From: Acetobacter orientalis
GTDB taxonomy: Bacteria; Pseudomonadota; Alphaproteobacteria; Acetobacterales; Acetobacteraceae
Direction: 5' to 3'
Length of the DNA: 64,000 nucleotides
Assembly: GCF_000963965.1 (NCBI RefSeq)
Contig: NZ_BAMX01000017.1
Location: 1-64,000 of the forward strand
Of the stretch, positions 1-64,000 are shown piece by piece. The position numbers and the translations under genes are program-made. Under the pieces are notes generated by a model. The model was not told the DNA's origin. It ran no database searches and worked only from the letters and a program-made list of their open reading frames with translations. Position 1 is the stretch's first letter. Each line of letters begins with the position of its first letter.

Positions 1-87
1 CTTACCGCACCCCACATCGTACAAACCGCTCTCAGCGCGCTGGGGGTTGCTTTGTCTGAGACAGCTGTTTCTGGTCAGATCGCTTAA
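1..87 (+). CDS. dxs: 1-deoxy-D-xylulose-5-phosphate synthase, C-terminal end (partial)
   Basis: The window opens inside an open frame of 28 codons that ends in TAA two bases before the tlyA start. The residues (…APHIVQTALSALG…) look like the last helix of the transketolase C-terminal domain of Dxs, the enzyme that condenses pyruvate and glyceraldehyde-3-phosphate at the head of the MEP isoprenoid pathway. The assignment leans on the common alphaproteobacterial order dxs-tlyA and on this short tail; the fragment alone cannot prove it. Confidence 0.55.
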   Translation, partial: LTAPHIVQTALSALGVALSETAVSGQIA

Positions 88-89
88 GT

Positions 90-827
90 ATGGCACGGCG
101 GCGCGCAGACCAGCTTTTGGTAGACCGTGGGTTGGTTGAAAGCCGCACCAAAGCACAAGCCCTCATTATGGCCGGGCTTGTGTTTTCAGCTGAAAAACGC
201 GTTGCCAAAGCCGGTGACCAATTACGTGAAGACGCCCCACTTGACGTAAGAGGCCAGCCGCACCCGTGGGTTTCCCGCGGGGGCTGTAAACTGGCCCATG
301 CTCTTGAGTTTTTTAATCTCTCTCCCCAAGACCAAATTTGCCTAGACGTTGGTGCGTCTACAGGCGGCTTCACGGATGTGTTGCTCACAAACGGCGCCAG
401 CTCTGTTTATGCGGTTGATGTTGGGCATGGACAGTTGGCTTGGAAGCTCCGCTCAGACCCGCGCGTGGTTGTTATGGAAAAATGTAACGCCCGCATGCTA
501 GATTCTACGCTTATTCCGCAAGCTCCGTCCGTAGTGGTGTGCGATGCCAGCTTTATTGGCTTGCGCACGGTCTTGCCTGCCGCTCTTTCTCTGGCAGCAA
601 GCGGCGCATGGGCCGTAGCCCTTATTAAACCCCAGTTTGAAGCTGGTCGGGAGCAAATAGGCGCTAAAGGCGTTGTAAGAGACCCTGCCGTACATGCCAG
701 TGTATGCGAAACCATAGAAACATGGTGGCGCGGCCTAGAAGGTTGGAATGTTTTAGGCATAGAAAAAAGCCCTATCACCGGCCCGGAAGGCAATAAGGAA
801 TTTCTTATTGCAGCCCGCAAGAATTAA
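90..827 (+). CDS. tlyA: TlyA family rRNA (cytidine-2'-O)-methyltransferase
   Basis: 245 aa, the usual length for TlyA. Residues 1-60 form an S4 RNA-binding domain (RADQLLVDRGLVESRTKAQA). An FtsJ-like SAM methyltransferase domain follows, with the SAM-binding motif LDVGASTGGFTDVLL near residue 90 and AVDVGHGQLAWKL after it. Family members 2'-O-methylate cytidines in 16S and/or 23S rRNA; some homologues were first described as hemolysins. The ATG lies 2 bp after the dxs stop, so the two are probably cotranscribed and translationally coupled. No obvious terminator follows. Confidence 0.9.
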   Translation: MARRRADQLLVDRGLVESRTKAQALIMAGLVFSAEKRVAKAGDQLREDAPLDVRGQPHPWVSRGGCKLAHALEFFNLSPQDQICLDVGASTGGFTDVLLTNGASSVYAVDVGHGQLAWKLRSDPRVVVMEKCNARMLDSTLIPQAPSVVVCDASFIGLRTVLPAALSLAASGAWAVALIKPQFEAGREQIGAKGVVRDPAVHASVCETIETWWRGLEGWNVLGIEKSPITGPEGNKEFLIAARKN

Positions 828-953
828 TCAGCCTTTTATTTAAAAACTAATTTACAGCCATACGCTTAGTTTAAAGATGACGTATGGCCACTCTTTTTGC
901 CACAATCGCGTGAGATACGCTTTTATAAGCAGCAAAAAGGGTCAAACATTATT

Positions 954-1562
954 ATGCTCCGCAAATTCATCATGGTGCTCGGTGCTACTACCGCCTTGTT
1001 TGGCATCATTGGTGGTGCCTCAGCCTCCCCCTTGCCACGTCATGCGTCTACACAACACGACACAAATATTGCTGAGGTTGGCCAAGCTCTTTTGTCTGGC
1101 TACGAACAAGAGGGCCTAACATTACGCGAAGACCCAGAGCGCCAGCTCCTGCTTATCGGGACAGACCCTGCAGCACTACACGCACATGACCAAACAGATA
1201 GCAGCATGAACCAATACCACCTTGCGGTGCGTGACGTGCTTTCTGCTGCTGCGTCTTACGCTTACCTCTATTTTGGCCTGCACCCAGATGCCAGCAGTCT
1301 CTCTGTTCAAGCTGACATTGAGCAAGATGGTGCTATTCCTGCAAGCAACGCCGCTGATGAGCAAACCCAACAGCCGGCTTTATCGTTCACCATTCCCCGC
1401 CCTTCTTTCCCCATTTCTCCCGACCGCAAGCCAGATGCATATTCTGCGCAAACAATCAGCGCTATTTTAGGGGAAATAGACCCAAGCAAAACTACCATCG
1501 CGCCTTGGCTTAAAGCGCGCCTGCAACCACAAGCTTCTGCAAACCAGCCAAACACGCACTAA
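954..1562 (+). CDS. small exported protein of unknown function
   Basis: 202 aa from the ATG at 954; an in-frame start at 897 is possible but lengthens the protein ahead of what looks like a signal peptide. The N-terminus is basic then hydrophobic (MLRKFIMVLGATTALFG…) with a plausible cleavage at ASA-S near residue 25 and no lipobox cysteine. The mature part is acidic and Gln/Ser/Pro-rich, with no cysteine pairs or recognisable enzyme motif. I do not recognise the family. It stands alone between tlyA and rlmN and is followed by a good terminator, so it is probably a single transcription unit. Confidence 0.6.
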   Translation: MLRKFIMVLGATTALFGIIGGASASPLPRHASTQHDTNIAEVGQALLSGYEQEGLTLREDPERQLLLIGTDPAALHAHDQTDSSMNQYHLAVRDVLSAAASYAYLYFGLHPDASSLSVQADIEQDGAIPASNAADEQTQQPALSFTIPRPSFPISPDRKPDAYSAQTISAILGEIDPSKTTIAPWLKARLQPQASANQPNTH

Positions 1563-1626
1563 AACCAAAATATGCTCTGCAAACGCTAACCTTGCAGGCG
1601 CAAAGCAAAATACCTTATAGGTGCGC

Positions 1627-1653
1627 AGGCCCGGTGCAAGCTGGGCCTTTTTC
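1627..1653 (+). terminator. rho-independent terminator after the exported protein gene
   Basis: An 8-bp stem, AGGCCCGG / CTGGGCCT with one G-T wobble and a 6-nt loop, is followed directly by TTTTT. It separates the upstream gene from rlmN. Confidence 0.8.
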
Positions 1654-1703
1654 TGTTATCGTCTCAATAACGCACCCCTCCCCCATTATGTACGGCACGC
1701 TCT

Positions 1704-2918
1704 ATGTCTCTCGTTGATTCTGCTCCATCTTCTCATACTCACGATGCCGCAGCATCTGCTGCGCTGAATGCAGAAGATCGTGCCCGTATTCTTGCCAAAG
1801 CAGCTCTTTTCAGCCCGCCAGACGCCACATTACCTGATGGGCGGCGTGATCTAGTTGGTTTATCCCGGGACGAGTTGACTGAACTTTTGGTGGAAATTGG
1901 CGAAAAGCCTTTCCGCACCAAACAACTATGGCACTGGATCTATCATCAGGGCGTAACAGATTTTTCTGCCATGAGCAGCATTGCCAAGCCCCTGCAAGCC
2001 AAACTGGCTGAGCGTTTTGTTGTCGGGCGCCCACAAGCGGCTATGGTACAGACCTCTACCGATGAAACCCGCAAATTCCTCTTCCGTTTTAGGGATGGGC
2101 AGGAAGCCGAAACGGTCTACATTCCCGACCGGCGCGAAGACCGGGGCGCTGTGTGCATTTCATCGCAAGTAGGCTGCACTTTGTCTTGCACCTTTTGCCA
2201 TACCGGCACGCAAAAACTTGTGCGTAACCTTGGTGCGGCAGAAATTGTGGGCCAGTTTATGGCTGCCCGAGATTCTTACAGCGAGTGGCCAAGTCCCAAA
2301 GGTGACACCCCCCGCCTACTCTCTACCATTGTGCTTATGGGCATGGGGGAGCCGCTGTATAATTACGAGAATATTGCCAAAGCCATGAAAATTATCATGG
2401 ATGGTGAAGGCATTGCTCTTTCGCGCAGGCGTATCACGCTTTCCACATCTGGCGTTGTGCCGTTGATGGACAGGTGTGGCGAAGAACTAGGTATTAACCT
2501 TGCGGTTTCTTTGCATGCCGTTACCAACGAGCTACGCAACGAAATTGTGCCACTTAACCGCAAATACCCCATTGAGGAAGTGTTAGCCGCCTGCCGCCGC
2601 TACCCGGCAGCAAACAACTCCCGCCGCATTACATTTGAGTATATTATGCTACGCGGCGTAAACGACAGCGAGGCCGATGCCCGCGAGCTCGTCCGGCTCA
2701 TTTCCGGGCTACCGGCCAAAGTTAACCTTATTCCCTTTAACCCATGGCCGGGGAGTGCTTACCGCCCCTCCACGCGTGAGCAGCAAAACAAATTTGCCCA
2801 GATTATTATGGACGCAGGCTTCTCCTCGCCCATTCGTACTCCCCGTGGGCGCGATATTCTGGCGGCATGTGGGCAATTGAAAACCGAAAGCGAGCGGATA
2901 AGAGCCGCCCAAAGCTGA
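1704..2918 (+). CDS. rlmN: dual-specificity RNA methyltransferase RlmN
   Basis: 404 aa radical-SAM enzyme that makes 2-methyladenosine at A2503 of 23S rRNA and at A37 of some tRNAs. The CxxxCxxC iron-sulfur motif is seen as CTLSCTFCHTG near residue 160. The glycine-rich MGMGEPLYNY motif and SLHAVTNELR are typical of RlmN. A cysteine near the C-terminus (LAACGQLK) fits the methyl-carrying catalytic Cys. The first 40 or so residues are an Ala/Ser-rich extension without known role; the ATG at 1704 has only a weak ribosome binding site, so the exact start is less certain than the identity. Confidence 0.93.
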   Translation: MSLVDSAPSSHTHDAAASAALNAEDRARILAKAALFSPPDATLPDGRRDLVGLSRDELTELLVEIGEKPFRTKQLWHWIYHQGVTDFSAMSSIAKPLQAKLAERFVVGRPQAAMVQTSTDETRKFLFRFRDGQEAETVYIPDRREDRGAVCISSQVGCTLSCTFCHTGTQKLVRNLGAAEIVGQFMAARDSYSEWPSPKGDTPRLLSTIVLMGMGEPLYNYENIAKAMKIIMDGEGIALSRRRITLSTSGVVPLMDRCGEELGINLAVSLHAVTNELRNEIVPLNRKYPIEEVLAACRRYPAANNSRRITFEYIMLRGVNDSEADARELVRLISGLPAKVNLIPFNPWPGSAYRPSTREQQNKFAQIIMDAGFSSPIRTPRGRDILAACGQLKTESERIRAAQS

Positions 2919-3029
2919 TTTTTCTGCACTCAAAGCCTGTCATGCAGGCGCAGGCTCTGGCTCCTTGGCATCTGTGGTGCTAGGAGACAGTGCGAAACCT
3001 TTTACTTCAAGATTCAGGAGATCATCCTC

Positions 3030-4271
3030 ATGGGCGCACCTGCCGCCAGAAAAGATGTCAAAAAAGTTGTCCTCGCCTATTCGGGGGGGCTCGACACATC
3101 TGTCATCCTGCGCTGGTTGCAGAAGACGTATAATTGTGAGGTTGTTACCTTTACCGCTGACCTTGGCCAGGGTGAAGAACTTGAGCCTGCGCGTAAAAAA
3201 GCAGAGATGTTTGGCGTAAAAGACATCTTTGTTGAAGACCTGCGCGAAACGTTTGTTAAAGACTTCGTCTTTCCAATGTTTCGGGCGAACACGCTCTACG
3301 AAGGCCAATACCTGCTGGGCACCTCTATTGCCCGCCCACTTATTGCCCAACGCCAAATTGAAATTGCCCGCGCTGTTGGCGCAGATGCCGTTGCACATGG
3401 TGCTACCGGTAAAGGCAATGACCAGGTTCGCTTTGAACTGGCGTACTACTCGCTTCAGCCAGACATCACGGTTATTGCACCTTGGCGCGAATGGGATCTG
3501 ACCTCTCGCACACGTCTGCTGGCGTTTGCTGAAGAAAACCAGATCCCTATTGCCAAAGACAAACGCGGCGAAGCCCCCTTCTCTGTTGATGCCAACCTGC
3601 TGCACTCTTCTTCTGAAGGCAAACTACTGGAAGACCCCGCTATCGGGCCAGAAGAAATTGTGTTCCAGCGCACCATCGCGCCAGAAGCCGCGCCAGACAA
3701 AGCAACCGAAATTACCATTGATTTCGTAAGCGGTGATCCCGTTGCCATTAACGGTGTTGCCATGTCTCCGGCAACCCTGCTCACCCGCCTGAATGAGCTG
3801 GGCAAAGCCAACGGTATTGGCCGTCTTGACCTTGTTGAAAACCGTTTTGTTGGCATGAAGTCGCGCGGTATTTACGAAACACCCGGCGGTACAATTCTGT
3901 TAACGGCACACCGTAGCATTGAATCCATCACGCTAGACCGTGAAGCCATGCACCTTAAAGATAGCCTGATGCCACGCTATGCGGCTATTCTTTACAATGG
4001 CCTGTGGTTCTCTCCAGAGCGCCGTATGCTGCAAGCCCTCATTGATGCCTCTCAGCATTCTGTCTCTGGCCGTGTGCGCCTTAAGCTGTATAAAGGGAAT
4101 GTCATCTGCGTTGGTCGTGAAAGCCCCAACAGCCTGTATGATACCCGCGTTGTAACTTTTGAAGATGACGAAGGGGCTTACAACCAGCAAGATGCACAGG
4201 GTTTCATTAAGTTGAATGCCCTGCGCCTGCGTTTGGGTGCTCAGATTGGCCGTAATGGTGGGGCCCTCTGA
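3030..4271 (+). CDS. argG: argininosuccinate synthase
   Basis: 413 aa, full length. Joins citrulline and aspartate with ATP in the penultimate step of arginine synthesis. The PP-loop [16 protein letters not shown] begins at residue 17, and the [13 protein letters not shown] substrate motif is present near residue 125. The start is supported by CAGGAG about 10 bp upstream. Carbamoyl phosphate for the preceding steps would come from carAB in the same window (42.8-47.5 kb). A small hairpin, CCTG-tcatg-CAGG, lies in the leader near 2936-2948 but shows no riboswitch signature. Confidence 0.95.
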
Positions 4272-4316
4272 GCCTTTTCTCCCCTGCCATTCTTTAACTG
4301 GATTGCCGAGAGGACC

Positions 4317-4808
4317 ATGACCCGTCGTTTCAAACTCACCCACTTCGTTCTGGCGGCCAGCATGGCCGCCTCTCTTGCCGCATGCGGTGCCCATAAGGAT
4401 GAAGATGTTGAGCTTACCCCTCAACAGCAAATGGCTAAGCTCCGGGCTGAACCCGGCGTTGTGACCTTGAAAGACGGGCTGGCCTATAAGGTGATTGCCT
4501 CTGGCCCCAAAGACGGCCCACAGCCGCGCGTTGGGGACATGATGATGGTCATTTATGAAGGCCGCCTGCCTGATGGCTCCATTTTTGATAGCTCTGAACA
4601 GCATGGCGATGGCGCTTATATGCAAATGCCATTGCAAGGGCTTGTGCAAGGCTGGATGGAAGCAATGCCCATGATGCACGTTGGTGACACATGGATGCTC
4701 TATGTGCCGCCAGAACTTGGGTACGGGCATAAAGCTATGGGCGTTATTCCCGCCGACAGCCCGCTTATTTTCCGTATTCAGATTTTGGGCGTAGACCACG
4801 CGCATTGA
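4317..4808 (+). CDS. FKBP-type peptidyl-prolyl cis-trans isomerase, lipoprotein
   Basis: 163 aa. A lipoprotein signal peptide ends in LAAC at residue 22, so the protein is expected to be anchored in a membrane and face the periplasm. The FKBP domain covers about residues 45-160, with the recognisable VGDMMMVIYEGRLPDGSIFD, LVQGWMEAMPMMHVGD and YVPPELGYG segments. It presumably helps fold exported proteins. The gene lies between argG and a cytochrome c gene with only 8 bp to the latter, so the two may be cotranscribed and may share an envelope role; that link is inferred. Confidence 0.88.
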   Translation: MTRRFKLTHFVLAASMAASLAACGAHKDEDVELTPQQQMAKLRAEPGVVTLKDGLAYKVIASGPKDGPQPRVGDMMMVIYEGRLPDGSIFDSSEQHGDGAYMQMPLQGLVQGWMEAMPMMHVGDTWMLYVPPELGYGHKAMGVIPADSPLIFRIQILGVDHAH

Positions 4809-4816
4809 TCTGAGTA

Positions 4817-5293
4817 ATGACACACTCCCCCTGCTTACGCTCTGTTTTCTCCATGCTTATGCTGGGGGGGCTGTGCCTGACGCTCACAGATTGCTCTCGT
4901 AAAAGCCCTAAAAGTTTGTACGGCAGCAATTGCGGCATTTGCCACCATAGTGGCGATGGTATGCCGGGTTCTGTCCCCCCCCTTGTGGGCCGCATAGATA
5001 AAATTGCCGCCACACCAGAAGGCAGGCAGTACCTAGCAAATGTGCTCATGAATGGCGTAAGTGGCCCCATTATGGCCAACGGCCAGCCTTATAATGCTGA
5101 AATGCCACCTTTCCGTTATTTGAAAGACGAAGAGGTTGCAAAAATTCTGACATGGTTGTCTGCCCGCGGCACAGTAAAACCTGCGCCGGAAATAACCGCG
5201 CAAGATATTGCAGCCGCGCGTAGCAACCGTATCTCATCTGGAAAAGTTGCTGACGAGCGCGAAGCTCTTAACAAGACAGCCCCAATTCCTTGA
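4817..5293 (+). CDS. c-type cytochrome, exported or membrane-anchored
   Basis: 158 aa single-haem class I cytochrome c. The haem site is CGICHH near residue 40, and a Met in the second half (AEMPPF) is the likely axial ligand. The N-terminal hydrophobic segment is followed by TLTDC, which resembles a lipobox but has Asp before Cys, so lipidation is uncertain. It is clearly related to the cytochrome at 59493-59960: both carry GRIDKIAATPEG and end in ER-ALN…PIP. Probably a periplasmic electron carrier; its partner is not visible here. Confidence 0.85.
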   Translation: MTHSPCLRSVFSMLMLGGLCLTLTDCSRKSPKSLYGSNCGICHHSGDGMPGSVPPLVGRIDKIAATPEGRQYLANVLMNGVSGPIMANGQPYNAEMPPFRYLKDEEVAKILTWLSARGTVKPAPEITAQDIAAARSNRISSGKVADEREALNKTAPIP

Positions 5294-5317
5294 TTTGTTT
5301 GTAAAGCCATAGTGGTA

Positions 5318-6319
5318 ATGTCCATGCAACGCATTTTTTCTGGCATACAGCCATCCGGTATTCCTCAGTTAGGTAATTACCTTGGGGCTATTCGTAACTG
5401 GGTTAACCTTCAGGCTGACCACGAATGTGTTTTCTGCCTTGTAGACATGCACGCCATTACTGTGTGGCAAGAACCAGCCAAGCTCCGCAGCCAGACCTTA
5501 ACACAAGCTGCTATTTTGCTTGCGGCTGGTATTGATCCGCAAAAACATATTCTCTTTAACCAATCTGCCGTTTCTGCGCATGCACGGCTAGCATGGATTT
5601 TTAACTGTGTGTCTCGGTTAGGCTGGCTCAACCGCATGACACAATTTAAAGACAAGGCAGGCAAAGACCGCGAAAACCACTCAGCGGGTCTGTATGTGTA
5701 CCCAAACCTGATGGCCGCAGATATTCTGGCTTACAAAGCCACACGCGTACCCGTGGGTGAAGACCAGAAACAACATCTGGAACTTACCAACGACATTGCC
5801 CAAAAATTCAACCATGACTACGGCGTTGAGTTTTTCCCGCAGGTTGAAGCGCTTATTCCGCCAGCGGCAGCACGCGTTATGAGCTTGCGTGATGGCACAA
5901 AGAAAATGTCTAAATCTGACCCGTCTGCCCAAAGCCGTATTGAAATGACAGACGATGCAGACACCATTGCCCTTAAAATACGCCGCGCCAAAACAGATAC
6001 CGATACCCTACCAAGCGAAGTAGAAGGCCTTGAAGGCAGACCAGAGGCTAAAAATCTGGTCACTATTTACGCCGCTCTGGCTGATATGAGCCTTGCAGAA
6101 GTTTTGGCCCAGCACCAAGGCCAAGGGTTTGGCCCCTTCAAGCAGGCGTTGACAGAGGTCGTTGTGGGGGCAATTGCGCCTATCGCGCAAGAAACCCAAC
6201 GGCTTATGCAAAACGAAGACCATTTAGTGTCTGTGCTGCGCTCTGGGGCACTTCGTGCGCAAGCCATTGCAGAGCCTATTGTTACTGAAGCAGAAAAATT
6301 GGTTGGTTTTGTAAAATAA
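5318..6319 (+). CDS. trpS: tryptophan--tRNA ligase
   Basis: About 333 aa, normal for bacterial class I TrpRS. The HIGH-like segment appears as [18 protein letters not shown] at the N-terminus, and KMSKS is present in [11 protein letters not shown] near residue 195. ATGs at 5318 and 5324 are both possible, and a GTG lies at 5312; no strong ribosome binding site decides between them. The gene is followed by a strong bidirectional terminator shared with the convergent DUF1275 gene. Confidence 0.94.
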
Positions 6320-6326
6320 GCCTGAC

Positions 6327-6365
6327 TAAGTGGTGGCGAAAGTTTGCACGCCACCACTTAATTTT
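6327..6365. terminator. bidirectional terminator between trpS and the DUF1275 gene
   Basis: Perfect 12-bp inverted repeat TAAGTGGTGGCG / CGCCACCACTTA with a 10-nt loop, followed by ATTTTT on the + strand. The right arm includes the stop codon of the convergent DUF1275 gene. Confidence 0.85.
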
Positions 6366-7089
6366 TGCTGCTCGATTTACGCATATTTATAAACACGCCG
6401 GGTAAAGCAAGGCAGGCTAAAACACCCCCTGCACCTAGCAAAAAATACTCCGGCCAAGCCGTGTAAATATAAACACCCAACGCACTACCAAGAATAAAGC
6501 AGACAATAATTTGGCTATGTAGCCAAAGACGCTTTTGCATTTTTTGGTGTTTTTCTGCGTCCTGTGGCTGGCTAAACGATGTAAGCCAATCGGCCATTTC
6601 TATACCTAAATCTGTAATCATGCCGGTTACATGCGTTGTCCGCACAACCGCGCCAGAAATACGTGTGACTGTTGCGTTTTGCATACCCATAAGAAACGCC
6701 AAAACCAACGGAGCCACCATAACCTGCCCAGCAGGAGAGAACCAAAAGAGTTGAGCCAGCCCTAATAGAACTAATATAAACGCCTCAAGCAAAATACTAT
6801 AAGCGTAAACCGCCCCTAAGCCTTTATGCCGCCCCCGGTTTACCAATAAAGTGCAAAGCAGCGCTCCAAGCCAAAAACAGAGCACGACACTGCCTGCCAT
6901 AAGAGCAACATCTACCTTGCCCTGTAACGATACACTGGCCAGCATTGAAATATTACCGGTCATGTTAGCGCAGTAATATCCAACACTTAAAAACCCTGCC
7001 GAATTAAGCGCGCCTGCTACCATTGCTAAAGAGCTGCCTAATTGGCGGTCTTGTAAAAAAGTACGTTTACCGCTTTCACGCAGTAGCAT
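6358..7089 (-). CDS. DUF1275 (YoaK-type) membrane protein
   Basis: 243 aa with about six hydrophobic helices. The pattern NSAGFLSVGYYCANMTGNIS near the N-terminus and the later RTTHVTGMITDLG repeat are the hallmarks of DUF1275 proteins, in which two similar halves each carry a TG(N/M) motif. The function of the family is unknown; a transport role is often supposed. A basic linker (QPQDAEKHQKMQKR) lies between helices in the second half. It stands alone on the minus strand and shares its terminator with trpS. Confidence 0.8.
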   Translation of the reverse strand: MLLRESGKRTFLQDRQLGSSLAMVAGALNSAGFLSVGYYCANMTGNISMLASVSLQGKVDVALMAGSVVLCFWLGALLCTLLVNRGRHKGLGAVYAYSILLEAFILVLLGLAQLFWFSPAGQVMVAPLVLAFLMGMQNATVTRISGAVVRTTHVTGMITDLGIEMADWLTSFSQPQDAEKHQKMQKRLWLHSQIIVCFILGSALGVYIYTAWPEYFLLGAGGVLACLALPGVFINMRKSSSKN

Positions 7090-7143
7090 GAGAGTATGCC
7101 TTGAGCCTTAAAAAACCGAGAGACCAACATAGCTGAACCACCC

Positions 7144-7590
7144 TTAGGGGTGCGTTGTGTCGGGCTTTGTTTCTTGGCAAGTGAGTGTGCCAGCATTATT
7201 GAGCAACGCGCTGCTGAAAAAAGCTGTGCTACCTTTTGTCCACCACACAAATTCACCTGCTACATATTTTGCGCCAGAAGCTGCAATAACATTAGAGAAA
7301 ACCTGTGTTTGACCATCAACTGGCAAAACTACCAGACTGATTGCACCAGCATTAATGTAGCGTACCTGTGTAGTTTCTAGCCCGATATGGGCTAATAAGC
7401 TGGCAGAGCCTGTGCAGTGGTAAACTGCCTGCTGCATATGGATAGGCTCGGCGTGTTGCACAGGAATATGAATAGCCCCCTGCTCTGCCGCAACTGGCGG
7501 CTGGGCTTGTGTGCAAGCCGTTAGCAAAAGCCCTAACACTATGGCACTCACAGAAATCTGCTTGTTCGGTTTGCTTATTTTACGTGCCAT
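7144..7590 (-). CDS. MliC-family C-type lysozyme inhibitor, lipoprotein
   Basis: 148 aa. The ATG at 7590 is preferred over one 12 bp upstream because GGAGGG sits 5-6 bp before it (the upstream ATG overlaps that site). A lipobox, LLTAC, ends the signal peptide near residue 26. The C-terminal domain has the MliC pattern: YHCTG, then VVLPVDGQTQVFSNVIAASG, KYVAGEFVWWTKG and a last Cys (LTCQE) that could pair with the first. Family members are envelope proteins that block host C-type lysozyme; this would suit a bacterium living with animals such as insects. Identification is by motif only. Confidence 0.75.
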   Translation of the reverse strand: MARKISKPNKQISVSAIVLGLLLTACTQAQPPVAAEQGAIHIPVQHAEPIHMQQAVYHCTGSASLLAHIGLETTQVRYINAGAISLVVLPVDGQTQVFSNVIAASGAKYVAGEFVWWTKGSTAFFSSALLNNAGTLTCQETKPDTTHP

Positions 7591-7739
7591 GCTGCCCTCC
7601 ATTACTATGACTGCCAGCTCAGGCTACTCTGATACGGGTTAAAAAAGCAAAAAAGTAGTCAGGCTAATACCGCTCATACTCATGCCTGCGAGAGATTAGC
7701 TCACTTACGGATTGCTTACCGCATCCCTCTATCGTAGTG

Positions 7740-7765
7740 TAATGTTATATTGTTGCATTATAATG
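7740..7765. promoter_or_regulatory. AT-rich inverted repeats upstream of the DUF1826 gene
   Basis: An imperfect repeat TAATG-N11-CATTA and, overlapping it, the perfect palindrome CATTATAATG (7756-7765) lie 10-36 bp upstream of the ATG at 7776. The left part, TAATGTTATA, resembles half of the TGTTATAACA palindrome upstream of the porin gene (24748-24757). A regulator binding site, perhaps Zur-like, is possible but not shown. Confidence 0.35.
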
Positions 7766-7775
7766 AGTTTGTACC

Positions 7776-8450
7776 ATGCCTCTTGCTTCTTGCCCCACAC
7801 GCAGCCTCTTTCACTTTGCAACGCATGCCCCACAAAAAGAAACATCTGGGTTGGTACGTATTGAACGGACACTGCCAGATAATCTGCACCACGCCGTTGT
7901 ACAGTACATGCAAACAGGGCCAAGTTTAATGTTGGCTAAAGGTACACCACAAGAATTATATACCTTGCTGTGCCCCCATATGCCCCCAAATACGCGCAAA
8001 ATTCTGGACGATGCCATAATGCTGGCACGCCTTTACCAAGCACATAGCAAACTCTCTACTGTGCGCTTTAGGCTAGAGCATGTGCGTACAGATTCCTGCC
8101 GTAAATTCCATACAGATAATGTTCGGCTTAGGTTGTTATGCACCTATTTTGGCTTAGCGACAGAATGGGTACCGTCAGAATATCTGGCGCCCGATAACCT
8201 GAATGATTATGGCGTACCCAAACATATTGAAGATAGCTCTATTCATAAGCTTAATGCCGGCGATATTGCCCTCTTAAAGGGCCGCGCATGGCCTGGGCAC
8301 AGTGGGGTGGTCCATCGCTCCCCACCAGTCTCACATCTACCCGCCCAGCAAAGAAGCCGCTTGCTCCTGACTATAGATGAACCTACAGCCTGCGGTATGT
8401 CTGATGAGCAGACACCAACAATACGCTACACGGCAGAAGCAACAGCTTAA
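7776..8450 (+). CDS. DUF1826 family protein
   Basis: 224 aa. The core CRKFHTDNVRLRLLCTYFG near residue 110, the WVPSEYL segment and later GRAWPGHSGVVHRSPP match the DUF1826 family as I remember it. An HxD pair (FHTD), a distal His (VVHRSP) and a following strand resemble the metal site of Fe(II)/2-oxoglutarate-dependent oxygenases, so a cupin-fold dioxygenase is a reasonable inference. Some family members sit near zinc-uptake genes; none is visible here. It converges with the FUSC gene, 18 bp apart. Biochemical role unknown. Confidence 0.7.
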   Translation: MPLASCPTRSLFHFATHAPQKETSGLVRIERTLPDNLHHAVVQYMQTGPSLMLAKGTPQELYTLLCPHMPPNTRKILDDAIMLARLYQAHSKLSTVRFRLEHVRTDSCRKFHTDNVRLRLLCTYFGLATEWVPSEYLAPDNLNDYGVPKHIEDSSIHKLNAGDIALLKGRAWPGHSGVVHRSPPVSHLPAQQRSRLLLTIDEPTACGMSDEQTPTIRYTAEATA

Positions 8451-8468
8451 ACGCCCGCGTAAGCCTGT

Positions 8469-10421
8469 CTATACAAATCTTGCCAGGTTGTCGTGCTGTA
8501 CTGTCTCGGCAGTCATCACCTGTAAACAGGCTTGAACCGTTTCCAACTTTGTTTTTATGCCTTGATCTTGCTCCAGCGCAATCTGGCGGCCTAACCAATG
8601 CTGCATCATAATATTCCATTGGAGCGCCTGCACGCCCTCCGTGCTCCATTTACGCAAAAAAACGCGTAAGCCCCGGCGTATTCCTTGAGGTATTGTACCA
8701 TCCCGCACTACGTCTCTTAGCAGAATAACCCCCATACCCAAGCTCATAGCCTGAAGTTGCTCTTGCATATAAGCAAGCCGCAACTGCTCTGGTACATTTT
8801 GCGCGTTACGCAAAATACGCACCAGGCTTTCAGCACTTTCAGTCAACCATTGTTGCATGGTCGCGTGGTTACGGGGGGCAGCTAAAGCTTTAAGCCGCAT
8901 GGTACGCCATTTAAGGGTACGGCGCATATGTGAGTCTATATGAAACGGCAAAACGGCACGGTATGTCCAGCCAACAAACAAAACCGCAAATAAGAAAGCT
9001 AATGCCCCGTTATAAAAAGCAACTTCATTATACCGCCCCAAGTTAGAAGGGCCCAGTAACACAGGCAAAAACATATTAAACGAAAAAGCATACCCTGCCG
9101 TGTTGCTATGCCGCGCAGCAAGACCGCCAATAGTCATGGGGAGCATAAGCGCAAACAAAAGCATTTCCGGTGTGGTCAATAAGGGCATAACCAAAAAGGC
9201 ATATAGTCCGGCCACAACAGCGCACCAAACCGCACCTTTAAAAAAAGCACTAGAGGCCAAAATTGGGTTTTCACGCGTGGCAAGCAACCCATATACCAGC
9301 GCTACAAACGAGATAAATGCAGCACCAGATGGCCATGCCGTTACCTCCCACACAAGCCAAGCTGCAAGAATACCTGCGGCTGAACGAATACCGTTTTCTA
9401 CAGCCTCACGCGCATGCCGCCGAGAGGATGTTTTAAACCGAAAACGATCACCCTTTTGAGCATGCGTGCTTAACGTTATGTGTTTTTTGGCCTCTGCATA
9501 ATCGGCAGCTAAAGGGGCTGGGTAGGTTTGGGCACTCTTTTGCCCTTGCTGTTGTGCCAACAACCCCATACCGCGCGCACGCGCCAACATAACCATAAGG
9601 TAAGACAAGGCTGCACGTGCATGGTCACCCGCATGAGTATGGGCACCAATTTCCAGCGCATCAAACTCTATACGGCTATTGGCCGAAACAAGGGTTGTAA
9701 GTACCTGCGCCTGCTTTTGTGGCGTACCTTTGCCCGTAAGCAGGTCTGGTACAGCTTGGCACACCGCATTTTTTGCACCTTCCAAACGCAGGGTCAGGTT
9801 ACGTAAAGCCTGCTCACGCATGGAAGGGGTGCATAAAAGTGCCAATGCGGCCTCACACACCACACCCAGAATAATGTAGGTGCCACGAGCCATAGCAATA
9901 TCAAACACATGGTCGGGCTCAGAAATGGCCCCCGTGGCAACAATGGCCGATGTAAACCCCGTTAAAACCAACCCGTAGGCTCGGTAGCTTTCTAAAAAGG
10001 TGGCCAAGCCACAGCACAACCCAACCCACAAGGCCAAAGCGCCAAAAAACAAAGCGGTTTCCTGTGGGAAAGAGGCAATAAGGGCAACCCCGACACAACA
10101 CCCCACCACAGTGCCTATTATACGCCACCGTGCTTTTGAAAGGCTCTCCCCCCGAGAAGACTGGGCAACCACCCACACGCTCAAAGGAGCCCATTGCGGG
10201 CTGTCTAGCTCCATCCACATGGCAATAAGCAAAGAAAGACCAGCGGCTAAAGAGGAGCGCAACGCAAACGCTAAATCCCCCACGGAGGGCTCAAGCAGCC
10301 ATTTAAGTTTTTCGCGCCATGAGGTTTGAGAACGCGCAGCACTAAAAACGGCAAACCACCCCAGCAACCCCAATGGCCCGGCCGCGTGTTTCTGTTCTGC
10401 CTGCTGTTGTGTTCCGCTCAT
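8469..10421 (-). CDS. FUSC family (aromatic acid exporter-like) inner membrane protein
   Basis: 650 aa, with two blocks of membrane helices (about residues 40-195 and 350-490) separated and followed by soluble helical regions. This is the layout of FUSC/AaeB proteins, which export aromatic carboxylic acids such as fusaric or p-hydroxybenzoic acid. The SPQWAPLSVWVVAQSSRGES motif after the first helices is typical. No membrane-fusion partner (AaeA-like) is adjacent, so either it works alone or the partner is elsewhere. The LysR gene just upstream on the same strand is the likely regulator. Confidence 0.83.
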   Translation of the reverse strand: MSGTQQQAEQKHAAGPLGLLGWFAVFSAARSQTSWREKLKWLLEPSVGDLAFALRSSLAAGLSLLIAMWMELDSPQWAPLSVWVVAQSSRGESLSKARWRIIGTVVGCCVGVALIASFPQETALFFGALALWVGLCCGLATFLESYRAYGLVLTGFTSAIVATGAISEPDHVFDIAMARGTYIILGVVCEAALALLCTPSMREQALRNLTLRLEGAKNAVCQAVPDLLTGKGTPQKQAQVLTTLVSANSRIEFDALEIGAHTHAGDHARAALSYLMVMLARARGMGLLAQQQGQKSAQTYPAPLAADYAEAKKHITLSTHAQKGDRFRFKTSSRRHAREAVENGIRSAAGILAAWLVWEVTAWPSGAAFISFVALVYGLLATRENPILASSAFFKGAVWCAVVAGLYAFLVMPLLTTPEMLLFALMLPMTIGGLAARHSNTAGYAFSFNMFLPVLLGPSNLGRYNEVAFYNGALAFLFAVLFVGWTYRAVLPFHIDSHMRRTLKWRTMRLKALAAPRNHATMQQWLTESAESLVRILRNAQNVPEQLRLAYMQEQLQAMSLGMGVILLRDVVRDGTIPQGIRRGLRVFLRKWSTEGVQALQWNIMMQHWLGRQIALEQDQGIKTKLETVQACLQVMTAETVQHDNLARFV

Positions 10422-10521
10422 CTACGCTGCTTTCTACTTTGCAGCGCACGATGCAAAACCAGAGGCTTGTCGTCCAAGTGTTTGTTATAATTATATCATA
10501 AGCAATATTTATGATGAGCCT

Positions 10522-11424
10522 TTATGGCGCATAAATATCATCAAGCTTCAAGCTGCTCGCAATGCTCCATAGCCGCTCAATTAAGGCCGTACTGTTCATC
10601 TGGCTTTGTTTAACAATCCCGACATCAGGCGAGGCACAACCAACTATTCTGCGGGTTTGCAAGCCACAAGCACCAGTGCGTTCGGGTAAGGCTGCTACCG
10701 GTAAAATACTAGCCATACGGCCCCGCACCAACTCGGCATGCAAGAGTTCAAGTGCGTCTGTCTCAAGCAACACGTTGGGAATAACCTTGGCCTCCCGAAA
10801 GGCTTGGTCAACCAATTGCCTGCTCCGCATGTTGCGGCTTAACAAACAAAGCGGAATGTCTGCCATATCTTGCCAAGATGCTACCCGGCCTGTGGGTAGG
10901 CTCATAGATTTTGCAGCCGTTAAAACATGTTCCTCAGCATACAGGGTTTGCACATCAAACGGCCCATCGGGTGGCAGTTGGTCAAGATACATGACCCCTA
11001 ATTGCAGGCTATGCTCACGTAAATGCTGTATAATCTCGTTACTGGAGTAAACCTTAACTTCTACATGCAAAGCGGGTACGGCCGCTCTAAAACTTTCTAA
11101 CAGTACGGGAATGGTTAAAATAGCTGGCGGCATAACCCCTATAGCAACAGACCCTCCGGCTACATCTTGCGCATAGGCAGCCTCCTGCCGCAAACCATCT
11201 AAGGCTGCAACCGTCTGGCGTGCCCAAGTCAGTACGCGCTCCCCTTCTGCCGTTAACCCATAAAAGCGGCGGTTTCGTTGAATGATGGTAATACCAAGTT
11301 CCGCTTCCAACTGCCTGATACCTGCCGACAACGCTGGTTGAGAAACACCGCAACTTTCTGCCGCTCGTGAAAAATGACGAAAACGGTCAAGAGCAATTAA
11401 ATAGGTTAATTGGCGTAAAAACAC
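10522..11424 (-). CDS. LysR family transcriptional regulator
   Basis: 300 aa. The N-terminal winged helix-turn-helix (LTYLIALDRFRHFSRAAESC, then SQPALSAGIRQLEAELG) is followed by a periplasmic-binding-like effector domain (VAIGVMPPAILTIP onward), the standard LysR arrangement. It lies 100 bp upstream of the FUSC gene on the same strand, unlike the usual divergent placement, so regulation of that exporter in response to an aromatic acid is an inference from neighbourhood. Confidence 0.9.
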   Translation of the reverse strand: MFLRQLTYLIALDRFRHFSRAAESCGVSQPALSAGIRQLEAELGITIIQRNRRFYGLTAEGERVLTWARQTVAALDGLRQEAAYAQDVAGGSVAIGVMPPAILTIPVLLESFRAAVPALHVEVKVYSSNEIIQHLREHSLQLGVMYLDQLPPDGPFDVQTLYAEEHVLTAAKSMSLPTGRVASWQDMADIPLCLLSRNMRSRQLVDQAFREAKVIPNVLLETDALELLHAELVRGRMASILPVAALPERTGACGLQTRRIVGCASPDVGIVKQSQMNSTALIERLWSIASSLKLDDIYAP

Positions 11425-11759
11425 GAACCGCCCACCTCACACTTTACGGGTTAAATAAGCTTACACTTACGCGGTATCTTAAAGAATGTTACCAAGGCCG
11501 CCTAGACAACCCAACCAAGGGGTTATGTAAAAGCATACGCTCTTTTTCTGATACAACACGACAGCACTGCACCAAAAAATCGGTTAGATCGCGCAACACG
11601 CAAACGCTTGTTTCCAATATAGGAAACACTCTTTCCACTACCCTATTGCCAAGCCATTACAAGCAGCAGCACAAGCACAGAATTCGCTCTACGCTACGCA
11701 CTCTCTTATGACTGCCTAGGCTGCATCTTTAGAACCCACCACATACGATAATGTTGAGC
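11425..11759. other. intergenic stretch without a recognisable gene
   Basis: 335 bp between the LysR start and the stop of the small minus-strand gene. I see no open frame with a credible ribosome binding site, no tRNA and no strong hairpin. It must hold the LysR promoter on the minus strand. Confidence 0.5.
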
Positions 11760-12167
11760 TTATTCAACTGCACAATACAAATCCATTGCGGCTGCACGCG
11801 CCCCTAACGCCCAATGCACTTTAACATAAGCCTCTATCAGGCACTGTGCATCAGCCACGGTTGCCACTGTTTGCTTATGTGGCAAATTTTCTAGGGCCGT
11901 ATGTGCATTATTTAACAAAGGGCGAAACGCGCTTTCTATTATCCCGCCTCTTGCCCGGTAATTTTGAGGCAGTCCGTTATTGAGCTTGATAAAGAGCGTA
12001 TAGCTATTTTGAAAAATCACCTCCTCTTTTTCAGGAGGAAGGAGTGCATACCCAGAGGCCGCCCTCAAAACGTCTAACCGTGTTGGGCACTGCCGTATAA
12101 GGTCTGATACTTCCGGGTGGAGTGTTTGGTGGGATATGGTTGTGCGCGGCACACCAAAAAGGCTCAT
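11760..12167 (-). CDS. unrecognised 135-aa protein downstream of a cobalamin riboswitch
   Basis: 135 aa, start ATG 12167, with GGAGGG about 14 bp upstream. The sequence is soluble and mostly helical in character, with single cysteines, no signal peptide and no membrane segment. The middle (YALLPPEKEEVIFQNSYTLF) and the C-terminal half (LIEAYVKVHWALGARAAAMD) match nothing I know. The gene is the only one behind the riboswitch at 12215-12410, and no further frame follows before the LysR gene. It might be a small B12- or cobalt-linked protein, or the remnant of a larger gene; I cannot decide from sequence. Confidence 0.6.
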   Translation of the reverse strand: MSLFGVPRTTISHQTLHPEVSDLIRQCPTRLDVLRAASGYALLPPEKEEVIFQNSYTLFIKLNNGLPQNYRARGGIIESAFRPLLNNAHTALENLPHKQTVATVADAQCLIEAYVKVHWALGARAAAMDLYCAVE

Positions 12168-12214
12168 GTTTTTTCTCTGCCCTCCGGTTCAACCCGCCCG
12201 GCGGTACGTTTCTG

Positions 12215-12410
12215 TACGACAATAGCAGGTCTCCTGGCTTGCAGATCATCGGTATAAAGCCACCTTCCCGGTATGTATTGGCACCAGTGGTCTGCCATGT
12301 GGCACTTTGCTTTATACCATTACTGCTTACAGTTGCGGGCGCAGCTACCGACTACCCTGCAAGCAGAGGTACGATATTCCCTTTTAACCCGTTTGCACGG
12401 GGCTATCGAC
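12215..12410 (-). promoter_or_regulatory. cobalamin (B12) riboswitch
   Basis: Read on the minus strand, the conserved blocks occur in order: AAAAGGGAA (around 12385-12376), CCCGCAACTGTAAGC (about 12339-12325), the GCCA/CACTGG region, GGGAAGG (about 12271-12265), GATG, and the B12 box AAGCCAGGAGACCTGCT (12240-12224). These are the hallmarks of the AdoCbl-type riboswitch, which usually lowers expression of the downstream gene when cobalamin is bound. Between it and the ATG at 12167 lie GC-rich complementary segments (CCGCC/GGCGG) that could form the expression platform. Ends are approximate. Confidence 0.92.
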
Positions 12411-12613
12411 AAGTTTGGTTAGAATGCACAAAACACAGAAAACAACAATATACACCTTACCATCGGGCCCGCTTCATCACTGCGCTTTGTTTATGCATCA
12501 AGAGCCTATTGAACACTTTTATTTTTAAAACCATGAAATAAATATGAACTCTTTTTGTAATAACAAAAAACAAATGCGAATATACAATATAACTCTATGT
12601 GATTTTTAAAAAA

Positions 12614-12642
12614 TTGACAGCGTATTTTATTAAGAATATTTT
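12614..12642 (+). promoter_or_regulatory. candidate sigma-70 promoter of the lipase-like gene
   Basis: TTGACA (12614-12619), a 17-bp spacer and TATTTT (12637-12642) lie about 72 bp upstream of the ATG at 12714 in a strongly AT-rich stretch. The rest of the gap from the riboswitch to here (about 12411-12613) is AT-rich and shows no gene. Confidence 0.5.
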
Positions 12643-12713
12643 CTTGCTGTTTGACTATAGCCCACTTAGCATTTTCGGGTTTTTGTTTATTCCATAAAGA
12701 AAGAACCTTGCTT

Positions 12714-13919
12714 ATGTCGTCTTCATTACGCAAAATTCTTACAACGTCCTGCTTGCTCAGCAGCGTATTCCTTGCTCTACCCGCCAGCAGTTATGCCAAA
12801 AGCGAGCAAGCTACACAGAATGCTCAAAAACTCGGAACCATTCTCGAAAAAGCCCCCCTTCCAGCAGCCCTTAGCCTACCTCATGCTGGCCCGGCTTATC
12901 GCATCACTTACCTTTCAACCAATGGCATTACACAAAACGGCCTTGTGCCGGTTACAGCAGAAGTTATTCTGCCTGCTGGTAAGGCCCCAAAAGGGGGCTG
13001 GCCTATTGTAGCTTGGGCACATGGTACAGTAGGCATTAACAATAAATGCGCCCCCTCTCTCTCCCCCTACACTGAGCGTAACCGTATTTACCTGAGTGAG
13101 TGGATGAAACGAGGCTTTGCCATTGTTGCCACAGACTACCAAGGCTTAGGCTCCTCCGGCGCTCACCCTTACCTTGATACACGCGTTGAAGCTTATAGCG
13201 TGCTTGATAGCATAAGAGCCGCCCTCTCAGCTTTCCCTGTGCAAAACAAAATTATGATTGTCGGGCAGTCTCAAGGTGGTGGCGCGGCAGTTGCTTCAGC
13301 CTCTTTTGCACCGACCTATGCACCAGATTTAGATATTCGTGGCACAGTTGCAACCGGTGTGCCGTATATTACCCCAGAGTTGGTTAGCGCCCTCTTGCAA
13401 CCCCACGCGAACGCGAAAACTGAAACAGGCTATAACCCGCTTATGGTTTACAGCCTCTATCTTGCCGCAGGCCTTGCTGGGCGAGATGATAGCTTCAAAC
13501 CGCAAGACGCATTTACCCCCAAAGCCATGCCTGCCTACCGCGCCGCTTCTGAAAGCTGCGTGACAGACCTAACGGCTCTGGTCAAAAAAGAGGGCCTTAA
13601 CTTCCAAAATTCAGTGCTGCCCGGCTTTAGTAAAGCGTTAGCTCCAGCGATGGAAGATATGCGCTACCCCACGCTTAAACTAGCCCAACCGCTGTTTGTT
13701 GGTACCGGCTCGGAAGATAAAGACGTACCGCCAGTTTTACAGTTTGGTCTTGTTAAAGCGGCCTGCGCTGCCGGTGCCGTTGTACAAGCGCACGTTTACC
13801 CCGGCCTAGACCACAGCCAGACCGTTAATGCCTCCCTGCCCGATTCAGCCGCGTTCACACAGGCTGTTATGTCTGGCAAGCCCGTGCAATCAAACTGCGG
13901 GGCAATAGCCGGGCAATAA
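12714..13919 (+). CDS. secreted alpha/beta hydrolase, secretory lipase type
   Basis: 401 aa from the ATG at 12714, which starts directly at a signal peptide (MSSSLRKILTTSCLL…) with cleavage likely after SYA. An upstream in-frame ATG at 12651 would add 21 residues before it. The alpha/beta hydrolase signs are WAHGTVG (oxyanion region), TDYQGLG, and the nucleophile elbow GQSQGG near residue 187; Asp and His of the triad are likely in GTGSEDKDVPP and GLDHSQT. Two Cys pairs may form disulfides. The family contains fungal and bacterial secreted lipases and esterases; the real substrate is unknown. It stands alone with its own promoter and terminator. Confidence 0.8.
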   Translation: MSSSLRKILTTSCLLSSVFLALPASSYAKSEQATQNAQKLGTILEKAPLPAALSLPHAGPAYRITYLSTNGITQNGLVPVTAEVILPAGKAPKGGWPIVAWAHGTVGINNKCAPSLSPYTERNRIYLSEWMKRGFAIVATDYQGLGSSGAHPYLDTRVEAYSVLDSIRAALSAFPVQNKIMIVGQSQGGGAAVASASFAPTYAPDLDIRGTVATGVPYITPELVSALLQPHANAKTETGYNPLMVYSLYLAAGLAGRDDSFKPQDAFTPKAMPAYRAASESCVTDLTALVKKEGLNFQNSVLPGFSKALAPAMEDMRYPTLKLAQPLFVGTGSEDKDVPPVLQFGLVKAACAAGAVVQAHVYPGLDHSQTVNASLPDSAAFTQAVMSGKPVQSNCGAIAGQ

Positions 13920-13933
13920 GCTCTCCCTATAAA

Positions 13934-13970
13934 TAAAGAGGCTCATCCCTTAAGAAGAGCCTCTTTAACA
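13934..13970 (+). terminator. terminator-like hairpin after the lipase gene
   Basis: Perfect 11-bp stem TAAAGAGGCTC / GAGCCTCTTTA with a 12-nt loop, 15 bp after the lipase stop. The T run is part of the stem itself. Confidence 0.65.
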
Positions 13971-14022
13971 CTCCTTGGCATGCCCCACGTAAAAACATCA
14001 TGCCAAAATGTAGCCAGCCTTT

Positions 14023-15414
14023 TTAACCGCCAGTTTTTAAATTTGAAGCCGCAATAAGCTTTGCGCTGCTACCATTGCCAATGACTTCAAAAACACCCAA
14101 CGCACGGCGGGTTTGCCCATTAGGCTGCAACGTAAAGCGCCCATCAACCCCAGCAAAACCTTCAGGCCGTGTAAAGAGCTCAAGCGGGTAACCAGTAGCC
14201 CCACTTTGCCCTACGGTTCTCGCAACCATAGCTGCATCGTAAGACAAATCAGCCAAGGGGCGCGGCATGTGGTGGTTACGCGCCATAAATTGCGTTGCAA
14301 ACGCCTGACGAGAAGAGGGGTCTGGCGCAGCATACCACGCCCCTTTGAGTGCCCCGAGCTTGGTAGCAAACGCAGCCCACAGGCCCGGCCCCAAAATACG
14401 TACAGAACTAGACGAGACTTGCGCGTCATTAAGTGCTGCAATCACATCTCTTAAAGCAAGCCCCGTATCACCTAACAATAGCGCATCAAACGGAGGGGCC
14501 GACAATTTTGGCACTTCTGCTGTGCCTGCCGCGCCATTGGTTTGTAAAGCAGCCGCAAGGTCTGATGGCAAAGGCTTATCAGATGTCTGATCGGCCGACA
14601 CGGCAGGCGCTGCGCTACCTGCAAGCGCTTTAGCTTCAGCCAAGCGGCTGTCATATGCGCTAAGCTGGTGCATCATACTCGTAATGCTGGCTGTGGTGCC
14701 ATTATGGTAAATAACGGTGGGCGTTGGCAGGCCGTTATCTTGGCAAGCAGCCTGCAAGCCATTGCCCAACGCTTTCCCTAAAGCCGTGTTAGGCAGCAAT
14801 GCCGCAAAGCGGGTACGCCCTTCTTTATGCGCCAAAGAGACCAAACGCTGCACTTGGTCTTCTGGGGTAATACCCATAACCCACACACCGGGGCGCGCTT
14901 GTGTAACATCACTCGTAAACGCCAAAACAGGCACGTGCGCCTCAAGCGCTGCCGGGGCAGCCGCAGCCGTATCGCCCGCGGTCAGGGGGCCAAGCAAAAT
15001 ACCATCACCCGCTGCAATAGCGGCAGACGCTGCTGCTGTGCCCCCCCCCACGGCTGCGGTATCGCGCACATCAAGCTCCAACCCTGCCGAAGGAACAGGC
15101 GCACCAACCGTTGTGGCGCTCGCCACAGGGGTAGGCTGCGTTAATGCAAGTTGCGCACCGGCAAGCAGCTCGTGCCCCAACCCGGCATTAGGGCCAGTTA
15201 GAGGCAACAGCACACCAATTTTTTGGCTCCCTTTAGGCGTTTGCGCCTGTGGGCCCACGCCACCAGACTGCTGTGCACAGCCTGCTAATAAAAGTGCCAT
15301 TGTGCCCAGTATGGCCACTCTGGTCTTGCGCGCCGCGTGGTTTGGCGTCAGACCACCATGCGGCACTCTGCTCAAACCAGCATCAGACAGGAAAGAATAG
15401 GCGCGTGACATCAT
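14023..15414 (-). CDS. penicillin-binding protein activator, LpoA/LppC-like lipoprotein
   Basis: 463 aa from the ATG at 15414, chosen because GGAGG lies 9 bp upstream. After about 35 polar residues comes a hydrophobic stretch ending in the lipobox LLLAGC near residue 48, then an Ala/Gly-rich type I periplasmic-binding fold (KIGVLLPLTGPNAGLGHELL onward). Such proteins, related to LppC/LpoA, activate class A penicillin-binding proteins from the outer membrane. Placement head to head with rsmI is the usual arrangement. The long polar N-terminus ahead of the lipobox is unusual; a GTG near 15318 would give a shorter signal peptide but lacks a ribosome binding site. Confidence 0.8.
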   Translation of the reverse strand: MMSRAYSFLSDAGLSRVPHGGLTPNHAARKTRVAILGTMALLLAGCAQQSGGVGPQAQTPKGSQKIGVLLPLTGPNAGLGHELLAGAQLALTQPTPVASATTVGAPVPSAGLELDVRDTAAVGGGTAAASAAIAAGDGILLGPLTAGDTAAAAPAALEAHVPVLAFTSDVTQARPGVWVMGITPEDQVQRLVSLAHKEGRTRFAALLPNTALGKALGNGLQAACQDNGLPTPTVIYHNGTTASITSMMHQLSAYDSRLAEAKALAGSAAPAVSADQTSDKPLPSDLAAALQTNGAAGTAEVPKLSAPPFDALLLGDTGLALRDVIAALNDAQVSSSSVRILGPGLWAAFATKLGALKGAWYAAPDPSSRQAFATQFMARNHHMPRPLADLSYDAAMVARTVGQSGATGYPLELFTRPEGFAGVDGRFTLQPNGQTRRALGVFEVIGNGSSAKLIAASNLKTGG

Positions 15415-16358
15415 CCAGTTCGTCCTCCGAAAGCAACCGGTCTGATGCACAGCCCGACCGGGAACCGTCTATCCATAGCGAAGGACGCAGCACGAGTCAT
15501 GCTCAACGTGCATTTAGCCTTACCTTAGTTGCAACCCCCATCGGCAATTTGGGAGATTTCAGCCCCCGCGCAGTACAAGCACTGGCCGAAGCAGACCTTG
15601 TGCTATGCGAAGATACCCGCACAACAGCACGCCTCCTTACAGAAAACAGCCTAAGCGTACGCACAGAAGCCCTGCACGAGCATAATGAGCGCCAGCGCGT
15701 ACCCGCGTTAATAGAGCGCTTACAAAACGGTACGCGCATAGCCCTTGTTTCTGATGCTGGCATGCCATTGCTCTCAGACCCCGGCTACAGGCTGGTTTGC
15801 GCCGCTATTGAAGCCGGTATTTCCCTTACCGTTATTCCCGGCCCCAATGCAGCCCTCAGCGCTCTGGTACTTTCTGGCTTGCCCCCACACCCCTTTATGT
15901 TTGTTGGCTTTCCCCCACCCCGCTCCTCTGCACGGAAAGACACTTTTGCAAAACTCCATGCGGCAGAGCGCGCTGGCTTAAGCGCAACCCTTATTTGGCA
16001 CGAAGCCCCCCACCGCTTAGCTGAAACCTTGGCTGATATGGCTGAAATTTTTGGCCCAGCCCGTGCAGCCGCCGTAGCGCGCGAATTAACCAAACGCTTT
16101 GAAGAAGTGCGCCGCGGCCCGGTGGCGGAACTTGCAACATTTTACGCAGAAAATGCCCCACGAGGCGAAATTACACTGCTCCTTGGCCCCGCACCAGAAG
16201 AAGAAAACAGCCAAGATACGCTCGATACAACCCTCAACACTTTGCTTGAGACACACTCAATTAAAGATGCAGCAACATTGGCAGCAACAGCCTGCGGCCT
16301 TCCGCGCCGCACGGTTTATGCACGCGCCCTAGAGCTATCGGCTGCGCGTAAACAGTAA
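15405..16358 (+). CDS. rsmI: 16S rRNA (cytidine1402-2'-O)-methyltransferase
   Basis: 317 aa from the GTG at 15405, which has AGGAAAG 9 bp upstream; there is no later in-frame start before the conserved region. The tetrapyrrole-methylase fold is seen as LVATPIGNLGDFSPRA, CEDTRTTARLL, LVSDAGMPLLSDPG and VIPGPNAALSALVLSGLP. RsmI methylates the ribose of C1402 in the decoding centre. A Ser-rich tail of about 30 residues precedes the domain. Its 5' end overlaps that of the divergent LpoA-like gene by 10 bp. Confidence 0.92.
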   Translation: MTSSSSSSESNRSDAQPDREPSIHSEGRSTSHAQRAFSLTLVATPIGNLGDFSPRAVQALAEADLVLCEDTRTTARLLTENSLSVRTEALHEHNERQRVPALIERLQNGTRIALVSDAGMPLLSDPGYRLVCAAIEAGISLTVIPGPNAALSALVLSGLPPHPFMFVGFPPPRSSARKDTFAKLHAAERAGLSATLIWHEAPHRLAETLADMAEIFGPARAAAVARELTKRFEEVRRGPVAELATFYAENAPRGEITLLLGPAPEEENSQDTLDTTLNTLLETHSIKDAATLAATACGLPRRTVYARALELSAARKQ

Positions 16359-16364
16359 AGCGCT

Positions 16365-17591
16365 TTACGTTTCAGCTAAGGCCACGCCAGCGGCATAACC
16401 GCTGGCCCACGCCCAATGAAAGTTATACCCACCCAGCCAGCCGGTTACGTCCATGGCTTCACCGACCACATAAAGGCCGGGCACCGCTTCAACCTGCATA
16501 GTTTTGGAAGAAAGCGCGCGTGTGTCTATACCGCCACGAGTTACTTCTGCCTTGTAGTACCCTTCGGTGCCAGTCGGGTACACTTCTAGCTTATGGATAG
16601 CCTGTGCTAAGGCTCGTATTGTTTTATCTGACCATTCAACCACCGGGCGGTCTGGAGCATGGCGTTGTGCCAGTTCATGCGCAAGGCGTTGCGGCAACCA
16701 ACGGCTTAACGCCGCAGGGCCACGCATTTTACCGCGTGCCACTTTAAGGCCAGACAGCAAAGCCTCACAATTTTGTCCGGGCAGCAGGTCTAGTTGTATA
16801 GGCTGGCCCGCTTGCCAGTAAGAGGAAATTTGCAATAAAGCCGGGCCAGATAAGCCACGGTGCGTAAAGAGCAACGCCTCTTCAAACGATACCTTACCGC
16901 ATGTGGCTTTAACGGGTAGCGAAACACCAGCTAACGTGCGTACCCATGCGTCTTCATCGCGGTCAAACACTAACGGCACCAAAGCTGGGGCGGGCATAAC
17001 GACTGGTACCCCAAACTGTCTGGCAACATCATAAGCAAAGCCCGTTGCCCCAATTTTGGGAATGGAAAGACCACCAGTGGCCAGCACAACATTAGGGCTA
17101 ACAAACGTACCGGCAGATGTTTCAACACGGAAAGTTTCAGCCCGTCCAATGCGTGTAATACGCGTACCCGGCAGCACGGTTACACCGGCAGCCGCACATT
17201 CAGCCAAGAGCATATCCACAATATCGCGGGCTGAGTTGTCACAAAAAAGCTGTCCCAGCTTTTTTTCGTGCCAAGCAATACGGTGCTTGGTCAGCAAGCT
17301 CAAAAAATCAGCCGGTTTGTAGCGGCTTAGGGCTGAGCGTACAAAATGTTTGTTTTGAGAAATAAAACGCTCTGGCTTTATCTCTAAATTAGTAAAATTA
17401 CACCGACCACCGCCAGAAATAAGAATTTTGCGCCCAATTTCGGGTGAGTGGTCAAGTACGGTTACTCGTTTACCGCGCTGTGCCGCCGTAAATGCGGCCA
17501 TAAGGCCAGCAGCCCCGGCCCCGAGAACAAGAACATCAGGCGTACGTACGCCAACGCCATGGGTGTTCAAATCGTGTCTACTTTGCGTCAA
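16365..17591 (-). CDS. HI0933/BaiN-type FAD-dependent oxidoreductase
   Basis: 408 aa flavoprotein. Residues 20-50 form the dinucleotide-binding Rossmann motif VLGAGAAGLMAAF, and ISGGGRCNFTN near residue 60 is the hallmark of the HI0933/YhiN family. The C-terminal GEAMDVTGWLGGYNFHWAWA closes the FAD site. The physiological substrate of the family is unclear; BaiN acts on bile-acid intermediates in gut bacteria, which need not apply here. The start is a TTG that shares a TTGA overlap with the stop of the upstream GST gene, pointing to translational coupling; I see no better in-frame start. Confidence 0.86.
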   Translation of the reverse strand: MTQSRHDLNTHGVGVRTPDVLVLGAGAAGLMAAFTAAQRGKRVTVLDHSPEIGRKILISGGGRCNFTNLEIKPERFISQNKHFVRSALSRYKPADFLSLLTKHRIAWHEKKLGQLFCDNSARDIVDMLLAECAAAGVTVLPGTRITRIGRAETFRVETSAGTFVSPNVVLATGGLSIPKIGATGFAYDVARQFGVPVVMPAPALVPLVFDRDEDAWVRTLAGVSLPVKATCGKVSFEEALLFTHRGLSGPALLQISSYWQAGQPIQLDLLPGQNCEALLSGLKVARGKMRGPAALSRWLPQRLAHELAQRHAPDRPVVEWSDKTIRALAQAIHKLEVYPTGTEGYYKAEVTRGGIDTRALSSKTMQVEAVPGLYVVGEAMDVTGWLGGYNFHWAWASGYAAGVALAET

Positions 17592-18256
17592 AAATCAAGG
17601 TTTGCATAGTAATCTGGTGGGGTAATGCCAGAAACGCGGTCTACCAATAACGGCCTAAAGCAGGGGCGCGACTTCATGCGGGCGTACCAGTCCCGCACTG
17701 CTGGGGCGCGTGACCAGTCTATGTCCCCTATAAAATCTAGGCAGGATAAATGGGCGGCAGCAGCAAAGTCTGCCAAAGACAGAAAATTACCTGCCAGCCA
17801 ATTTCTGTTTTCTGTAAGCCCGTTCACATATTTCAGGTTAGGCTTCATGGCTGCGTACCCTTCACGCAGCACGCTACCGTCAGGGTTACCTTTGCCGCTC
17901 AGCCTTTTCATCACGCGCTCTACAACAAAGCGGTTGGTTACTTCGCGGGCAAAATGTCCGTCAAACCAAGCTACAAGGCGGCGCACTTCAACACGTTCAG
18001 CCAATGTGCGGCCCATAAGAGGCGTGTCGGAATAAGCTTCTTCCAAATATTCGCAAATAACATGCGAATCAGGCACAACAAGCCCGTTATCCTCTACCAG
18101 TAAAGGCACCTCCCCCCCGGGGTTCATGGCTATAAACTCCGGGCGCTCCTCCCATACGCGTTCTATAATGGGTTCAAAAGGCAAGCGCTTTTCACCCAAA
18201 ACAAGACGAACCTTGCGGCAATACGGAGAAACGGGATGATGATAGAGCGTACGCAT
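17588..18256 (-). CDS. glutathione S-transferase family protein
   Basis: 222 aa. A thioredoxin-like N-terminal domain begins MRTLYHHPVSPYCRKVRLVL and contains the GSH-binding NPGGEVPLLVEDNG and PDSHVICEYLEE segments. An all-helical C-terminal domain follows (FLSLADFAAAAHLSCLDFIG is the N-capping region). The enzyme probably conjugates or reduces small electrophiles in the cytoplasm. It overlaps the downstream flavoprotein gene by 4 bp, so the two form an operon with a possible shared redox role. Confidence 0.88.
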   Translation of the reverse strand: MRTLYHHPVSPYCRKVRLVLGEKRLPFEPIIERVWEERPEFIAMNPGGEVPLLVEDNGLVVPDSHVICEYLEEAYSDTPLMGRTLAERVEVRRLVAWFDGHFAREVTNRFVVERVMKRLSGKGNPDGSVLREGYAAMKPNLKYVNGLTENRNWLAGNFLSLADFAAAAHLSCLDFIGDIDWSRAPAVRDWYARMKSRPCFRPLLVDRVSGITPPDYYANLDF

Positions 18257-18428
18257 GCAACAGATTTATGACATTGTCGGGCGTCTTGCCAGAGGATAAA
18301 TGATATAAACAGCGTTCAAAAACGTATAACCTATTCTCTTTGTACAGATACTCGACACACACGCCCCATAACGATACCACTAAGGCACGTCATTACCCGT
18401 CTGATTTTATCCAGCGAGACCATACCCT

Positions 18429-19121
18429 TTGTCCGGCACGTCCTCTCTTCCCCGTATTCGTTTGTCTGGCCGGTCGTTTCTGGCCCTCACCCTAACTCCA
18501 GAGGCCCCTCTGGCTGACTGGCTGAACGCACTTGATGCGCAACTGGCCCGCTCTGCCGGTTTTTTTGCCGGAAAACCCATTATTCTTGACCTCAACCGCC
18601 TAACGGCTGAGACCCCGCACCTTTCCTTCCTTAAAAGCGCGCTGGAAGAAAGGGGGGTACGCATTATCAGCATAGAAAATGGAGACCCAACATGGCCTGC
18701 CGTCGCTGAGTGGGACTGGCCAGCAAGCCTAAGTGGTGGCCGCGAAGTTGAAAGCCTTAAAGAAGACAAAGACGAAGCCCCAAACCCGGCCTCTACAACC
18801 TTAATCCTTGAAGACCCAGTGCGTTCCGGCCAGCATATTGTCTGGCCTAATGGAGATGTGATCGTGCTTGGCCCCGTTGCCTCCGGCGCAGAAGTATCTG
18901 CAGGCGGTTCTATTCATATATATGGTGCGCTGCGTGGGCGGGCCATAGCAGGCATAGGCGGTAATAGCGCCGCACGTATTTTTACACGCCAACTAGCTGC
19001 AGAACTTGTTGCAATTGATGGGTTTTATGCAACAGCCGAAGAAATGGGGGCAGAGCACAACGGCAAGCCCACTCAGGTTTTTCTTGAAAATGAAACCGTA
19101 GTTTTCCGCTCTATGGCGTAA
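18429..19121 (+). CDS. minC: septum site-determining protein MinC
   Basis: 230 aa. The C-terminal beta-helical domain is clear: IVWPNGDVIVLGPVASGAEV, AGGSIHIYGALRGRAIAG and GNSAARIFTRQLAAELVAIDG. MinC blocks FtsZ assembly near the poles when recruited by MinD. The frame is closed upstream by a stop at 18402, and TTG at 18429 is the only start that keeps the full N-terminal domain. It opens the minC-minD-minE operon, with 152 bp to minD. A 15-bp palindrome centred on G (ATAAACC-G-GGTTTAT, 19141-19155) lies just after its stop. Confidence 0.93.
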   Translation: MSGTSSLPRIRLSGRSFLALTLTPEAPLADWLNALDAQLARSAGFFAGKPIILDLNRLTAETPHLSFLKSALEERGVRIISIENGDPTWPAVAEWDWPASLSGGREVESLKEDKDEAPNPASTTLILEDPVRSGQHIVWPNGDVIVLGPVASGAEVSAGGSIHIYGALRGRAIAGIGGNSAARIFTRQLAAELVAIDGFYATAEEMGAEHNGKPTQVFLENETVVFRSMA

Positions 19122-19140
19122 TTACGGTCGGCACTGCAAA

Positions 19141-19155
19141 ATAAACCGGGTTTAT
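19141..19155. repeat. short palindrome between minC and minD
   Basis: Arms ATAAACC and GGTTTAT around a central G. It has no T run and may be a weak hairpin or a binding site; no function can be assigned. The weak pair ATGCC/GGCAT lies further down in the same gap. Confidence 0.35.
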
Positions 19156-19273
19156 GCAAATATTCTCCGTTCCCTTTTTAGAAACTAATTGTATCCTAGT
19201 CTCACTCTCAAAGGCCGTCATGCCCTGATGATGGCATATACAGACTAAGACAAAAACTAGAGGAAAAAGACCA

Positions 19274-20089
19274 ATGTCAAAGGTTCTGGTCGTCACGTCA
19301 GGAAAGGGCGGTGTTGGTAAAACAACGACCACAGCCGCCTTGGGCGCAGCGCTCGCCAAAGGCGGGAAAAAGGTTGTGCTGGTCGATTTCGACGTTGGCC
19401 TCCGTAACCTTGACCTTGTTATGGGTGCCGAACGCCGCGTGGTGTTTGACCTCATCAACGTCATTCAAGGCGATGCCAACATTGCCCAAGCCCTCATCAA
19501 AGACAAACGGGTTGAAAACCTCTCTCTCCTCCCCGCCTCGCAAACACGGGACAAAGACGCCCTGACCGCAGAAGGTGTCGAGAAGGTTATTAACGAACTG
19601 CGCAGCAAGTTTGACTGGGTTATTTGCGACAGCCCGGCAGGCATTGAGCGTGGCGCCCAACTAGCAATGTACCACGCTGACGTTGCGGTTATTGTCACGA
19701 ACCCTGAAGTGTCTTCAGTACGCGATAGTGACCGTATTATCGGCATGCTCGACAGCACGACAGACAAGGCCAAAAAAGGCGAGAAAATTGACAAGCATCT
19801 GTTAATCACTCGCTACGACCCAGCCCGCGCCGCACGCGGCGACATGCTGGGCACAGATGACGTGCTTGATATTCTCTCTATTCCGCTTTTAGGTATTATT
19901 CCTGAAAGTAGCGATGTGCTGCGCGCTTCTAACGTAGGCGCACCCGTTACCATTGCAGAACCTGAAAGCCCTCCGGCACGCGCCTACACAGATGCCGCAC
20001 GCCGCCTGAACGGTGAAAAGCTGGAAGTGACCATTCCGGCTGAGCGTAAAGGCCTTCTCGACTGGCTGTTTAAACGGAGAGTGGCATGA
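19274..20089 (+). CDS. minD: septum site-determining ATPase MinD
   Basis: 271 aa. The deviant Walker A motif SGKGGVGKTTTTAALG starts at residue 10, and the DFDVGLRNLDL and CDSPAGIERGA motifs follow. The C-terminus RKGLLDWLFKRR is the amphipathic membrane-targeting helix. MinD-ATP binds the inner membrane, recruits MinC, and is released by MinE. AGAGGAAAAAGACC upstream of the ATG is a good ribosome binding site. It overlaps minE by 4 bp (ATGA). Confidence 0.97.
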   Translation: MSKVLVVTSGKGGVGKTTTTAALGAALAKGGKKVVLVDFDVGLRNLDLVMGAERRVVFDLINVIQGDANIAQALIKDKRVENLSLLPASQTRDKDALTAEGVEKVINELRSKFDWVICDSPAGIERGAQLAMYHADVAVIVTNPEVSSVRDSDRIIGMLDSTTDKAKKGEKIDKHLLITRYDPARAARGDMLGTDDVLDILSIPLLGIIPESSDVLRASNVGAPVTIAEPESPPARAYTDAARRLNGEKLEVTIPAERKGLLDWLFKRRVA

Positions 20090-20379
20090 GTTCCTTCCTT
20101 TCCAGCTTTTTCAAAAAGCGCTCATCTGCTCCTATCGCGCGTGACCGCCTCCAAATTTTGTTGGCACACGAACGCATTTCCGTAGGTGATGGCAAAGATG
20201 ACCTTCTGGCTCAACTGCACCGTGAGATTATGGAAGTTATCAAACGCCACGTTGCAATTGACCAAGACAAAGTGCAGATCAAGCTTGACCGTCAAGCCAA
20301 CTGCTCATTACTTGAAATTGACGTTGAAGTGCCCGGCCTGACCGATAAAAAGCCAGCAGTCGCAGCACAAAAAGCCTAA
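20086..20379 (+). CDS. minE: cell division topological specificity factor MinE
   Basis: 97 aa. The N-terminal membrane and MinD-binding part (FLSSFFKKRSSAPIARDRLQ, then LLAHERI) and the dimerisation domain (QLHREIMEVIKRHVAIDQDK… onward) are intact. MinE stimulates the MinD ATPase and drives Min oscillation, keeping division at midcell. It is the last gene of the operon and is followed by a strong terminator. Confidence 0.96.
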   Translation: MSSFLSSFFKKRSSAPIARDRLQILLAHERISVGDGKDDLLAQLHREIMEVIKRHVAIDQDKVQIKLDRQANCSLLEIDVEVPGLTDKKPAVAAQKA

Positions 20380-20400
20380 ACACTCGATTATAGAATACAC

Positions 20401-20437
20401 AAAAAAACCTGCGACTTTATGCCGCAGGTTTTTTTGT
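20401..20437. terminator. terminator after minE, probably bidirectional
   Basis: Stem AACCTGCG / CGCAGGTT with a 9-nt loop, preceded by seven A and followed by seven T. It serves minCDE on the + strand and can also serve the convergent GntR gene. Confidence 0.9.
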
Positions 20438-20458
20438 CTCAAAATACAAGCCCTCACC

Positions 20459-21148
20459 TCATGATGGTAGCAAAGGCCCCAGCCAAGACTGCGCCTGTGC
20501 AAAATCACGTCGCATCGCTTCTGCTGCTTTTTCAGGGTTATGCTCCGCAAATGCGTCAATCAGTTGTAAATGCGGGTGCGTTTTATCTGCCGGGCTAATA
20601 TCTGGCAGGCCATTAGCGGCTGCATAAATAGGCCCAATGCGCGTCCATAAACTGTGCATCAGCCCTGCGGTAAGGCTTAAGTTCGAAAAATCAGCCACAG
20701 CACTATGGAAGGCCGCATTCGCTACTGCTGTGCCGTGCGAATCTTCAGCCTGATAGGCTTCAATAAAAGCATCATGCCGCTCTCTTAAAACCTGTATTTG
20801 TTCTGCCGTAATATGCTCTGCCACGTTACGGCTTAAGCGTACTTCTATATCCCCACGCAGCGCATGAATTTCTAAAAAAGCAGCGCGCGAAATTTGCGGC
20901 ACACGTGCTGTGTTGCGTTCATCAAGCTCTAGAGCCTGCTCCGAAACAAGGCGCAACAAGGCTTCTCTTACAGGTGTGGGGCTAAGCGCTAGAGAGGCAG
21001 CAAGCGGGCGGAGCACAAGCCGCTCCCCCCCACGGTAATAGCTGTGAATCAGCCTATCCCTTATTTGCTGGTAGGCAAACGCCGCCAGCGCACCCCGGCC
21101 AGTAGGGCGGTCAGACGGGTTGGAAAGGGCTTCATCCTGCAATGTCAT
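20459..21148 (-). CDS. GntR family (FCD subfamily) transcriptional regulator
   Basis: 229 aa. The N-terminal winged helix is typical (AYQQIRDRLIHSYYRGGERL, LAASLALSPTPVREALLRL), and the C-terminal helical FCD effector domain includes EIHALRGDIEVRLSRNVAE and the metal or ligand His residues in AAFHSAVADFS and ALRRDF-like segments. FCD regulators usually sense small carboxylic acids. Its start overlaps the stop of the upstream ABC exporter gene by 4 bp (ATGA), so it is cotranscribed with that gene and may control it; effector unknown. Confidence 0.88.
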   Translation of the reverse strand: MTLQDEALSNPSDRPTGRGALAAFAYQQIRDRLIHSYYRGGERLVLRPLAASLALSPTPVREALLRLVSEQALELDERNTARVPQISRAAFLEIHALRGDIEVRLSRNVAEHITAEQIQVLRERHDAFIEAYQAEDSHGTAVANAAFHSAVADFSNLSLTAGLMHSLWTRIGPIYAAANGLPDISPADKTHPHLQLIDAFAEHNPEKAAEAMRRDFAQAQSWLGPLLPS

Positions 21149-22935
21149 GCGTGCGTTACCTGCTTGCTCAAAAAGTATTTATACGGGCCATCTTGCTGCT
21201 CCAACGTGGCGGGAGAGCCATCCTCCACAATCCTGCCGTCTTGCATCACAACAATTCTATCAAAATTACGCAAAGTTGAAAGCCGGTGCGCAACAGCAAT
21301 AACCGTGCGCCCAACCATTAAACGGTCTAGGGCATGCTGCACATGCTCTTCGCTTTCTGTATCCAAAGCACTCGTCGCTTCATCCAGAATGAGAATTGGG
21401 GCATTGCGTAAAAAAGCGCGTGCTATGGCAATACGTTGCCGCTGCCCGCCAGAAAGCTTAACGCCTCTGTCGCCTACCAGTGTTTCAAACCCTTCTGGCA
21501 TGGCCTCAATAAAGTCTCGGCACCCGGCGGCCTGTGCTGCCATAAATACGTCTGCATTGCTGGCATCTGGCCTGCCGTAGCGAATATTTTCCATAACTGT
21601 ACGGTGCAGCAAAGAAACATCTTGCGGCACAATAGAAAGGCACCCGCGCAAGGCGTCATCGGTCAAGCCACGAATATCTTGCCCATCAATCAAAATTTTC
21701 CCGCTTTGCACAAACCGTAGCCGCTGCAACAAAGCCAGCACAGTGCTTTTCCCTGAGCCAGACCGCCCAACCAGACCCACTCTTGTGCCGGGTTTAATGT
21801 GCAAATTAAAATCCGATAAAACAGGTGCGCCATTAGGGTAAGCAAAACTCACATCTTTAAAAGCAACATCTCCCCGCACTGGTGCAGAAATAGCGGTTGC
21901 ATCTGCTGCATCGGGCATATCGTGCGGCAGTAAAAGAGCAGACAGAACTTCAGAAAGCCGGGCATTGTGCTGTATGGTTTCAACCAAAGACATCGCTAAA
22001 TCTCTGGTGCCATGTAAAATGGCAAAGCCCAGTGTAATAACCATAACAACCTGCCCGACAGTAGCCTGCCCCCATTGCCAGAGCAAAACTGCCCATATGA
22101 GCAAACCTGTGGTGAGTATGGCTGTTAGGGCAGCGTGTACCATGCGCAGCCGCTCCATATAACGGAGCGACTTAAGCCTCTGCCCCATCTCATTTTGGGC
22201 AAGCGCGTTAAACCGCAGGCGCTCACGCCCACGCATGCCAAAAGCACGCACAAGCGCAATATTGCCCATAACGTCAAGGGTTTCTCCCTCTAGCCCTGCT
22301 GCGGCTTCAGCATACAGCCCGTGTAGCCTGCGCCCCCGTATTGCCAGCCTGAACATAACAAAACACAACCCAAAGGCCGTAATAACGGTAACGCCCCCCA
22401 TAACCCAACTAACCGACAGCATGAGCGAGACAGACAGCACCACATTGAGTGCGGGTGGCAGCACGTTCCATGCCAGCATGTTTTCCAGCACAAAACTAAC
22501 ATTACCTGCCGTAGCAATACGCGCCGCCAAAGAGGTAGGTATACGCTCAGAAAAATAAGCCGGGGAATGCCCGGTCAAAAACCGGAATAAATCTTGCCGA
22601 ATATCACCCGTAACTGCCACAAATGTGCCAGAGGCAAACCACCCGGCAATACGCCACGAAATATTGTCTGCAACAATCAGGCCAATAAGCACACCCACAG
22701 CGCTCCATACAGCGCGGCCCGGCCCGGCCTGCCCAGCTGTGGTCATAATATCCACCAAATGGCGAATACCGTAAGAAGAGAGCACCGAGCAGCCTATGGC
22801 CATACCCACCGCGCCAAATACCATAACGTGCGCAAACGCACGCTGGCGCATATACCGTAGTAAAAACCTTACCGGGTGGCTCGCATAACGGTGCAGCTCT
22901 GTATCTGGCACAGTAATGGTGTCTGGCACTGCCAT
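21145..22935 (-). CDS. ABC transporter, fused permease and ATPase (MsbA-like exporter)
   Basis: 596 aa half-transporter. Six membrane helices cover about residues 35-330. The ATPase domain follows, with Walker A GRSGSGKSTVLALLQRL, signature LSGGQRQRIAIARAF, Walker B ILILDEATSALD and the H-loop AHRLSTL. It should act as a homodimer exporting lipids, drugs or peptides; the substrate cannot be read from the sequence. Cotranscribed with the overlapping GntR regulator. Confidence 0.9.
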   Translation of the reverse strand: MAVPDTITVPDTELHRYASHPVRFLLRYMRQRAFAHVMVFGAVGMAIGCSVLSSYGIRHLVDIMTTAGQAGPGRAVWSAVGVLIGLIVADNISWRIAGWFASGTFVAVTGDIRQDLFRFLTGHSPAYFSERIPTSLAARIATAGNVSFVLENMLAWNVLPPALNVVLSVSLMLSVSWVMGGVTVITAFGLCFVMFRLAIRGRRLHGLYAEAAAGLEGETLDVMGNIALVRAFGMRGRERLRFNALAQNEMGQRLKSLRYMERLRMVHAALTAILTTGLLIWAVLLWQWGQATVGQVVMVITLGFAILHGTRDLAMSLVETIQHNARLSEVLSALLLPHDMPDAADATAISAPVRGDVAFKDVSFAYPNGAPVLSDFNLHIKPGTRVGLVGRSGSGKSTVLALLQRLRFVQSGKILIDGQDIRGLTDDALRGCLSIVPQDVSLLHRTVMENIRYGRPDASNADVFMAAQAAGCRDFIEAMPEGFETLVGDRGVKLSGGQRQRIAIARAFLRNAPILILDEATSALDTESEEHVQHALDRLMVGRTVIAVAHRLSTLRNFDRIVVMQDGRIVEDGSPATLEQQDGPYKYFLSKQVTHA

Positions 22936-23186
22936 TCTAATACTCTCCTGTTATAATGCGGGCCATGCAAAGTAATACGCTCTGCTTTAACGGCAAAAGC
23001 CGCGTGCTGCTTCTTTTATTTTTAGCCGTATACGCTGGCATTGCGCACAAGGTAGGCTTTCTTTCCAGCCAGATGACGGCTGCATCATGGCAATCAAAAC
23101 AATAACGCAAAAAATAAGCATTATTTTGTAGCAACGTGGCTGAGAAGCCTTGCGCAAAACAAGGAACCCTGCTTGCTCTTTTGGTC

Positions 23187-24596
23187 ATGCACACATCTTC
23201 TTCTCAAACCAGTTGGTTCCCCATCGTACTGCGCCTGCAAGATGCACATGTTCTTGTTATTGGGGGCGGTAATGTTGCAGCTAACAAAGTGCAGTTACTC
23301 GTGCCAACAGGTGCAAAAGTTGAAGTGCTCTCTGCCAGCCTTACGCCAGAACTCCAGCGCCTTTCAGAATCTGGTGCCATTACCCATGTGCTGGCAGATG
23401 TCAGCGCACACGACGTGCAAAAACGTCTAGCCCATTGCCGCCTTGTTTATGTTGCAACCAATGACGCAGCCTTAAACCGAGAACTAGCCGCCCTATGCCA
23501 AGCCGCCAATGTGCCGGTGTGTGCGGTTGATGACCCAGCCATTTCCAGCTTCATTACTCCGGCACTCTCCATACGCGGTGCCGTACAAATTGCCGTCTCA
23601 ACTGGTGGAGCAGCCCCTGTTTTGGCCCGCAGGCTGCGTGCGCGTATTGAAGAAATACTACCCGCTGGCCTGCATAAACTTGCTGAGTTTATGCAAAGCA
23701 AACGCCTGAGCTTGCGTGAACACGTGCCCAACACCTCAGAACGCAGGCAAATATGGGAGCGCTTTCTTGACGGAAAAGGCCAACACCTAGCATTAGAAGG
23801 TAATGTTCAGGCCGCCGAGCAAGAATTGGAGCACCTAACGCAAACCCAGCAAACACAAGGCGAAGTCTGGCTGGTAGGTGCTGGCCCCGGCAACCCAGAC
23901 CTGCTTACTCTGGCCGCCCTGCGCCTTATGCAAGATGCTGACACGGTTTTATACGACAATCTGGTTGGCCCAGATATTCTCAATTACGTGCGGCGCGATG
24001 CCGAGCGGGTGTTTGTTGGCAAACAACGTAACCGCCACACCCTGCCCCAAGAAGGCATTAACGATGAGCTCATACGCCGCGCTAAGGCCGGTGAGCGCGT
24101 TTTGCGCCTGAAAGGCGGAGACCCCTTCATTTTCGGGCGTGGTGGCGAAGAAATGGAAGCTCTCGTGGCAGCAGGCGTGCCCTTCCGCATTGTACCGGGT
24201 ATTTCTGCCGCCAATGGCTGCGCTGCCTACGCTGGCATTCCCCTTACACACAGAGACTGCGCGCAGGCCTGCCTGTTTATTACCGGCCATGCCCGCGCAG
24301 ATGGTACCCTCGAACTCGCATGGGACAAAATAGCCCTGCGGGGCCAAACTGTGGTTATTTATATGGGGCTCAATATGCTGCCTTTCCTGTGCGAAAAATT
24401 GCAGGAGCATGGACTACCAGCAGACTGGCCTGCCGCCTTGGTTGAACGGGGCACGACTGCACAGCAACGGGTTTTTGAGGGTACTCTTACAACCCTTCCA
24501 GCCCTTGCAACTACGCACAAAGTGACCAGCCCTACTCTTGTGATTATTGGCGAAGTTGTGCGCCACCGCGTGATTCCAACCCAAGATATCCAGTAA
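23187..24596 (+). CDS. cysG: siroheme synthase, trifunctional
   Basis: 469 aa from the ATG at 23187; an upstream ATG at 23136 would add 17 residues ahead of the conserved domain. The N-terminal dehydrogenase/ferrochelatase module carries VLVIGGGNVAANKVQLL and STGGAAPVLARRLRARIE, followed by a dimerisation linker. The SUMT methyltransferase module starts at VWLVGAGPGNPDLLTLAALR and includes LKGGDPFIFGRGGEE and IPLTHRDCA. It turns uroporphyrinogen III into siroheme, the cofactor of sulfite and nitrite reductases, by way of precorrin-2. Sulfite reductase genes are not adjacent. Confidence 0.95.
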   Translation: MHTSSSQTSWFPIVLRLQDAHVLVIGGGNVAANKVQLLVPTGAKVEVLSASLTPELQRLSESGAITHVLADVSAHDVQKRLAHCRLVYVATNDAALNRELAALCQAANVPVCAVDDPAISSFITPALSIRGAVQIAVSTGGAAPVLARRLRARIEEILPAGLHKLAEFMQSKRLSLREHVPNTSERRQIWERFLDGKGQHLALEGNVQAAEQELEHLTQTQQTQGEVWLVGAGPGNPDLLTLAALRLMQDADTVLYDNLVGPDILNYVRRDAERVFVGKQRNRHTLPQEGINDELIRRAKAGERVLRLKGGDPFIFGRGGEEMEALVAAGVPFRIVPGISAANGCAAYAGIPLTHRDCAQACLFITGHARADGTLELAWDKIALRGQTVVIYMGLNMLPFLCEKLQEHGLPADWPAALVERGTTAQQRVFEGTLTTLPALATTHKVTSPTLVIIGEVVRHRVIPTQDIQ

Positions 24597-25004
24597 ACTT
24601 ACCGTGATATTCGGGAACCAGAGCCATATAATCTAACACGCAAACGCCTGTGGCAGCGCTAGAGAACAGGCTGTAGCCTGTGGTTTGAACATAGCTCACC
24701 TTCTGTAAGTGCTGGCCAGAGTGTTTGCTTTATTTTCAAAACGTTAGTGTTATAACATTATTCTCTAGCAACAAAATCTTGCAACATGCTGATTTCTAAT
24801 ATTTTTCTAAAACCACCTCCCCTTATTTCAGTGGGCCATACAGACAAAATAAACAGGTGCAAAAAAGCCGCACCCCATCACAACTTACTGAATAACCAGC
24901 AAAAAGAGGCGTTTTCTCAACACTTGTTTGTGTAGTCCTTACTGTGTTGACGGCAGAAAGTCTGTTCTTCCACACAAGGGTATTACCCCAAGGAGCAGAC
25001 CGTT
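24597..25004. other. 408-bp leader region between cysG and the porin gene
   Basis: No gene is visible. The stretch holds an inverted repeat ACAGGCT-GT-AGCCTGT (24666-24681), a regulator-like palindrome at 24745-24760, a small GGTGC/GCACC hairpin near 24856-24875, and AAGGAG 9 bp before the porin ATG. The length suggests a regulated promoter and a long 5' leader for the porin. Confidence 0.6.
24745..24760. promoter_or_regulatory. candidate operator TAGTGTTATAACATTA upstream of the porin
   Basis: The perfect 10-bp palindrome TGTTATAACA is extended to 16 bp with one mismatched pair. This AT-rich dyad is of the kind bound by Fur-family regulators such as Zur in alphaproteobacteria. The identity of the regulator is a guess. 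Confidence 0.4.
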
Positions 25005-26660
25005 ATGGCCCTCACAAAGCCACTCGTTTTTTCATCACTACTCGTTGCCACGGTCTGTTTACCACTGACCCTTTCCACCAAAGCCCACGCAGATGACTAC
25101 AGTGATCTGCTCGATATTTTGCGTGCAAAAGGCAGCTTAACCCAACGTGAATACAACACGTTGTTGAGCAAACATATTCACAGAACCAGCACCCCAACCC
25201 CACAACGTGCAACTAGTTCCGCTCCACATGCCACGCGCACAGCCTCTACTGCTTCCACACACCATACGCTAGGCCAAGGCACGCACAGCATTCAGTCTGC
25301 TTATGAAGATGGTATTCAGTTTGACCCCGGCGCAGAGGGCGATGCGGGCACCCGCGCCCAACTCGCAGCAGACCGCGCAGAAGCCAGCGCACGCTCTGCT
25401 CAGCAAGCTCTTTTGTCCACACAAAACATGATGAACAGCTCCAGCGTTGTCCGTGTGGCAAAATACGTACCCGGCAAAGGCTTAACCTTTAAAGCCGGGC
25501 CTGTAGATATTAATTTTTCTGGCTTTATCAACGGGTTTTATACCTACAACAGCCCTGCTGGCGGGCGGCCCGTTGCGGGTGGGGTCTCAACCGGATCTAG
25601 CGGTTTTGACTCGTCGTCCGTGCGTAACGGTCTACTTCCTGCGGGGTTCTTGCTTAAGCTCAGCACAACCCAGTCCGGAATCGATATGTCTGCTGTGCTT
25701 GGTATGTACCCCGGTGTTAACAACGCCAAAAACGGTGCCTTTAACGCCAATACAGGCGGTAGCCCCGTGGGCCTTGGCACCGCAGGCATAGATTTGCGTC
25801 AGGTCTATGTAACCTTTGGCACCAAAGAGGTGGGTACCTTTAAAGTTGGCCGTGACCTCGCCATTTTCGGGAGCGACGCCATTTTGAACGACGCCACACT
25901 TCTGAGCGTCGGCTCAACGGGCAGCAACGCCGCCCCCGGCAATACCTCTTTAGGCCGCATTGGCGTGGGCTATGTCTATGCAGACTGGATCCCGCAAATT
26001 TCCTACGTTTCCCCCACTATTCATGGTTTCCAAGGCTCTGTTGGCATTTTCCAGCCATTGGATGAGTTCAATTATGCCGGTGAAAACCTTTCTGCAGGCT
26101 CAACGCAGCATTCCTCTCCCATGGTACAGGGTAAAGGTACCTACGACTTCAAAATTGGCGGGGTACAAACACGTATCTGGGCCAGCTTCCTTGTGCAGCA
26201 TCATCAAGGTCTAACAAGCACCACCATAGCAGAAAGCCAGCACAGAAGCGCCATGGCCGAAGCGGGCGAAATTGGGGCTAAAATAACTTACAGAGGCTTC
26301 CAAGGGGTCGCATACTACTATCGCGGGAGTGGCTTGGGTACGACCGGCCTGTTTTTTGACGGCGTAGCCGCAAACGGGCGCAAACGCTCGTCTGAAGGGT
26401 ATTACGTGCAAGCCATGTACAACCTTACCAAAAAACTTAAGGTTGTTGGCAGTTACGGTGTGAGCAATCTCTACCAAGCCCCCGGAGAAACAGATTCTAT
26501 TTTGGTACGCCGCAACCAGTCTGAGGTTGGTGCTGTCTATTACAGCCTGACAGACTGGCTCAACCTCGTTGGTGAGTTTGCGCATACAGAATCGGCTGCG
26601 CATAATGGTAACCATAATAGCGACAACTCAGGGTCTGCCGGGGTTATTCTTCTTTTCTAG
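25005..26660 (+). CDS. outer membrane porin
   Basis: 551 aa. A signal peptide ends at AHA near residue 29. An N-terminal helical segment (YSDLLDILRAKGSLTQREYN) and a Ser/Thr/His-rich and Ala-rich coiled region (residues 55-150) could form a periplasmic extension. From about residue 165 the sequence alternates polar and hydrophobic residues in beta-strand style and ends in a terminal aromatic residue (GVILLF), the outer-membrane assembly signal. Segments like VYVTFGTKEVGTFKVGRDL resemble phosphate- or general-type porins. Solute specificity is unknown. Ribosome binding site AAGGAG; monocistronic. Confidence 0.82.
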   Translation: MALTKPLVFSSLLVATVCLPLTLSTKAHADDYSDLLDILRAKGSLTQREYNTLLSKHIHRTSTPTPQRATSSAPHATRTASTASTHHTLGQGTHSIQSAYEDGIQFDPGAEGDAGTRAQLAADRAEASARSAQQALLSTQNMMNSSSVVRVAKYVPGKGLTFKAGPVDINFSGFINGFYTYNSPAGGRPVAGGVSTGSSGFDSSSVRNGLLPAGFLLKLSTTQSGIDMSAVLGMYPGVNNAKNGAFNANTGGSPVGLGTAGIDLRQVYVTFGTKEVGTFKVGRDLAIFGSDAILNDATLLSVGSTGSNAAPGNTSLGRIGVGYVYADWIPQISYVSPTIHGFQGSVGIFQPLDEFNYAGENLSAGSTQHSSPMVQGKGTYDFKIGGVQTRIWASFLVQHHQGLTSTTIAESQHRSAMAEAGEIGAKITYRGFQGVAYYYRGSGLGTTGLFFDGVAANGRKRSSEGYYVQAMYNLTKKLKVVGSYGVSNLYQAPGETDSILVRRNQSEVGAVYYSLTDWLNLVGEFAHTESAAHNGNHNSDNSGSAGVILLF

Positions 26661-26778
26661 TACGTTCCGTATGCAATGCAGGGTCAAGCTTGTTTTAAAA
26701 TACCTGCCGGAACGTCTCGCCCTTTCATTGCGTTGGTGAAGCTGAGCAACTCACTAACGAACTGACGGAGGTTTTCTT

Positions 26779-27606
26779 ATGCCCCAAGCTCCTCTCCTCA
26801 CACTAAATAACGGCAACACCATTCCCGCCGTGGGCTTTGGTACCTACCCCATGAAAGACCAAGAGGTAGAAACTGCGGTAAAAGCTGCACTGCTTACCGG
26901 CTACAGGCTGATTGATACCGCTGCCAGCTACGAAAATGAACCCGGCGTTGGCAACGCCCTTCAAGCGTCAGAAATAAAACGTAAAGATATTTTTCTCTCC
27001 ACCAAACTACGTGGGGCAGAACAAGGATACGATAAAGCACGGCATGCCCTAGATGCCAGCCTACAACGCCTTAACGTAGAATACGTTGACCTCTACCTCA
27101 TTCACTGGCCCCTTCCCGCCCAAGACCTGTATGTCGAAAGCTGGAAAGCCATGATTGCTGCACAAAAAGAGGGCAAAATCCGCTCTATTGGTGTGTCTAA
27201 TTTTCAGGAGGCCCACCTTGAGCGTCTCATTCAAGAAACGGGCGTAACACCAGCAGTTAACCAAATTGAGCTACATGTAGACTTTCCACAAACAAGCATG
27301 CTGGCTGTTAACAAGCGCTTGGGTATTCTCACGCAAGGTTGGACACCCCTAGGCAAAGGCCTGATGGACAACCCCACCCTTGTCCGGCTGTCTGAAAAGC
27401 ACAACCGCTCCCCCGGTCAGATCATGCTCCGCTGGGCAACACAACTGCCCGCTATTCCATTGCCAAAATCAGGCAACCCAGACCGCATGCGCGCCAATCT
27501 GGAAATTTTTGACTTTACACTAGATGCAGACGATCTGGCAGCCATAGCCAAGCTAGATAGCAATAACCGCCTTGGTGGCAACCCCGACACTTACGAGGAA
27601 TTCTAA
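26779..27606 (+). CDS. aldo/keto reductase, 2,5-diketo-D-gluconate reductase type
   Basis: 275 aa TIM-barrel NADPH oxidoreductase. The tetrad residues are visible: Asp in LIDTAASYENE with its Tyr, Lys in FLSTKLRG, His in LYLIHWPLP. GVSNFQEAHLERL and the cofactor-binding IPLPKSGNPDRMRANLEIFD follow. In acetic acid bacteria enzymes of this class reduce keto-sugars such as diketogluconate and other carbonyls; the substrate is not fixed by sequence. GGAGG lies 9 bp upstream of the ATG. A small hairpin terminator follows. Confidence 0.9.
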   Translation: MPQAPLLTLNNGNTIPAVGFGTYPMKDQEVETAVKAALLTGYRLIDTAASYENEPGVGNALQASEIKRKDIFLSTKLRGAEQGYDKARHALDASLQRLNVEYVDLYLIHWPLPAQDLYVESWKAMIAAQKEGKIRSIGVSNFQEAHLERLIQETGVTPAVNQIELHVDFPQTSMLAVNKRLGILTQGWTPLGKGLMDNPTLVRLSEKHNRSPGQIMLRWATQLPAIPLPKSGNPDRMRANLEIFDFTLDADDLAAIAKLDSNNRLGGNPDTYEEF

Positions 27607-27650
27607 GAGTCGTTTAGGTCTCTCTTCTTAAAATATATTTTTCTACACAT

Positions 27651-27672
27651 AAGGGTGGCAAAGCCACCTTTC
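27651..27672 (+). terminator. weak terminator after the aldo/keto reductase gene
   Basis: Stem AAGGGTGGC / GCCACCTTT with a 3-nt loop and one G-T pair. There is no extended T run beyond the stem, so efficiency is uncertain. Confidence 0.5.
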
Positions 27673-27765
27673 GGCCTTATCTTCTCCCTATATATCACTT
27701 GGTTGGTTTCCCTATTTATAATAAGGGGCTGTTATTCTTATGCCAGGAGGGAGTAGATAAGGCAC

Positions 27766-28914
27766 ATGACCGCCCGTTCCCTTTTGTCGTGGTTTAAAAA
27801 CAACGTGCCAACGTTGGATCGCTACGTCTTTCACCAACTTATACTGGCTCTGATTGCAAGCACCGGCGGCTTGGCTGCCCTCATATGGCTTATGCAATCG
27901 CTGCACTTTGTCTCTTTGGTGGTAGATCGCGGTCTGTCTTTGCGGGTATTTATTGAGCTTACCAGCCTGCTCATTCCTTTTTTTGTCGCTGTTGTCCTGC
28001 CCATCACCACATTTGTCGTCAGCCTCTTTGTGTATCAGCGCCTCGCAGGAGACCGCGAACTCACCGTTATGCGCGCTGCTGGCCGTTCTCCGTTTGCTCT
28101 TGCCAAGCCGGGCCTTGCGTGTGCTTTGGTCTCCACATTTTTAGGCTTTCTTCTCAATTTATGGATTGTCCCCAACGCCTCTCATGCCTTCCGGCAATAT
28201 GAGTTTCAAATCCGCAATAAAATGGCGGCTTCCTTGCTTCAGGAAGGTGTTTTCACCAAAATGTCTGATGTCATGACCGTCTATATTCGCGCACGTAGTC
28301 ATGACGGCACGCTATACGGGATTGTAGTAGAAGACGACCGCCAACCAGACCGCCATGCAACCATTCTTGCCAACCGTGGCTCTTTGCTTGTCGTAAACGA
28401 CACGCCTCGGGTCATACTCTATGATGGATCCCGTCAGGTCATTGACCGCAAAACAGGACGGCTTGATATGCTTGTGTTTAAGCAAGACACCATGGATCTG
28501 TCCTCAAGCAAAAAAAATACCTCGCGAGATATGGACGCGGCCGAAATGCCTTTGCACGACCTTTTGCACCCCAACACGCAACTTGTTGCCGCGTCTGACA
28601 TTGGCAAACGCAAGGTCGAAGGGTGGCGCAGGCTTACGTCACCCCTTACGTGTTTTTCCTATGCTATGGTTGGTCTGTTTGCCATTCTTCGTGGGGTTTT
28701 TTCACGCCATGGCAACATTAAACGCCCCCTTGGCGCAATTTTGACCGTTGTAGGCCTGCTCGCCCTTAATTTGGTGACACAAAATTTTGCCAGCCGGAAT
28801 ACGGCCCTTATTCCGCTCATTCCGCTTTTTGCCATTTTACCCGGCCTTATTTGCGCAGCAATTTTGTTTAAACCCGAACCCCAAATGCCGCGCCCACCGC
28901 GCCAAAATGGTTAA
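27766..28914 (+). CDS. lptF: LPS export ABC transporter permease LptF
   Basis: 382 aa with three N-terminal and three C-terminal membrane helices flanking a periplasmic beta-jellyroll (about residues 130-270), the LptF/LptG fold. LDRYVFHQLILALIAS and RLAGDRELTVMRAAGRSPFA (coupling helix to LptB) are typical. With LptG and LptB it extracts lipopolysaccharide from the inner membrane and pushes it along the Lpt bridge. First gene of lptF-lptG-lptD-surA-rsmA. Confidence 0.93.
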   Translation: MTARSLLSWFKNNVPTLDRYVFHQLILALIASTGGLAALIWLMQSLHFVSLVVDRGLSLRVFIELTSLLIPFFVAVVLPITTFVVSLFVYQRLAGDRELTVMRAAGRSPFALAKPGLACALVSTFLGFLLNLWIVPNASHAFRQYEFQIRNKMAASLLQEGVFTKMSDVMTVYIRARSHDGTLYGIVVEDDRQPDRHATILANRGSLLVVNDTPRVILYDGSRQVIDRKTGRLDMLVFKQDTMDLSSSKKNTSRDMDAAEMPLHDLLHPNTQLVAASDIGKRKVEGWRRLTSPLTCFSYAMVGLFAILRGVFSRHGNIKRPLGAILTVVGLLALNLVTQNFASRNTALIPLIPLFAILPGLICAAILFKPEPQMPRPPRQNG

Positions 28915-28929
28915 GGGCCTTAAACACCC

Positions 28930-30045
28930 ATGGTCGTTTCCGTTACACTTTCTTTCTATGTTGCGCGACAGTTTGTCTTTTCTGTCATAGCCATGATCGC
29001 GTCTCTGAGCGGCATTGTCTGCCTGTTCGATTTCATTGACCTGCTTCGGCGGGTTGCTACAAAACCCAATGTTTCTACCAATGTGGTCACAGAAATAGCC
29101 TTTCTGCATATCCCACACTTTACAATCGAAATTATCCCTTTTGGTATTTTGCTGGGTGGCATTGTTTGTTTTTGGCGCCTTACCCGCTCGTCAGAACTCA
29201 TTGTCGCGCGGGCAGCAGGCATCTCAGCATGGCAGTTTCTCGCAGGCCCTCTCGCGTGCGCTATGCTCATCGGCGGTTTGAGCACCACTATCCTCTCTCC
29301 CATTTCGTCAGCTTTTTACCGGCGAGCTGAAGTGCTTGATCAGGAATATTTGCGCACAGATGGTGGGCCGCTCAGTTTTTCCAGCGGTTCGCTGTGGTTG
29401 CGGCAGGCTGATACAGAATTCGACCCTCATGGTGTCGCCCTTCTCAATGCGCGCGGCGTAGAGCTTGATAAGCAGGGCGTACTTCGTGTGCGCGATATCA
29501 GCGTATTCCGCCTTGATTCAAGCAATACCCTTATTGTTAGAATCGAAGCCCCAACTGGTTACCTTGGGCAACATTCATGGGTGTTTCAAAATGCCCAAAC
29601 CGTCAAACCCTATGAAGTGTTGAGCCAAGCCAAAACCATTGATTTTCCGACAGATTTAACGGTACAACGTGTCCAACAAAGCTTCTCCTCTCCCGAGGCA
29701 TTGTCTTTTTGGGCACTTCCCAGCTTTATTACACTCCTTAACCATTCAGGTTTTTCTTCCATTCGGCACCGTATCCACTTCCAGTCCCTGCTTGCTTTGC
29801 CTATGCTAGCAGGCACTATGGCGCTTGTTGCCGCAGGGTTTTCTATGCGCTCAACGCGGCGTGGTGGCGTTGCGCGCATGATAGGGTCTGGTGTTGCCGC
29901 CGGTTTTCTGCTTTTCACAGTCTCGAAAGTGGCGGAGCAATTTGGTAACTCTGGCGCTCTGCCTGCTGTACTGGCAGCATGGGCCCCTACTGTTGCTGGC
30001 TTGTGCCTAGCACTTTCGTTGTTACTTCATCTGGAGGATGGCTGA
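28930..30045 (+). CDS. lptG: LPS export ABC transporter permease LptG
   Basis: 371 aa, same fold as LptF. N-terminal YVARQFVFSVIAMIASLSG and the coupling-helix region RLTRSSELIVARAAGISAWQ are recognisable, and a periplasmic jellyroll sits near residues 130-260. It begins 15 bp after lptF and its stop TGA touches the TTG start of lptD, so the three genes are tightly coupled. Confidence 0.93.
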   Translation: MVVSVTLSFYVARQFVFSVIAMIASLSGIVCLFDFIDLLRRVATKPNVSTNVVTEIAFLHIPHFTIEIIPFGILLGGIVCFWRLTRSSELIVARAAGISAWQFLAGPLACAMLIGGLSTTILSPISSAFYRRAEVLDQEYLRTDGGPLSFSSGSLWLRQADTEFDPHGVALLNARGVELDKQGVLRVRDISVFRLDSSNTLIVRIEAPTGYLGQHSWVFQNAQTVKPYEVLSQAKTIDFPTDLTVQRVQQSFSSPEALSFWALPSFITLLNHSGFSSIRHRIHFQSLLALPMLAGTMALVAAGFSMRSTRRGGVARMIGSGVAAGFLLFTVSKVAEQFGNSGALPAVLAAWAPTVAGLCLALSLLLHLEDG

Positions 30046-32379
30046 TTGACTGTGGCCTATCGGCCTTCCGGCACCCGATCATTTCGCTGCAGACAAATTC
30101 TCACCGCCGCAACGGCGTTGGGAAGCGTTGCCGCTTGCTTCAACCTCAACCCAGCCCACAAAGCCCACGCACAATTTCGCCCACAGCAAATACAAATCAA
30201 CCCCGGCCGAACAAGCTCACCAGACGAACCCGCAACCTTTCAGGCGGATAAAGTTGATTACGATGATAACGAGCATACCGTCACATGGAGCGGTAACGTG
30301 CAAATGTGGCAGGGCGACCACGTTATGCGCGCCGATAAAGTCGTTTACGACCGAGATACCGGGGTCGTTGCTGCACGTGGTCATGTTGCCAGCATTCAAC
30401 CAGACGGCTCGGTCATTTACGCCCATTATGCTGAACTAACTGGTGCCATGCGTGATGGTATCATGATGCATGTCAACGTGGTTTTGCCTGAAAACGGAAA
30501 ACTCGCTGCAAACGGCATGCGCCGTACAGGCGGTAAAGTTAATGACATGAGCCGTGCTGTGTATACAGCTTGTGCAATTTGTGAAAAAGACCGCAGCCGT
30601 GCTCCGTTCTGGCAGTTTAGAGCCTTTAATGCGACGCAAGATATAGAGCACGAAACCATTGATTTCCGAGATTCCTATCTCGATATTCTTGGTATTCCAG
30701 TGCTCTACCTACCTTATTTTTCTATTACAGACCCTTCTGCTAAACGGCATAGTGGCTTTCTCATGCCCGGCATTACACCGCATGACCGCTATTTGGGCAC
30801 ATATTTCACTATCCCCTACTATTGGGTTATTGACGATCAATCAGATCTCACCGTGCAAGGATTGTTCTCGACAAGAACCAACCCACAGTTAAGTGCTAAA
30901 TATCGTAATAGATTTAATTTTGGCTACCTAAACCTGCAAGGCGGTATTGCCTATAGTTCTCTGCGTTCAGATTCTTACACCAACGACTTTGGTAACCACG
31001 TCGATGGTGGCAATGGCCATGGCATGCAGGGCTATATTTTTGCCAACACTCAGGTCTCCATCAGTAAATATTGGCGTGCAGGTGCTAATATTAACCTCGC
31101 CACGTCAGCCGACTATATGCGTAACTACCGTATTCAAGGCTATGGGGCCGACACTCTCAGTTCTAACGTCTATCTCGAAGGCTTTGGAACAGGGTCATAC
31201 AGCCGTGTTGATGGTCAATATTACCAAGGGCTGAACCAAGGTGTTATCAGCAACTCAGACCTACCTTTTGTTTTGCCACGCTACACATACAGCTTTGTTG
31301 GCCAACCCGACGCGCTTGGGGGGCGCTTTAGCCTCAACACAACAGATTTTAATGTCATTCGTAGCAACGGAACCTCCGATATGCGCGGCCAGATGGCCCT
31401 TAATTGGGATCGGCCATTTCGCAACCGTTTGGGCCAGCAATTTTTGCTAACCCTCCACCTTGATTCCATGGTGTATAGAGCCCGCAAACTTTACCAACAG
31501 CCTAATTATTACACCACCACACGCAGCAACACGAGCGGCCAAGTGCTGCCTACTATTGCTCTAAAAACCAACTGGCCCTTCGTGCGCACGTTTGAGCATG
31601 GCCGAGGTAGCCAGTTAATTGAACCCATCGTACAAGCTATTTATGCCCCTAACACAGGAGCCGGGGCCAATAATTTCATGCCCAATGAAGACAGCCTTGC
31701 TTACGAATTTACCGATTCAACGCTGTTTTCACTGAACCGCTACCAAGGCACAGACCGCCTAGACGGTGGCTTACGTGGCAACGTCGGTGTTCATGCAAAC
31801 TGGACATGGGACGGACACGAGGTCGACCTGCTCGCTGGCGAAAGCTTTCAGGAACACATAACCCACGACCGCTTACCCTACTCTGGGCTAGATCATACCG
31901 CATCAGACATTGTCATGCGTGGTCGAGTATCCCCCAACCAGTATTTCAATTTTACCGCACGCATGCGCCTAGACCCTTACACAACTAAAGTAAATTTTGG
32001 GGACGCCCTCTTCAGTGCCGGAGTGCGCCACTTCCGTATCAGGGGGGGGTATGTCTACGAACCAGTCACCCCCTATTACTACTATGTCAGCAATTATCGC
32101 TCGAACGCTCCCGTGCCCCTTTATTCCCAAAAAACCAACGAGTTGAGCGGTGGTGTTTCTTCAGATTGGGACAACTGGCACGTTTCAGCCTTTGCCCGCC
32201 GGAGTCTTTCCCGCAAAGAGTTCGTCTCTCTTGGTGGAGACCTCGGATATAACAATGACTGCTTCGGTATCGATGTGATGTACCTCAAACAATACACCAC
32301 CATCGGTGGCCAGCAGCGTAACTCTAGCGTATTATTTACCGTCAGCCTTAAAACGCTCGGTTCGTTTGGCTTAAAATAA
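30046..32379 (+). CDS. lptD: LPS-assembly outer membrane protein LptD
   Basis: 777 aa. A signal peptide runs to AHA near residue 43. The OstA/jellyroll domain (FQADKVDYDDNEHTVTWSGN…, MRADKVVYDRDTGVV) receives LPS from the periplasmic bridge, and the large beta-barrel carries the conserved DFRDSYLDILGIPVLYLPYF and SGFLMPGI segments. It inserts LPS into the outer leaflet together with LptE. The start is TTG at 30046, with GGAGG 8 bp upstream inside the end of lptG; a GTG two codons later is the alternative. It directly abuts lptG and is followed by its chaperone gene surA. Confidence 0.94.
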   Translation: MTVAYRPSGTRSFRCRQILTAATALGSVAACFNLNPAHKAHAQFRPQQIQINPGRTSSPDEPATFQADKVDYDDNEHTVTWSGNVQMWQGDHVMRADKVVYDRDTGVVAARGHVASIQPDGSVIYAHYAELTGAMRDGIMMHVNVVLPENGKLAANGMRRTGGKVNDMSRAVYTACAICEKDRSRAPFWQFRAFNATQDIEHETIDFRDSYLDILGIPVLYLPYFSITDPSAKRHSGFLMPGITPHDRYLGTYFTIPYYWVIDDQSDLTVQGLFSTRTNPQLSAKYRNRFNFGYLNLQGGIAYSSLRSDSYTNDFGNHVDGGNGHGMQGYIFANTQVSISKYWRAGANINLATSADYMRNYRIQGYGADTLSSNVYLEGFGTGSYSRVDGQYYQGLNQGVISNSDLPFVLPRYTYSFVGQPDALGGRFSLNTTDFNVIRSNGTSDMRGQMALNWDRPFRNRLGQQFLLTLHLDSMVYRARKLYQQPNYYTTTRSNTSGQVLPTIALKTNWPFVRTFEHGRGSQLIEPIVQAIYAPNTGAGANNFMPNEDSLAYEFTDSTLFSLNRYQGTDRLDGGLRGNVGVHANWTWDGHEVDLLAGESFQEHITHDRLPYSGLDHTASDIVMRGRVSPNQYFNFTARMRLDPYTTKVNFGDALFSAGVRHFRIRGGYVYEPVTPYYYYVSNYRSNAPVPLYSQKTNELSGGVSSDWDNWHVSAFARRSLSRKEFVSLGGDLGYNNDCFGIDVMYLKQYTTIGGQQRNSSVLFTVSLKTLGSFGLK

Positions 32380-32459
32380 GAATTGCTTCAAAAAAGGTTC
32401 CGGCTCCGCTATCAGGGAGAAAGTTCCTTTTCTGGCAGAAAGCTGAAAGACTGTCCTGT

Positions 32460-33812
32460 ATGCGCCTGCGCTCTCTTACTCTGGCATGTTCGCTGGCTGC
32501 ATTAGCCACCTCTCTCTCTGTCGGTGCCCCCGCCTTAGCCGCTACCAAGCAGGATATGGCCAAGAGCAAAGTTGCTCAGCCCAGCACCCCCGAACCAGAT
32601 GACATGATTCTGGCTGTCGTTAATGGCATACCGCTCACCAAGCGTGATGTTGATAATCGCGGCAAACTTTTTGCGCTCTCCACTGGGCTACCAGTCAATC
32701 AGGAACTGATGGCCCGTTTGCGCCCTCAGATTATTCGCCAGTTGGTTGATGAACGCTTACGCACGCAAGAAATTCTAACCCGACATATAGATGTCTCCCC
32801 AGAGCAAATTGCAGCCGCCATTGCAGGCATTGAGCGGCGTAATGGCATGCCAGCCAATGCATTGCGCGATAAACTCGCAGCCGATGGCGTGTCACTCACG
32901 ACGCTTATCGACCAAATCCGGGTTCAGATTGGCTGGGTGCAGGTTTTGCGGCAAGAACTCGGGGCACATGGTCGTGTCACTGCCAGAGAAATTGCCCAGC
33001 GTGAAGAAGCTCTCAAACGCGAAGATGGCCGTACAGAATACAACCTGAGCGAAATTTTCGTAAAAGTAGAAGACCCACGGCATTCTGAAGAAGAACTGGC
33101 ATTCACTAACACCATCATTCAAGAACTACGCAAGGGTGCGCCATTTCCTATCGTGGCCGCTCAGTTCTCTCAAAGCCAGACAGCACTTGATGGTGGCTCT
33201 ATGGGCTGGGTGCAAGAAGACGAGCTTGACCCTTCCGTTATCAACATCATCAAACAGATGCCCGTTGATGTGAATGCCATTTCCAACCCCATTACCGTTC
33301 CGGGTGGGTTTGTTATTGTGACCGTAAACGGCAAACGTATTATTGGTCATCAACCGGGTCATCTCATGACCATTCGTCAGGCTTTTCTGCCGTTTGACTC
33401 TCAGCTTAACCCACAGCAGGTCACACCGCAGCAGCAGCAAACACTGCAAAAAGCCATGCACTACATCCAGACTATCCATACCTGTGATGAAGTGGCCGCT
33501 ATTAACAAAGAAGCCGGTGAAAAACGCCCAAGCGATCCCGGCGAACTTCAGCTTGAGCGCATGAACCCGCAAATGCGCGATTTGCTGGCAACCATGCCCT
33601 TAAACAAACTTAGCCGCCCTCTTGTAGCCCCAGATGGCATTGCTCTTATTATGGTATGCAGCAAACAAGAGAAAAACTTTGCTGACCGCGCACCCAGCGA
33701 AATTGCAGACCAACTCATGAACGAACGTGTTGAACAAACAGCACGCCAACTCGATAGTGACCTGCACCGCCGCGCCATGATTGATAAACGCGTTAAACTC
33801 AAGGGAGTCTAA
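32460..33812 (+). CDS. surA: periplasmic chaperone/peptidyl-prolyl isomerase SurA
   Basis: 450 aa. Signal peptide cleaved around ALAA near residue 28; SurA N-terminal chaperone domain (ILAVVNGIPLTKRDVDNRG…). The first parvulin domain is clear (LSEIFVKVEDPRHSEEELAF … GGSMGWVQEDELDP), and a second, degenerate one follows (MNPQMRDLLATMPLNKLSRP). SurA escorts unfolded outer-membrane proteins such as LptD and porins to the Bam complex, which fits its place in this operon. The pdxA gene found between surA and rsmA in enterics is absent. Confidence 0.93.
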   Translation: MRLRSLTLACSLAALATSLSVGAPALAATKQDMAKSKVAQPSTPEPDDMILAVVNGIPLTKRDVDNRGKLFALSTGLPVNQELMARLRPQIIRQLVDERLRTQEILTRHIDVSPEQIAAAIAGIERRNGMPANALRDKLAADGVSLTTLIDQIRVQIGWVQVLRQELGAHGRVTAREIAQREEALKREDGRTEYNLSEIFVKVEDPRHSEEELAFTNTIIQELRKGAPFPIVAAQFSQSQTALDGGSMGWVQEDELDPSVINIIKQMPVDVNAISNPITVPGGFVIVTVNGKRIIGHQPGHLMTIRQAFLPFDSQLNPQQVTPQQQQTLQKAMHYIQTIHTCDEVAAINKEAGEKRPSDPGELQLERMNPQMRDLLATMPLNKLSRPLVAPDGIALIMVCSKQEKNFADRAPSEIADQLMNERVEQTARQLDSDLHRRAMIDKRVKLKGV

Positions 33813-33816
33813 TCCT

Positions 33817-34656
33817 CTGTCGTCTTCTCTTGAAAGTTTACGTGACGTTATAAGTCGGCATGGTCTGGACGCCCGTAAAGCACTGGGGCAGCACTTTCTG
33901 CTCGACCCCACCATTACAACCCGCATCGCAGCGCTTGCAGGTAACCTAAGCGGGCGGCACGTTGTTGAAGTAGGCCCCGGCCCCGGTGGCCTTACTCGTG
34001 CCCTGCTAGACACCCCGGCAAGCACCGTAACAGCAGTGGAGCTTGATACTCGTGCTGTTGCCGTCATTAACGAACTGGCACTTGCCTTCCCAAATCGCCT
34101 GAGCGTGTTAGAGGCAGATGCCCTTAAACACGACCTTACAGCGCTCTGCCCAGCCCCGCGGCATATTGTTGCCAACCTCCCCTATAACGTGGCCACTCCC
34201 CTTTTAGTGGGTTGGCTACGGCAAGGGAGCGCGTGGGAGCGTATGACGCTCATGTTTCAGCAAGAAGTTGCTGAGCGTATCTGTGCAGAGCCCAACAGTG
34301 CACATTATGGCCGCCTTGGGGTGCTTAGCCAATGGTGTGCCCAGTGTGCTATTGTCATGACCCTACCGCCCGGCGCATTTTCTCCACCACCGGCAGTATG
34401 GTCTGCGGTTGTTAGTATTACGCCACACGCCGCTCAACCAGAGCCTGCTTTATTTAAAGCAATGGAGCGCGTTACCGCAGCAGCTTTTGGTCAGCGTCGC
34501 AAAATGCTGCGCGGCTCGCTTAAAAGCGTTAATGGTGAAGCTTTGCTTGCAGAAACGGGCATTGACGGCACACGCAGGGCAGAAACATTAAGCATCGCCG
34601 AGTTTGACCTATTGGCACGCACGCACCAGACTCTTTCGCAAAAAAGTGCTGCTTAA
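33817..34656 (+). CDS. rsmA: 16S rRNA (adenine1518/1519-N6)-dimethyltransferase
   Basis: 279 aa if started at CTG 33817. KALGQHFLLDPTITTRIAAL, VEVGPGPGGLTRALL and VANLPYNVATPLL are the RsmA/KsgA signatures; it dimethylates A1518 and A1519 during late 30S assembly. The frame opens at TTG 33781 inside surA, but no ribosome binding site precedes it, whereas AAGGGAG (33801-33807) lies 9 bp before CTG 33817, and that start gives the usual family N-terminus. A CTG start is rare, so the choice is tentative. Ends in a bidirectional terminator. Confidence 0.92.
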   Translation: MSSSLESLRDVISRHGLDARKALGQHFLLDPTITTRIAALAGNLSGRHVVEVGPGPGGLTRALLDTPASTVTAVELDTRAVAVINELALAFPNRLSVLEADALKHDLTALCPAPRHIVANLPYNVATPLLVGWLRQGSAWERMTLMFQQEVAERICAEPNSAHYGRLGVLSQWCAQCAIVMTLPPGAFSPPPAVWSAVVSITPHAAQPEPALFKAMERVTAAAFGQRRKMLRGSLKSVNGEALLAETGIDGTRRAETLSIAEFDLLARTHQTLSQKSAA

Positions 34657-34667
34657 TGAGCTCAACG

Positions 34668-34711
34668 AAAGAACCACCACGCTTATAATCGCATGCCGTG
34701 GTGGCTCTTTA
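34668..34711. terminator. bidirectional terminator between rsmA and cfa
   Basis: Stem AAAGAACCACCACG / CGTGGTGGCTCTTT, one mismatch in 14, with a 15-nt loop. It sits between the convergent rsmA and cfa stops. Confidence 0.8.
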
Positions 34712-34719
34712 TCGCAGCC

Positions 34720-35934
34720 TTATTTTACCGAATTTTCTGCTTCACCCATATAATCTCGCGTTAGCGGTACGCTCTCAAGTGCTGGCGCAAGCTGAATTTG
34801 AAAATTCATATGCCCCTGCACCCTAAAAGACAGTTCAGCCGCATCAAGATAAAACTCAAACATGCGGGCAAAACGTTCATCATAAAGTGCCACCGCTCTT
34901 GCTCTTTGCGCAGCAAAACGCTCACGCCATAAGGCAATCGTTTTGGCGTAATGAAGCCTCAACACTTCGCAATCTGTTACCCATAGGCCAGATTTTTCTA
35001 CAGACGCAAAAACCTCACTCAAGGCTGGTGAATAACCACCGGGGAAAATATATTTATTGATCCATGGGTTGGTCGTCCCTGGGCCGTCGTTTCTACCTAT
35101 GGAATGAATAAGTGCCACGCCATCAGGCACAAGGCTGCGTTTAATTACCTCAAAAAACTGTCCGTAATGCCGTACACCCACATGCTCAAACATGCCCACA
35201 GAAACAATGCGGTCAAATTTCCGGTGCAGGTTTCGGTAATCCAACATCTCAAAACGCACGCGGCCTTCTAAACCTTCGGCCTTGGCGCGCTGGCGGGCAA
35301 TGCTCAGTTGCTCTTCAGAAAGAGTAATGCCGGTTACAATCGCGCCGTAATCTTTAGCAAGCGTTAAGGCCATACCGCCCCAACCACACCCTATATCCAG
35401 CACCTCAAGGCCCGGTTTATTTAATAAAAGCTTAGACGCAATATGATGCTTTTTAGCGGCCTGTGCTTCATCTAGGGTTTCATCCCCTTTCCGAAAATAG
35501 GCGCAAGAATACTGTTTATCTTTATCCAAAAACAAATCGTAAAGGCGGCTATCTAAATCATAATGGTGAGCCACGTTTTGGCGAGAGCGTTTAACGGGGT
35601 TAAACTGTATCCAGCTGCGGCAAGCATAGCGAAATGTTGCAGCAATTTGCTCTGGTAAATGCCCCGGCGACATCGCATTAAGCATGAGCAAATCAAGCAA
35701 TTCATACAGGGTACAGTCTTTGGGGGTAATCTGCCCATTCATATACCCTTCCCCAAAAGCAAGGCCGGGGTTAAGGGCTAGAGCCCGCTCTACTGCGTGG
35801 TCATGCAAAACCATTGCCGCCTGTGGCCCGGGTTTACTGCCCTCATAAACAGTTTGCCCCCCATCTGGCCATAAGACACACAGCCGCCCAGAAGAAATGA
35901 AATGACGCAAAATCTGGTCAAGCAGTCGATTCAT
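34720..35934 (-). CDS. cfa: cyclopropane-fatty-acyl-phospholipid synthase
   Basis: 404 aa. The SAM-binding motif VLDIGCGWGGMALTLAKDYG is near residue 195, followed by GITLSEEQLSIARQRA, SVGMFEHVG and the PGGYSPALSE region typical of Cfa. It methylenates unsaturated acyl chains of membrane phospholipids, a response to acid, solvent and stationary phase that suits an acid-making bacterium. Monocistronic on the minus strand, with the rplI operon terminator just upstream. Confidence 0.93.
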   Translation of the reverse strand: MNRLLDQILRHFISSGRLCVLWPDGGQTVYEGSKPGPQAAMVLHDHAVERALALNPGLAFGEGYMNGQITPKDCTLYELLDLLMLNAMSPGHLPEQIAATFRYACRSWIQFNPVKRSRQNVAHHYDLDSRLYDLFLDKDKQYSCAYFRKGDETLDEAQAAKKHHIASKLLLNKPGLEVLDIGCGWGGMALTLAKDYGAIVTGITLSEEQLSIARQRAKAEGLEGRVRFEMLDYRNLHRKFDRIVSVGMFEHVGVRHYGQFFEVIKRSLVPDGVALIHSIGRNDGPGTTNPWINKYIFPGGYSPALSEVFASVEKSGLWVTDCEVLRLHYAKTIALWRERFAAQRARAVALYDERFARMFEFYLDAAELSFRVQGHMNFQIQLAPALESVPLTRDYMGEAENSVK

Positions 35935-35981
35935 TTTGCCTATACTCCGTGTTCCAACAAAGGTTTGGAGTACCCTACGCC

Positions 35982-36018
35982 AAAAAAAAGGGCCCGGGAA
36001 ATACCCCGAGCCCTTTTT
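35982..36018 (-). terminator. terminator of the rpsF-rpsR-rplI operon
   Basis: On the minus strand the stem GGGCTCGGG / CCCGGGCCC (one U-G pair) is followed by eight T. The wobble pairs only in the minus-strand transcript, which fits the orientation of rplI. Confidence 0.85.
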
Positions 36019-36042
36019 CAGATCGTGTAAGAAAAAACGCTA

Positions 36043-36642
36043 TCAGGCGACAGTGTTGTTTTCTTCTGCTGCAGGAGCGTCAGCATCTTCAGCAACGATT
36101 TCGCCTTCAATAAGGGCTTCATCGCCAGCCAGTTCAGCTTCTTCTTCTGGGTTGGTTGCTTCGCCACGTGCCTGACGCTCAGCTTCTTCAGCAGAACGAG
36201 CAACATTAACGATAACAGGCACAACCACTTCTGGGTGCAGAGCAACCTTAACTTCATACAGACCAAGAGACTTGATCGGATGAGCAAGAGAAACCTGCTG
36301 ACGGGAAATGGTGAAACCAGCTTCCGTCACAGCCTGAGACACGTCACGTGGGGAAACGGAGCCATACAGGCTGCCGCTGTCACCAGCCTGACGGATCAGG
36401 ACAACAGCCAGACCATCCATACGTTCGGACAGGCGTTCTGCCTCTTCACGACGTTTGATGTTCTGTGCTTCCAGCTGGGCGCGCTCACGGTCGAAACGTG
36501 AACGGTTGGCTTCGTTTGCACGGATAGCCTTGCCCTGCGGCAGCAGGTAGTTACGGGCATAGCCCGGACGAACCTTCACCACATCGCCCATCTGTCCCAG
36601 ATGGTCAACGCGCTGAAGCAGGATCACTTCTGTAACAGCCAT
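36043..36642 (-). CDS. rplI: 50S ribosomal protein L9
   Basis: 199 aa. The N-terminal rRNA-binding domain is standard ([20 protein letters not shown]…, [14 protein letters not shown]), with the long connecting helix and C-terminal domain to about residue 155. A further 40 or so residues form a very acidic, Ala-rich tail ([20 protein letters not shown]…) absent from typical 150-aa L9 proteins. Last gene of the rpsF-rpsR-rplI operon. Confidence 0.96.
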
Positions 36643-36653
36643 GATCGTCTCCC

Positions 36654-36929
36654 TCAGCTCATAACGTAGGGAAGCAGAGCCAGGAAGCGGGCACGCTTGA
36701 TAGCCTGTGCCAGCTCACGCTGCTTCTTTGCAGATACCGCGGTGATGCGGCTCGGTACGATCTTGCCGCGTTCAGACAGAAAACGGCTCAGCAGGCGCAC
36801 ATCTTTGTAGTCGATCTTTGGAGCATTTGCGCCAGAGAACGGGCAAGATTTGCGGCGACGGTAGAACGGACGACGTGCACCAACAGCTGGGCGACGTGCG
36901 GCGGGATTAACTTCCATCGTGTCAGACAT
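36654..36929 (-). CDS. rpsR: 30S ribosomal protein S18
   Basis: 91 aa. [20 protein letters not shown] and the basic C-terminal part [20 protein letters not shown] are the S18 signature. It pairs with S6 on the 30S platform. Gaps of 6 bp to rpsF and 11 bp to rplI show one operon. Confidence 0.97.
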
Positions 36930-36935
36930 TCTGGA

Positions 36936-37403
36936 TTACTCCCCTTCGTTCGCAGCGTCAGCTGCTCTGTCATCACGTGCGCGGTATTCTTCACGATCTT
37001 CGGAAGAACGACGGTTACGACCGCTTTCGAAGCGACCAGCAGCTTTGGGGCCACGGAAGCTACGTTCACCACGGTCATCACCCTTGCGGGACAGAACGGG
37101 AGACGGCGTTTCGTCAATTTCGTCAACACGCAGCGTCAGCAGACGCAGAATGTCTTCGTTGATGGAAAGCTGGCGCTCAATTTCTTTAAGCGTTTCAGAC
37201 TTTGTATCAACACCGAGCAGCACGTAATGGCCTTTGCGGTTTTTCTTGATACGGTAAGCCAGCGTACGCAGACCCCAGTATTCACGCTTCTGAACGCTAC
37301 CACCGTCTGCTTCGATCTGAGCAGCAATACCATCAACGATGGCATCAACCTGCTGCTGAGAGATGTCATTCCGCGCAATAAGCACGGTTTCGTAAAGCGG
37401 CAT
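36936..37403 (-). CDS. rpsF: 30S ribosomal protein S6
   Basis: 155 aa. MPLYETVLIARNDISQQQVD and the RIKKNRKGHYVLLGV strand identify S6. Beyond the core (about residue 100) runs a charged Arg/Asp/Glu-rich tail of about 55 residues. AGGGAG lies 6 bp upstream of the ATG. First gene of the operon; the 155-bp leader holds a 9-bp hairpin that may be a regulatory leader. Confidence 0.96.
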   Translation of the reverse strand: MPLYETVLIARNDISQQQVDAIVDGIAAQIEADGGSVQKREYWGLRTLAYRIKKNRKGHYVLLGVDTKSETLKEIERQLSINEDILRLLTLRVDEIDETPSPVLSRKGDDRGERSFRGPKAAGRFESGRNRRSSEDREEYRARDDRAADAANEGE

Positions 37404-37487
37404 ATTGTCTCCCTTCGGATAAGGTCAACCCAACTGCGCCAAACCATTTCAGCCAACAGCGCCACTTAAAAAGCAGCTACGGGTATA

Positions 37488-37511
37488 GCCGGCACGATGC
37501 CACGTACCGGC
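37488..37511 (-). promoter_or_regulatory. hairpin in the rpsF leader
   Basis: Minus-strand stem GCCGGTACG / CGTGCCGGC (one wobble) with a 6-nt loop TGGCAT, 85-108 bp upstream of the rpsF ATG and not followed by a T run. In many bacteria an S6:S18-binding leader RNA controls this operon; whether this hairpin is such an element needs structural comparison. Confidence 0.4.
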
Positions 37512-37558
37512 AGGGAAGATGGCGTGTCTTTCATACTCCCGCTTAAAAAGCAAGAGTT

Positions 37559-38095
37559 TTAAACACGAAACCGTTCAGGAATAACAAGGCCAAGGCGTTG
37601 GGGCACGTCCCACACCTCATCAACCGCACGCACTGGCGTAAAACCGACGTCTTTGTAAAAAGATAAAGCGCGCGGGTGGTCTGCAGTACAGGTGTTAACA
37701 AGCAGCTCTAATGGGCCAAAAGACCACGCCCTTGCCACCACGCTTTCTAAAAAAGCACGCCCCACGCCCTGCCCTATCGTATCAGGGAATAAGCCAAAAT
37801 ACGCTAGATTGATCTGTTTTTTATCACTCAGATCAAGCTCATAGAACCCACGCGGCGTATCACCCTGCATCAACAAGCCAATTTCAGCCGTTTTGCTTTC
37901 CAAAAAGGCCGTCAAATCCGCATCAGAAGAGGCTTGGCGCATCCACCAGCAATAGTCACGCCCCACGCGGTCTTGTAAGCCCCGATAGTACGCAAGTGTT
38001 GGCTTTATCTGCTCTAAACGCCATCCGAGCGGCAAATTATGAGCAGGCTGTTTCAAAGGGCGCGTCATACGCATGAAGGTGACAGTCACCTTCAT
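37559..38095 (-). CDS. GNAT family N-acetyltransferase
   Basis: 178 aa from the ATG at 38095 (MKVTVTFMRMTRP…); the frame stays open upstream into rpoD, but homologous proteins as I recall begin with a similar VTVT…MT…P stretch. Acetyl-CoA binding region: INLAYFGLFPDTIGQGVGRA, followed by NTCTADHPRALSFYKDVGF. The substrate is unknown; the YRGLQDRVGRDYCWW segment near residue 40 marks a conserved subgroup. It lies 35 bp after the rpoD stop on the same strand, and its first eight codons lie inside a perfect hairpin. Confidence 0.82.
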   Translation of the reverse strand: MKVTVTFMRMTRPLKQPAHNLPLGWRLEQIKPTLAYYRGLQDRVGRDYCWWMRQASSDADLTAFLESKTAEIGLLMQGDTPRGFYELDLSDKKQINLAYFGLFPDTIGQGVGRAFLESVVARAWSFGPLELLVNTCTADHPRALSFYKDVGFTPVRAVDEVWDVPQRLGLVIPERFRV

Positions 38096-38120
38096 GCGTG
38101 TGGTTGGCTCAAGCGCCCTT
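38056..38120. repeat. nested perfect inverted repeat between rpoD and the GNAT gene
   Basis: Inner arms ACGCATGAAGGTGAC (38069-38083) and GTCACCTTCATGCGT (38085-38099) are perfectly complementary around one base. Outer arms AAGGGCGC (38056-38063) and GCGCCCTT (38113-38120) also pair. No T run follows on the minus strand, so this is not a classical terminator. The inner hairpin contains the GNAT start codon at 38095-38093. Confidence 0.85.
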
Positions 38121-38129
38121 ATGGGTATC

Positions 38130-40106
38130 TCAGTTATCATCCAAGAAAGAGCGTAGCTTACGGCTACGGCTTGGGTGTTTGAGTTTGCGTAGTGCTTTAG
38201 CTTCAATCTGACGGATACGCTCACGTGTCACGTTAAACTGCTGCCCGACTTCTTCCAACGTGTGGTCAGTATTCATGCCAATACCAAAACGCATACGCAG
38301 CACGCGCTCTTCACGCGGCGTCAAAGAGGCCAGAACGCGGGTTGTTGCTTCACGCAGGTTAGTCTGAATAGCGGCATCCAGCGGAATGATAGCCGTTTTA
38401 TCTTCAATAAAGTCGCCTAAGTGGCTGTCTTCCTCATCGCCAATGGGGGTTTCAAGAGAAATTGGCTCTTTGGCAATTTTGAGAACTTTACGCACTTTTT
38501 CAAGCGGCATACCCAGCTTTTCGGCCAGTTCTTCCGGCGCTGGCTCACGACCAATTTCATGCAACATCTGGCGCGATGTGCGCACCAGTTTGTTGATGGT
38601 CTCAATCATATGCACCGGAATACGAATGGTACGCGCCTGATCCGCAATAGAGCGCGTAATCGCCTGCCTGATCCACCATGTGGCATAGGTCGAAAATTTG
38701 TAACCACGGCGGTATTCAAACTTATCGACCGCCTTCATCAGGCCGATATTGCCTTCCTGAATAAGGTCAAGAAACTGCAAGCCACGGTTGGTATATTTTT
38801 TGGCAATGGAGATAACCAACCGCAGGTTGGCCTCAATCATTTCCTTTTTGGCTCGTGCTGAATCCCGTTCGCCACGCGCAACAGTTGCGTAAACACGGCG
38901 GAACTCGCCAATCGGCAACCCGGTTTCCTGCGCAAGCAGGGCAACTTGGTTACGCAGGTCAACAACTGTATCGCTATGCCGGGCAATAAAGTTTTTCCAA
39001 GACTTACCGGGCAGAGCTGAAATCATTTCCATCCAGGTCGGGTCAAGCTCCCGGCCACGGTATTTCAGCAAGAAATCTTCACGCGATACGCGGCAGCTTT
39101 CGGCCAGACGCAGCATACGCCCTTCTAGCACGTTGAGGCTGCGGAACATTTCTTTCAACTGCGCAACCAGATCTTCAATCCGGTTATTGTGCAGGTGTAC
39201 CTGCTCCACTTTGCCCACCAGTTCATCACGCAGGGCTGCGTAGTCCTGCTCAGACTGGTCTAGCACTTCCCCACCTGCGGTTAGCACTTCAATGCGCTGT
39301 ACCTGCAATTGGCGCAGTTTTTCGTAAAGCGGTTCAATATCTTCAAAATGCGCAAGAATTTCTGGCTTCAGTTTTTCTTCCAGCGCGGAAAGAGACAGGC
39401 CACTGCCTTCCCCCTCTACTTCGCCTTCGCTTTCTGCCTCGTTCTCGTTTTCTTCGGCTTCGTCGCCGTCGTTTTCTGCGCCTTCAAAACCCTCTTCACC
39501 TTCGCCGGGCGGGTTACCGCCAGCCTGCATGGCTTCAAGGTCAACAATGTCGCGCAGCAACATTTCGTTGTTACGAATCATTTCATGCCATGAAATGATA
39601 GCACGGAAGGTCAGCGGGCTTTCGCACAGGCCGCCGATCATTTCATCGCGGCCAGCCTCAATACGCTTGGCAATAGCAATTTCGCCTTCACGAGAGAGCA
39701 GCTCAACGGTGCCCATCTCACGCAGGTACATACGCACAGGGTCATCTGTGCGGCCAAGGTTTTCAGTGTTTACGTTACCACTGGGGCCTTCAGCCTCTTC
39801 AGTTTCTTCTTCGGCCTCTTCATCGCCATCAGCTTTTTCAGCTTTGGCGTTTTCGGAGTCGTCACTTTCTTCGTTTTCAACAACCTGAATGCCCATTTCG
39901 GACAACATGGCCATGATGTCTTCTATCTGTTCAGAAGACATTTTGTCCTGAGGAAGAACAGCATTCAGCTCATCAAAGGTGATGCAGCCGCGCTCCCGTC
40001 CTTTTGCGATCAGCTTTTTAACCGCCGAGGACTGTGTATCCAGCCGGGTGGTATCACCATCCTGCTCGACCTGCGCTCCACTACCTGATGCCGTTTTTGT
40101 TGCCAT
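38130..40106 (-). CDS. rpoD: RNA polymerase primary sigma factor RpoD
   Basis: 658 aa from the ATG at 40106 ([10 protein letters not shown]…), which follows a GGGAGGGAGCAGG sequence; an open frame extends 60 codons further upstream but lacks sigma homology. Region 1.1 ([20 protein letters not shown]), region 1.2 ([20 protein letters not shown]), region 2 ([20 protein letters not shown]), region 3 and region 4 ([20 protein letters not shown]) are intact. Two strongly acidic inserts lie near residues 80-115 and 210-245 in the non-conserved region. Downstream of dnaG in the macromolecular synthesis cluster. Confidence 0.97.
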
Positions 40107-40257
40107 ACCAGACCTGCTCCCTCCCCGCCTGCACCCGGTACAAAAGAATGCAGCACGACCAGTTAACCATACACACTGTTCAGTTTTACGGGCGGGCAGG
40201 ACGTGGGGTATCCAGCCACAGAAGTCAAGAGGAACACCGCCCGAACGTTGCGCCCTC

Positions 40258-42087
40258 TTACAGCCCAGCCTCTTCCATTTCGCCACGTTTAAGCCGCGCC
40301 AACGCTTCTAGCCGTGGCTGTAAACGCCCCCATTCTGCCGAATCGCAGCCTTCAGTTGCAAAGCGCGCAATCTCTTGCTCAACCTCCTGCTGAAACTGCG
40401 AGAAATGCAGCAAGCCATAAAAATGCCACCACTGTGTTCTAGCGGCCACAGCCAATGACGCATCCTGCTCTTGCATACTCATGGGCAACCCGCCACCCGT
40501 AAGCACCTCATCTACCAGTTTTTTTTCGTCCTGCCCGTCTAACCCTTTTATCAGGGCTTCGCTCGTTTCGGGCAAGAGCCCCTCAGCAGAAAGATCAAGC
40601 AACAGGTCTCGCACCGCAGCAAAACTACCTACCAGTTCGAGCCTGCATAAAGCTTCTTCTACCTCTGGCACAACATCTGGGTAGCGCAGCAGTAAGGCCA
40701 ATAAAATACGCTGCTGCTCACGCACCGCGTCAAGCACAACAACCGTATTTTGCCCGGCACCTCCGCTAAATGCCCCACCGCCAGTCTCTCGTTTATTTCC
40801 TTTCTTGCGCCTAAACGTTTCAAAAAAACGATCAAGCAACGTAGAACGATATTCAGACGCCAGAGCCTTATCTGGTATAAGTGCCGCAACCTCTACCAGC
40901 TTACGGCGCAGCGCCGCGCGCTCCTCCGGCCCTGGGTTATTAACACCCCCAGCCAGCAAATCGAACAACACCGCAGACAAAGGTTTTGCTTCTGCAAACA
41001 AGACGCCAACTTTTTCTGCCCCTTGCGCACGCACCAAGCTGTCTGGATCTTCTCCCTCAGGCAGCAGGCAGAGTCGCAAAGAGTGCTCAGCCTTTAAAAG
41101 TGGTAAAGCTACCTCTGCCGCCCGAGCAGCTGCCCTCCGCCCGGCGCCGTCGCCGTCAAAACACAAAATAGGAGAAGGATCGACCTGCCAAAGCACCTCA
41201 AGCTGCTCTGGCGTTAGAGCCGTACCCAACGGGGCAACAGCCCCTTTAAACCCAGCCTGATGCAAGGCAATAACATCCATATACCCCTCAACAACAATCA
41301 GGTCTGTTGGGGGCACCCCTTTGGGGCGCGGGGCACGCACTGCGGCTCTCGCTCTATCCAAGCCAAACAGTAAGCGCCTTTTAGAAAAAAGCGGGGTTTC
41401 AGGGCCATTAAGGTACTTAGGCTGCCCATCACCCAAAATACGCCCACCAAAAGAGACCAGCCGCCCTTTTCGATCGCGTATGGGAAAGGTGACCCGCCCC
41501 CAAAACAGTTCGCCTTTTGGGTTGCCATCTTCATCTAGGCGCATCAGCCCGGCTTCGGCCATCATATGGGGCGTAATGCCGTGCGGCTCTAACACCGCAG
41601 CCAAACTACCGCGCCCTTCTGCGGCCCACCCCAAACCAAAGGCCTCAATTGTGTGCCGCGTCAGCCCGCGTCCTGTCAGGTAGGCAAGACCAGCCTTACC
41701 GGCTGGCGTATAAAGCGCTTGAGACCAAACTTTTTGCGTTTGCTCAAGCACATCTTCCAAAGATTGCACATGCGCCACCTCTTCTCGGCTGCGACGCGTC
41801 TCTTTAGGTACTTCCATACCGGCGGCAGAGGCCAACTCGTCTACTGCCTCAGGAAAATTCTTGCCCTCCATCTGCATAACGAAAGAAATAGCATCGCCAT
41901 GCACGCCACAGCCAAAGCAATGGAAGTGGTCATCATACACATAAAACGAAGGGGTTTTTTCACCATGGAAAGGGCAGCAGCCCTTCCAGTTACGGCCAGA
42001 GCGCGCCAGCTTGACGCGCCGCCCAATAATAGTGGCGAGTGGCGTGCGTGCCCGCAGTTCATCCAGAAAGTTTGGCTCTATTGCCAT
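40258..42087 (-). CDS. dnaG: DNA primase
   Basis: 609 aa. The CHC2 zinc finger is complete ([11 protein letters not shown], then [11 protein letters not shown]). The RNA polymerase core with the TOPRIM motif follows ([33 protein letters not shown]). The C-terminal part contacts the DnaB helicase. It synthesises RNA primers at the replication fork. yqeY is 52 bp upstream and rpoD about 150 bp downstream, the classic arrangement. Confidence 0.96.
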
Positions 42088-42139
42088 TAACCACCCTGCT
42101 TTCCGTTAGTGCTCACACGCAGCCACACAGCCCGCAGCC

Positions 42140-42595
42140 TTAGCTTAAAAGAGCTTTAACAAGGCCATTTGCACGGCCCATATCAAGGGCTGCACCAAAC
42201 TTACCTTTAAGGGCGGCCATAACCTTGCCCATTTCTTTCATGCTGGTGGCACCTGTTTCAGCCACAGCGTCCTTAACGGCAGCCTCAAGAGCAGCATCGT
42301 CCATTTCCGGGGGCAGGTATTCCCGAATAATGGCAATTTCGCCTTCTTCTTTTTCTGCCAATTCGGGGCGCGCTGCATCACGGTACATGGTAGCAGACTC
42401 GGTGCGAGATTTTACCATGCCGCGCAGCGCTGAAATGGCTTCATTTTCATCAAGCCCTTCCCCACCCTTAGCACGACCTGCAATTTCTACGTCCTTCATT
42501 TTGGCCGTGATCATGCGGATAACCCCCACACGCCCGCTTTCCCCGGCTTTCATTGCCACTTTGAGATCAGCCATCAGGCGCTCACGTAAAGACAT
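42140..42595 (-). CDS. GatB/YqeY domain protein
   Basis: 151 aa from the ATG at 42595, with GGAG 6 bp upstream; a GTG two codons earlier is less likely. It is a helical protein (MSLRERLMADLKVAMKAGES, RMITAKMKDVEIA, EIAIIREYLPPEMDD) resembling the tRNA-binding tail of the GatB amidotransferase subunit. Its cellular role is not settled. It starts the yqeY-dnaG-rpoD cluster and is divergent from carA, sharing the 178-bp region that contains the twin inverted repeats. Confidence 0.9.
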   Translation of the reverse strand: MSLRERLMADLKVAMKAGESGRVGVIRMITAKMKDVEIAGRAKGGEGLDENEAISALRGMVKSRTESATMYRDAARPELAEKEEGEIAIIREYLPPEMDDAALEAAVKDAVAETGATSMKEMGKVMAALKGKFGAALDMGRANGLVKALLS

Positions 42596-42660
42596 GACCA
42601 CTCCATCCTTTTACTATCTGTTTATGCCACCACGTTTTACCGTGGCGCAAAATCCTCAGA

Positions 42661-42677
42661 TGGGAAGAAATTTCCCA
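42661..42677. promoter_or_regulatory. operator-like inverted repeat, copy 1
   Basis: 17 bp: TGGGAA-GAAAT-TTCCCA. It lies in the region between the divergent yqeY and carA genes, 66 bp from the yqeY start. It is the exact reverse complement of copy 2, with centres 44 bp apart, close to four helical turns. Confidence 0.7.
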
Positions 42678-42704
42678 CCTTGCGTTTTCCCGCCCTCTTC
42701 TTTG

Positions 42705-42721
42705 TGGGAAATTTCTTCCCA
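42705..42721. promoter_or_regulatory. operator-like inverted repeat, copy 2
   Basis: 17 bp: TGGGAA-ATTTC-TTCCCA, extended by one G-C pair (42704/42722). It ends 51 bp before the carA ATG. Together with copy 1 it could be a paired protein-binding site, or the two copies could pair with each other as an 18-bp stem in RNA. Confidence 0.7.
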
Positions 42722-42772
42722 CTTAAGGTTCAGGCTGCTACAAGACACGCTACGGGAGGAACAACATACCCC

Positions 42773-44182
42773 ATGCCTATGTCAATCGACACTATTATCG
42801 CCCGCCTTGGCGGCCCCGAAGCAACCGCACGCCTAACAGGCGTTGGTACGGAAGCCATTCGCAAGTGGCGACAGGCCCAGAGTATTCCCTCCCGCCATTG
42901 GCCGGTTATTGCGCATGCCACAGGCCTGTCTTTAGCAGACCTACAGCCCGCAGCCCCAACGCACACAGCCTCCCCCGCCCCAACACAGGGCGGTAGCACA
43001 ACAGGATCATCCATGCCTCACGCTCGCCCGGATGGCGCAACAGCCGCCCTTGTTCTTGCCGATGGAACCGTTCTTTGGGGTAAAGGCTTTGGTGCCTTCA
43101 CCAAACAGCCCTCCATTGGCGAGATTTGCTTTTCTACAGGCATGACCGGCTATCAGGAAACCCTGACCGACCCTTCTTTTGCCGGGCAGATCATCACCTT
43201 CACCTTCCCGCATATCGGCAATGTGGGCGTTAACCTAGAAGATGAAGAAGCCAGCCGCATTGCCGCCCGTGGCCTTGTTGTAAAAGAAGACATTACAGAG
43301 CCCGCAAGCTGGCGCGCAAAAGCCCCGCTACAGACATGGCTGCAAGAGCAAAATATTTCTGGCATTGCCGGGGTAGATACACGCTCCCTCACCCTGAAAA
43401 TTCGGGATGGCGGGGCACAAAGTGCAGCCCTTTACTACCCCGAAGATGGTAAATTTGACCTAGACGCCCTTTTGACCGCCACCAAAGCATGGCCCGGCCT
43501 TGAAGGTATGGATCTTGCAAAAGAGGTTACCTGCAAAGCCCCCTACACTTGGTCAGACAGTGTATGGCAGTGGCCAACAGGTAGTCGCCCGGTTGATGGC
43601 AAACGCCGCAAGGTTGTTGCGGTAGATTACGGCGCAAAACGCAACATTCTGCGCTGCCTTGTTGCTGCCGGGTGCGACGTAACCGTGGTGCCCGCCACCA
43701 CAACAGCCAAAGAAATTCTCGAACTCAAGCCCGAAGGCGTGTTCCTCTCCAATGGCCCGGGCGACCCCGCAGCAACTGCCGGTTACGCCGTACCCGCTAT
43801 TAAAGGGGTGCTCGATGCAGGTATTCCGCTATTTGGTATCTGCCTTGGCCATCAGCTTTTAGCACAAGCGCTAGGCGGTAAAACCTACAAGCTAGCCCGT
43901 GGCCACCGTGGCGCCAACCAACCCGTAAAAGACCTTTCAACTGGCCGTGTAGAAATTACCAGCCAGAACCACGGTTTTGCCGTTGATGCCGACAGCCTGC
44001 CAGCCGATGCACACGTTACGCATGTAAGCCTCTTTGATGGGTCAAACGAAGGCTTGGCCTCAGACCGTTATGCGGCATTTTCTGTGCAGTATCACCCAGA
44101 AGCAAGCCCCGGCCCATCAGACAGCTTTTACTTGTTTGAACGCTTTGTGGCGTTGATTGATGCGCATGCCAGCAAAAACTAA
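42773..44182 (+). CDS. carA: carbamoyl-phosphate synthase small subunit with N-terminal helix-turn-helix domain
   Basis: 469 aa from the ATG at 42773, with GGGAGGA 12 bp upstream. Residues 1-60 (IDTIIARLGGPEATARLTGV, then EAIRKWRQAQSIPSRHWPVI) have the pattern of a Cro/YdaS-like DNA-binding domain. A 25-residue Pro/Thr/Ser/Gly linker follows. The canonical CarA starts at about residue 82 (MPHARPDGATAALVLADG); its ATG at 43013 has its own AGGA 6 bp upstream. The glutaminase domain has the nucleophile in GICLGHQLLAQALGG and the His/Glu in YHPEASPGPSDS. It releases ammonia from glutamine for CarB in arginine and pyrimidine synthesis. Confidence 0.95.
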   Translation: MPMSIDTIIARLGGPEATARLTGVGTEAIRKWRQAQSIPSRHWPVIAHATGLSLADLQPAAPTHTASPAPTQGGSTTGSSMPHARPDGATAALVLADGTVLWGKGFGAFTKQPSIGEICFSTGMTGYQETLTDPSFAGQIITFTFPHIGNVGVNLEDEEASRIAARGLVVKEDITEPASWRAKAPLQTWLQEQNISGIAGVDTRSLTLKIRDGGAQSAALYYPEDGKFDLDALLTATKAWPGLEGMDLAKEVTCKAPYTWSDSVWQWPTGSRPVDGKRRKVVAVDYGAKRNILRCLVAAGCDVTVVPATTTAKEILELKPEGVFLSNGPGDPAATAGYAVPAIKGVLDAGIPLFGICLGHQLLAQALGGKTYKLARGHRGANQPVKDLSTGRVEITSQNHGFAVDADSLPADAHVTHVSLFDGSNEGLASDRYAAFSVQYHPEASPGPSDSFYLFERFVALIDAHASKN

Positions 44183-44195
44183 TCTGCCCCAGCCA

Positions 44196-44268
44196 GCCAC
44201 AAACACTTTGTTTGTGGCACCGCTTTGCACCCTTTCTCTTCTTTGCTCTTTCAGCCCCCTAGGGGCTG
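44196..44268 (+). promoter_or_regulatory. two hairpins between carA and carB
   Basis: GCCACAAACA-CTT-TGTTTGTGGC (44196-44218) is a perfect 10-bp stem; CAGCCCC-CTA-GGGGCTG (44252-44268) is a perfect 7-bp stem ending 21 bp before the carB ATG. Neither has a T run, so they may stabilise or process the carAB message rather than end it. Confidence 0.6.
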
Positions 44269-44289
44269 CCTGTCAGGACTGAACCTACC

Positions 44290-47200
44290 ATGCCAAAACG
44301 GACAGACATTCGCTCCATTCTCATTATTGGCGCAGGTCCCATTGTTATCGGGCAGGCCTGTGAGTTCGATTATTCCGGCGCGCAAGCCTGTAAAGCCCTG
44401 CGGGAAGAAGGCTACCGGGTTATTCTGGTTAACTCCAACCCAGCCACCATTATGACAGACCCCGGCCTGGCAGACGCAACCTACGTTGAGCCCATTACGC
44501 CAGAGTTTGTTGAGCGTATTATTCTCAAAGAAAAACCAGATGCCATTCTGCCCACCATGGGCGGGCAGACGGCACTCAACACCGCAATGGCGCTTGATGC
44601 ATCCGGCTTTTTGAAAAAACACGGCGTTGAACTCATTGGTGCCGATGCAGAGGTCATTGACCGCGCAGAAGACCGCCAAAAGTTCCGAGAAGCCATGGAC
44701 GCCATTGGCATTGAAAGCCCCCGCAGCTTCATTGCGCACACGTTGGCAGAAGCGAACGAAGCGCTCAAAGAAATTGGCTTCCCCACCATTATCCGCCCCT
44801 CCTTCACCATGGGTGGGTCTGGTGGCGGCATTGCCTACAACCGCGAAGAATTTGAGCAGATTGTTACCTCTGGCCTAGATGCCTCTCCCACCACAGAAGT
44901 GCTGGTTGAAGAGTCCGTACTGGGCTGGAAAGAATATGAGATGGAAGTTGTGCGCGACAAAGCCGACAACTGCATCATCATCTGCTCCATCGAAAACATC
45001 GACCCCATGGGCGTGCATACCGGTGACTCTATTACCGTTGCCCCAGCCCTGACCCTGACAGACAAAGAATACCAGCGCATGCGCGATGCCTCTTTGGCAT
45101 GCTTGCGCGCTATTGGGGTAGAAACGGGCGGGTCTAACGTTCAGTTCGGTATCAACCCCAAAGACGGGCGCATGGTGGTTATTGAAATGAACCCCCGCGT
45201 CTCCCGCTCTTCTGCACTTGCGTCTAAAGCAACAGGCTTCCCTATTGCTAAAATTGCGGCAAAGCTGGCTGTTGGCTACACGCTAGACGAACTTAAAAAC
45301 GACATTACCACCACAACCCCGGCCTCTTTTGAGCCGACCATTGACTATGTTGTGGTTAAAATTCCGCGCTTTACGTTCGAAAAATTCCCCGGCGCACCGG
45401 CTCTCCTGTCTACCTCCATGAAGTCTGTGGGCGAGGCAATGGCCATTGGCCGCTCCTTCCCCGAAGCCTTGCAAAAAGGCCTGCGCTCCATGGAAACCGG
45501 CCTGCACGGCCTAGACCCGGTTGAACAGCCCGGCGATGGGGGGGAAGACGCCTTCCGTGCAGCCCTGTCTCAGCCGCGGCCAGAGCGTATTCTTATGGCA
45601 GCCCAAGCCCTACGTGCTGGCTTGTCTGTAGAAGACATTAACGAAGCCTGCCATTTTGAGCCTTGGTTCCTGCGTGAGCTTGAAAAAATCATTCACGCAG
45701 AACGTCAGGTTGAAAACCACGGCCTACCGCGTGACGCACAAAGCCTGCGCCGCTTAAAAGCCCTCGGTTTTTCAGATGTGCAGCTTGCGCGCCTTTCTGG
45801 CCTACAAGCCGATGAAGTAGCAAAACTGCGCACCGAAGCCGGTGTGACCCCCGTTTACAAACGCATTGATACCTGCGCGGGTGAATTCGCGTCCAGCACG
45901 CCCTACATGTATTCAACCTATGAAGGCATGTTTGCACCGCCAGTATGCGAAGCAGACCCAACCAACCGCGACAAAATTGTTATTCTCGGCGGTGGCCCCA
46001 ACCGTATTGGCCAAGGCATTGAGTTTGACTATTGCTGTGTGCACGCAGCCTACGCCCTGCGTGAAGCCGGGTTTGAGACCATTATGGTCAACTGCAACCC
46101 CGAAACGGTTTCAACAGACTACGACACATCAGACCGTCTGTATTTTGAACCGCTTACAGCAGAAGATGTGATTGCCCTCATTCAACGTGAGCAGCAAAAC
46201 GGCAGCATCAAAGGCTGTATTGTCCAGTACGGCGGCCAAACCCCTCTCAAGCTGTCACACGCTCTTGAAAAAGCAGGTATTCCGCTTCTAGGCACCCCAG
46301 CCGATGCCATTGACCGCGCAGAAGACCGTGAGCGCTTTCAGGCCATGCTGCATAAGCTGGGCCTGCGTCAGCCAGAAAACGGTATTGCACGCAGCCCGCA
46401 AGAGGCTGAAGATGTGGCTGAGCGCATTGGCTACCCGGTTGTTGTCCGCCCCTCTTATGTGCTGGGTGGTCGGGCTATGGAAATTGTGTACGACCGTCAG
46501 GCGCTGCAACGCTATATGCGCGTTGCGCTCCAGCTTGCTGGGGCAGAAGTTGCCAACGGCCCCGTGCTGATTGACCACTACCTAAACGACGCAATTGAAG
46601 CCGACGTAGACTGCATTTCAGACGGTACAGAAGTGTATGTCGCTGGCGTGATGGAACATATTGAGGAAGCAGGCATTCACTCAGGCGACAGCGCCTGTGC
46701 CCTGCCGCCCTACACCCTCTCTCCCGCTATTGTCACTGAGCTAAAAGCCCAGACCGAGGCCATGGCGCGTGAATTGGGCATTGTTGGCCTCATGAACGTT
46801 CAGTACGCCATCAAAGACCAAGACATTTTTGTGCTTGAGGTTAACCCCCGCGCGTCTCGTACCGTGCCGTTTGTTGCAAAAGCCACGGGCGTACCTGTTG
46901 CTAAAATTGGTGCACGCGTTATGGCCGGCGCCAAACTGACCGACTTCAACCTCGATGACCGTGCCGTAACCCCGCATGTTGCCGTGAAAGAAGCCGTCTT
47001 CCCCTTCAACCGCTTTGCCGAAGTTGACATTATCCTTGGCCCAGAAATGCGCTCAACGGGTGAAGTCATGGGGCTGGACACATCGTTTGAACGTGCATTT
47101 GCCAAGTCTCAGCTTGGTGCTGGTGTACGCCTGCCTACCTCTGGTACGGTCTTTTTGTCTGTGCGCGGCAACGACAAAGCACACCTGCCAGCACTGGGGC

Positions 47201-47544
47201 GCCAACTCACCAGCATGGGCCTGAAAATTCTGGCCACACGCGGCACAGCCAAAAAGCTGCGTGATGCGGGTATTGATGTTACGGTTGTTAACAAAGTGCT
47301 TGAAGGCCGCCCACATTGTGTCGATGCCATCCGCTCTGGCGAGGTACAGATGGTTATCAACACAGCCCAAGGCGCACAGTCCGTTGCAGACAGCTTCGAC
47401 ATCCGCCGCTCTGCTCTTGTGCTGGGCATTCCGCACTACACAACAGTAGCTGGGGCACGGGCCGCTATTCACGCAATTGCGGCTATGCGAGAAGGACCGC
47501 TTGATGTTGCGCCACTTCAGTCATACTTTAGTGGCACTTTCTAA
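44290..47544 (+). CDS. carB: carbamoyl-phosphate synthase large subunit
   Basis: 1084 aa, full length. Two homologous ATP-grasp halves are present: [19 protein letters not shown] at residue 13 and [19 protein letters not shown] near residue 565. Each has [10 protein letters not shown]- or [10 protein letters not shown]-type nucleotide loops, and the first has [15 protein letters not shown]. The C-terminal MGS-like allosteric domain begins around residue 945 ([18 protein letters not shown]). It makes carbamoyl phosphate from bicarbonate, two ATP and the ammonia tunnelled from CarA. Confidence 0.97.
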
Positions 47545-47550
47545 GTGAGC

Positions 47551-47580
47551 TTGGGCAGAGCTTTGGCTTTGCCCAAACCC
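47551..47580 (+). terminator. imperfect hairpin after carB
   Basis: TTGGGCAGAGC / GGCTTTGCCCAA, seven perfect outer pairs with a mismatch further in, followed by ACCCTTTTC. It may be a weak terminator or a pause site between carB and greA. Confidence 0.45.
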
Positions 47581-47647
47581 TTTTCAAACGGGTAACCGCC
47601 TGTTTTCTTGCAGTGCGGTGCGTACCCGCTTATTCTGTGTAACTTTC

Positions 47648-47668
47648 CTGCCGGCATGTTGCCGGCAG
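47648..47668 (+). promoter_or_regulatory. perfect hairpin in the greA leader
   Basis: CTGCCGGCA-TGT-TGCCGGCAG, a 9-bp GC-rich stem ending 20 bp before the greA start. No T run follows it. Role unknown; GreA leaders are known to be regulated in some bacteria. Confidence 0.5.
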
Positions 47669-47688
47669 CTTTACTCTGGGGATACGCC

Positions 47689-48162
47689 TTGCAGAAAACT
47701 CCGATGACAGGCAAAGGCTTGCAGCGGCTTGAAGATGAACTGCGCAAACTCAAGTCTGAAGAACGCCCGGCTATTATCCGCGCAATTGCAGAGGCCCGCA
47801 GCCACGGCGACCTGTCAGAAAATGCTGAGTACCACGCCGCGCGTGAGCGTCAGTCTTTTGTTGAAGGCCGTATTCTCGAGCTCGAAGAAATCGTTTCAAC
47901 TGCTGAGGTCATCGACCCCACCACGCTCTCTGGCGACCAAGTAAAATTTGGGGCCACCGTCACTGTGGTTGATGAAGATACAGACAAAGAAGCAACCTAC
48001 CAGATTGTTGGCATGCATGAGGCCGACATCAAACAGAAACTGCTTTCTATTTCGTCTCCTCTCGCCAAAGCACTCATTGGTAAGCACGAGGGTGACACTA
48101 TTTCTGTGCCCGCACCAGGTGGTGACCGCACATATGAAATCCTGTCCGTGAAATTTATCTGA
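47689..48162 (+). CDS. greA: transcription elongation factor GreA
   Basis: 157 aa from the TTG at 47689, giving the usual N-terminus [20 protein letters not shown], with CTGGGGA about 7 bp upstream. The N-terminal coiled coil ([20 protein letters not shown]) carries the acidic tip that reaches the RNA polymerase active site; the C-terminal FKBP-like domain follows ([18 protein letters not shown]). It rescues backtracked polymerase by stimulating transcript cleavage. One base separates it from the next gene. Confidence 0.95.
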
Positions 48163-48163
48163 T

Positions 48164-49360
48164 ATGATTTCTTTTGATGATATCTCTGCCGCGGCAGAGC
48201 GCATAAAGGGCAAAGTGCTTCGCACGCCCACCATTTCGTCTCATGCGCTCTCCAAAGCTACCGGCGCAGATATCACCCTGAAACTCGAAAACCTTCAGGC
48301 GGTTGGGTCTTTTAAAGAGCGTGGGGCGGCTAACAAACTGGCCCTTCTCTCACCCGAAGAGCGGCAACGTGGTGTTATTGCTGTTTCAGCAGGTAACCAC
48401 GCACAGGGCGTTGCCCGCCACGCTAGTTTGCTTGGCATAGATGCAGTTATTGTCATGCCCAAATTTACCCCAGCGGGTAAAGTTGTGCGCACACGGAACT
48501 GGGGTGCTCGGGTTATTCTGGAAGGCGAAAGCTTTGCAGAAGCTCTTATGTTTGCCCAAGACCTGCAAGCACGAGAAGGCCGCACCTTTATCCACCCCTA
48601 CGACGACCCCGCCGTTATGGCTGGCCAAGGCACATGCGCGCTCGAACTGCTAGAAGATGCAGGCCCGCTTGATATGCTTGTGGCTCCCATTGGTGGCGGT
48701 GGCCTGCTAAGTGGGTGCGCTGTGGCAACACGCGCCTTACGCCCAGAGGTAGAGCTGGTTGGCGTACAGGTACAAAATTACGACTCTCTTTCCGCCTTCC
48801 CCGGCCCAGCCACACGGCCAAATGGTGGCTCCACCATTGCAGAAGGTATTGCCGTGCTCCAAATTGGCACAGCACCAGATGAGGTTATTCGTAAGCTTAC
48901 CTCTCAAGTTCTGGTTGTGCCAGAATGTGCGGTCGAAAACGCTATTACTTTATTGGCCGAAGGCGCAAAACAGGTAAGCGAGGGCGCTGGGGCTGCGGCA
49001 CTTGCTGCAATTCTTACCTACCCAGAAGTTTTCCGTGGCAAAAAAATTGCTCTCCCTATTTCCGGGGGCAATATCGATAGCCGCATTCTGGCCAATACTC
49101 TGCTTCGCGCTATGCTGCGTGATGGCCGTATTCTTCGCCTTGTTATGGAAATTCCAGACCGCCCCGGCGTTTTGGCAGATATTTCCAAAAAAATTGGGGA
49201 AGCAGGCGGCAATATTATTGAGGTCTCACACCAACGGCTCTTTGCGGCCCCTTCTGTGCAAGCCGCAGAACTGGAAGTTATGATAGAAGCCCGAGACCCC
49301 GAGCATGCAGCCCTGATTACAAAAGACCTTGGCCACTCCTACATCGTGCGCCGCGTTTAA
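48164..49360 (+). CDS. threonine ammonia-lyase with C-terminal ACT domain
   Basis: 398 aa PLP enzyme. Lys51 in AVGSFKERGAANK is the PLP lysine, and the phosphate-binding glycine loop is VAPIGGGGLLSG. The C-terminal ACT domain (LRLVMEIPDRPGVLADISKK) is the TdcB/IlvA2-like form. It deaminates threonine to 2-oxobutyrate, feeding isoleucine synthesis or threonine breakdown; serine may also be used. It starts one base after the greA stop and ends before a strong terminator. Confidence 0.92.
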   Translation: MISFDDISAAAERIKGKVLRTPTISSHALSKATGADITLKLENLQAVGSFKERGAANKLALLSPEERQRGVIAVSAGNHAQGVARHASLLGIDAVIVMPKFTPAGKVVRTRNWGARVILEGESFAEALMFAQDLQAREGRTFIHPYDDPAVMAGQGTCALELLEDAGPLDMLVAPIGGGGLLSGCAVATRALRPEVELVGVQVQNYDSLSAFPGPATRPNGGSTIAEGIAVLQIGTAPDEVIRKLTSQVLVVPECAVENAITLLAEGAKQVSEGAGAAALAAILTYPEVFRGKKIALPISGGNIDSRILANTLLRAMLRDGRILRLVMEIPDRPGVLADISKKIGEAGGNIIEVSHQRLFAAPSVQAAELEVMIEARDPEHAALITKDLGHSYIVRRV

Positions 49361-49400
49361 CTTCCCCCAATACCCAGCAAACCAGAACGCACACCCAGCC

Positions 49401-49428
49401 CTTCTGGCTTCTGGCTTCTGGCTTCTGG
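49401..49428 (+). repeat. 7-bp tandem repeat, four copies
   Basis: Four perfect copies of CTTCTGG lie in the non-coding gap after the threonine dehydratase gene. Such a repeat can vary in number between strains. Confidence 0.9.
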
Positions 49429-49450
49429 CAAGCCCTTACATACGGCAAAT

Positions 49451-49486
49451 AAAAAAGGCAGAGACAATTTTGTCCCTGCCTTTTTC
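49451..49486. terminator. bidirectional terminator between the dehydratase and response regulator genes
   Basis: Stem AAAAAGGCAG-A-GACA / TGTC-C-CTGCCTTTTT with a short ATTT loop: A run before, T run after. It serves both convergent genes. Confidence 0.88.
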
Positions 49487-49504
49487 TTTGAATATAGCAG
49501 CCTA

Positions 49505-50224
49505 TTATCCGGCGGCAGCCACCTTGGCTTCTGGGTTCAGCCTATACCCGCCACCCTCTGTAATAAGCAGGCTGGCATTGGTTGGGTCTGGCTCAATTTT
49601 TTGGCGCAGGCGGTAAATGTGGGTTTCCAGCGTGTGGGTTGTCACAGCCGCATTGTAGCCCCATACCTCGTTCAGCAAGACTTGGCGTGGCACAGGCCGC
49701 GTGCCCGCACGGTAGAGAAACTTCAAAATAGCCGTTTCTTTTTCCGTTAAGCGAATACGCTTGTTTTTAACTGGCTCCTGCAACAACTTGCCAGACGGGC
49801 GGAAAGTGTATGGTCCAATTGAAAACACTGCATCTTCACTGTTTTCAAACAGGCGCAACTGCGCACGCAAACGAGCCAACAGTTCTGCAATACGGAAAGG
49901 CTTGGCAACGTAATCGTTCGCGCCTGCATCTAGGCCGCGTACAATATCTGCCTCATCGTCAGAGCCGGTCAGCATAACAATTGGCATACGCAAACCGTCT
50001 TTGCGTAATTCTGCACAAAAATCGCGGCCATCGCCGTCTGGCAATGTTACATCAAGCAAAATAGCATCACACCGGCAATCTGGTGTTTTCAGCTTGGCAC
50101 GGGCTTCTGCCAAAGTTGCAGCTTCCTGCACCGAAAATTCACCATCAAGCTGCAACTGCTCAACAAGCGTTTGTCGAAGGATCTGGTCATCATCAACAAC
50201 CAATATGGGACGTGCACCCGTCAT
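49505..50224 (-). CDS. OmpR/PhoB-type response regulator
   Basis: 239 aa. Receiver domain: acidic pocket VVDDDQ, phosphoacceptor Asp in ILLDVTLPDGDG near residue 59, Thr in VMLTGSDDEA, Lys in DYVAKPFRIAELLARLRAQL. The C-terminal winged helix (RLTEKETAILKFLYRAG, then VTTHTLETHIYRLRQKIEPD) binds DNA. No histidine kinase is adjacent, so it is an orphan regulator. Target genes cannot be deduced. Confidence 0.92.
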   Translation of the reverse strand: MTGARPILVVDDDQILRQTLVEQLQLDGEFSVQEAATLAEARAKLKTPDCRCDAILLDVTLPDGDGRDFCAELRKDGLRMPIVMLTGSDDEADIVRGLDAGANDYVAKPFRIAELLARLRAQLRLFENSEDAVFSIGPYTFRPSGKLLQEPVKNKRIRLTEKETAILKFLYRAGTRPVPRQVLLNEVWGYNAAVTTHTLETHIYRLRQKIEPDPTNASLLITEGGGYRLNPEAKVAAAG

Positions 50225-50364
50225 GGGGTTTTATTCTCCTTGTATCAGCCTATGCTGGTGCGGCTGCCTGAGCCGTATGCTTTCAAGACTTTGTCACGAA
50301 TTTCGTTTCAAACCAATAGCTCAAGAGCGATACCATTTTTCTGCAGGCAAGAAACAAACAGGCA

Positions 50365-50889
50365 ATGAGTGAAATGATGATACACATTCGCCCCCACACA
50401 GGCAGCGGGCACGGTGCACAACTGCATTGCGGACACAAAATCATGAGCGCCGTTATTGGCAAAAATGGTGTAACACACAGCAAAAAAGAGGGAGACAACG
50501 CAACACCGTTAGGGCTTTTCCCACTGGTGCGTGTTTTTTATAGAGCAGACCGTGTCACGAAACCGTTAACATCTCTGCCGGTTGAAGCACTCTCCCCTAA
50601 AGATGGCTGGTGTGATGACCCGCAATCGCCTGATTATAATAAAAAAGTGATCTTACCCTACGCCGCCCACCACGAGAAATTATGGCGTGAAGACAACGTG
50701 TACGACATCATTGTGGTTATTGCTTACAATATGGGGCCAGCCGTACCGGGCCGCGGCTCTGCCATTTTTATGCACCTACAACGCCCCACTCTAGCCCCGA
50801 CCGAGGGCTGCGTTGCCCTGAGCCAAAACGACCTACTGTGGGTGCTTTCTACCAACCCACAGCATATTCTTATTCACGCACCAGCCTGA
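50365..50889 (+). CDS. L,D-transpeptidase (YkuD-like) catalytic domain protein
   Basis: 174 aa with no signal peptide visible. The N-terminal part (GKNGVTHSKKEGDNATPLGL) and the C-terminal FMHLQRPTLAPTEGCVALSQ match the YkuD family, with a His and the catalytic Cys of GCVAL near residue 152. Such enzymes cross-link peptidoglycan stem peptides or attach proteins to it; cytosolic-looking members of this subgroup are common in alphaproteobacteria and their role is unclear. Its last 16 bp overlap the convergent antiporter gene. Confidence 0.8.
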   Translation: MSEMMIHIRPHTGSGHGAQLHCGHKIMSAVIGKNGVTHSKKEGDNATPLGLFPLVRVFYRADRVTKPLTSLPVEALSPKDGWCDDPQSPDYNKKVILPYAAHHEKLWREDNVYDIIVVIAYNMGPAVPGRGSAIFMHLQRPTLAPTEGCVALSQNDLLWVLSTNPQHILIHAPA

Positions 50890-52724
50890 TATCCATTGTG
50901 GTGCACCAAAAGGCTGTCCTCAGAATAGTCGGGGGGTACAAGGGCAATGACAATATGCCCTTCCTCCAACTGCGGGTGCACCTCATCTTCGGCTGAAATC
51001 ACGGTAATAGAAACGCCTTTTTGCAACACCAAAAAGGCCAGTAGGTTACTGCCGTCCCACAAAATGGCATCTTTATTTTCTGCCGTTACGGTCAGGTTAA
51101 TAAAGCGCCAGCCTTCTTTCACCAACGTTTCCAGCAATGTAAAATTCCATGATGGCTCACCTAGTACCTTGCCCCGTGCCTCACGGCTTAGGCCACGGTA
51201 TTGGTCAAGGCGGGCTATGCCGGGGCTAACTTGGTATACACGCTGGCTGCCAAAATGCGGGGTTAGGTGCGCGCATACCAACCCGTTATAAATAGCATCG
51301 GGCGTTGCACACAGCAGATAGTCAGCCGGGCGCTCTTCCAGACTTTCCGCCCCTTCTTCTGACAGAACCTCGGTGGGTAATACCGGCACTCCTGCGGCCT
51401 CTGCCCGCACAAGGTCAAGCGATGAGTTATCGACCAGCAGTACAGGCACCTCTGCTTTATGCACAGCAATAGCCAGTTTGCTAGACCAGTCGTTAGCGCC
51501 AACTATGGCTAAGGCTGGCTCATTAGACAGTGTTAGCTTTAACCGCCGCCCAAGTGGTGCAAGAGAGAACCCGTGCAAAATCATGGTAGAGGCAATAACC
51601 GCAAAGACTGCGGGCATAACCTGCCCCGCACCGGGGTAGCCTGCATCTTGCAGCCGTAAGCCTGCAACACCTGCTACAGCCGCCGCCACAATACCGCGCG
51701 GCGCAATCCAACCTACAAAAATACGCTCCGACCACGGCATGCTTGAGCGCATGGTGGCCAACACAATACCCAATGGCCGCACCAAAAACAAAACGGCCAG
51801 TGTCAAAGCCCCAATAGACCACGATAAATGCGCAAGCTCTGAACGTTGTAAATCGGCAGTTAAAAGCACAAATAGCAACGAGACAATAAGAACAACCAGC
51901 GCCTCTTTCATACGCTGTATTTCAGCCATGCCGGGAATACGCAAATTAACCAGCGCCATACCAAAAACAGTAGAGGCCATAAGCCCTGCACCATCCATTG
52001 CCAGTGTACCCATGGCAAACAACACCAGCGCAGAGGTAATAAGAACAGGAATTTTAAGAATTTCGGGCATCATGTCGCGCACCCAAAGCCAGCGCATACC
52101 CCACGCGGCCCCAATACCCAACAAGATCATTAACCCGGCACTTGCCAGCATATGCGGCAATATAAAGCCAAAAAAAGTACCCGACCCCTCATCTGGTCGC
52201 ATAAGCAGCACTTCAAGCACCAAGGTCGCTAAAATAGCTCCTACGGGGTCGTTTACAATGGCTTCCCACCGTAAAAAAGCTGCAACGCGGGGGTGTAGCT
52301 TAGCGTGGCGCAATAGAGGCAGCACCACCGTTGGGCCAGTAACCACAATAATGGCCCCAAACAAAAAAGCGGCCCCCCACGTCATGCCACCAATATAATG
52401 CGCAGCCGCACTGCCAAGTATCAGGTTAATAGGCAAAGCAAATAGGGTTAGGCGTATTACCCCCTCGCCTGCCTCTTTTAACTGGCGGAAATCGAGCGCC
52501 AAACCGCCTTCAAACACAATCAGCGCCACAGCCAGAGACACCAGAGAGTGAAAGGCCGGGCCAATCATTTTTGTTGGGTGCAAAATTTCCAAAACGGGGC
52601 CGTACAATAAGCCCAACGCAAACAACAGCACAATGGCAGGCAACCGAAAGCGCCACGCAGCCCATTGCGCCACCATGCCACCACCGAGCACGCAAAAAAT
52701 AAAAAGAAGGACGCTTTCTGTCAT
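50874..52724 (-). CDS. CPA1-type cation:proton antiporter with a TrkA-N-like domain
   Basis: 616 aa from the ATG at 52724. About twelve membrane helices cover residues 1-385; FEGGLALDFRQL, VVTGPTVVLPLLRHA and RWEAIVNDPVGAILATLVLE are the NhaP family motifs with the ion-binding Asp residues. A nucleotide-binding TrkA-N/RCK-like domain follows (PALAIVGANDWSSKLAIAVH), then a TrkA-C-like end. It exchanges Na+ or K+ for protons across the inner membrane, helping pH and ion balance under acid or salt. The start of a longer frame at 52766 is less likely. Confidence 0.88.
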   Translation of the reverse strand: MTESVLLFIFCVLGGGMVAQWAAWRFRLPAIVLLFALGLLYGPVLEILHPTKMIGPAFHSLVSLAVALIVFEGGLALDFRQLKEAGEGVIRLTLFALPINLILGSAAAHYIGGMTWGAAFLFGAIIVVTGPTVVLPLLRHAKLHPRVAAFLRWEAIVNDPVGAILATLVLEVLLMRPDEGSGTFFGFILPHMLASAGLMILLGIGAAWGMRWLWVRDMMPEILKIPVLITSALVLFAMGTLAMDGAGLMASTVFGMALVNLRIPGMAEIQRMKEALVVLIVSLLFVLLTADLQRSELAHLSWSIGALTLAVLFLVRPLGIVLATMRSSMPWSERIFVGWIAPRGIVAAAVAGVAGLRLQDAGYPGAGQVMPAVFAVIASTMILHGFSLAPLGRRLKLTLSNEPALAIVGANDWSSKLAIAVHKAEVPVLLVDNSSLDLVRAEAAGVPVLPTEVLSEEGAESLEERPADYLLCATPDAIYNGLVCAHLTPHFGSQRVYQVSPGIARLDQYRGLSREARGKVLGEPSWNFTLLETLVKEGWRFINLTVTAENKDAILWDGSNLLAFLVLQKGVSITVISAEDEVHPQLEEGHIVIALVPPDYSEDSLLVHHNGYQAGA

Positions 52725-52878
52725 GGTAATCCGTCTTGGCGTTTGGCGAGAAAACCCCAACCACATATTTAAAGTATATTTAGAGGAGTATATACTTTTT
52801 ACAGACCAAAACAGACATCTAAATTCAAAAGACGTTAAAAATAATTTTTCAAAAACAATTCTTTAAAAGAAAACTACC

Positions 52879-52934
52879 AAAATACCAGAACCATGCCCAT
52901 GCACCATTTTTAGCATGTAGGGTTCTGGTATTTT
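52879..52934. terminator. long hairpin terminator between the antiporter and rsmB-like genes
   Basis: Perfect 14-bp stem AAAATACCAGAACC / GGTTCTGGTATTTT enclosing a 28-nt loop that itself contains CATGC/GCATG. It lies just after the stop of the rsmB-like gene on the minus strand, with the T run within the stem. Confidence 0.7.
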
Positions 52935-52946
52935 CTTATACGCTTA

Positions 52947-54260
52947 TTATGCCTCTACAGCAGCTTCATTGCTTTCACTGCGCTCTAATACTGCGGCAAA
53001 AAAACCATCTGTACCATTTTTAAAGGGCGTGAGCGCAAACATAGATGTGTTTTTCAAGCTTTCCGGCAGTTCTGTACTATCTGAGGGCACAAGCTTGAAC
53101 GCGGCGTTCCGTTTGAGAAAAGCCTCTACTTGATCAGAGTTTTCTGCATTCAAAATAGAGCATGTGGCGTATACCAAGCGCCCACCCGGTTTTACCAGCT
53201 TTGCGGCTCTATCAAGAATTTGCGCTTGTTTTACCAAAAGCTCGTCTAAATCTTGCTGCGTTGTACGCAAACGGGCATCTGGGTTACGGCGCCATGTGCC
53301 CGTACCGCTACAAGGGGCATCAACCAGCACGCGATCAAAAGAACCTGCACGCCGCTTGGCCCATTTATCACCCACGCTTAGCAAGTGGCGCTCAACATTA
53401 TGCACCCCTGCCCGGCGCAACCTGCGCACAGCACCATCAAGACGTTTTTCGGCTACATCGCACGCGGCTATATGGCCCTTGTTCTCCATCATCATAGCAA
53501 GGGCTAGTGTCTTCCCTCCGGCACCGGCGCAATAGTCCAGCACGCGCATTTGCGGAGCCACACCAAGAATAGCAGCAACCAACTGGCTGCCTTCATCTTG
53601 AATTTCCACCCGTCCGTCTTGAAACGCGGCAGACGATGTTACAGGCAAGCGGCCCGGTAGGCGTAACCCCCAAGGGGAAAGTGGGGTCAACTCGGCATGT
53701 AGCCCTTCACGCGCCAAGGCTTTTTGCGCCTCTGCCCGCGTCGTGCGTAGTTTATTTACCCGCAGGTCAAGCGTTGCGGAGCCAGATAAGGCCACCAACT
53801 CTTGCTCTAGTGTGTTGCCAAATGTTTTCTCAAGTTCGGGCACCAACCAGTCTGGCAGTTCTAGGCTAACTGCCCTTGGCATGCCCTCAGCGTTCAGGCT
53901 TTTAGTCGCAAGTTGTTGCAGGCATTCACGCTCTTGCAGGCTCAGCGCCCCAGCAGCAAACCGCCCATCAGCAAACATGGCCCCAATATTTTCAGGCGGT
54001 ACTTTTTGAAAAACCAGACAGGCCGCAGCCAGTAACCTAGGGGTGGGCGTGGCACCTAGCTGGGCCAAATGCCAGCCCAAACGGCGCCATGCCCGCATAA
54101 TTTCCCACACCAGACCAGAAACTGCCCGGCGGTCTCCGCCGCCAATATAACGCCGCTCCCTAAAAAAGCTGTTGGCAACGGCATCAGCAGGCTTGCGGGG
54201 GGCTGCCTCCATTGCGGTCAAAAGATCAATAGAGGCAGCAAGCCGGGCAGAAGGTGTCAT
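52947..54260 (-). CDS. RsmB/NOP-family rRNA (cytosine-C5)-methyltransferase
   Basis: 437 aa. The N-terminal helical NusB-like part is followed by a Rossmann methyltransferase domain with YCAGAGGKTLALAMMMENKG (SAM site). The two catalytic cysteines are in VDAPCSGTGTWRRNPD and YATCSILNAENSDQVEAF. Members methylate C967 of 16S rRNA (RsmB) or nearby sites; the exact target is not proven. It begins 9 bp after the guaB stop, so it is cotranscribed with guaB. Confidence 0.9.
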   Translation of the reverse strand: MTPSARLAASIDLLTAMEAAPRKPADAVANSFFRERRYIGGGDRRAVSGLVWEIMRAWRRLGWHLAQLGATPTPRLLAAACLVFQKVPPENIGAMFADGRFAAGALSLQERECLQQLATKSLNAEGMPRAVSLELPDWLVPELEKTFGNTLEQELVALSGSATLDLRVNKLRTTRAEAQKALAREGLHAELTPLSPWGLRLPGRLPVTSSAAFQDGRVEIQDEGSQLVAAILGVAPQMRVLDYCAGAGGKTLALAMMMENKGHIAACDVAEKRLDGAVRRLRRAGVHNVERHLLSVGDKWAKRRAGSFDRVLVDAPCSGTGTWRRNPDARLRTTQQDLDELLVKQAQILDRAAKLVKPGGRLVYATCSILNAENSDQVEAFLKRNAAFKLVPSDSTELPESLKNTSMFALTPFKNGTDGFFAAVLERSESNEAAVEA

Positions 54261-54269
54261 GGTTAAAAA

Positions 54270-56231
<1,962 letters not shown>

Positions 56232-56831
56232 ATGCTCTCAGAAAACTCCCCTGCCCCGACGGCTCCTTCCGCCCGACGGTTTGCTTTACGCAATGGAACG
56301 TGGGCTACGCACCAACAGCTTGATAGCCAAATTGGCACCCTTAATACGCCAGCCGCTTACAAACGCTACCTTTATACCGTGTATCTGCTCCGCTCAGGCA
56401 TTGAAGAAACACTGCGCCTTACCCCATGGCCAGAGCAGTTTGGCACATGGCGCCCCAGCCCCTTAAGCCCAGCACTCCTATCTGACATGCAAGACTTGGG
56501 GCTTACACCCAGCAAAGCGGCTACTTTCCCGCGCCCTCTGTCTGCCTCCGCACTGCTAGGGGCGTTATATGTTGTAGAAGGGGCTGCTTTAGGGGCCAGG
56601 CTTTTAATAAAACAAGCAGCAGCTTTAGGGTTTAACGCCCAATTTGGCGCACGCCACCTTGCGCAACAAACCGCCAGCAACCAAGAATGGGCTACTTACT
56701 TAACCCTTCTGGAAACAGCAGAAAACTTTAACGAAGCCGAAGCTATAACGGCGGCACAAAACGTTTTTTCTTTTGGACTAGCTGCGCTTCATCTCGCAGA
56801 TCACGCAGCGGAACAAATTCAATATGGTTAA
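56232..56831 (+). CDS. bphO: biliverdin-producing heme oxygenase
   Basis: 199 aa from the ATG at 56232; an upstream in-frame ATG at 56133 would add 33 residues not typical of the family. The N-terminal helix LRNGTWATHQQLDSQIG holds the likely proximal haem-ligand His, and SASALLGALYVVEGAALGAR is the glycine-containing distal helix region. It opens haem to biliverdin, the chromophore needed by the bacteriophytochrome, whose gene overlaps it by 8 bp. The name bphO rests on this linkage. Confidence 0.86.
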   Translation: MLSENSPAPTAPSARRFALRNGTWATHQQLDSQIGTLNTPAAYKRYLYTVYLLRSGIEETLRLTPWPEQFGTWRPSPLSPALLSDMQDLGLTPSKAATFPRPLSASALLGALYVVEGAALGARLLIKQAAALGFNAQFGARHLAQQTASNQEWATYLTLLETAENFNEAEAITAAQNVFSFGLAALHLADHAAEQIQYG

Positions 56832-59382
56832 ATTTGGTGAAGCAGACCTTACTAGCTGCGACAAAGAGCCCATTCATATTCCCGGCAGTATACAACCCCA
56901 CGGCTGCCTTATAAGCTGCGACCGCACAACTTTTCTTGTGCGCCGTGTTTCTACCAATGCCGCCCATATGCTGGGCTTTCCTACACTTGCGCCGGGCAGC
57001 CTGCTTTCTGACCTGCTCAATGGCGATATACTGCACGATATCCGTAACGCTTTAGCCAATAGCGTTTCACTCAAGCGGCCGTCTTACTTGTTCAGCGTTC
57101 ACCTAAGCCCACATGCGCTTTGCGATGTGTGCGTGCATGTGTCTGACCAAGAGGTGGTTATTGAGTGCGAACCCGCAGGTCTTGCCCAAACAAGCCAGCA
57201 GGTTATTAGTCAGTTACGCATGATGCTCGACCGCATCCGCGATATTGCAGATATGCAAAAGCTGTTTGATACAGTTGTCAAACTTCTGCGTGGGCTTTTG
57301 CAATATGACCGAATAATGGTCTACCAATTTGACCCAGACTGGTCTGGCAAGGTGGTGGCGGAAGCACGCTCACCTGTTCTGGAAAGTTTTTTAGGTCAGC
57401 ATTTCCCTAGCGCAGATATTCCTGCCCAAGCCCGCGACCTGTACCGCCGTGCACTCATTCGCGTTATAGGAGACGTGGGCTATACCCCCGTACCCTTGCA
57501 GGAGTTACCAGACAGCCCACCGCTGGATATGTCTTTCTCCCAGCTCAGAAGTGTCTCCCCCATTCATTGTGAGTATCTGACCAATATGGGCGTTGGGGCG
57601 TCCATGTCCATTTCGCTTATTGTTGATGGCGAACTATGGGGCATGATTGCCTGCCATAATTACTCCCCCAAAGTTTTGACACTGGCCGAGCGCGCCGTTG
57701 TAAAAATGTTTGGCGAGTTTGTCGCACTGCGCATTGTCGTGCTGCTTCGCACAGGCCGCCTGCTGGTAACACAACGTACACACGCCCTCATTGAGAATTT
57801 TCTGCGCGATGCTGTCTCTATGGCAGACATGCCATCGTACCTGCGTAGCAAAATTGCAGATCTTGAGCCGCTTGTACCGTGCGACGGCATTGGGCTATGG
57901 GTAAACCAAGACTGGACAACCCACGGCTTGGCCCCAGACACCCCAGAAATTGTTTTGCATCTGGTACGTGCGGCAAATGCTTTGGCTGCAAACCAAATCT
58001 GGCACACCACCCAATTAAGTGAAACGTTTGAGTGGGCAAAAAACCTGCTGCCAGATGTTGCTGGCGTTATGGTTATTCCCATATCCCCCCAACCGGCTGA
58101 CTATCTCTTTCTGTTCCGTAAAGAAATTGTCCGCACACTTAATTGGGGCGGAGACCCCAATAAAACTTACACAACAGGCCCCCATGGCCCACGCCTAACC
58201 CCGCGTAGCAGCTTTGCTATCTGGAAAGAGCAGGTCAAGGAGCGCGCCTACCCCTGGACAAGTAACGACATTGAAGCCGCGGGCTTGCTCCGTTCTGCCT
58301 TGATCGAAGTTATGGGGGCATACCACCAGCAGCAACTTACGCAACGCGCCGAAGCCGATACCCGCCAGCGCATGCTTAACGAAGAGCTAAGCCACCGGGT
58401 TAAAAATATTCTGGCAGTTGTGCAATCTCTTATGGCGCGCCCTGTGCCAGAAAACCGGAGCATGCCCGAGCATTTTCAAATTTTAAAAGCCCGCGTCAAT
58501 GCTCTCGCCCGCGCACATGACCAAGTTGTCCGTGCCGATGGTGGGGGTCTTCTACGCCCGTTGCTAGAAGCTGAACTAGACCCCTACCGCCTAGAACACG
58601 GCACGATAACACTACAAGGCCCAGAAATTTGGCTAACAGGGCGCGCTCTTTCTGTATGCGCCCTTGTGCTGCATGAGCTTGCAACAAATGCCGCCAAATA
58701 CGGCTCTCTCTCACGCCGAGAAGGCAAACTGCATGTTTCTTGGTGGTTTGATACAGAGAGCCAGAACTGGGTACTGACGTGGCAAGAAAGCGGTGGGCCT
58801 CAACCCAAACCAACCACACCATCAGACCGTAAAGGCTTTGGCTCCATACTTGTAGACCGTGCTTTCCCGCACGAACTTGGTGGCACAACCATAAAAGAAT
58901 TTCGAACCGAAGGGCTTTTCCTTCGTTTCAATTTACCGAAGCGCCATGCAACTCTCGTGTCTCAGGAGCAAAAGTCCATGCCTGACATTTTGGAAGCCGC
59001 AGCAAAAAGTGGTGACAAAACAGACGTCTTGGCCAATGCCTCTGTTTTGATTGTTGAAGACCAACTGCTTATTGCTATGGATATTGAGCAAGCCTTGGCA
59101 GACCACGGCGTTACCAACGTGCGCACTGTGGCCTCTGTTTACGAGGGCATGCAGGCTATTCGCCAAAAAACGCCAGATGTTGCCCTGCTTGACCTCAATC
59201 TAGGCAACGAAACCTCGGCAGAGATTGCCCTTTTACTCCGCCAGAAAAACGTGCCGTTCCTCTTTGCCACAGGCTACGCCGACCGTTCCATGATCCCTGC
59301 CGGGTTTGAAGATGTGCCCGTTATCCGTAAGCCTTACGCCACTCCGGCAGTGCTGCGTGAGCTAGAAAACATGCTCCTATAG
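56824..59382 (+). CDS. bphP: bacteriophytochrome hybrid kinase: PAS-GAF-PHY, HWE histidine kinase, receiver
   Basis: 852 aa red/far-red light sensor. Cys12 in TSCDKEPIHIPGSIQPHG is the biliverdin-binding cysteine of bacteriophytochromes. The GAF domain has the PxxDIP motif at about residue 198, and the PHY tongue carries PRSSF at 460. The kinase is of the HWE type: ELSHRVKNILAVVQSL (His524), LHELATNAAKYGSLS and a WQES motif. A C-terminal receiver has IVEDQ and a phosphoacceptor Asp790 in VALLDLNLG. No DNA-binding output or partner regulator is adjacent. Overlaps bphO by 8 bp. Confidence 0.94.
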   Translation: MVKFGEADLTSCDKEPIHIPGSIQPHGCLISCDRTTFLVRRVSTNAAHMLGFPTLAPGSLLSDLLNGDILHDIRNALANSVSLKRPSYLFSVHLSPHALCDVCVHVSDQEVVIECEPAGLAQTSQQVISQLRMMLDRIRDIADMQKLFDTVVKLLRGLLQYDRIMVYQFDPDWSGKVVAEARSPVLESFLGQHFPSADIPAQARDLYRRALIRVIGDVGYTPVPLQELPDSPPLDMSFSQLRSVSPIHCEYLTNMGVGASMSISLIVDGELWGMIACHNYSPKVLTLAERAVVKMFGEFVALRIVVLLRTGRLLVTQRTHALIENFLRDAVSMADMPSYLRSKIADLEPLVPCDGIGLWVNQDWTTHGLAPDTPEIVLHLVRAANALAANQIWHTTQLSETFEWAKNLLPDVAGVMVIPISPQPADYLFLFRKEIVRTLNWGGDPNKTYTTGPHGPRLTPRSSFAIWKEQVKERAYPWTSNDIEAAGLLRSALIEVMGAYHQQQLTQRAEADTRQRMLNEELSHRVKNILAVVQSLMARPVPENRSMPEHFQILKARVNALARAHDQVVRADGGGLLRPLLEAELDPYRLEHGTITLQGPEIWLTGRALSVCALVLHELATNAAKYGSLSRREGKLHVSWWFDTESQNWVLTWQESGGPQPKPTTPSDRKGFGSILVDRAFPHELGGTTIKEFRTEGLFLRFNLPKRHATLVSQEQKSMPDILEAAAKSGDKTDVLANASVLIVEDQLLIAMDIEQALADHGVTNVRTVASVYEGMQAIRQKTPDVALLDLNLGNETSAEIALLLRQKNVPFLFATGYADRSMIPAGFEDVPVIRKPYATPAVLRELENMLL

Positions 59383-59425
59383 GCCCGCTGGCACTAAACC
59401 GTCTTCAACGCTCTGCCTAGCTTAT

Positions 59426-59465
59426 AAAAAAGCCCTGCTAACAGTTGCTGTCAGCAGGGCTTTTC
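59426..59465. terminator. bidirectional terminator between bphP and the cytochrome c gene
   Basis: Stem AAAAGCCCTGCTAACAG / CTGTCAGCAGGGCTTTT, one mismatch in 17, tight loop. In the minus-strand transcript the mismatch becomes a G-U pair, so it is slightly better for the cytochrome gene. Confidence 0.85.
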
Positions 59466-59492
59466 TACAACCCAAACAGTTTTAAACCTGCC

Positions 59493-59960
59493 TTACGGAA
59501 TAGGGTGCGCTGCATTCAAAGCATTACGCTCAGCAATAAGTTCAGAGCCTTTCTTGGGTTTAGCGCGTGCAGCTTTCATGTCATCTGCACTAAAGGTCTG
59601 TGGCGTTGCGCCTAATGTTGTTAGGTAAGAAAGCACCGCTGCCAGATCATCGTCTGACAAGCCTTTAAAGGTGGGCATAAACCCAGCGTAGCTCATGCCA
59701 CCAGCCTGAATAGGCCCGTGCAAGCCATTCAGTACCACATCCATCAGATACGCTTTCCCTTCTGGCGTTGCTGCAATTTTATCAATGCGCCCTTTCAGCA
59801 CGGGAAACTGGCCGGGCATGCCAACGCCACCTGCCTGATGACACACAGCGCAGTTTGTGCCGTATACCGCAGCCCCATCAGAGGCAGCCAAAGCTGACCC
59901 CGCCAGCGCAGAGCACGCTACCAAACCACCCAAAAGAAAAGAAAGACCAGCCTTACGCAT
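59493..59960 (-). CDS. periplasmic c-type cytochrome
   Basis: 155 aa. A signal peptide ends at ALAA near residue 26. The haem-binding motif is CAVCHQ near residue 38, and GMPGQFPVLKGRIDKIAATP follows; a Met in GFMPTF is the probable sixth ligand. It is a paralogue of the cytochrome at 4817-5293, with matching internal blocks and C-terminal ALN…PIP. Small class I cytochromes of this sort resemble the cytochrome domains that pass electrons between periplasmic dehydrogenases and terminal oxidases in acetic acid bacteria. The partner is unknown. Confidence 0.88.
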   Translation of the reverse strand: MRKAGLSFLLGGLVACSALAGSALAASDGAAVYGTNCAVCHQAGGVGMPGQFPVLKGRIDKIAATPEGKAYLMDVVLNGLHGPIQAGGMSYAGFMPTFKGLSDDDLAAVLSYLTTLGATPQTFSADDMKAARAKPKKGSELIAERNALNAAHPIP

Positions 59961-60081
59961 AAGATCACCCTAAATGTGTCGATACCGGAATAATTGCAGA
60001 TTAACGTTCAAACGTCAAAAACAAGTGCTGCCTATGCTTAAAGTTAAAAATAGCTTTCGCACAAGAGACACATACGCCACA

Positions 60082-61461
60082 TCAGACCATACGCGCTGCA
60101 ATAAACAGATAGACAACAAACACAGCATCTAACCCGAGCAGCATAACACTCAGCCTGCTCCACTCACGCCGTACCACTAACAGTAGGGTGTAAAGTAAAA
60201 GCCCTAGTGCAAGGCTAATCATAAAATCGCCTGTCATGACGGTTACCAACACCATCAGCAACGGCACTGCTTTATCTTGGGCGGGCATATCCGCAAGGTC
60301 TGTCAGGCCACCCAACATGCCCAGCCCCACCAAAATAAGCACAGGTGCCGTGGCCACCGCAGGCACCGCTGTAATAAGCGGCCAAAAGAAAGACGACAGC
60401 GCAAATAGTACCGCTACCGTAAGCCCTACAATACCTGTACGCCCCCCTTCTTCTACTCCAACTAAGGATTCAAGATAGGCAGAAACAGTAGATGTCCCTA
60501 AAGCAGAGCCCACAACACTCGCTGTTGCATCAGACGCAAACGCAGCACGGCCAAGTAGTGGTTGCCCCTGCTTGTCTTTAAGGCCAGAGCGCTGGGTTAC
60601 AGCCATCATGGTGCCGGTGGCATCAAAAAAGTCACCTAGAAAAAAATATAAAGTAACGGGCAACACCATAAAAAACTGTGCAAAAAATCCTTTAAAATCG
60701 TAGGGAAACAGCATGTACCACGGGTAATGGGGCAACTCGGCCCAGTGGCTGGGCAAGGCCGTAACCAGTTGCCCATTGGCATGGGGTATAAAACACCCAG
60801 CTACAGTTACGGCCCCTATGGCTATCAACATGGCCGCAGGCACACGCGACCAACGCAAAATAATAGCCAAAAACAGCCCGGCAATTGTTAACAACACTGC
60901 GGGGTCTGTCAGAGCGCCAAACGCCAAACCAGATTTGCTTTTAACGGCCAAGCCGCCGGTTATCATACCAACGTGCGCAATAAAGGCCCCAATGGCAAAA
61001 TGTATGCCCAGCCGCACGGGTACGGGAAAGGCCGTTATAATTTTCTGCCGCCACTGCGTTAAAGACAGTAGTAAAAACGCAGCGCCCCCCAAAAGCACCA
61101 TTGTAAACGCAACGCCGGGTGGCACACCCATACGCACCACAACAACTTGGGCAAAAATAACGTTGCTGCTCATGGCGGGGGCTAAAGCAATGGGCAAATT
61201 AGCCCACAACGCCATAAGCAAAGACCCACACACCGCAGCGGCAATGGTGGTCATCACCATTGCATTTTTATCTAGCCCCGCGGCTGAAAGAATATCTGGG
61301 TTAACCGCCATAATATACGCCATGGCGCCAAATGTGGTTATACCAGCAACAATCTCCCGGCCAAAGCTGGAACCCCGAGCAGAAACCTGAAAATACCGGT
61401 CAAAAACCTGACCAATGCGTGCGGGGAGTCCGGGCATTTTTTCCTCGGGCGTTACAACCAA
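60082..61461 (-). CDS. NCS2 family purine permease, AzgA-like
   Basis: 459 aa with about 12-13 membrane helices. The N-terminus (GSSFGREIVAGITTFGAMAY, AVNPDIL) and the segment MALWANLPIALAPAMSSNVI are typical of the AzgA/PbuG branch of NCS2, which imports adenine, guanine or hypoxanthine with protons. FLGDFFDATGTMMAVTQRSG is a second conserved motif. It lies 24 bp downstream of the asparaginase gene, on the same strand. Confidence 0.88.
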   Translation of the reverse strand: MVVTPEEKMPGLPARIGQVFDRYFQVSARGSSFGREIVAGITTFGAMAYIMAVNPDILSAAGLDKNAMVMTTIAAAVCGSLLMALWANLPIALAPAMSSNVIFAQVVVVRMGVPPGVAFTMVLLGGAAFLLLSLTQWRQKIITAFPVPVRLGIHFAIGAFIAHVGMITGGLAVKSKSGLAFGALTDPAVLLTIAGLFLAIILRWSRVPAAMLIAIGAVTVAGCFIPHANGQLVTALPSHWAELPHYPWYMLFPYDFKGFFAQFFMVLPVTLYFFLGDFFDATGTMMAVTQRSGLKDKQGQPLLGRAAFASDATASVVGSALGTSTVSAYLESLVGVEEGGRTGIVGLTVAVLFALSSFFWPLITAVPAVATAPVLILVGLGMLGGLTDLADMPAQDKAVPLLMVLVTVMTGDFMISLALGLLLYTLLLVVRREWSRLSVMLLGLDAVFVVYLFIAARMV

Positions 61462-61485
61462 ACAACTGGTTTAAAAGAACGGGCT

Positions 61486-62658
61486 TTAATACAGCCCGTT
61501 ACCAAACGCAGCCTGAATTTGCGTAGCTGACGTTACGCCAGTTGCCAGCAAAAGCTGGAGCAAAATACGGGCTTTCTGTGGGTTAAGGTCGTAAGAGGCC
61601 ACATAACCATGCTGGTCATCAGAAACCTCAACATTACGGTTAACCAGCCCCGTACCAACACGGCTGGCACGGACAACGGCAACACCCTTAGCAACCGCCC
61701 TGTCTAGCCCGGCCAGTGCCTCGGTTGAGGCATTGCCATCTCCTATACCGGCAAGCACAATACCCTTTGCGCCATCGCGTACTGCGTTATCAATTTGGCG
61801 GGCGTCCATATTGCTATGGCCATAAATAATTTCAACACGCGGCAGGTTATCGTGCAGGCGCGTTAAATCAAACACTGGGCCACTAGCCTGCGGTGCTGGC
61901 GCAAGAAAACGCACAGAAGCCGGGTCAACATAGCCAATAGGCCCAGCATTGACAGACACAAAGGTTTGTAAATCTGTTGTGCTGGTTTTACTCACCCACC
62001 GGGCAGCATGAATGGTGTCATTAAGCACCACCATCACCCCCCGCCCCTGCGCCTGCTCAGACGTTGCAACCTTGACGGCCTCGTACATATTTGCAGGGCC
62101 ATCTGCACTTATTGCTGTGCTAGGCCGCATGGCGCCAGTCAGCACAACGGGGAGCTTACTCTTAATAACATTTTGCAGAAAAAACGCTGTTTCTTCCATG
62201 GTGTCTGTACCATGGGTTACCACAACGGCATCAGCCTCGTGCGTTTCAAAGGCATGCTGGATACGGTGCGCCAAAGCAAACCACACAGCATCATTCATAT
62301 TCTGCGAGCCAATATTAGCCACTTGCTCAACAGTAATGTCAGCAAGCTGCTCTATACCGGGCACCCCATCAATAAGCTGCTTGCCCCCCACGCCGCCCGC
62401 ATCGTAGCCAATAGCCGAGCGTTGGTCTGCCTTACCCGCAATAGTACCACCGGTTGCCAAAACCAAAACATGCGGCAAATGGTGTGGTGCTGTTTGGGGC
62501 ATAGAAACCTCTGGCTTGGTGGAATGAGCAAAAACTGGTGCCACAAACCCAGACACCAGACACAACGTGGCCAAAGCAGCCCCTAGCAAGGCATGCCGCT
62601 TAACAGAACGGTGCAAGTTGGCCGAAGTAAATGGCACGACTTTAGCTTTAAATTGCAT
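61486..62658 (-). CDS. type II L-asparaginase, exported
   Basis: 390 aa from the ATG at 62658, which overlaps the end of the upstream symporter gene by 11 bp. A signal peptide with a long basic start ends near residue 45 (VFA-HS), so the enzyme is periplasmic. Active-site motifs: first Thr in LATGGTIAGKAD, second in VVTHGTDTMEETAFF; VLTGAMRPSTAISADGPANM follows. It hydrolyses asparagine to aspartate and ammonia. The neighbouring symporter would take up the aspartate made, a sensible partnership inferred from the operon. Confidence 0.92.
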   Translation of the reverse strand: MQFKAKVVPFTSANLHRSVKRHALLGAALATLCLVSGFVAPVFAHSTKPEVSMPQTAPHHLPHVLVLATGGTIAGKADQRSAIGYDAGGVGGKQLIDGVPGIEQLADITVEQVANIGSQNMNDAVWFALAHRIQHAFETHEADAVVVTHGTDTMEETAFFLQNVIKSKLPVVLTGAMRPSTAISADGPANMYEAVKVATSEQAQGRGVMVVLNDTIHAARWVSKTSTTDLQTFVSVNAGPIGYVDPASVRFLAPAPQASGPVFDLTRLHDNLPRVEIIYGHSNMDARQIDNAVRDGAKGIVLAGIGDGNASTEALAGLDRAVAKGVAVVRASRVGTGLVNRNVEVSDDQHGYVASYDLNPQKARILLQLLLATGVTSATQIQAAFGNGLY

Positions 62659-63907
62659 CTTCTGCTGGCCCGTCTTCAAGCACGCCTTCCCACTTGGCAG
62701 AAACCGCGGCAGCATACCCATTGCCCAGCACGTTTGTTGCCGTACGGGCCATGTCCAGAAAATGGTCAATGCCCAGAATAAGCGCCATACCGGCTTCTGG
62801 CAGGCCAAATTGCGGCAAAACCGCAACCAGCGTCACCAAAGACGCACGGGGCACACCGGCAATACCTTTGCTGCTCAGCATCATAACCAGCACCATGAGC
62901 ATTTGCTGGCTCCACTCAAGGTGAATACCGTAGGCTTGTGCAATAAACATGGCCCCAAAAGACTGGAACAAGATAGAGCCATCTAGGTTAAAGCTATAGC
63001 CTAATGGCAGCACAAACCCACCAATACGCGCAGGCACGCCAAATTCTTCTAGCTTTTCTAGCAAAAGCGGGTATGCGGCCTCGCTACTGGCAGTTGAAAA
63101 CCCAAGCAATACCGGCTGCACAAGCGCCTTAATCAGCGCTCTTACCCGCCCAAAGCCCAACATAAAAATGGTAGCACCGGTAAGTACGCCCCACTGAAAC
63201 AGAATGGTGCCGTAAAATTCGGCCAAAAACCGCCCATACTGCAACAGCATGCCCAAGCCACTATGGGCCAGGCTGCCCATAATAGAGCCAAAAACAGCCA
63301 ATGGGGCCGTAACCATCACCAAGTCGGTCATGCGGAGCATAATTTTGGCCAGTTCTTCCGACCATGCCAGCATGGTTTTACCGGCATCTCCTGCTGCGGG
63401 CAGAGCAACCCCAAACAAGACCGAAAAAACAACAATTTGCAAAATGTCGTTACGGCCCATCGCATCCAGCACGCTGGTCGGAACAATATGCAAAATAAAA
63501 TCAATGGGTTGAAAAGGGTGCTTAAGAGAAGAAACATCCGCCACTTGTGGTGGTGTAAAACCAACCCCCGGCTGCAACAGGTTTGCCCCTAAAAGCCCAA
63601 TACTGAGCGACAAAAAGGACATACCAATAAACCAGAGCAGTACCTTGCCGCCCACCCGTACAACAAGGCTTTGGTCGCCCATTTTGCCAATACCGCACAC
63701 CAGCGTGGCAAAAACCAAAGGCGCTATCACCATACGAATAAGGCGTAAAAACAGCCCCGTCAGCAAAGAGGCAAACTGCTCAGCCGCATGAATATACGCC
63801 GGAAAAAACGAATGAACCGCAAGGCCAACCACAATACCCAAAACCAGCCCTGTAAGAATAGCCATGGTTCTTTTGCGTGTATTGCCGGGGTGTATCGCAG
63901 CGCCCAT
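62648..63907 (-). CDS. dicarboxylate/amino acid:cation symporter (DAACS)
   Basis: 419 aa with about eight membrane helices and two re-entrant loops. The serine-rich substrate loop is GFSTASSEAAYPLLLEKLEE, and the NxDG motif is in YSFNLDGSILFQSFGAMFIA. Relatives GltP and DctA take up glutamate, aspartate or C4-dicarboxylates with protons or Na+. It is the first gene of the symporter-asparaginase-purine permease operon. The 93 bp upstream to the window edge should hold the promoter but show no clear -10/-35 pair. Confidence 0.9.
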   Translation of the reverse strand: MGAAIHPGNTRKRTMAILTGLVLGIVVGLAVHSFFPAYIHAAEQFASLLTGLFLRLIRMVIAPLVFATLVCGIGKMGDQSLVVRVGGKVLLWFIGMSFLSLSIGLLGANLLQPGVGFTPPQVADVSSLKHPFQPIDFILHIVPTSVLDAMGRNDILQIVVFSVLFGVALPAAGDAGKTMLAWSEELAKIMLRMTDLVMVTAPLAVFGSIMGSLAHSGLGMLLQYGRFLAEFYGTILFQWGVLTGATIFMLGFGRVRALIKALVQPVLLGFSTASSEAAYPLLLEKLEEFGVPARIGGFVLPLGYSFNLDGSILFQSFGAMFIAQAYGIHLEWSQQMLMVLVMMLSSKGIAGVPRASLVTLVAVLPQFGLPEAGMALILGIDHFLDMARTATNVLGNGYAAAVSAKWEGVLEDGPAEDAI

Positions 63908-64000
63908 ACGCAGTTCCTCTTGCCGATCAGTGCGGAATGTTCCGAATATACATCGAGCGTATAGAGTGAAATATCTAGCAGGTCAAAATTGAAAGAGTTT

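Follow-up and report, generated by a model that had tools for sequence, protein, structure and literature searches.

The carA gene and its N-terminal domain

We analyzed a window of 64,000 nucleotides from Acetobacter orientalis, in which the gene for the small subunit of carbamoyl-phosphate synthase, carA, is present in a long form of 469 amino acids (42773..44182, plus strand) that consists, according to the open reading frame and HMM matches, of a helix-turn-helix (HTH) domain, a linker and CarA. The ATG at 42773 is in frame with CarA and the stop codon occupies 44180-44182; a second in-frame ATG at 43013 is the first codon of the usual CarA. The CarA part is an equivalog-domain match to TIGR01368 (454 bits versus a cut-off of 307), and residues C357, H441 and E443, which we take to be the CarA catalytic triad, are invariant across 42 fused CarA sequences.

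Residues 5-58 (42785..42946, plus strand) match the NCBIfam entry NF046037, 'carph-isopro', with 72.7 bits (2e-20), exceeding the curated cut-off of 38. The Pfam families P22_Cro (PF14549; 23.2 bits, E 5.7e-5) and YdaS_toxin (PF15943; 22.1 bits) match below their gathering scores of 30.2 and 30, respectively, and a profile of 35 domain sequences finds the phage Cro structures 5w8y (5e-5), 3bd1 (1e-4) and 2hin (1.5e-3). Judged by these matches the domain is a Cro/YdaS-like HTH, as an earlier note on this DNA had read it, and the HMM search also confirmed the family name that the note had given, carph-isopro. The putative recognition helix, placed by alignment to Cro at residues 24-34 (VGTEAIRKWRQ; 42842..42874, plus strand), contains A28, R30, K31, W32 and R33, all invariant among the fused sequences. 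The domain is followed by a linker whose sequence is rich in Pro, Thr, Ser and Ala (42947..43012, plus strand).

The dN/dS of the domain was 0.02-0.09 and that of the CarA core 0.06-0.13, with the domain lower in all 10 usable pairs, several of which are near saturation at synonymous sites. Eleven pairs, out of 29 genus loci, were computed against the carA of the window, and the eleventh (L188) was left out since its core failed to align by position. The low values in the 10 usable pairs indicate that the domain is under selection as a protein. They also argue, together with the strong Shine-Dalgarno sequence ahead of the ATG at 42773 in 30 genus loci, against the reading that the extension is an annotation artefact and that translation proceeds from 43013 only; the internal start that this reading needs does exist, but we regard the reading as highly improbable. 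In the window, the Shine-Dalgarno sequence of the long form is GGGAGG at 42754..42759 (plus strand), and the energy at this first start averages -10.1 across the 30 genus loci. Chance or artefact as the source of the extension was ruled out by the dN/dS together with the family-wide conservation.

Distribution of the fusion

In the genus Acetobacter, the domain is present in 46 of 49 genomes; those without it are G534 (68% complete), G537 and G538. The genome G529 has the domain, but its carA frame (L193) is broken; the frames of L010 and L101 are broken as well, be it in reality or by sequencing error. Across the Acetobacteraceae, 115 of 120 genomes have a domain match, which lies above the NF046037 cut-off in 113 of them; one of these 113, G116, has the domain only as a stand-alone protein of 82 amino acids. 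All 30 of the best family loci that were fetched (L082-L111, including that of the window) are CarA fusions, the remaining family loci being counted as fusions by frame length only. In other genomes without the fusion, carA is missing, partial or at a contig end in the assembly. A record labelled Acidobacteria (L022) contains an Acetobacteraceae-like HTH-CarA and is probably mis-binned.

Class-wide, the domain matches in 115 of 385 genomes, in 73 of them above the cut-off, and none of the 47 domain loci outside the Acetobacteraceae that were tested against CarA is a CarA; the 47 comprise 29 loci and 18 of 20 rechecked ones, the other two, also negative, belonging to the family. That 28 carA genes of other families are unfused follows from comparing their places with the class-wide domain matches. 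The earlier note stated that CarA normally has no such domain; in the Acetobacteraceae the fusion is the rule.

A palindrome pair upstream of carA

The 17-bp palindrome TGGGAA-N5-TTCCCA stands twice ahead of carA, as a distal copy at 42661..42677 and a proximal copy at 42705..42721, which we regard as putative operators. They are the only two exact copies in the 2.9-Mb genome of A. orientalis. Both copies, with at most one mismatch and mostly 44 bp apart, are found upstream of carA in 30/30 genus loci, which are the best-matching 30 of the 46 domain-bearing genus genomes, that of the window included. We extended the comparison to 78 fused loci (80 minus the duplicates L087 and L169), which are interrelated and of which 30 come from one genus. 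When two mismatches are allowed, one or more copies lie within 200 bp upstream in 74 of them and at least two in 66, and 61 have an exact copy, the paired sites standing mostly 38-50 bp apart. The two controls, the adjoining 200 bp farther upstream and the same stretch in reversed order, contain the palindrome in 0/78 loci. It is retained at 68/72 fused loci after removal of near-copies of the upstream stretch, and at 44/48 outside the 30-locus genus set, although two of the 48, L004 and L007, bear the name Acetobacter and could belong to the genus of the window. The relaxed core GGAA-N5-TTCC is present at 77/78 fused loci versus 2/78 in the control stretch. Four fused carA genes have no close palindrome match upstream; L017, L022 and L099 keep only the relaxed core, and L096 is without even that. 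At the 28 unfused alphaproteobacterial carA genes of other families, neither the relaxed core nor the full palindrome with up to two mismatches was found (0/28 each).

The 120 family genomes contain 115 exact sites, distributed over 76 genomes, versus 10 for the backward pattern. Among the 75 exact sites listed, 68 stand 18-135 bp upstream of the best domain match of their genome and seven are elsewhere; 16 further sites were located, three at carA and 13 elsewhere, 11 of the latter in G072. In total, 91 of the 115 exact sites were located, 20 of them away from carA. The 11 exact palindromes in G072, none of which is at its carA, share one spacer in nine cases and have a near variant of it in two; the repeats L210, L213, L216, L218 and L219 carry TGGGAAACACCTTCCCA with flanks 68-85% alike to the first, and from these five flanks the copies look like a repeated element.

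The A. orientalis genome has four sites with one mismatch, whose surrounding genes were named by eye. Two of them lie within coding frames, one resembling an ornithine/lysine decarboxylase, which is loosely linked to arginine, and the other an efflux pump; the third is close to the 5' end of a sigma-factor-like frame, and the fourth is flanked by thioredoxin-like and uvrA-like genes. With up to two mismatches, 103 sites were found in the genome versus 142 for the backward control. A wider regulon for the palindrome was therefore rejected, the decarboxylase site being intracoding. The operators stand in the intergenic region that carA has in common with a divergent gene, YqeY/GatB-like by eye (42140-42601, minus strand), which may be co-regulated.

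In 30 short-leader loci, i.e., those with no more than 15 nt between the proximal site and the start codon, a TTG precedes the proximal site by six bases (T in 28, T in 27 and G in 25 of 30, counts converted from percentages), and a -10-like element follows the 17-bp site (A at the second base in 26/30). The proximal site thus fills the 17-bp spacer between the -35-like and -10-like elements, and the ATG sits about at the expected transcription start, so that in these loci the long form may be translated from a leaderless mRNA. The genus loci have a longer leader, a strong Shine-Dalgarno sequence and a proximal site further upstream, where it plausibly covers the -35 element. A candidate -10 region of the window, CTGCTA at 42735..42740 (plus strand), was recognized by eye and has counterparts shortly after the proximal operator in genus loci; a sigma-70 promoter scan of 42560-44400 returned no promoter.

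Absence of the domain and the site, and possible covariation

A tree built from 46 CarA cores places the four sequences without the domain as two pairs nested among the fused ones, the branch of G029/G116 being long. The domain has therefore probably been lost twice. Upstream of carA in G538, G029 and G116, no palindrome with up to two mismatches was found within 400 bp. For G537 only 38 bp of upstream sequence are available, within which there is no site, so the co-loss of domain and site rests on three genomes. Within the fused set, 3/3 loci with a residue other than Q at position 34 have at least two mismatches in the palindrome, versus 4/73 loci with Q. This comparison used 76 of the 78 loci with a residue picked after the fact, and the covariation of residue 34 with the site mismatches is only suggestive.

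A putative enzyme-repressor

We consider it likely that HTH-CarA is an autorepressor that binds TGGGAA-N5-TTCCCA in its own promoter, and that the internal start probably also yields ordinary CarA. The earlier note had envisaged a metabolic enzyme whose DNA-binding tag could report the state of glutamine or carbamoyl phosphate directly to promoters. Of this, the metabolite signal is hypothetical, and the link to a promoter is strongly supported at the level of sequence by a palindrome pair, not mentioned in that note, that is conserved with the fusion, occurs exactly nowhere else in the genome and was not found at unfused carA. Two of the features expected of an autogenous enzyme-repressor are seen in the sequence, namely an enzyme that keeps its catalytic residues while bearing a putative DNA-binding domain, and a conserved specific site at the promoter of its own gene. 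The carA product would accordingly be bifunctional, an enzyme and a putative DNA-binding repressor, whose Cro-like domain would bind the palindrome as a dimer at one or two copies in the promoter. Bound HTH-CarA would then block RNA polymerase and repress its own gene, closing a single-gene feedback loop; the position of the sites is what suggests repression as the sign of control. The E. coli enzyme forms a (CarAB)4 oligomer, and we speculate that two sites, i.e., four half-sites, would suit its four CarA subunits and that pathway ligands shifting the oligomeric state of the synthase could tune repression.

As a rule, palindromes in promoters are recognized by separate regulators, and a separate repressor or activator could likewise read this one, with the CarA-fused domain having another DNA target or a protein contact. 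Such a regulator would have to account for exact sites that are specific to carA in the A. orientalis genome and were found at 0/28 unfused carA genes, for a site that is missing together with the domain in nested lineages, and for the different palindromes that accompany the differently fused domains of HisZ-like and TorD-like proteins described below. We therefore find this explanation improbable. We also see little chance that HTH-CarA binds the site but activates the promoter or loops it architecturally without repressing it; paired sites mostly 38-50 bp apart would permit looping, but a protein bound to the proximal site that fills the spacer in the short-leader loci should exclude the polymerase. 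Autorepression by HTH-CarA remains the reading that we prefer.

A candidate internal start

The ATG at 43013 would give a short CarA (43013..44182, plus strand), a candidate proposed from the conservation of Met in the linker, and is preceded by the Shine-Dalgarno-like ACAGGA at 43001..43006 (plus strand; energy about -4, i.e., weak). A linker Met is present in 64 of the 74 loci with a delimitable linker, which could not be delimited in 4/78. Outside the genus set, it occurs in 34/44 loci versus 9.0 expected from the Met frequency of the core, and 72% of the linker Mets (n=36) have a Shine-Dalgarno energy of -5 or lower, compared with 21% of the Mets in the core and 16% of the remaining linker codons. 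In the genus set, the Met is present in 30/30 loci versus 5.7 expected, but 0/32 linker Mets reach this energy, compared with 20% of the Mets in the core and 17% of the remaining linker codons; only the mean of the linker Mets is lower, at -3.8 versus -2.2 for other linker codons and -1.8 for core Mets. The codons ACA GGA are invariant in the 30 genus loci, and GGA accounts for 120/1379 Gly codons.

These data suggest that a second, domain-less CarA is made from the internal start, with more support outside the genus of the window than inside it. The long form could also be the sole product, with the internal ATG and the Shine-Dalgarno-like sequence being relics of the original CarA start. The unfused ancestor would have started there, and the internal Shine-Dalgarno sequence in the genus is weak compared with that of the first start, with no linker Met at the energy that 17% of other linker codons reach. 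The Met has nevertheless been kept in most loci despite diverging linkers, its energies outside the genus surpass those of other linker codons and core Mets, and the ACA GGA pair is invariant in the genus despite the low share of GGA; we thus hold relics to be possible, if rather unlikely. With a second product, the supply of the enzyme would be partly uncoupled from the dose of the repressor. The earlier note had named a short CarA from 43013 only as the alternative; since that start is conserved, the short form may come in addition to the long form rather than in its place.

Relation to known systems

PutA, NadR and BirA are autogenous enzyme-repressors that have an enzyme and a DNA-binding domain in one polypeptide and act on genes of their own pathway. 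HTH-CarA would work alike from one polypeptide, but it differs from them in the enzyme and the domain, in having its own gene as the sole exact putative target in the A. orientalis genome, and in the candidate second product without the domain. Phage P22-type Cro and YdaS HTH proteins resemble the CarA domain in the profile match and the palindromic site; they are stand-alone phage repressors, whereas the CarA domain scores below the Pfam gathering scores and is fused to a housekeeping enzyme. The NF046037 entry covers the same domain, over its cut-off, and provides a name only, without operator, function or internal start.

Transcription of carAB in E. coli is under the control of ArgR, PurR, RutR, IHF, PepA and PyrH (PMC6245113). 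The enzyme is the same and there, too, enzymes act at the promoter, namely PepA and PyrH, but ArgR, PurR, RutR, IHF and PepA bind from outside (PMC6245113), whereas HTH-CarA seems to have a DNA-binding domain of its own. BzdR has an N-terminal DNA-binding domain, a linker and an enzyme-derived domain whose enzymatic activity was lost in evolution (PMC3602430); its architecture is like that of HTH-CarA, but CarA keeps its catalytic residues.

No description of a CarA with a DNA-binding domain was found in the literature searched, which lies mostly outside subscription journals and is without preprints, nor was the name 'carph-isopro' found in the same scope, and no literature relevant to a fused YdaS was among the matches listed. 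The putative DNA partner of the domain, the palindrome pair at the carA promoter, is the new result here. If true, the proposed loop would mean one-gene control of carbamoyl phosphate, the common precursor of arginine and pyrimidines, in the family to which the acetic acid bacteria belong. It would also assign a function to a domain family known by name only so far, and make compact natural feedback parts available.

The same domain on other proteins

Ten domain proteins were scanned by HMM. Ccr, CoaBC, ArgB, GlmU, SerA, PdhA and the NAD(P)H-hydrate repair enzyme scored above curated cut-offs, while HisZ (two loci) and a TorD-like chaperone are best-match names with scores below their own cut-offs, and several of the domain matches themselves are below the NF046037 cut-off. 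The domain is N-terminal on HisZ-like proteins (L142-L147, L254-L257), ArgB (L150, L151, L250, L251) and CoaBC (L148, L149, L158, L253), where the names of L142, L145, L148 and L150 come from HMM matches and the others were assigned by eye. Further HTH fusions (L136, L140, L156, L159, L160) involve the NAD(P)H-hydrate repair enzyme, crotonyl-CoA carboxylase/reductase, GlmU, SerA and PdhA. TorD-like proteins with an N-terminal HTH are encoded at L152, named by the sub-cut-off HMM match, and at L153 and L263-L268, named by eye.

Upstream of hisZ in L142-L144, which belong to one family, there is a paired TTCATA-N3-TATGAA, the distal copy of L144 being imperfect; the three genomes have six exact copies, five of them at hisZ, versus none for the backward control. 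A clear palindrome pair was not found at the seven other hisZ-like loci (L145-L147, L254-L257). The palindrome CATAAG-N5-CTTATG stands upstream of three of the eight TorD-like genes in exact form (L263, L264, L266) and with one mismatch in L265, and was not found upstream of L152, L153, L267 and L268. By eye, argB (L150, L250, L251) and coaBC have imperfect upstream palindromes; palindromes also lie upstream of argB in L151 and nnr in L136, and a single short one upstream of glmU. No palindrome was found upstream of nnr in L258, nothing convincing upstream of serA and pdhA, and the stretch inspected for ccr was coding. Such an association between a fused domain and a palindrome upstream of the gene that encodes it is, as far as sequence can tell, well shown for CarA, fairly for one HisZ group and one TorD-like group, and a lead for the rest.

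We lean slightly towards the view that the Cro/YdaS-like domain is a portable alphaproteobacterial module, which on the N-termini of enzymes such as CarA, HisZ, ArgB, CoaBC and others would form one-gene feedback circuits with a gene-private palindrome, carA yielding the enzyme without the domain as well. This offers a general and testable rule, i.e., where a Cro-like domain is found on an enzyme, a gene-private palindrome should be sought at its own promoter.

In other Alphaproteobacteria, the domain is also N-terminal on mitofilin/Mic60-like membrane proteins (L112-L135, L154, L155, L157), a naming that comes from Pfam for L112 and L124 only and by eye for the others, not all of which are certain. 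No literature on mitofilin with a helix-turn-helix in Alphaproteobacteria was found in a search that covered few subscription journals and no preprints. These proteins raise the question of whether the domain fused to mitofilin is a membrane-anchored HTH.
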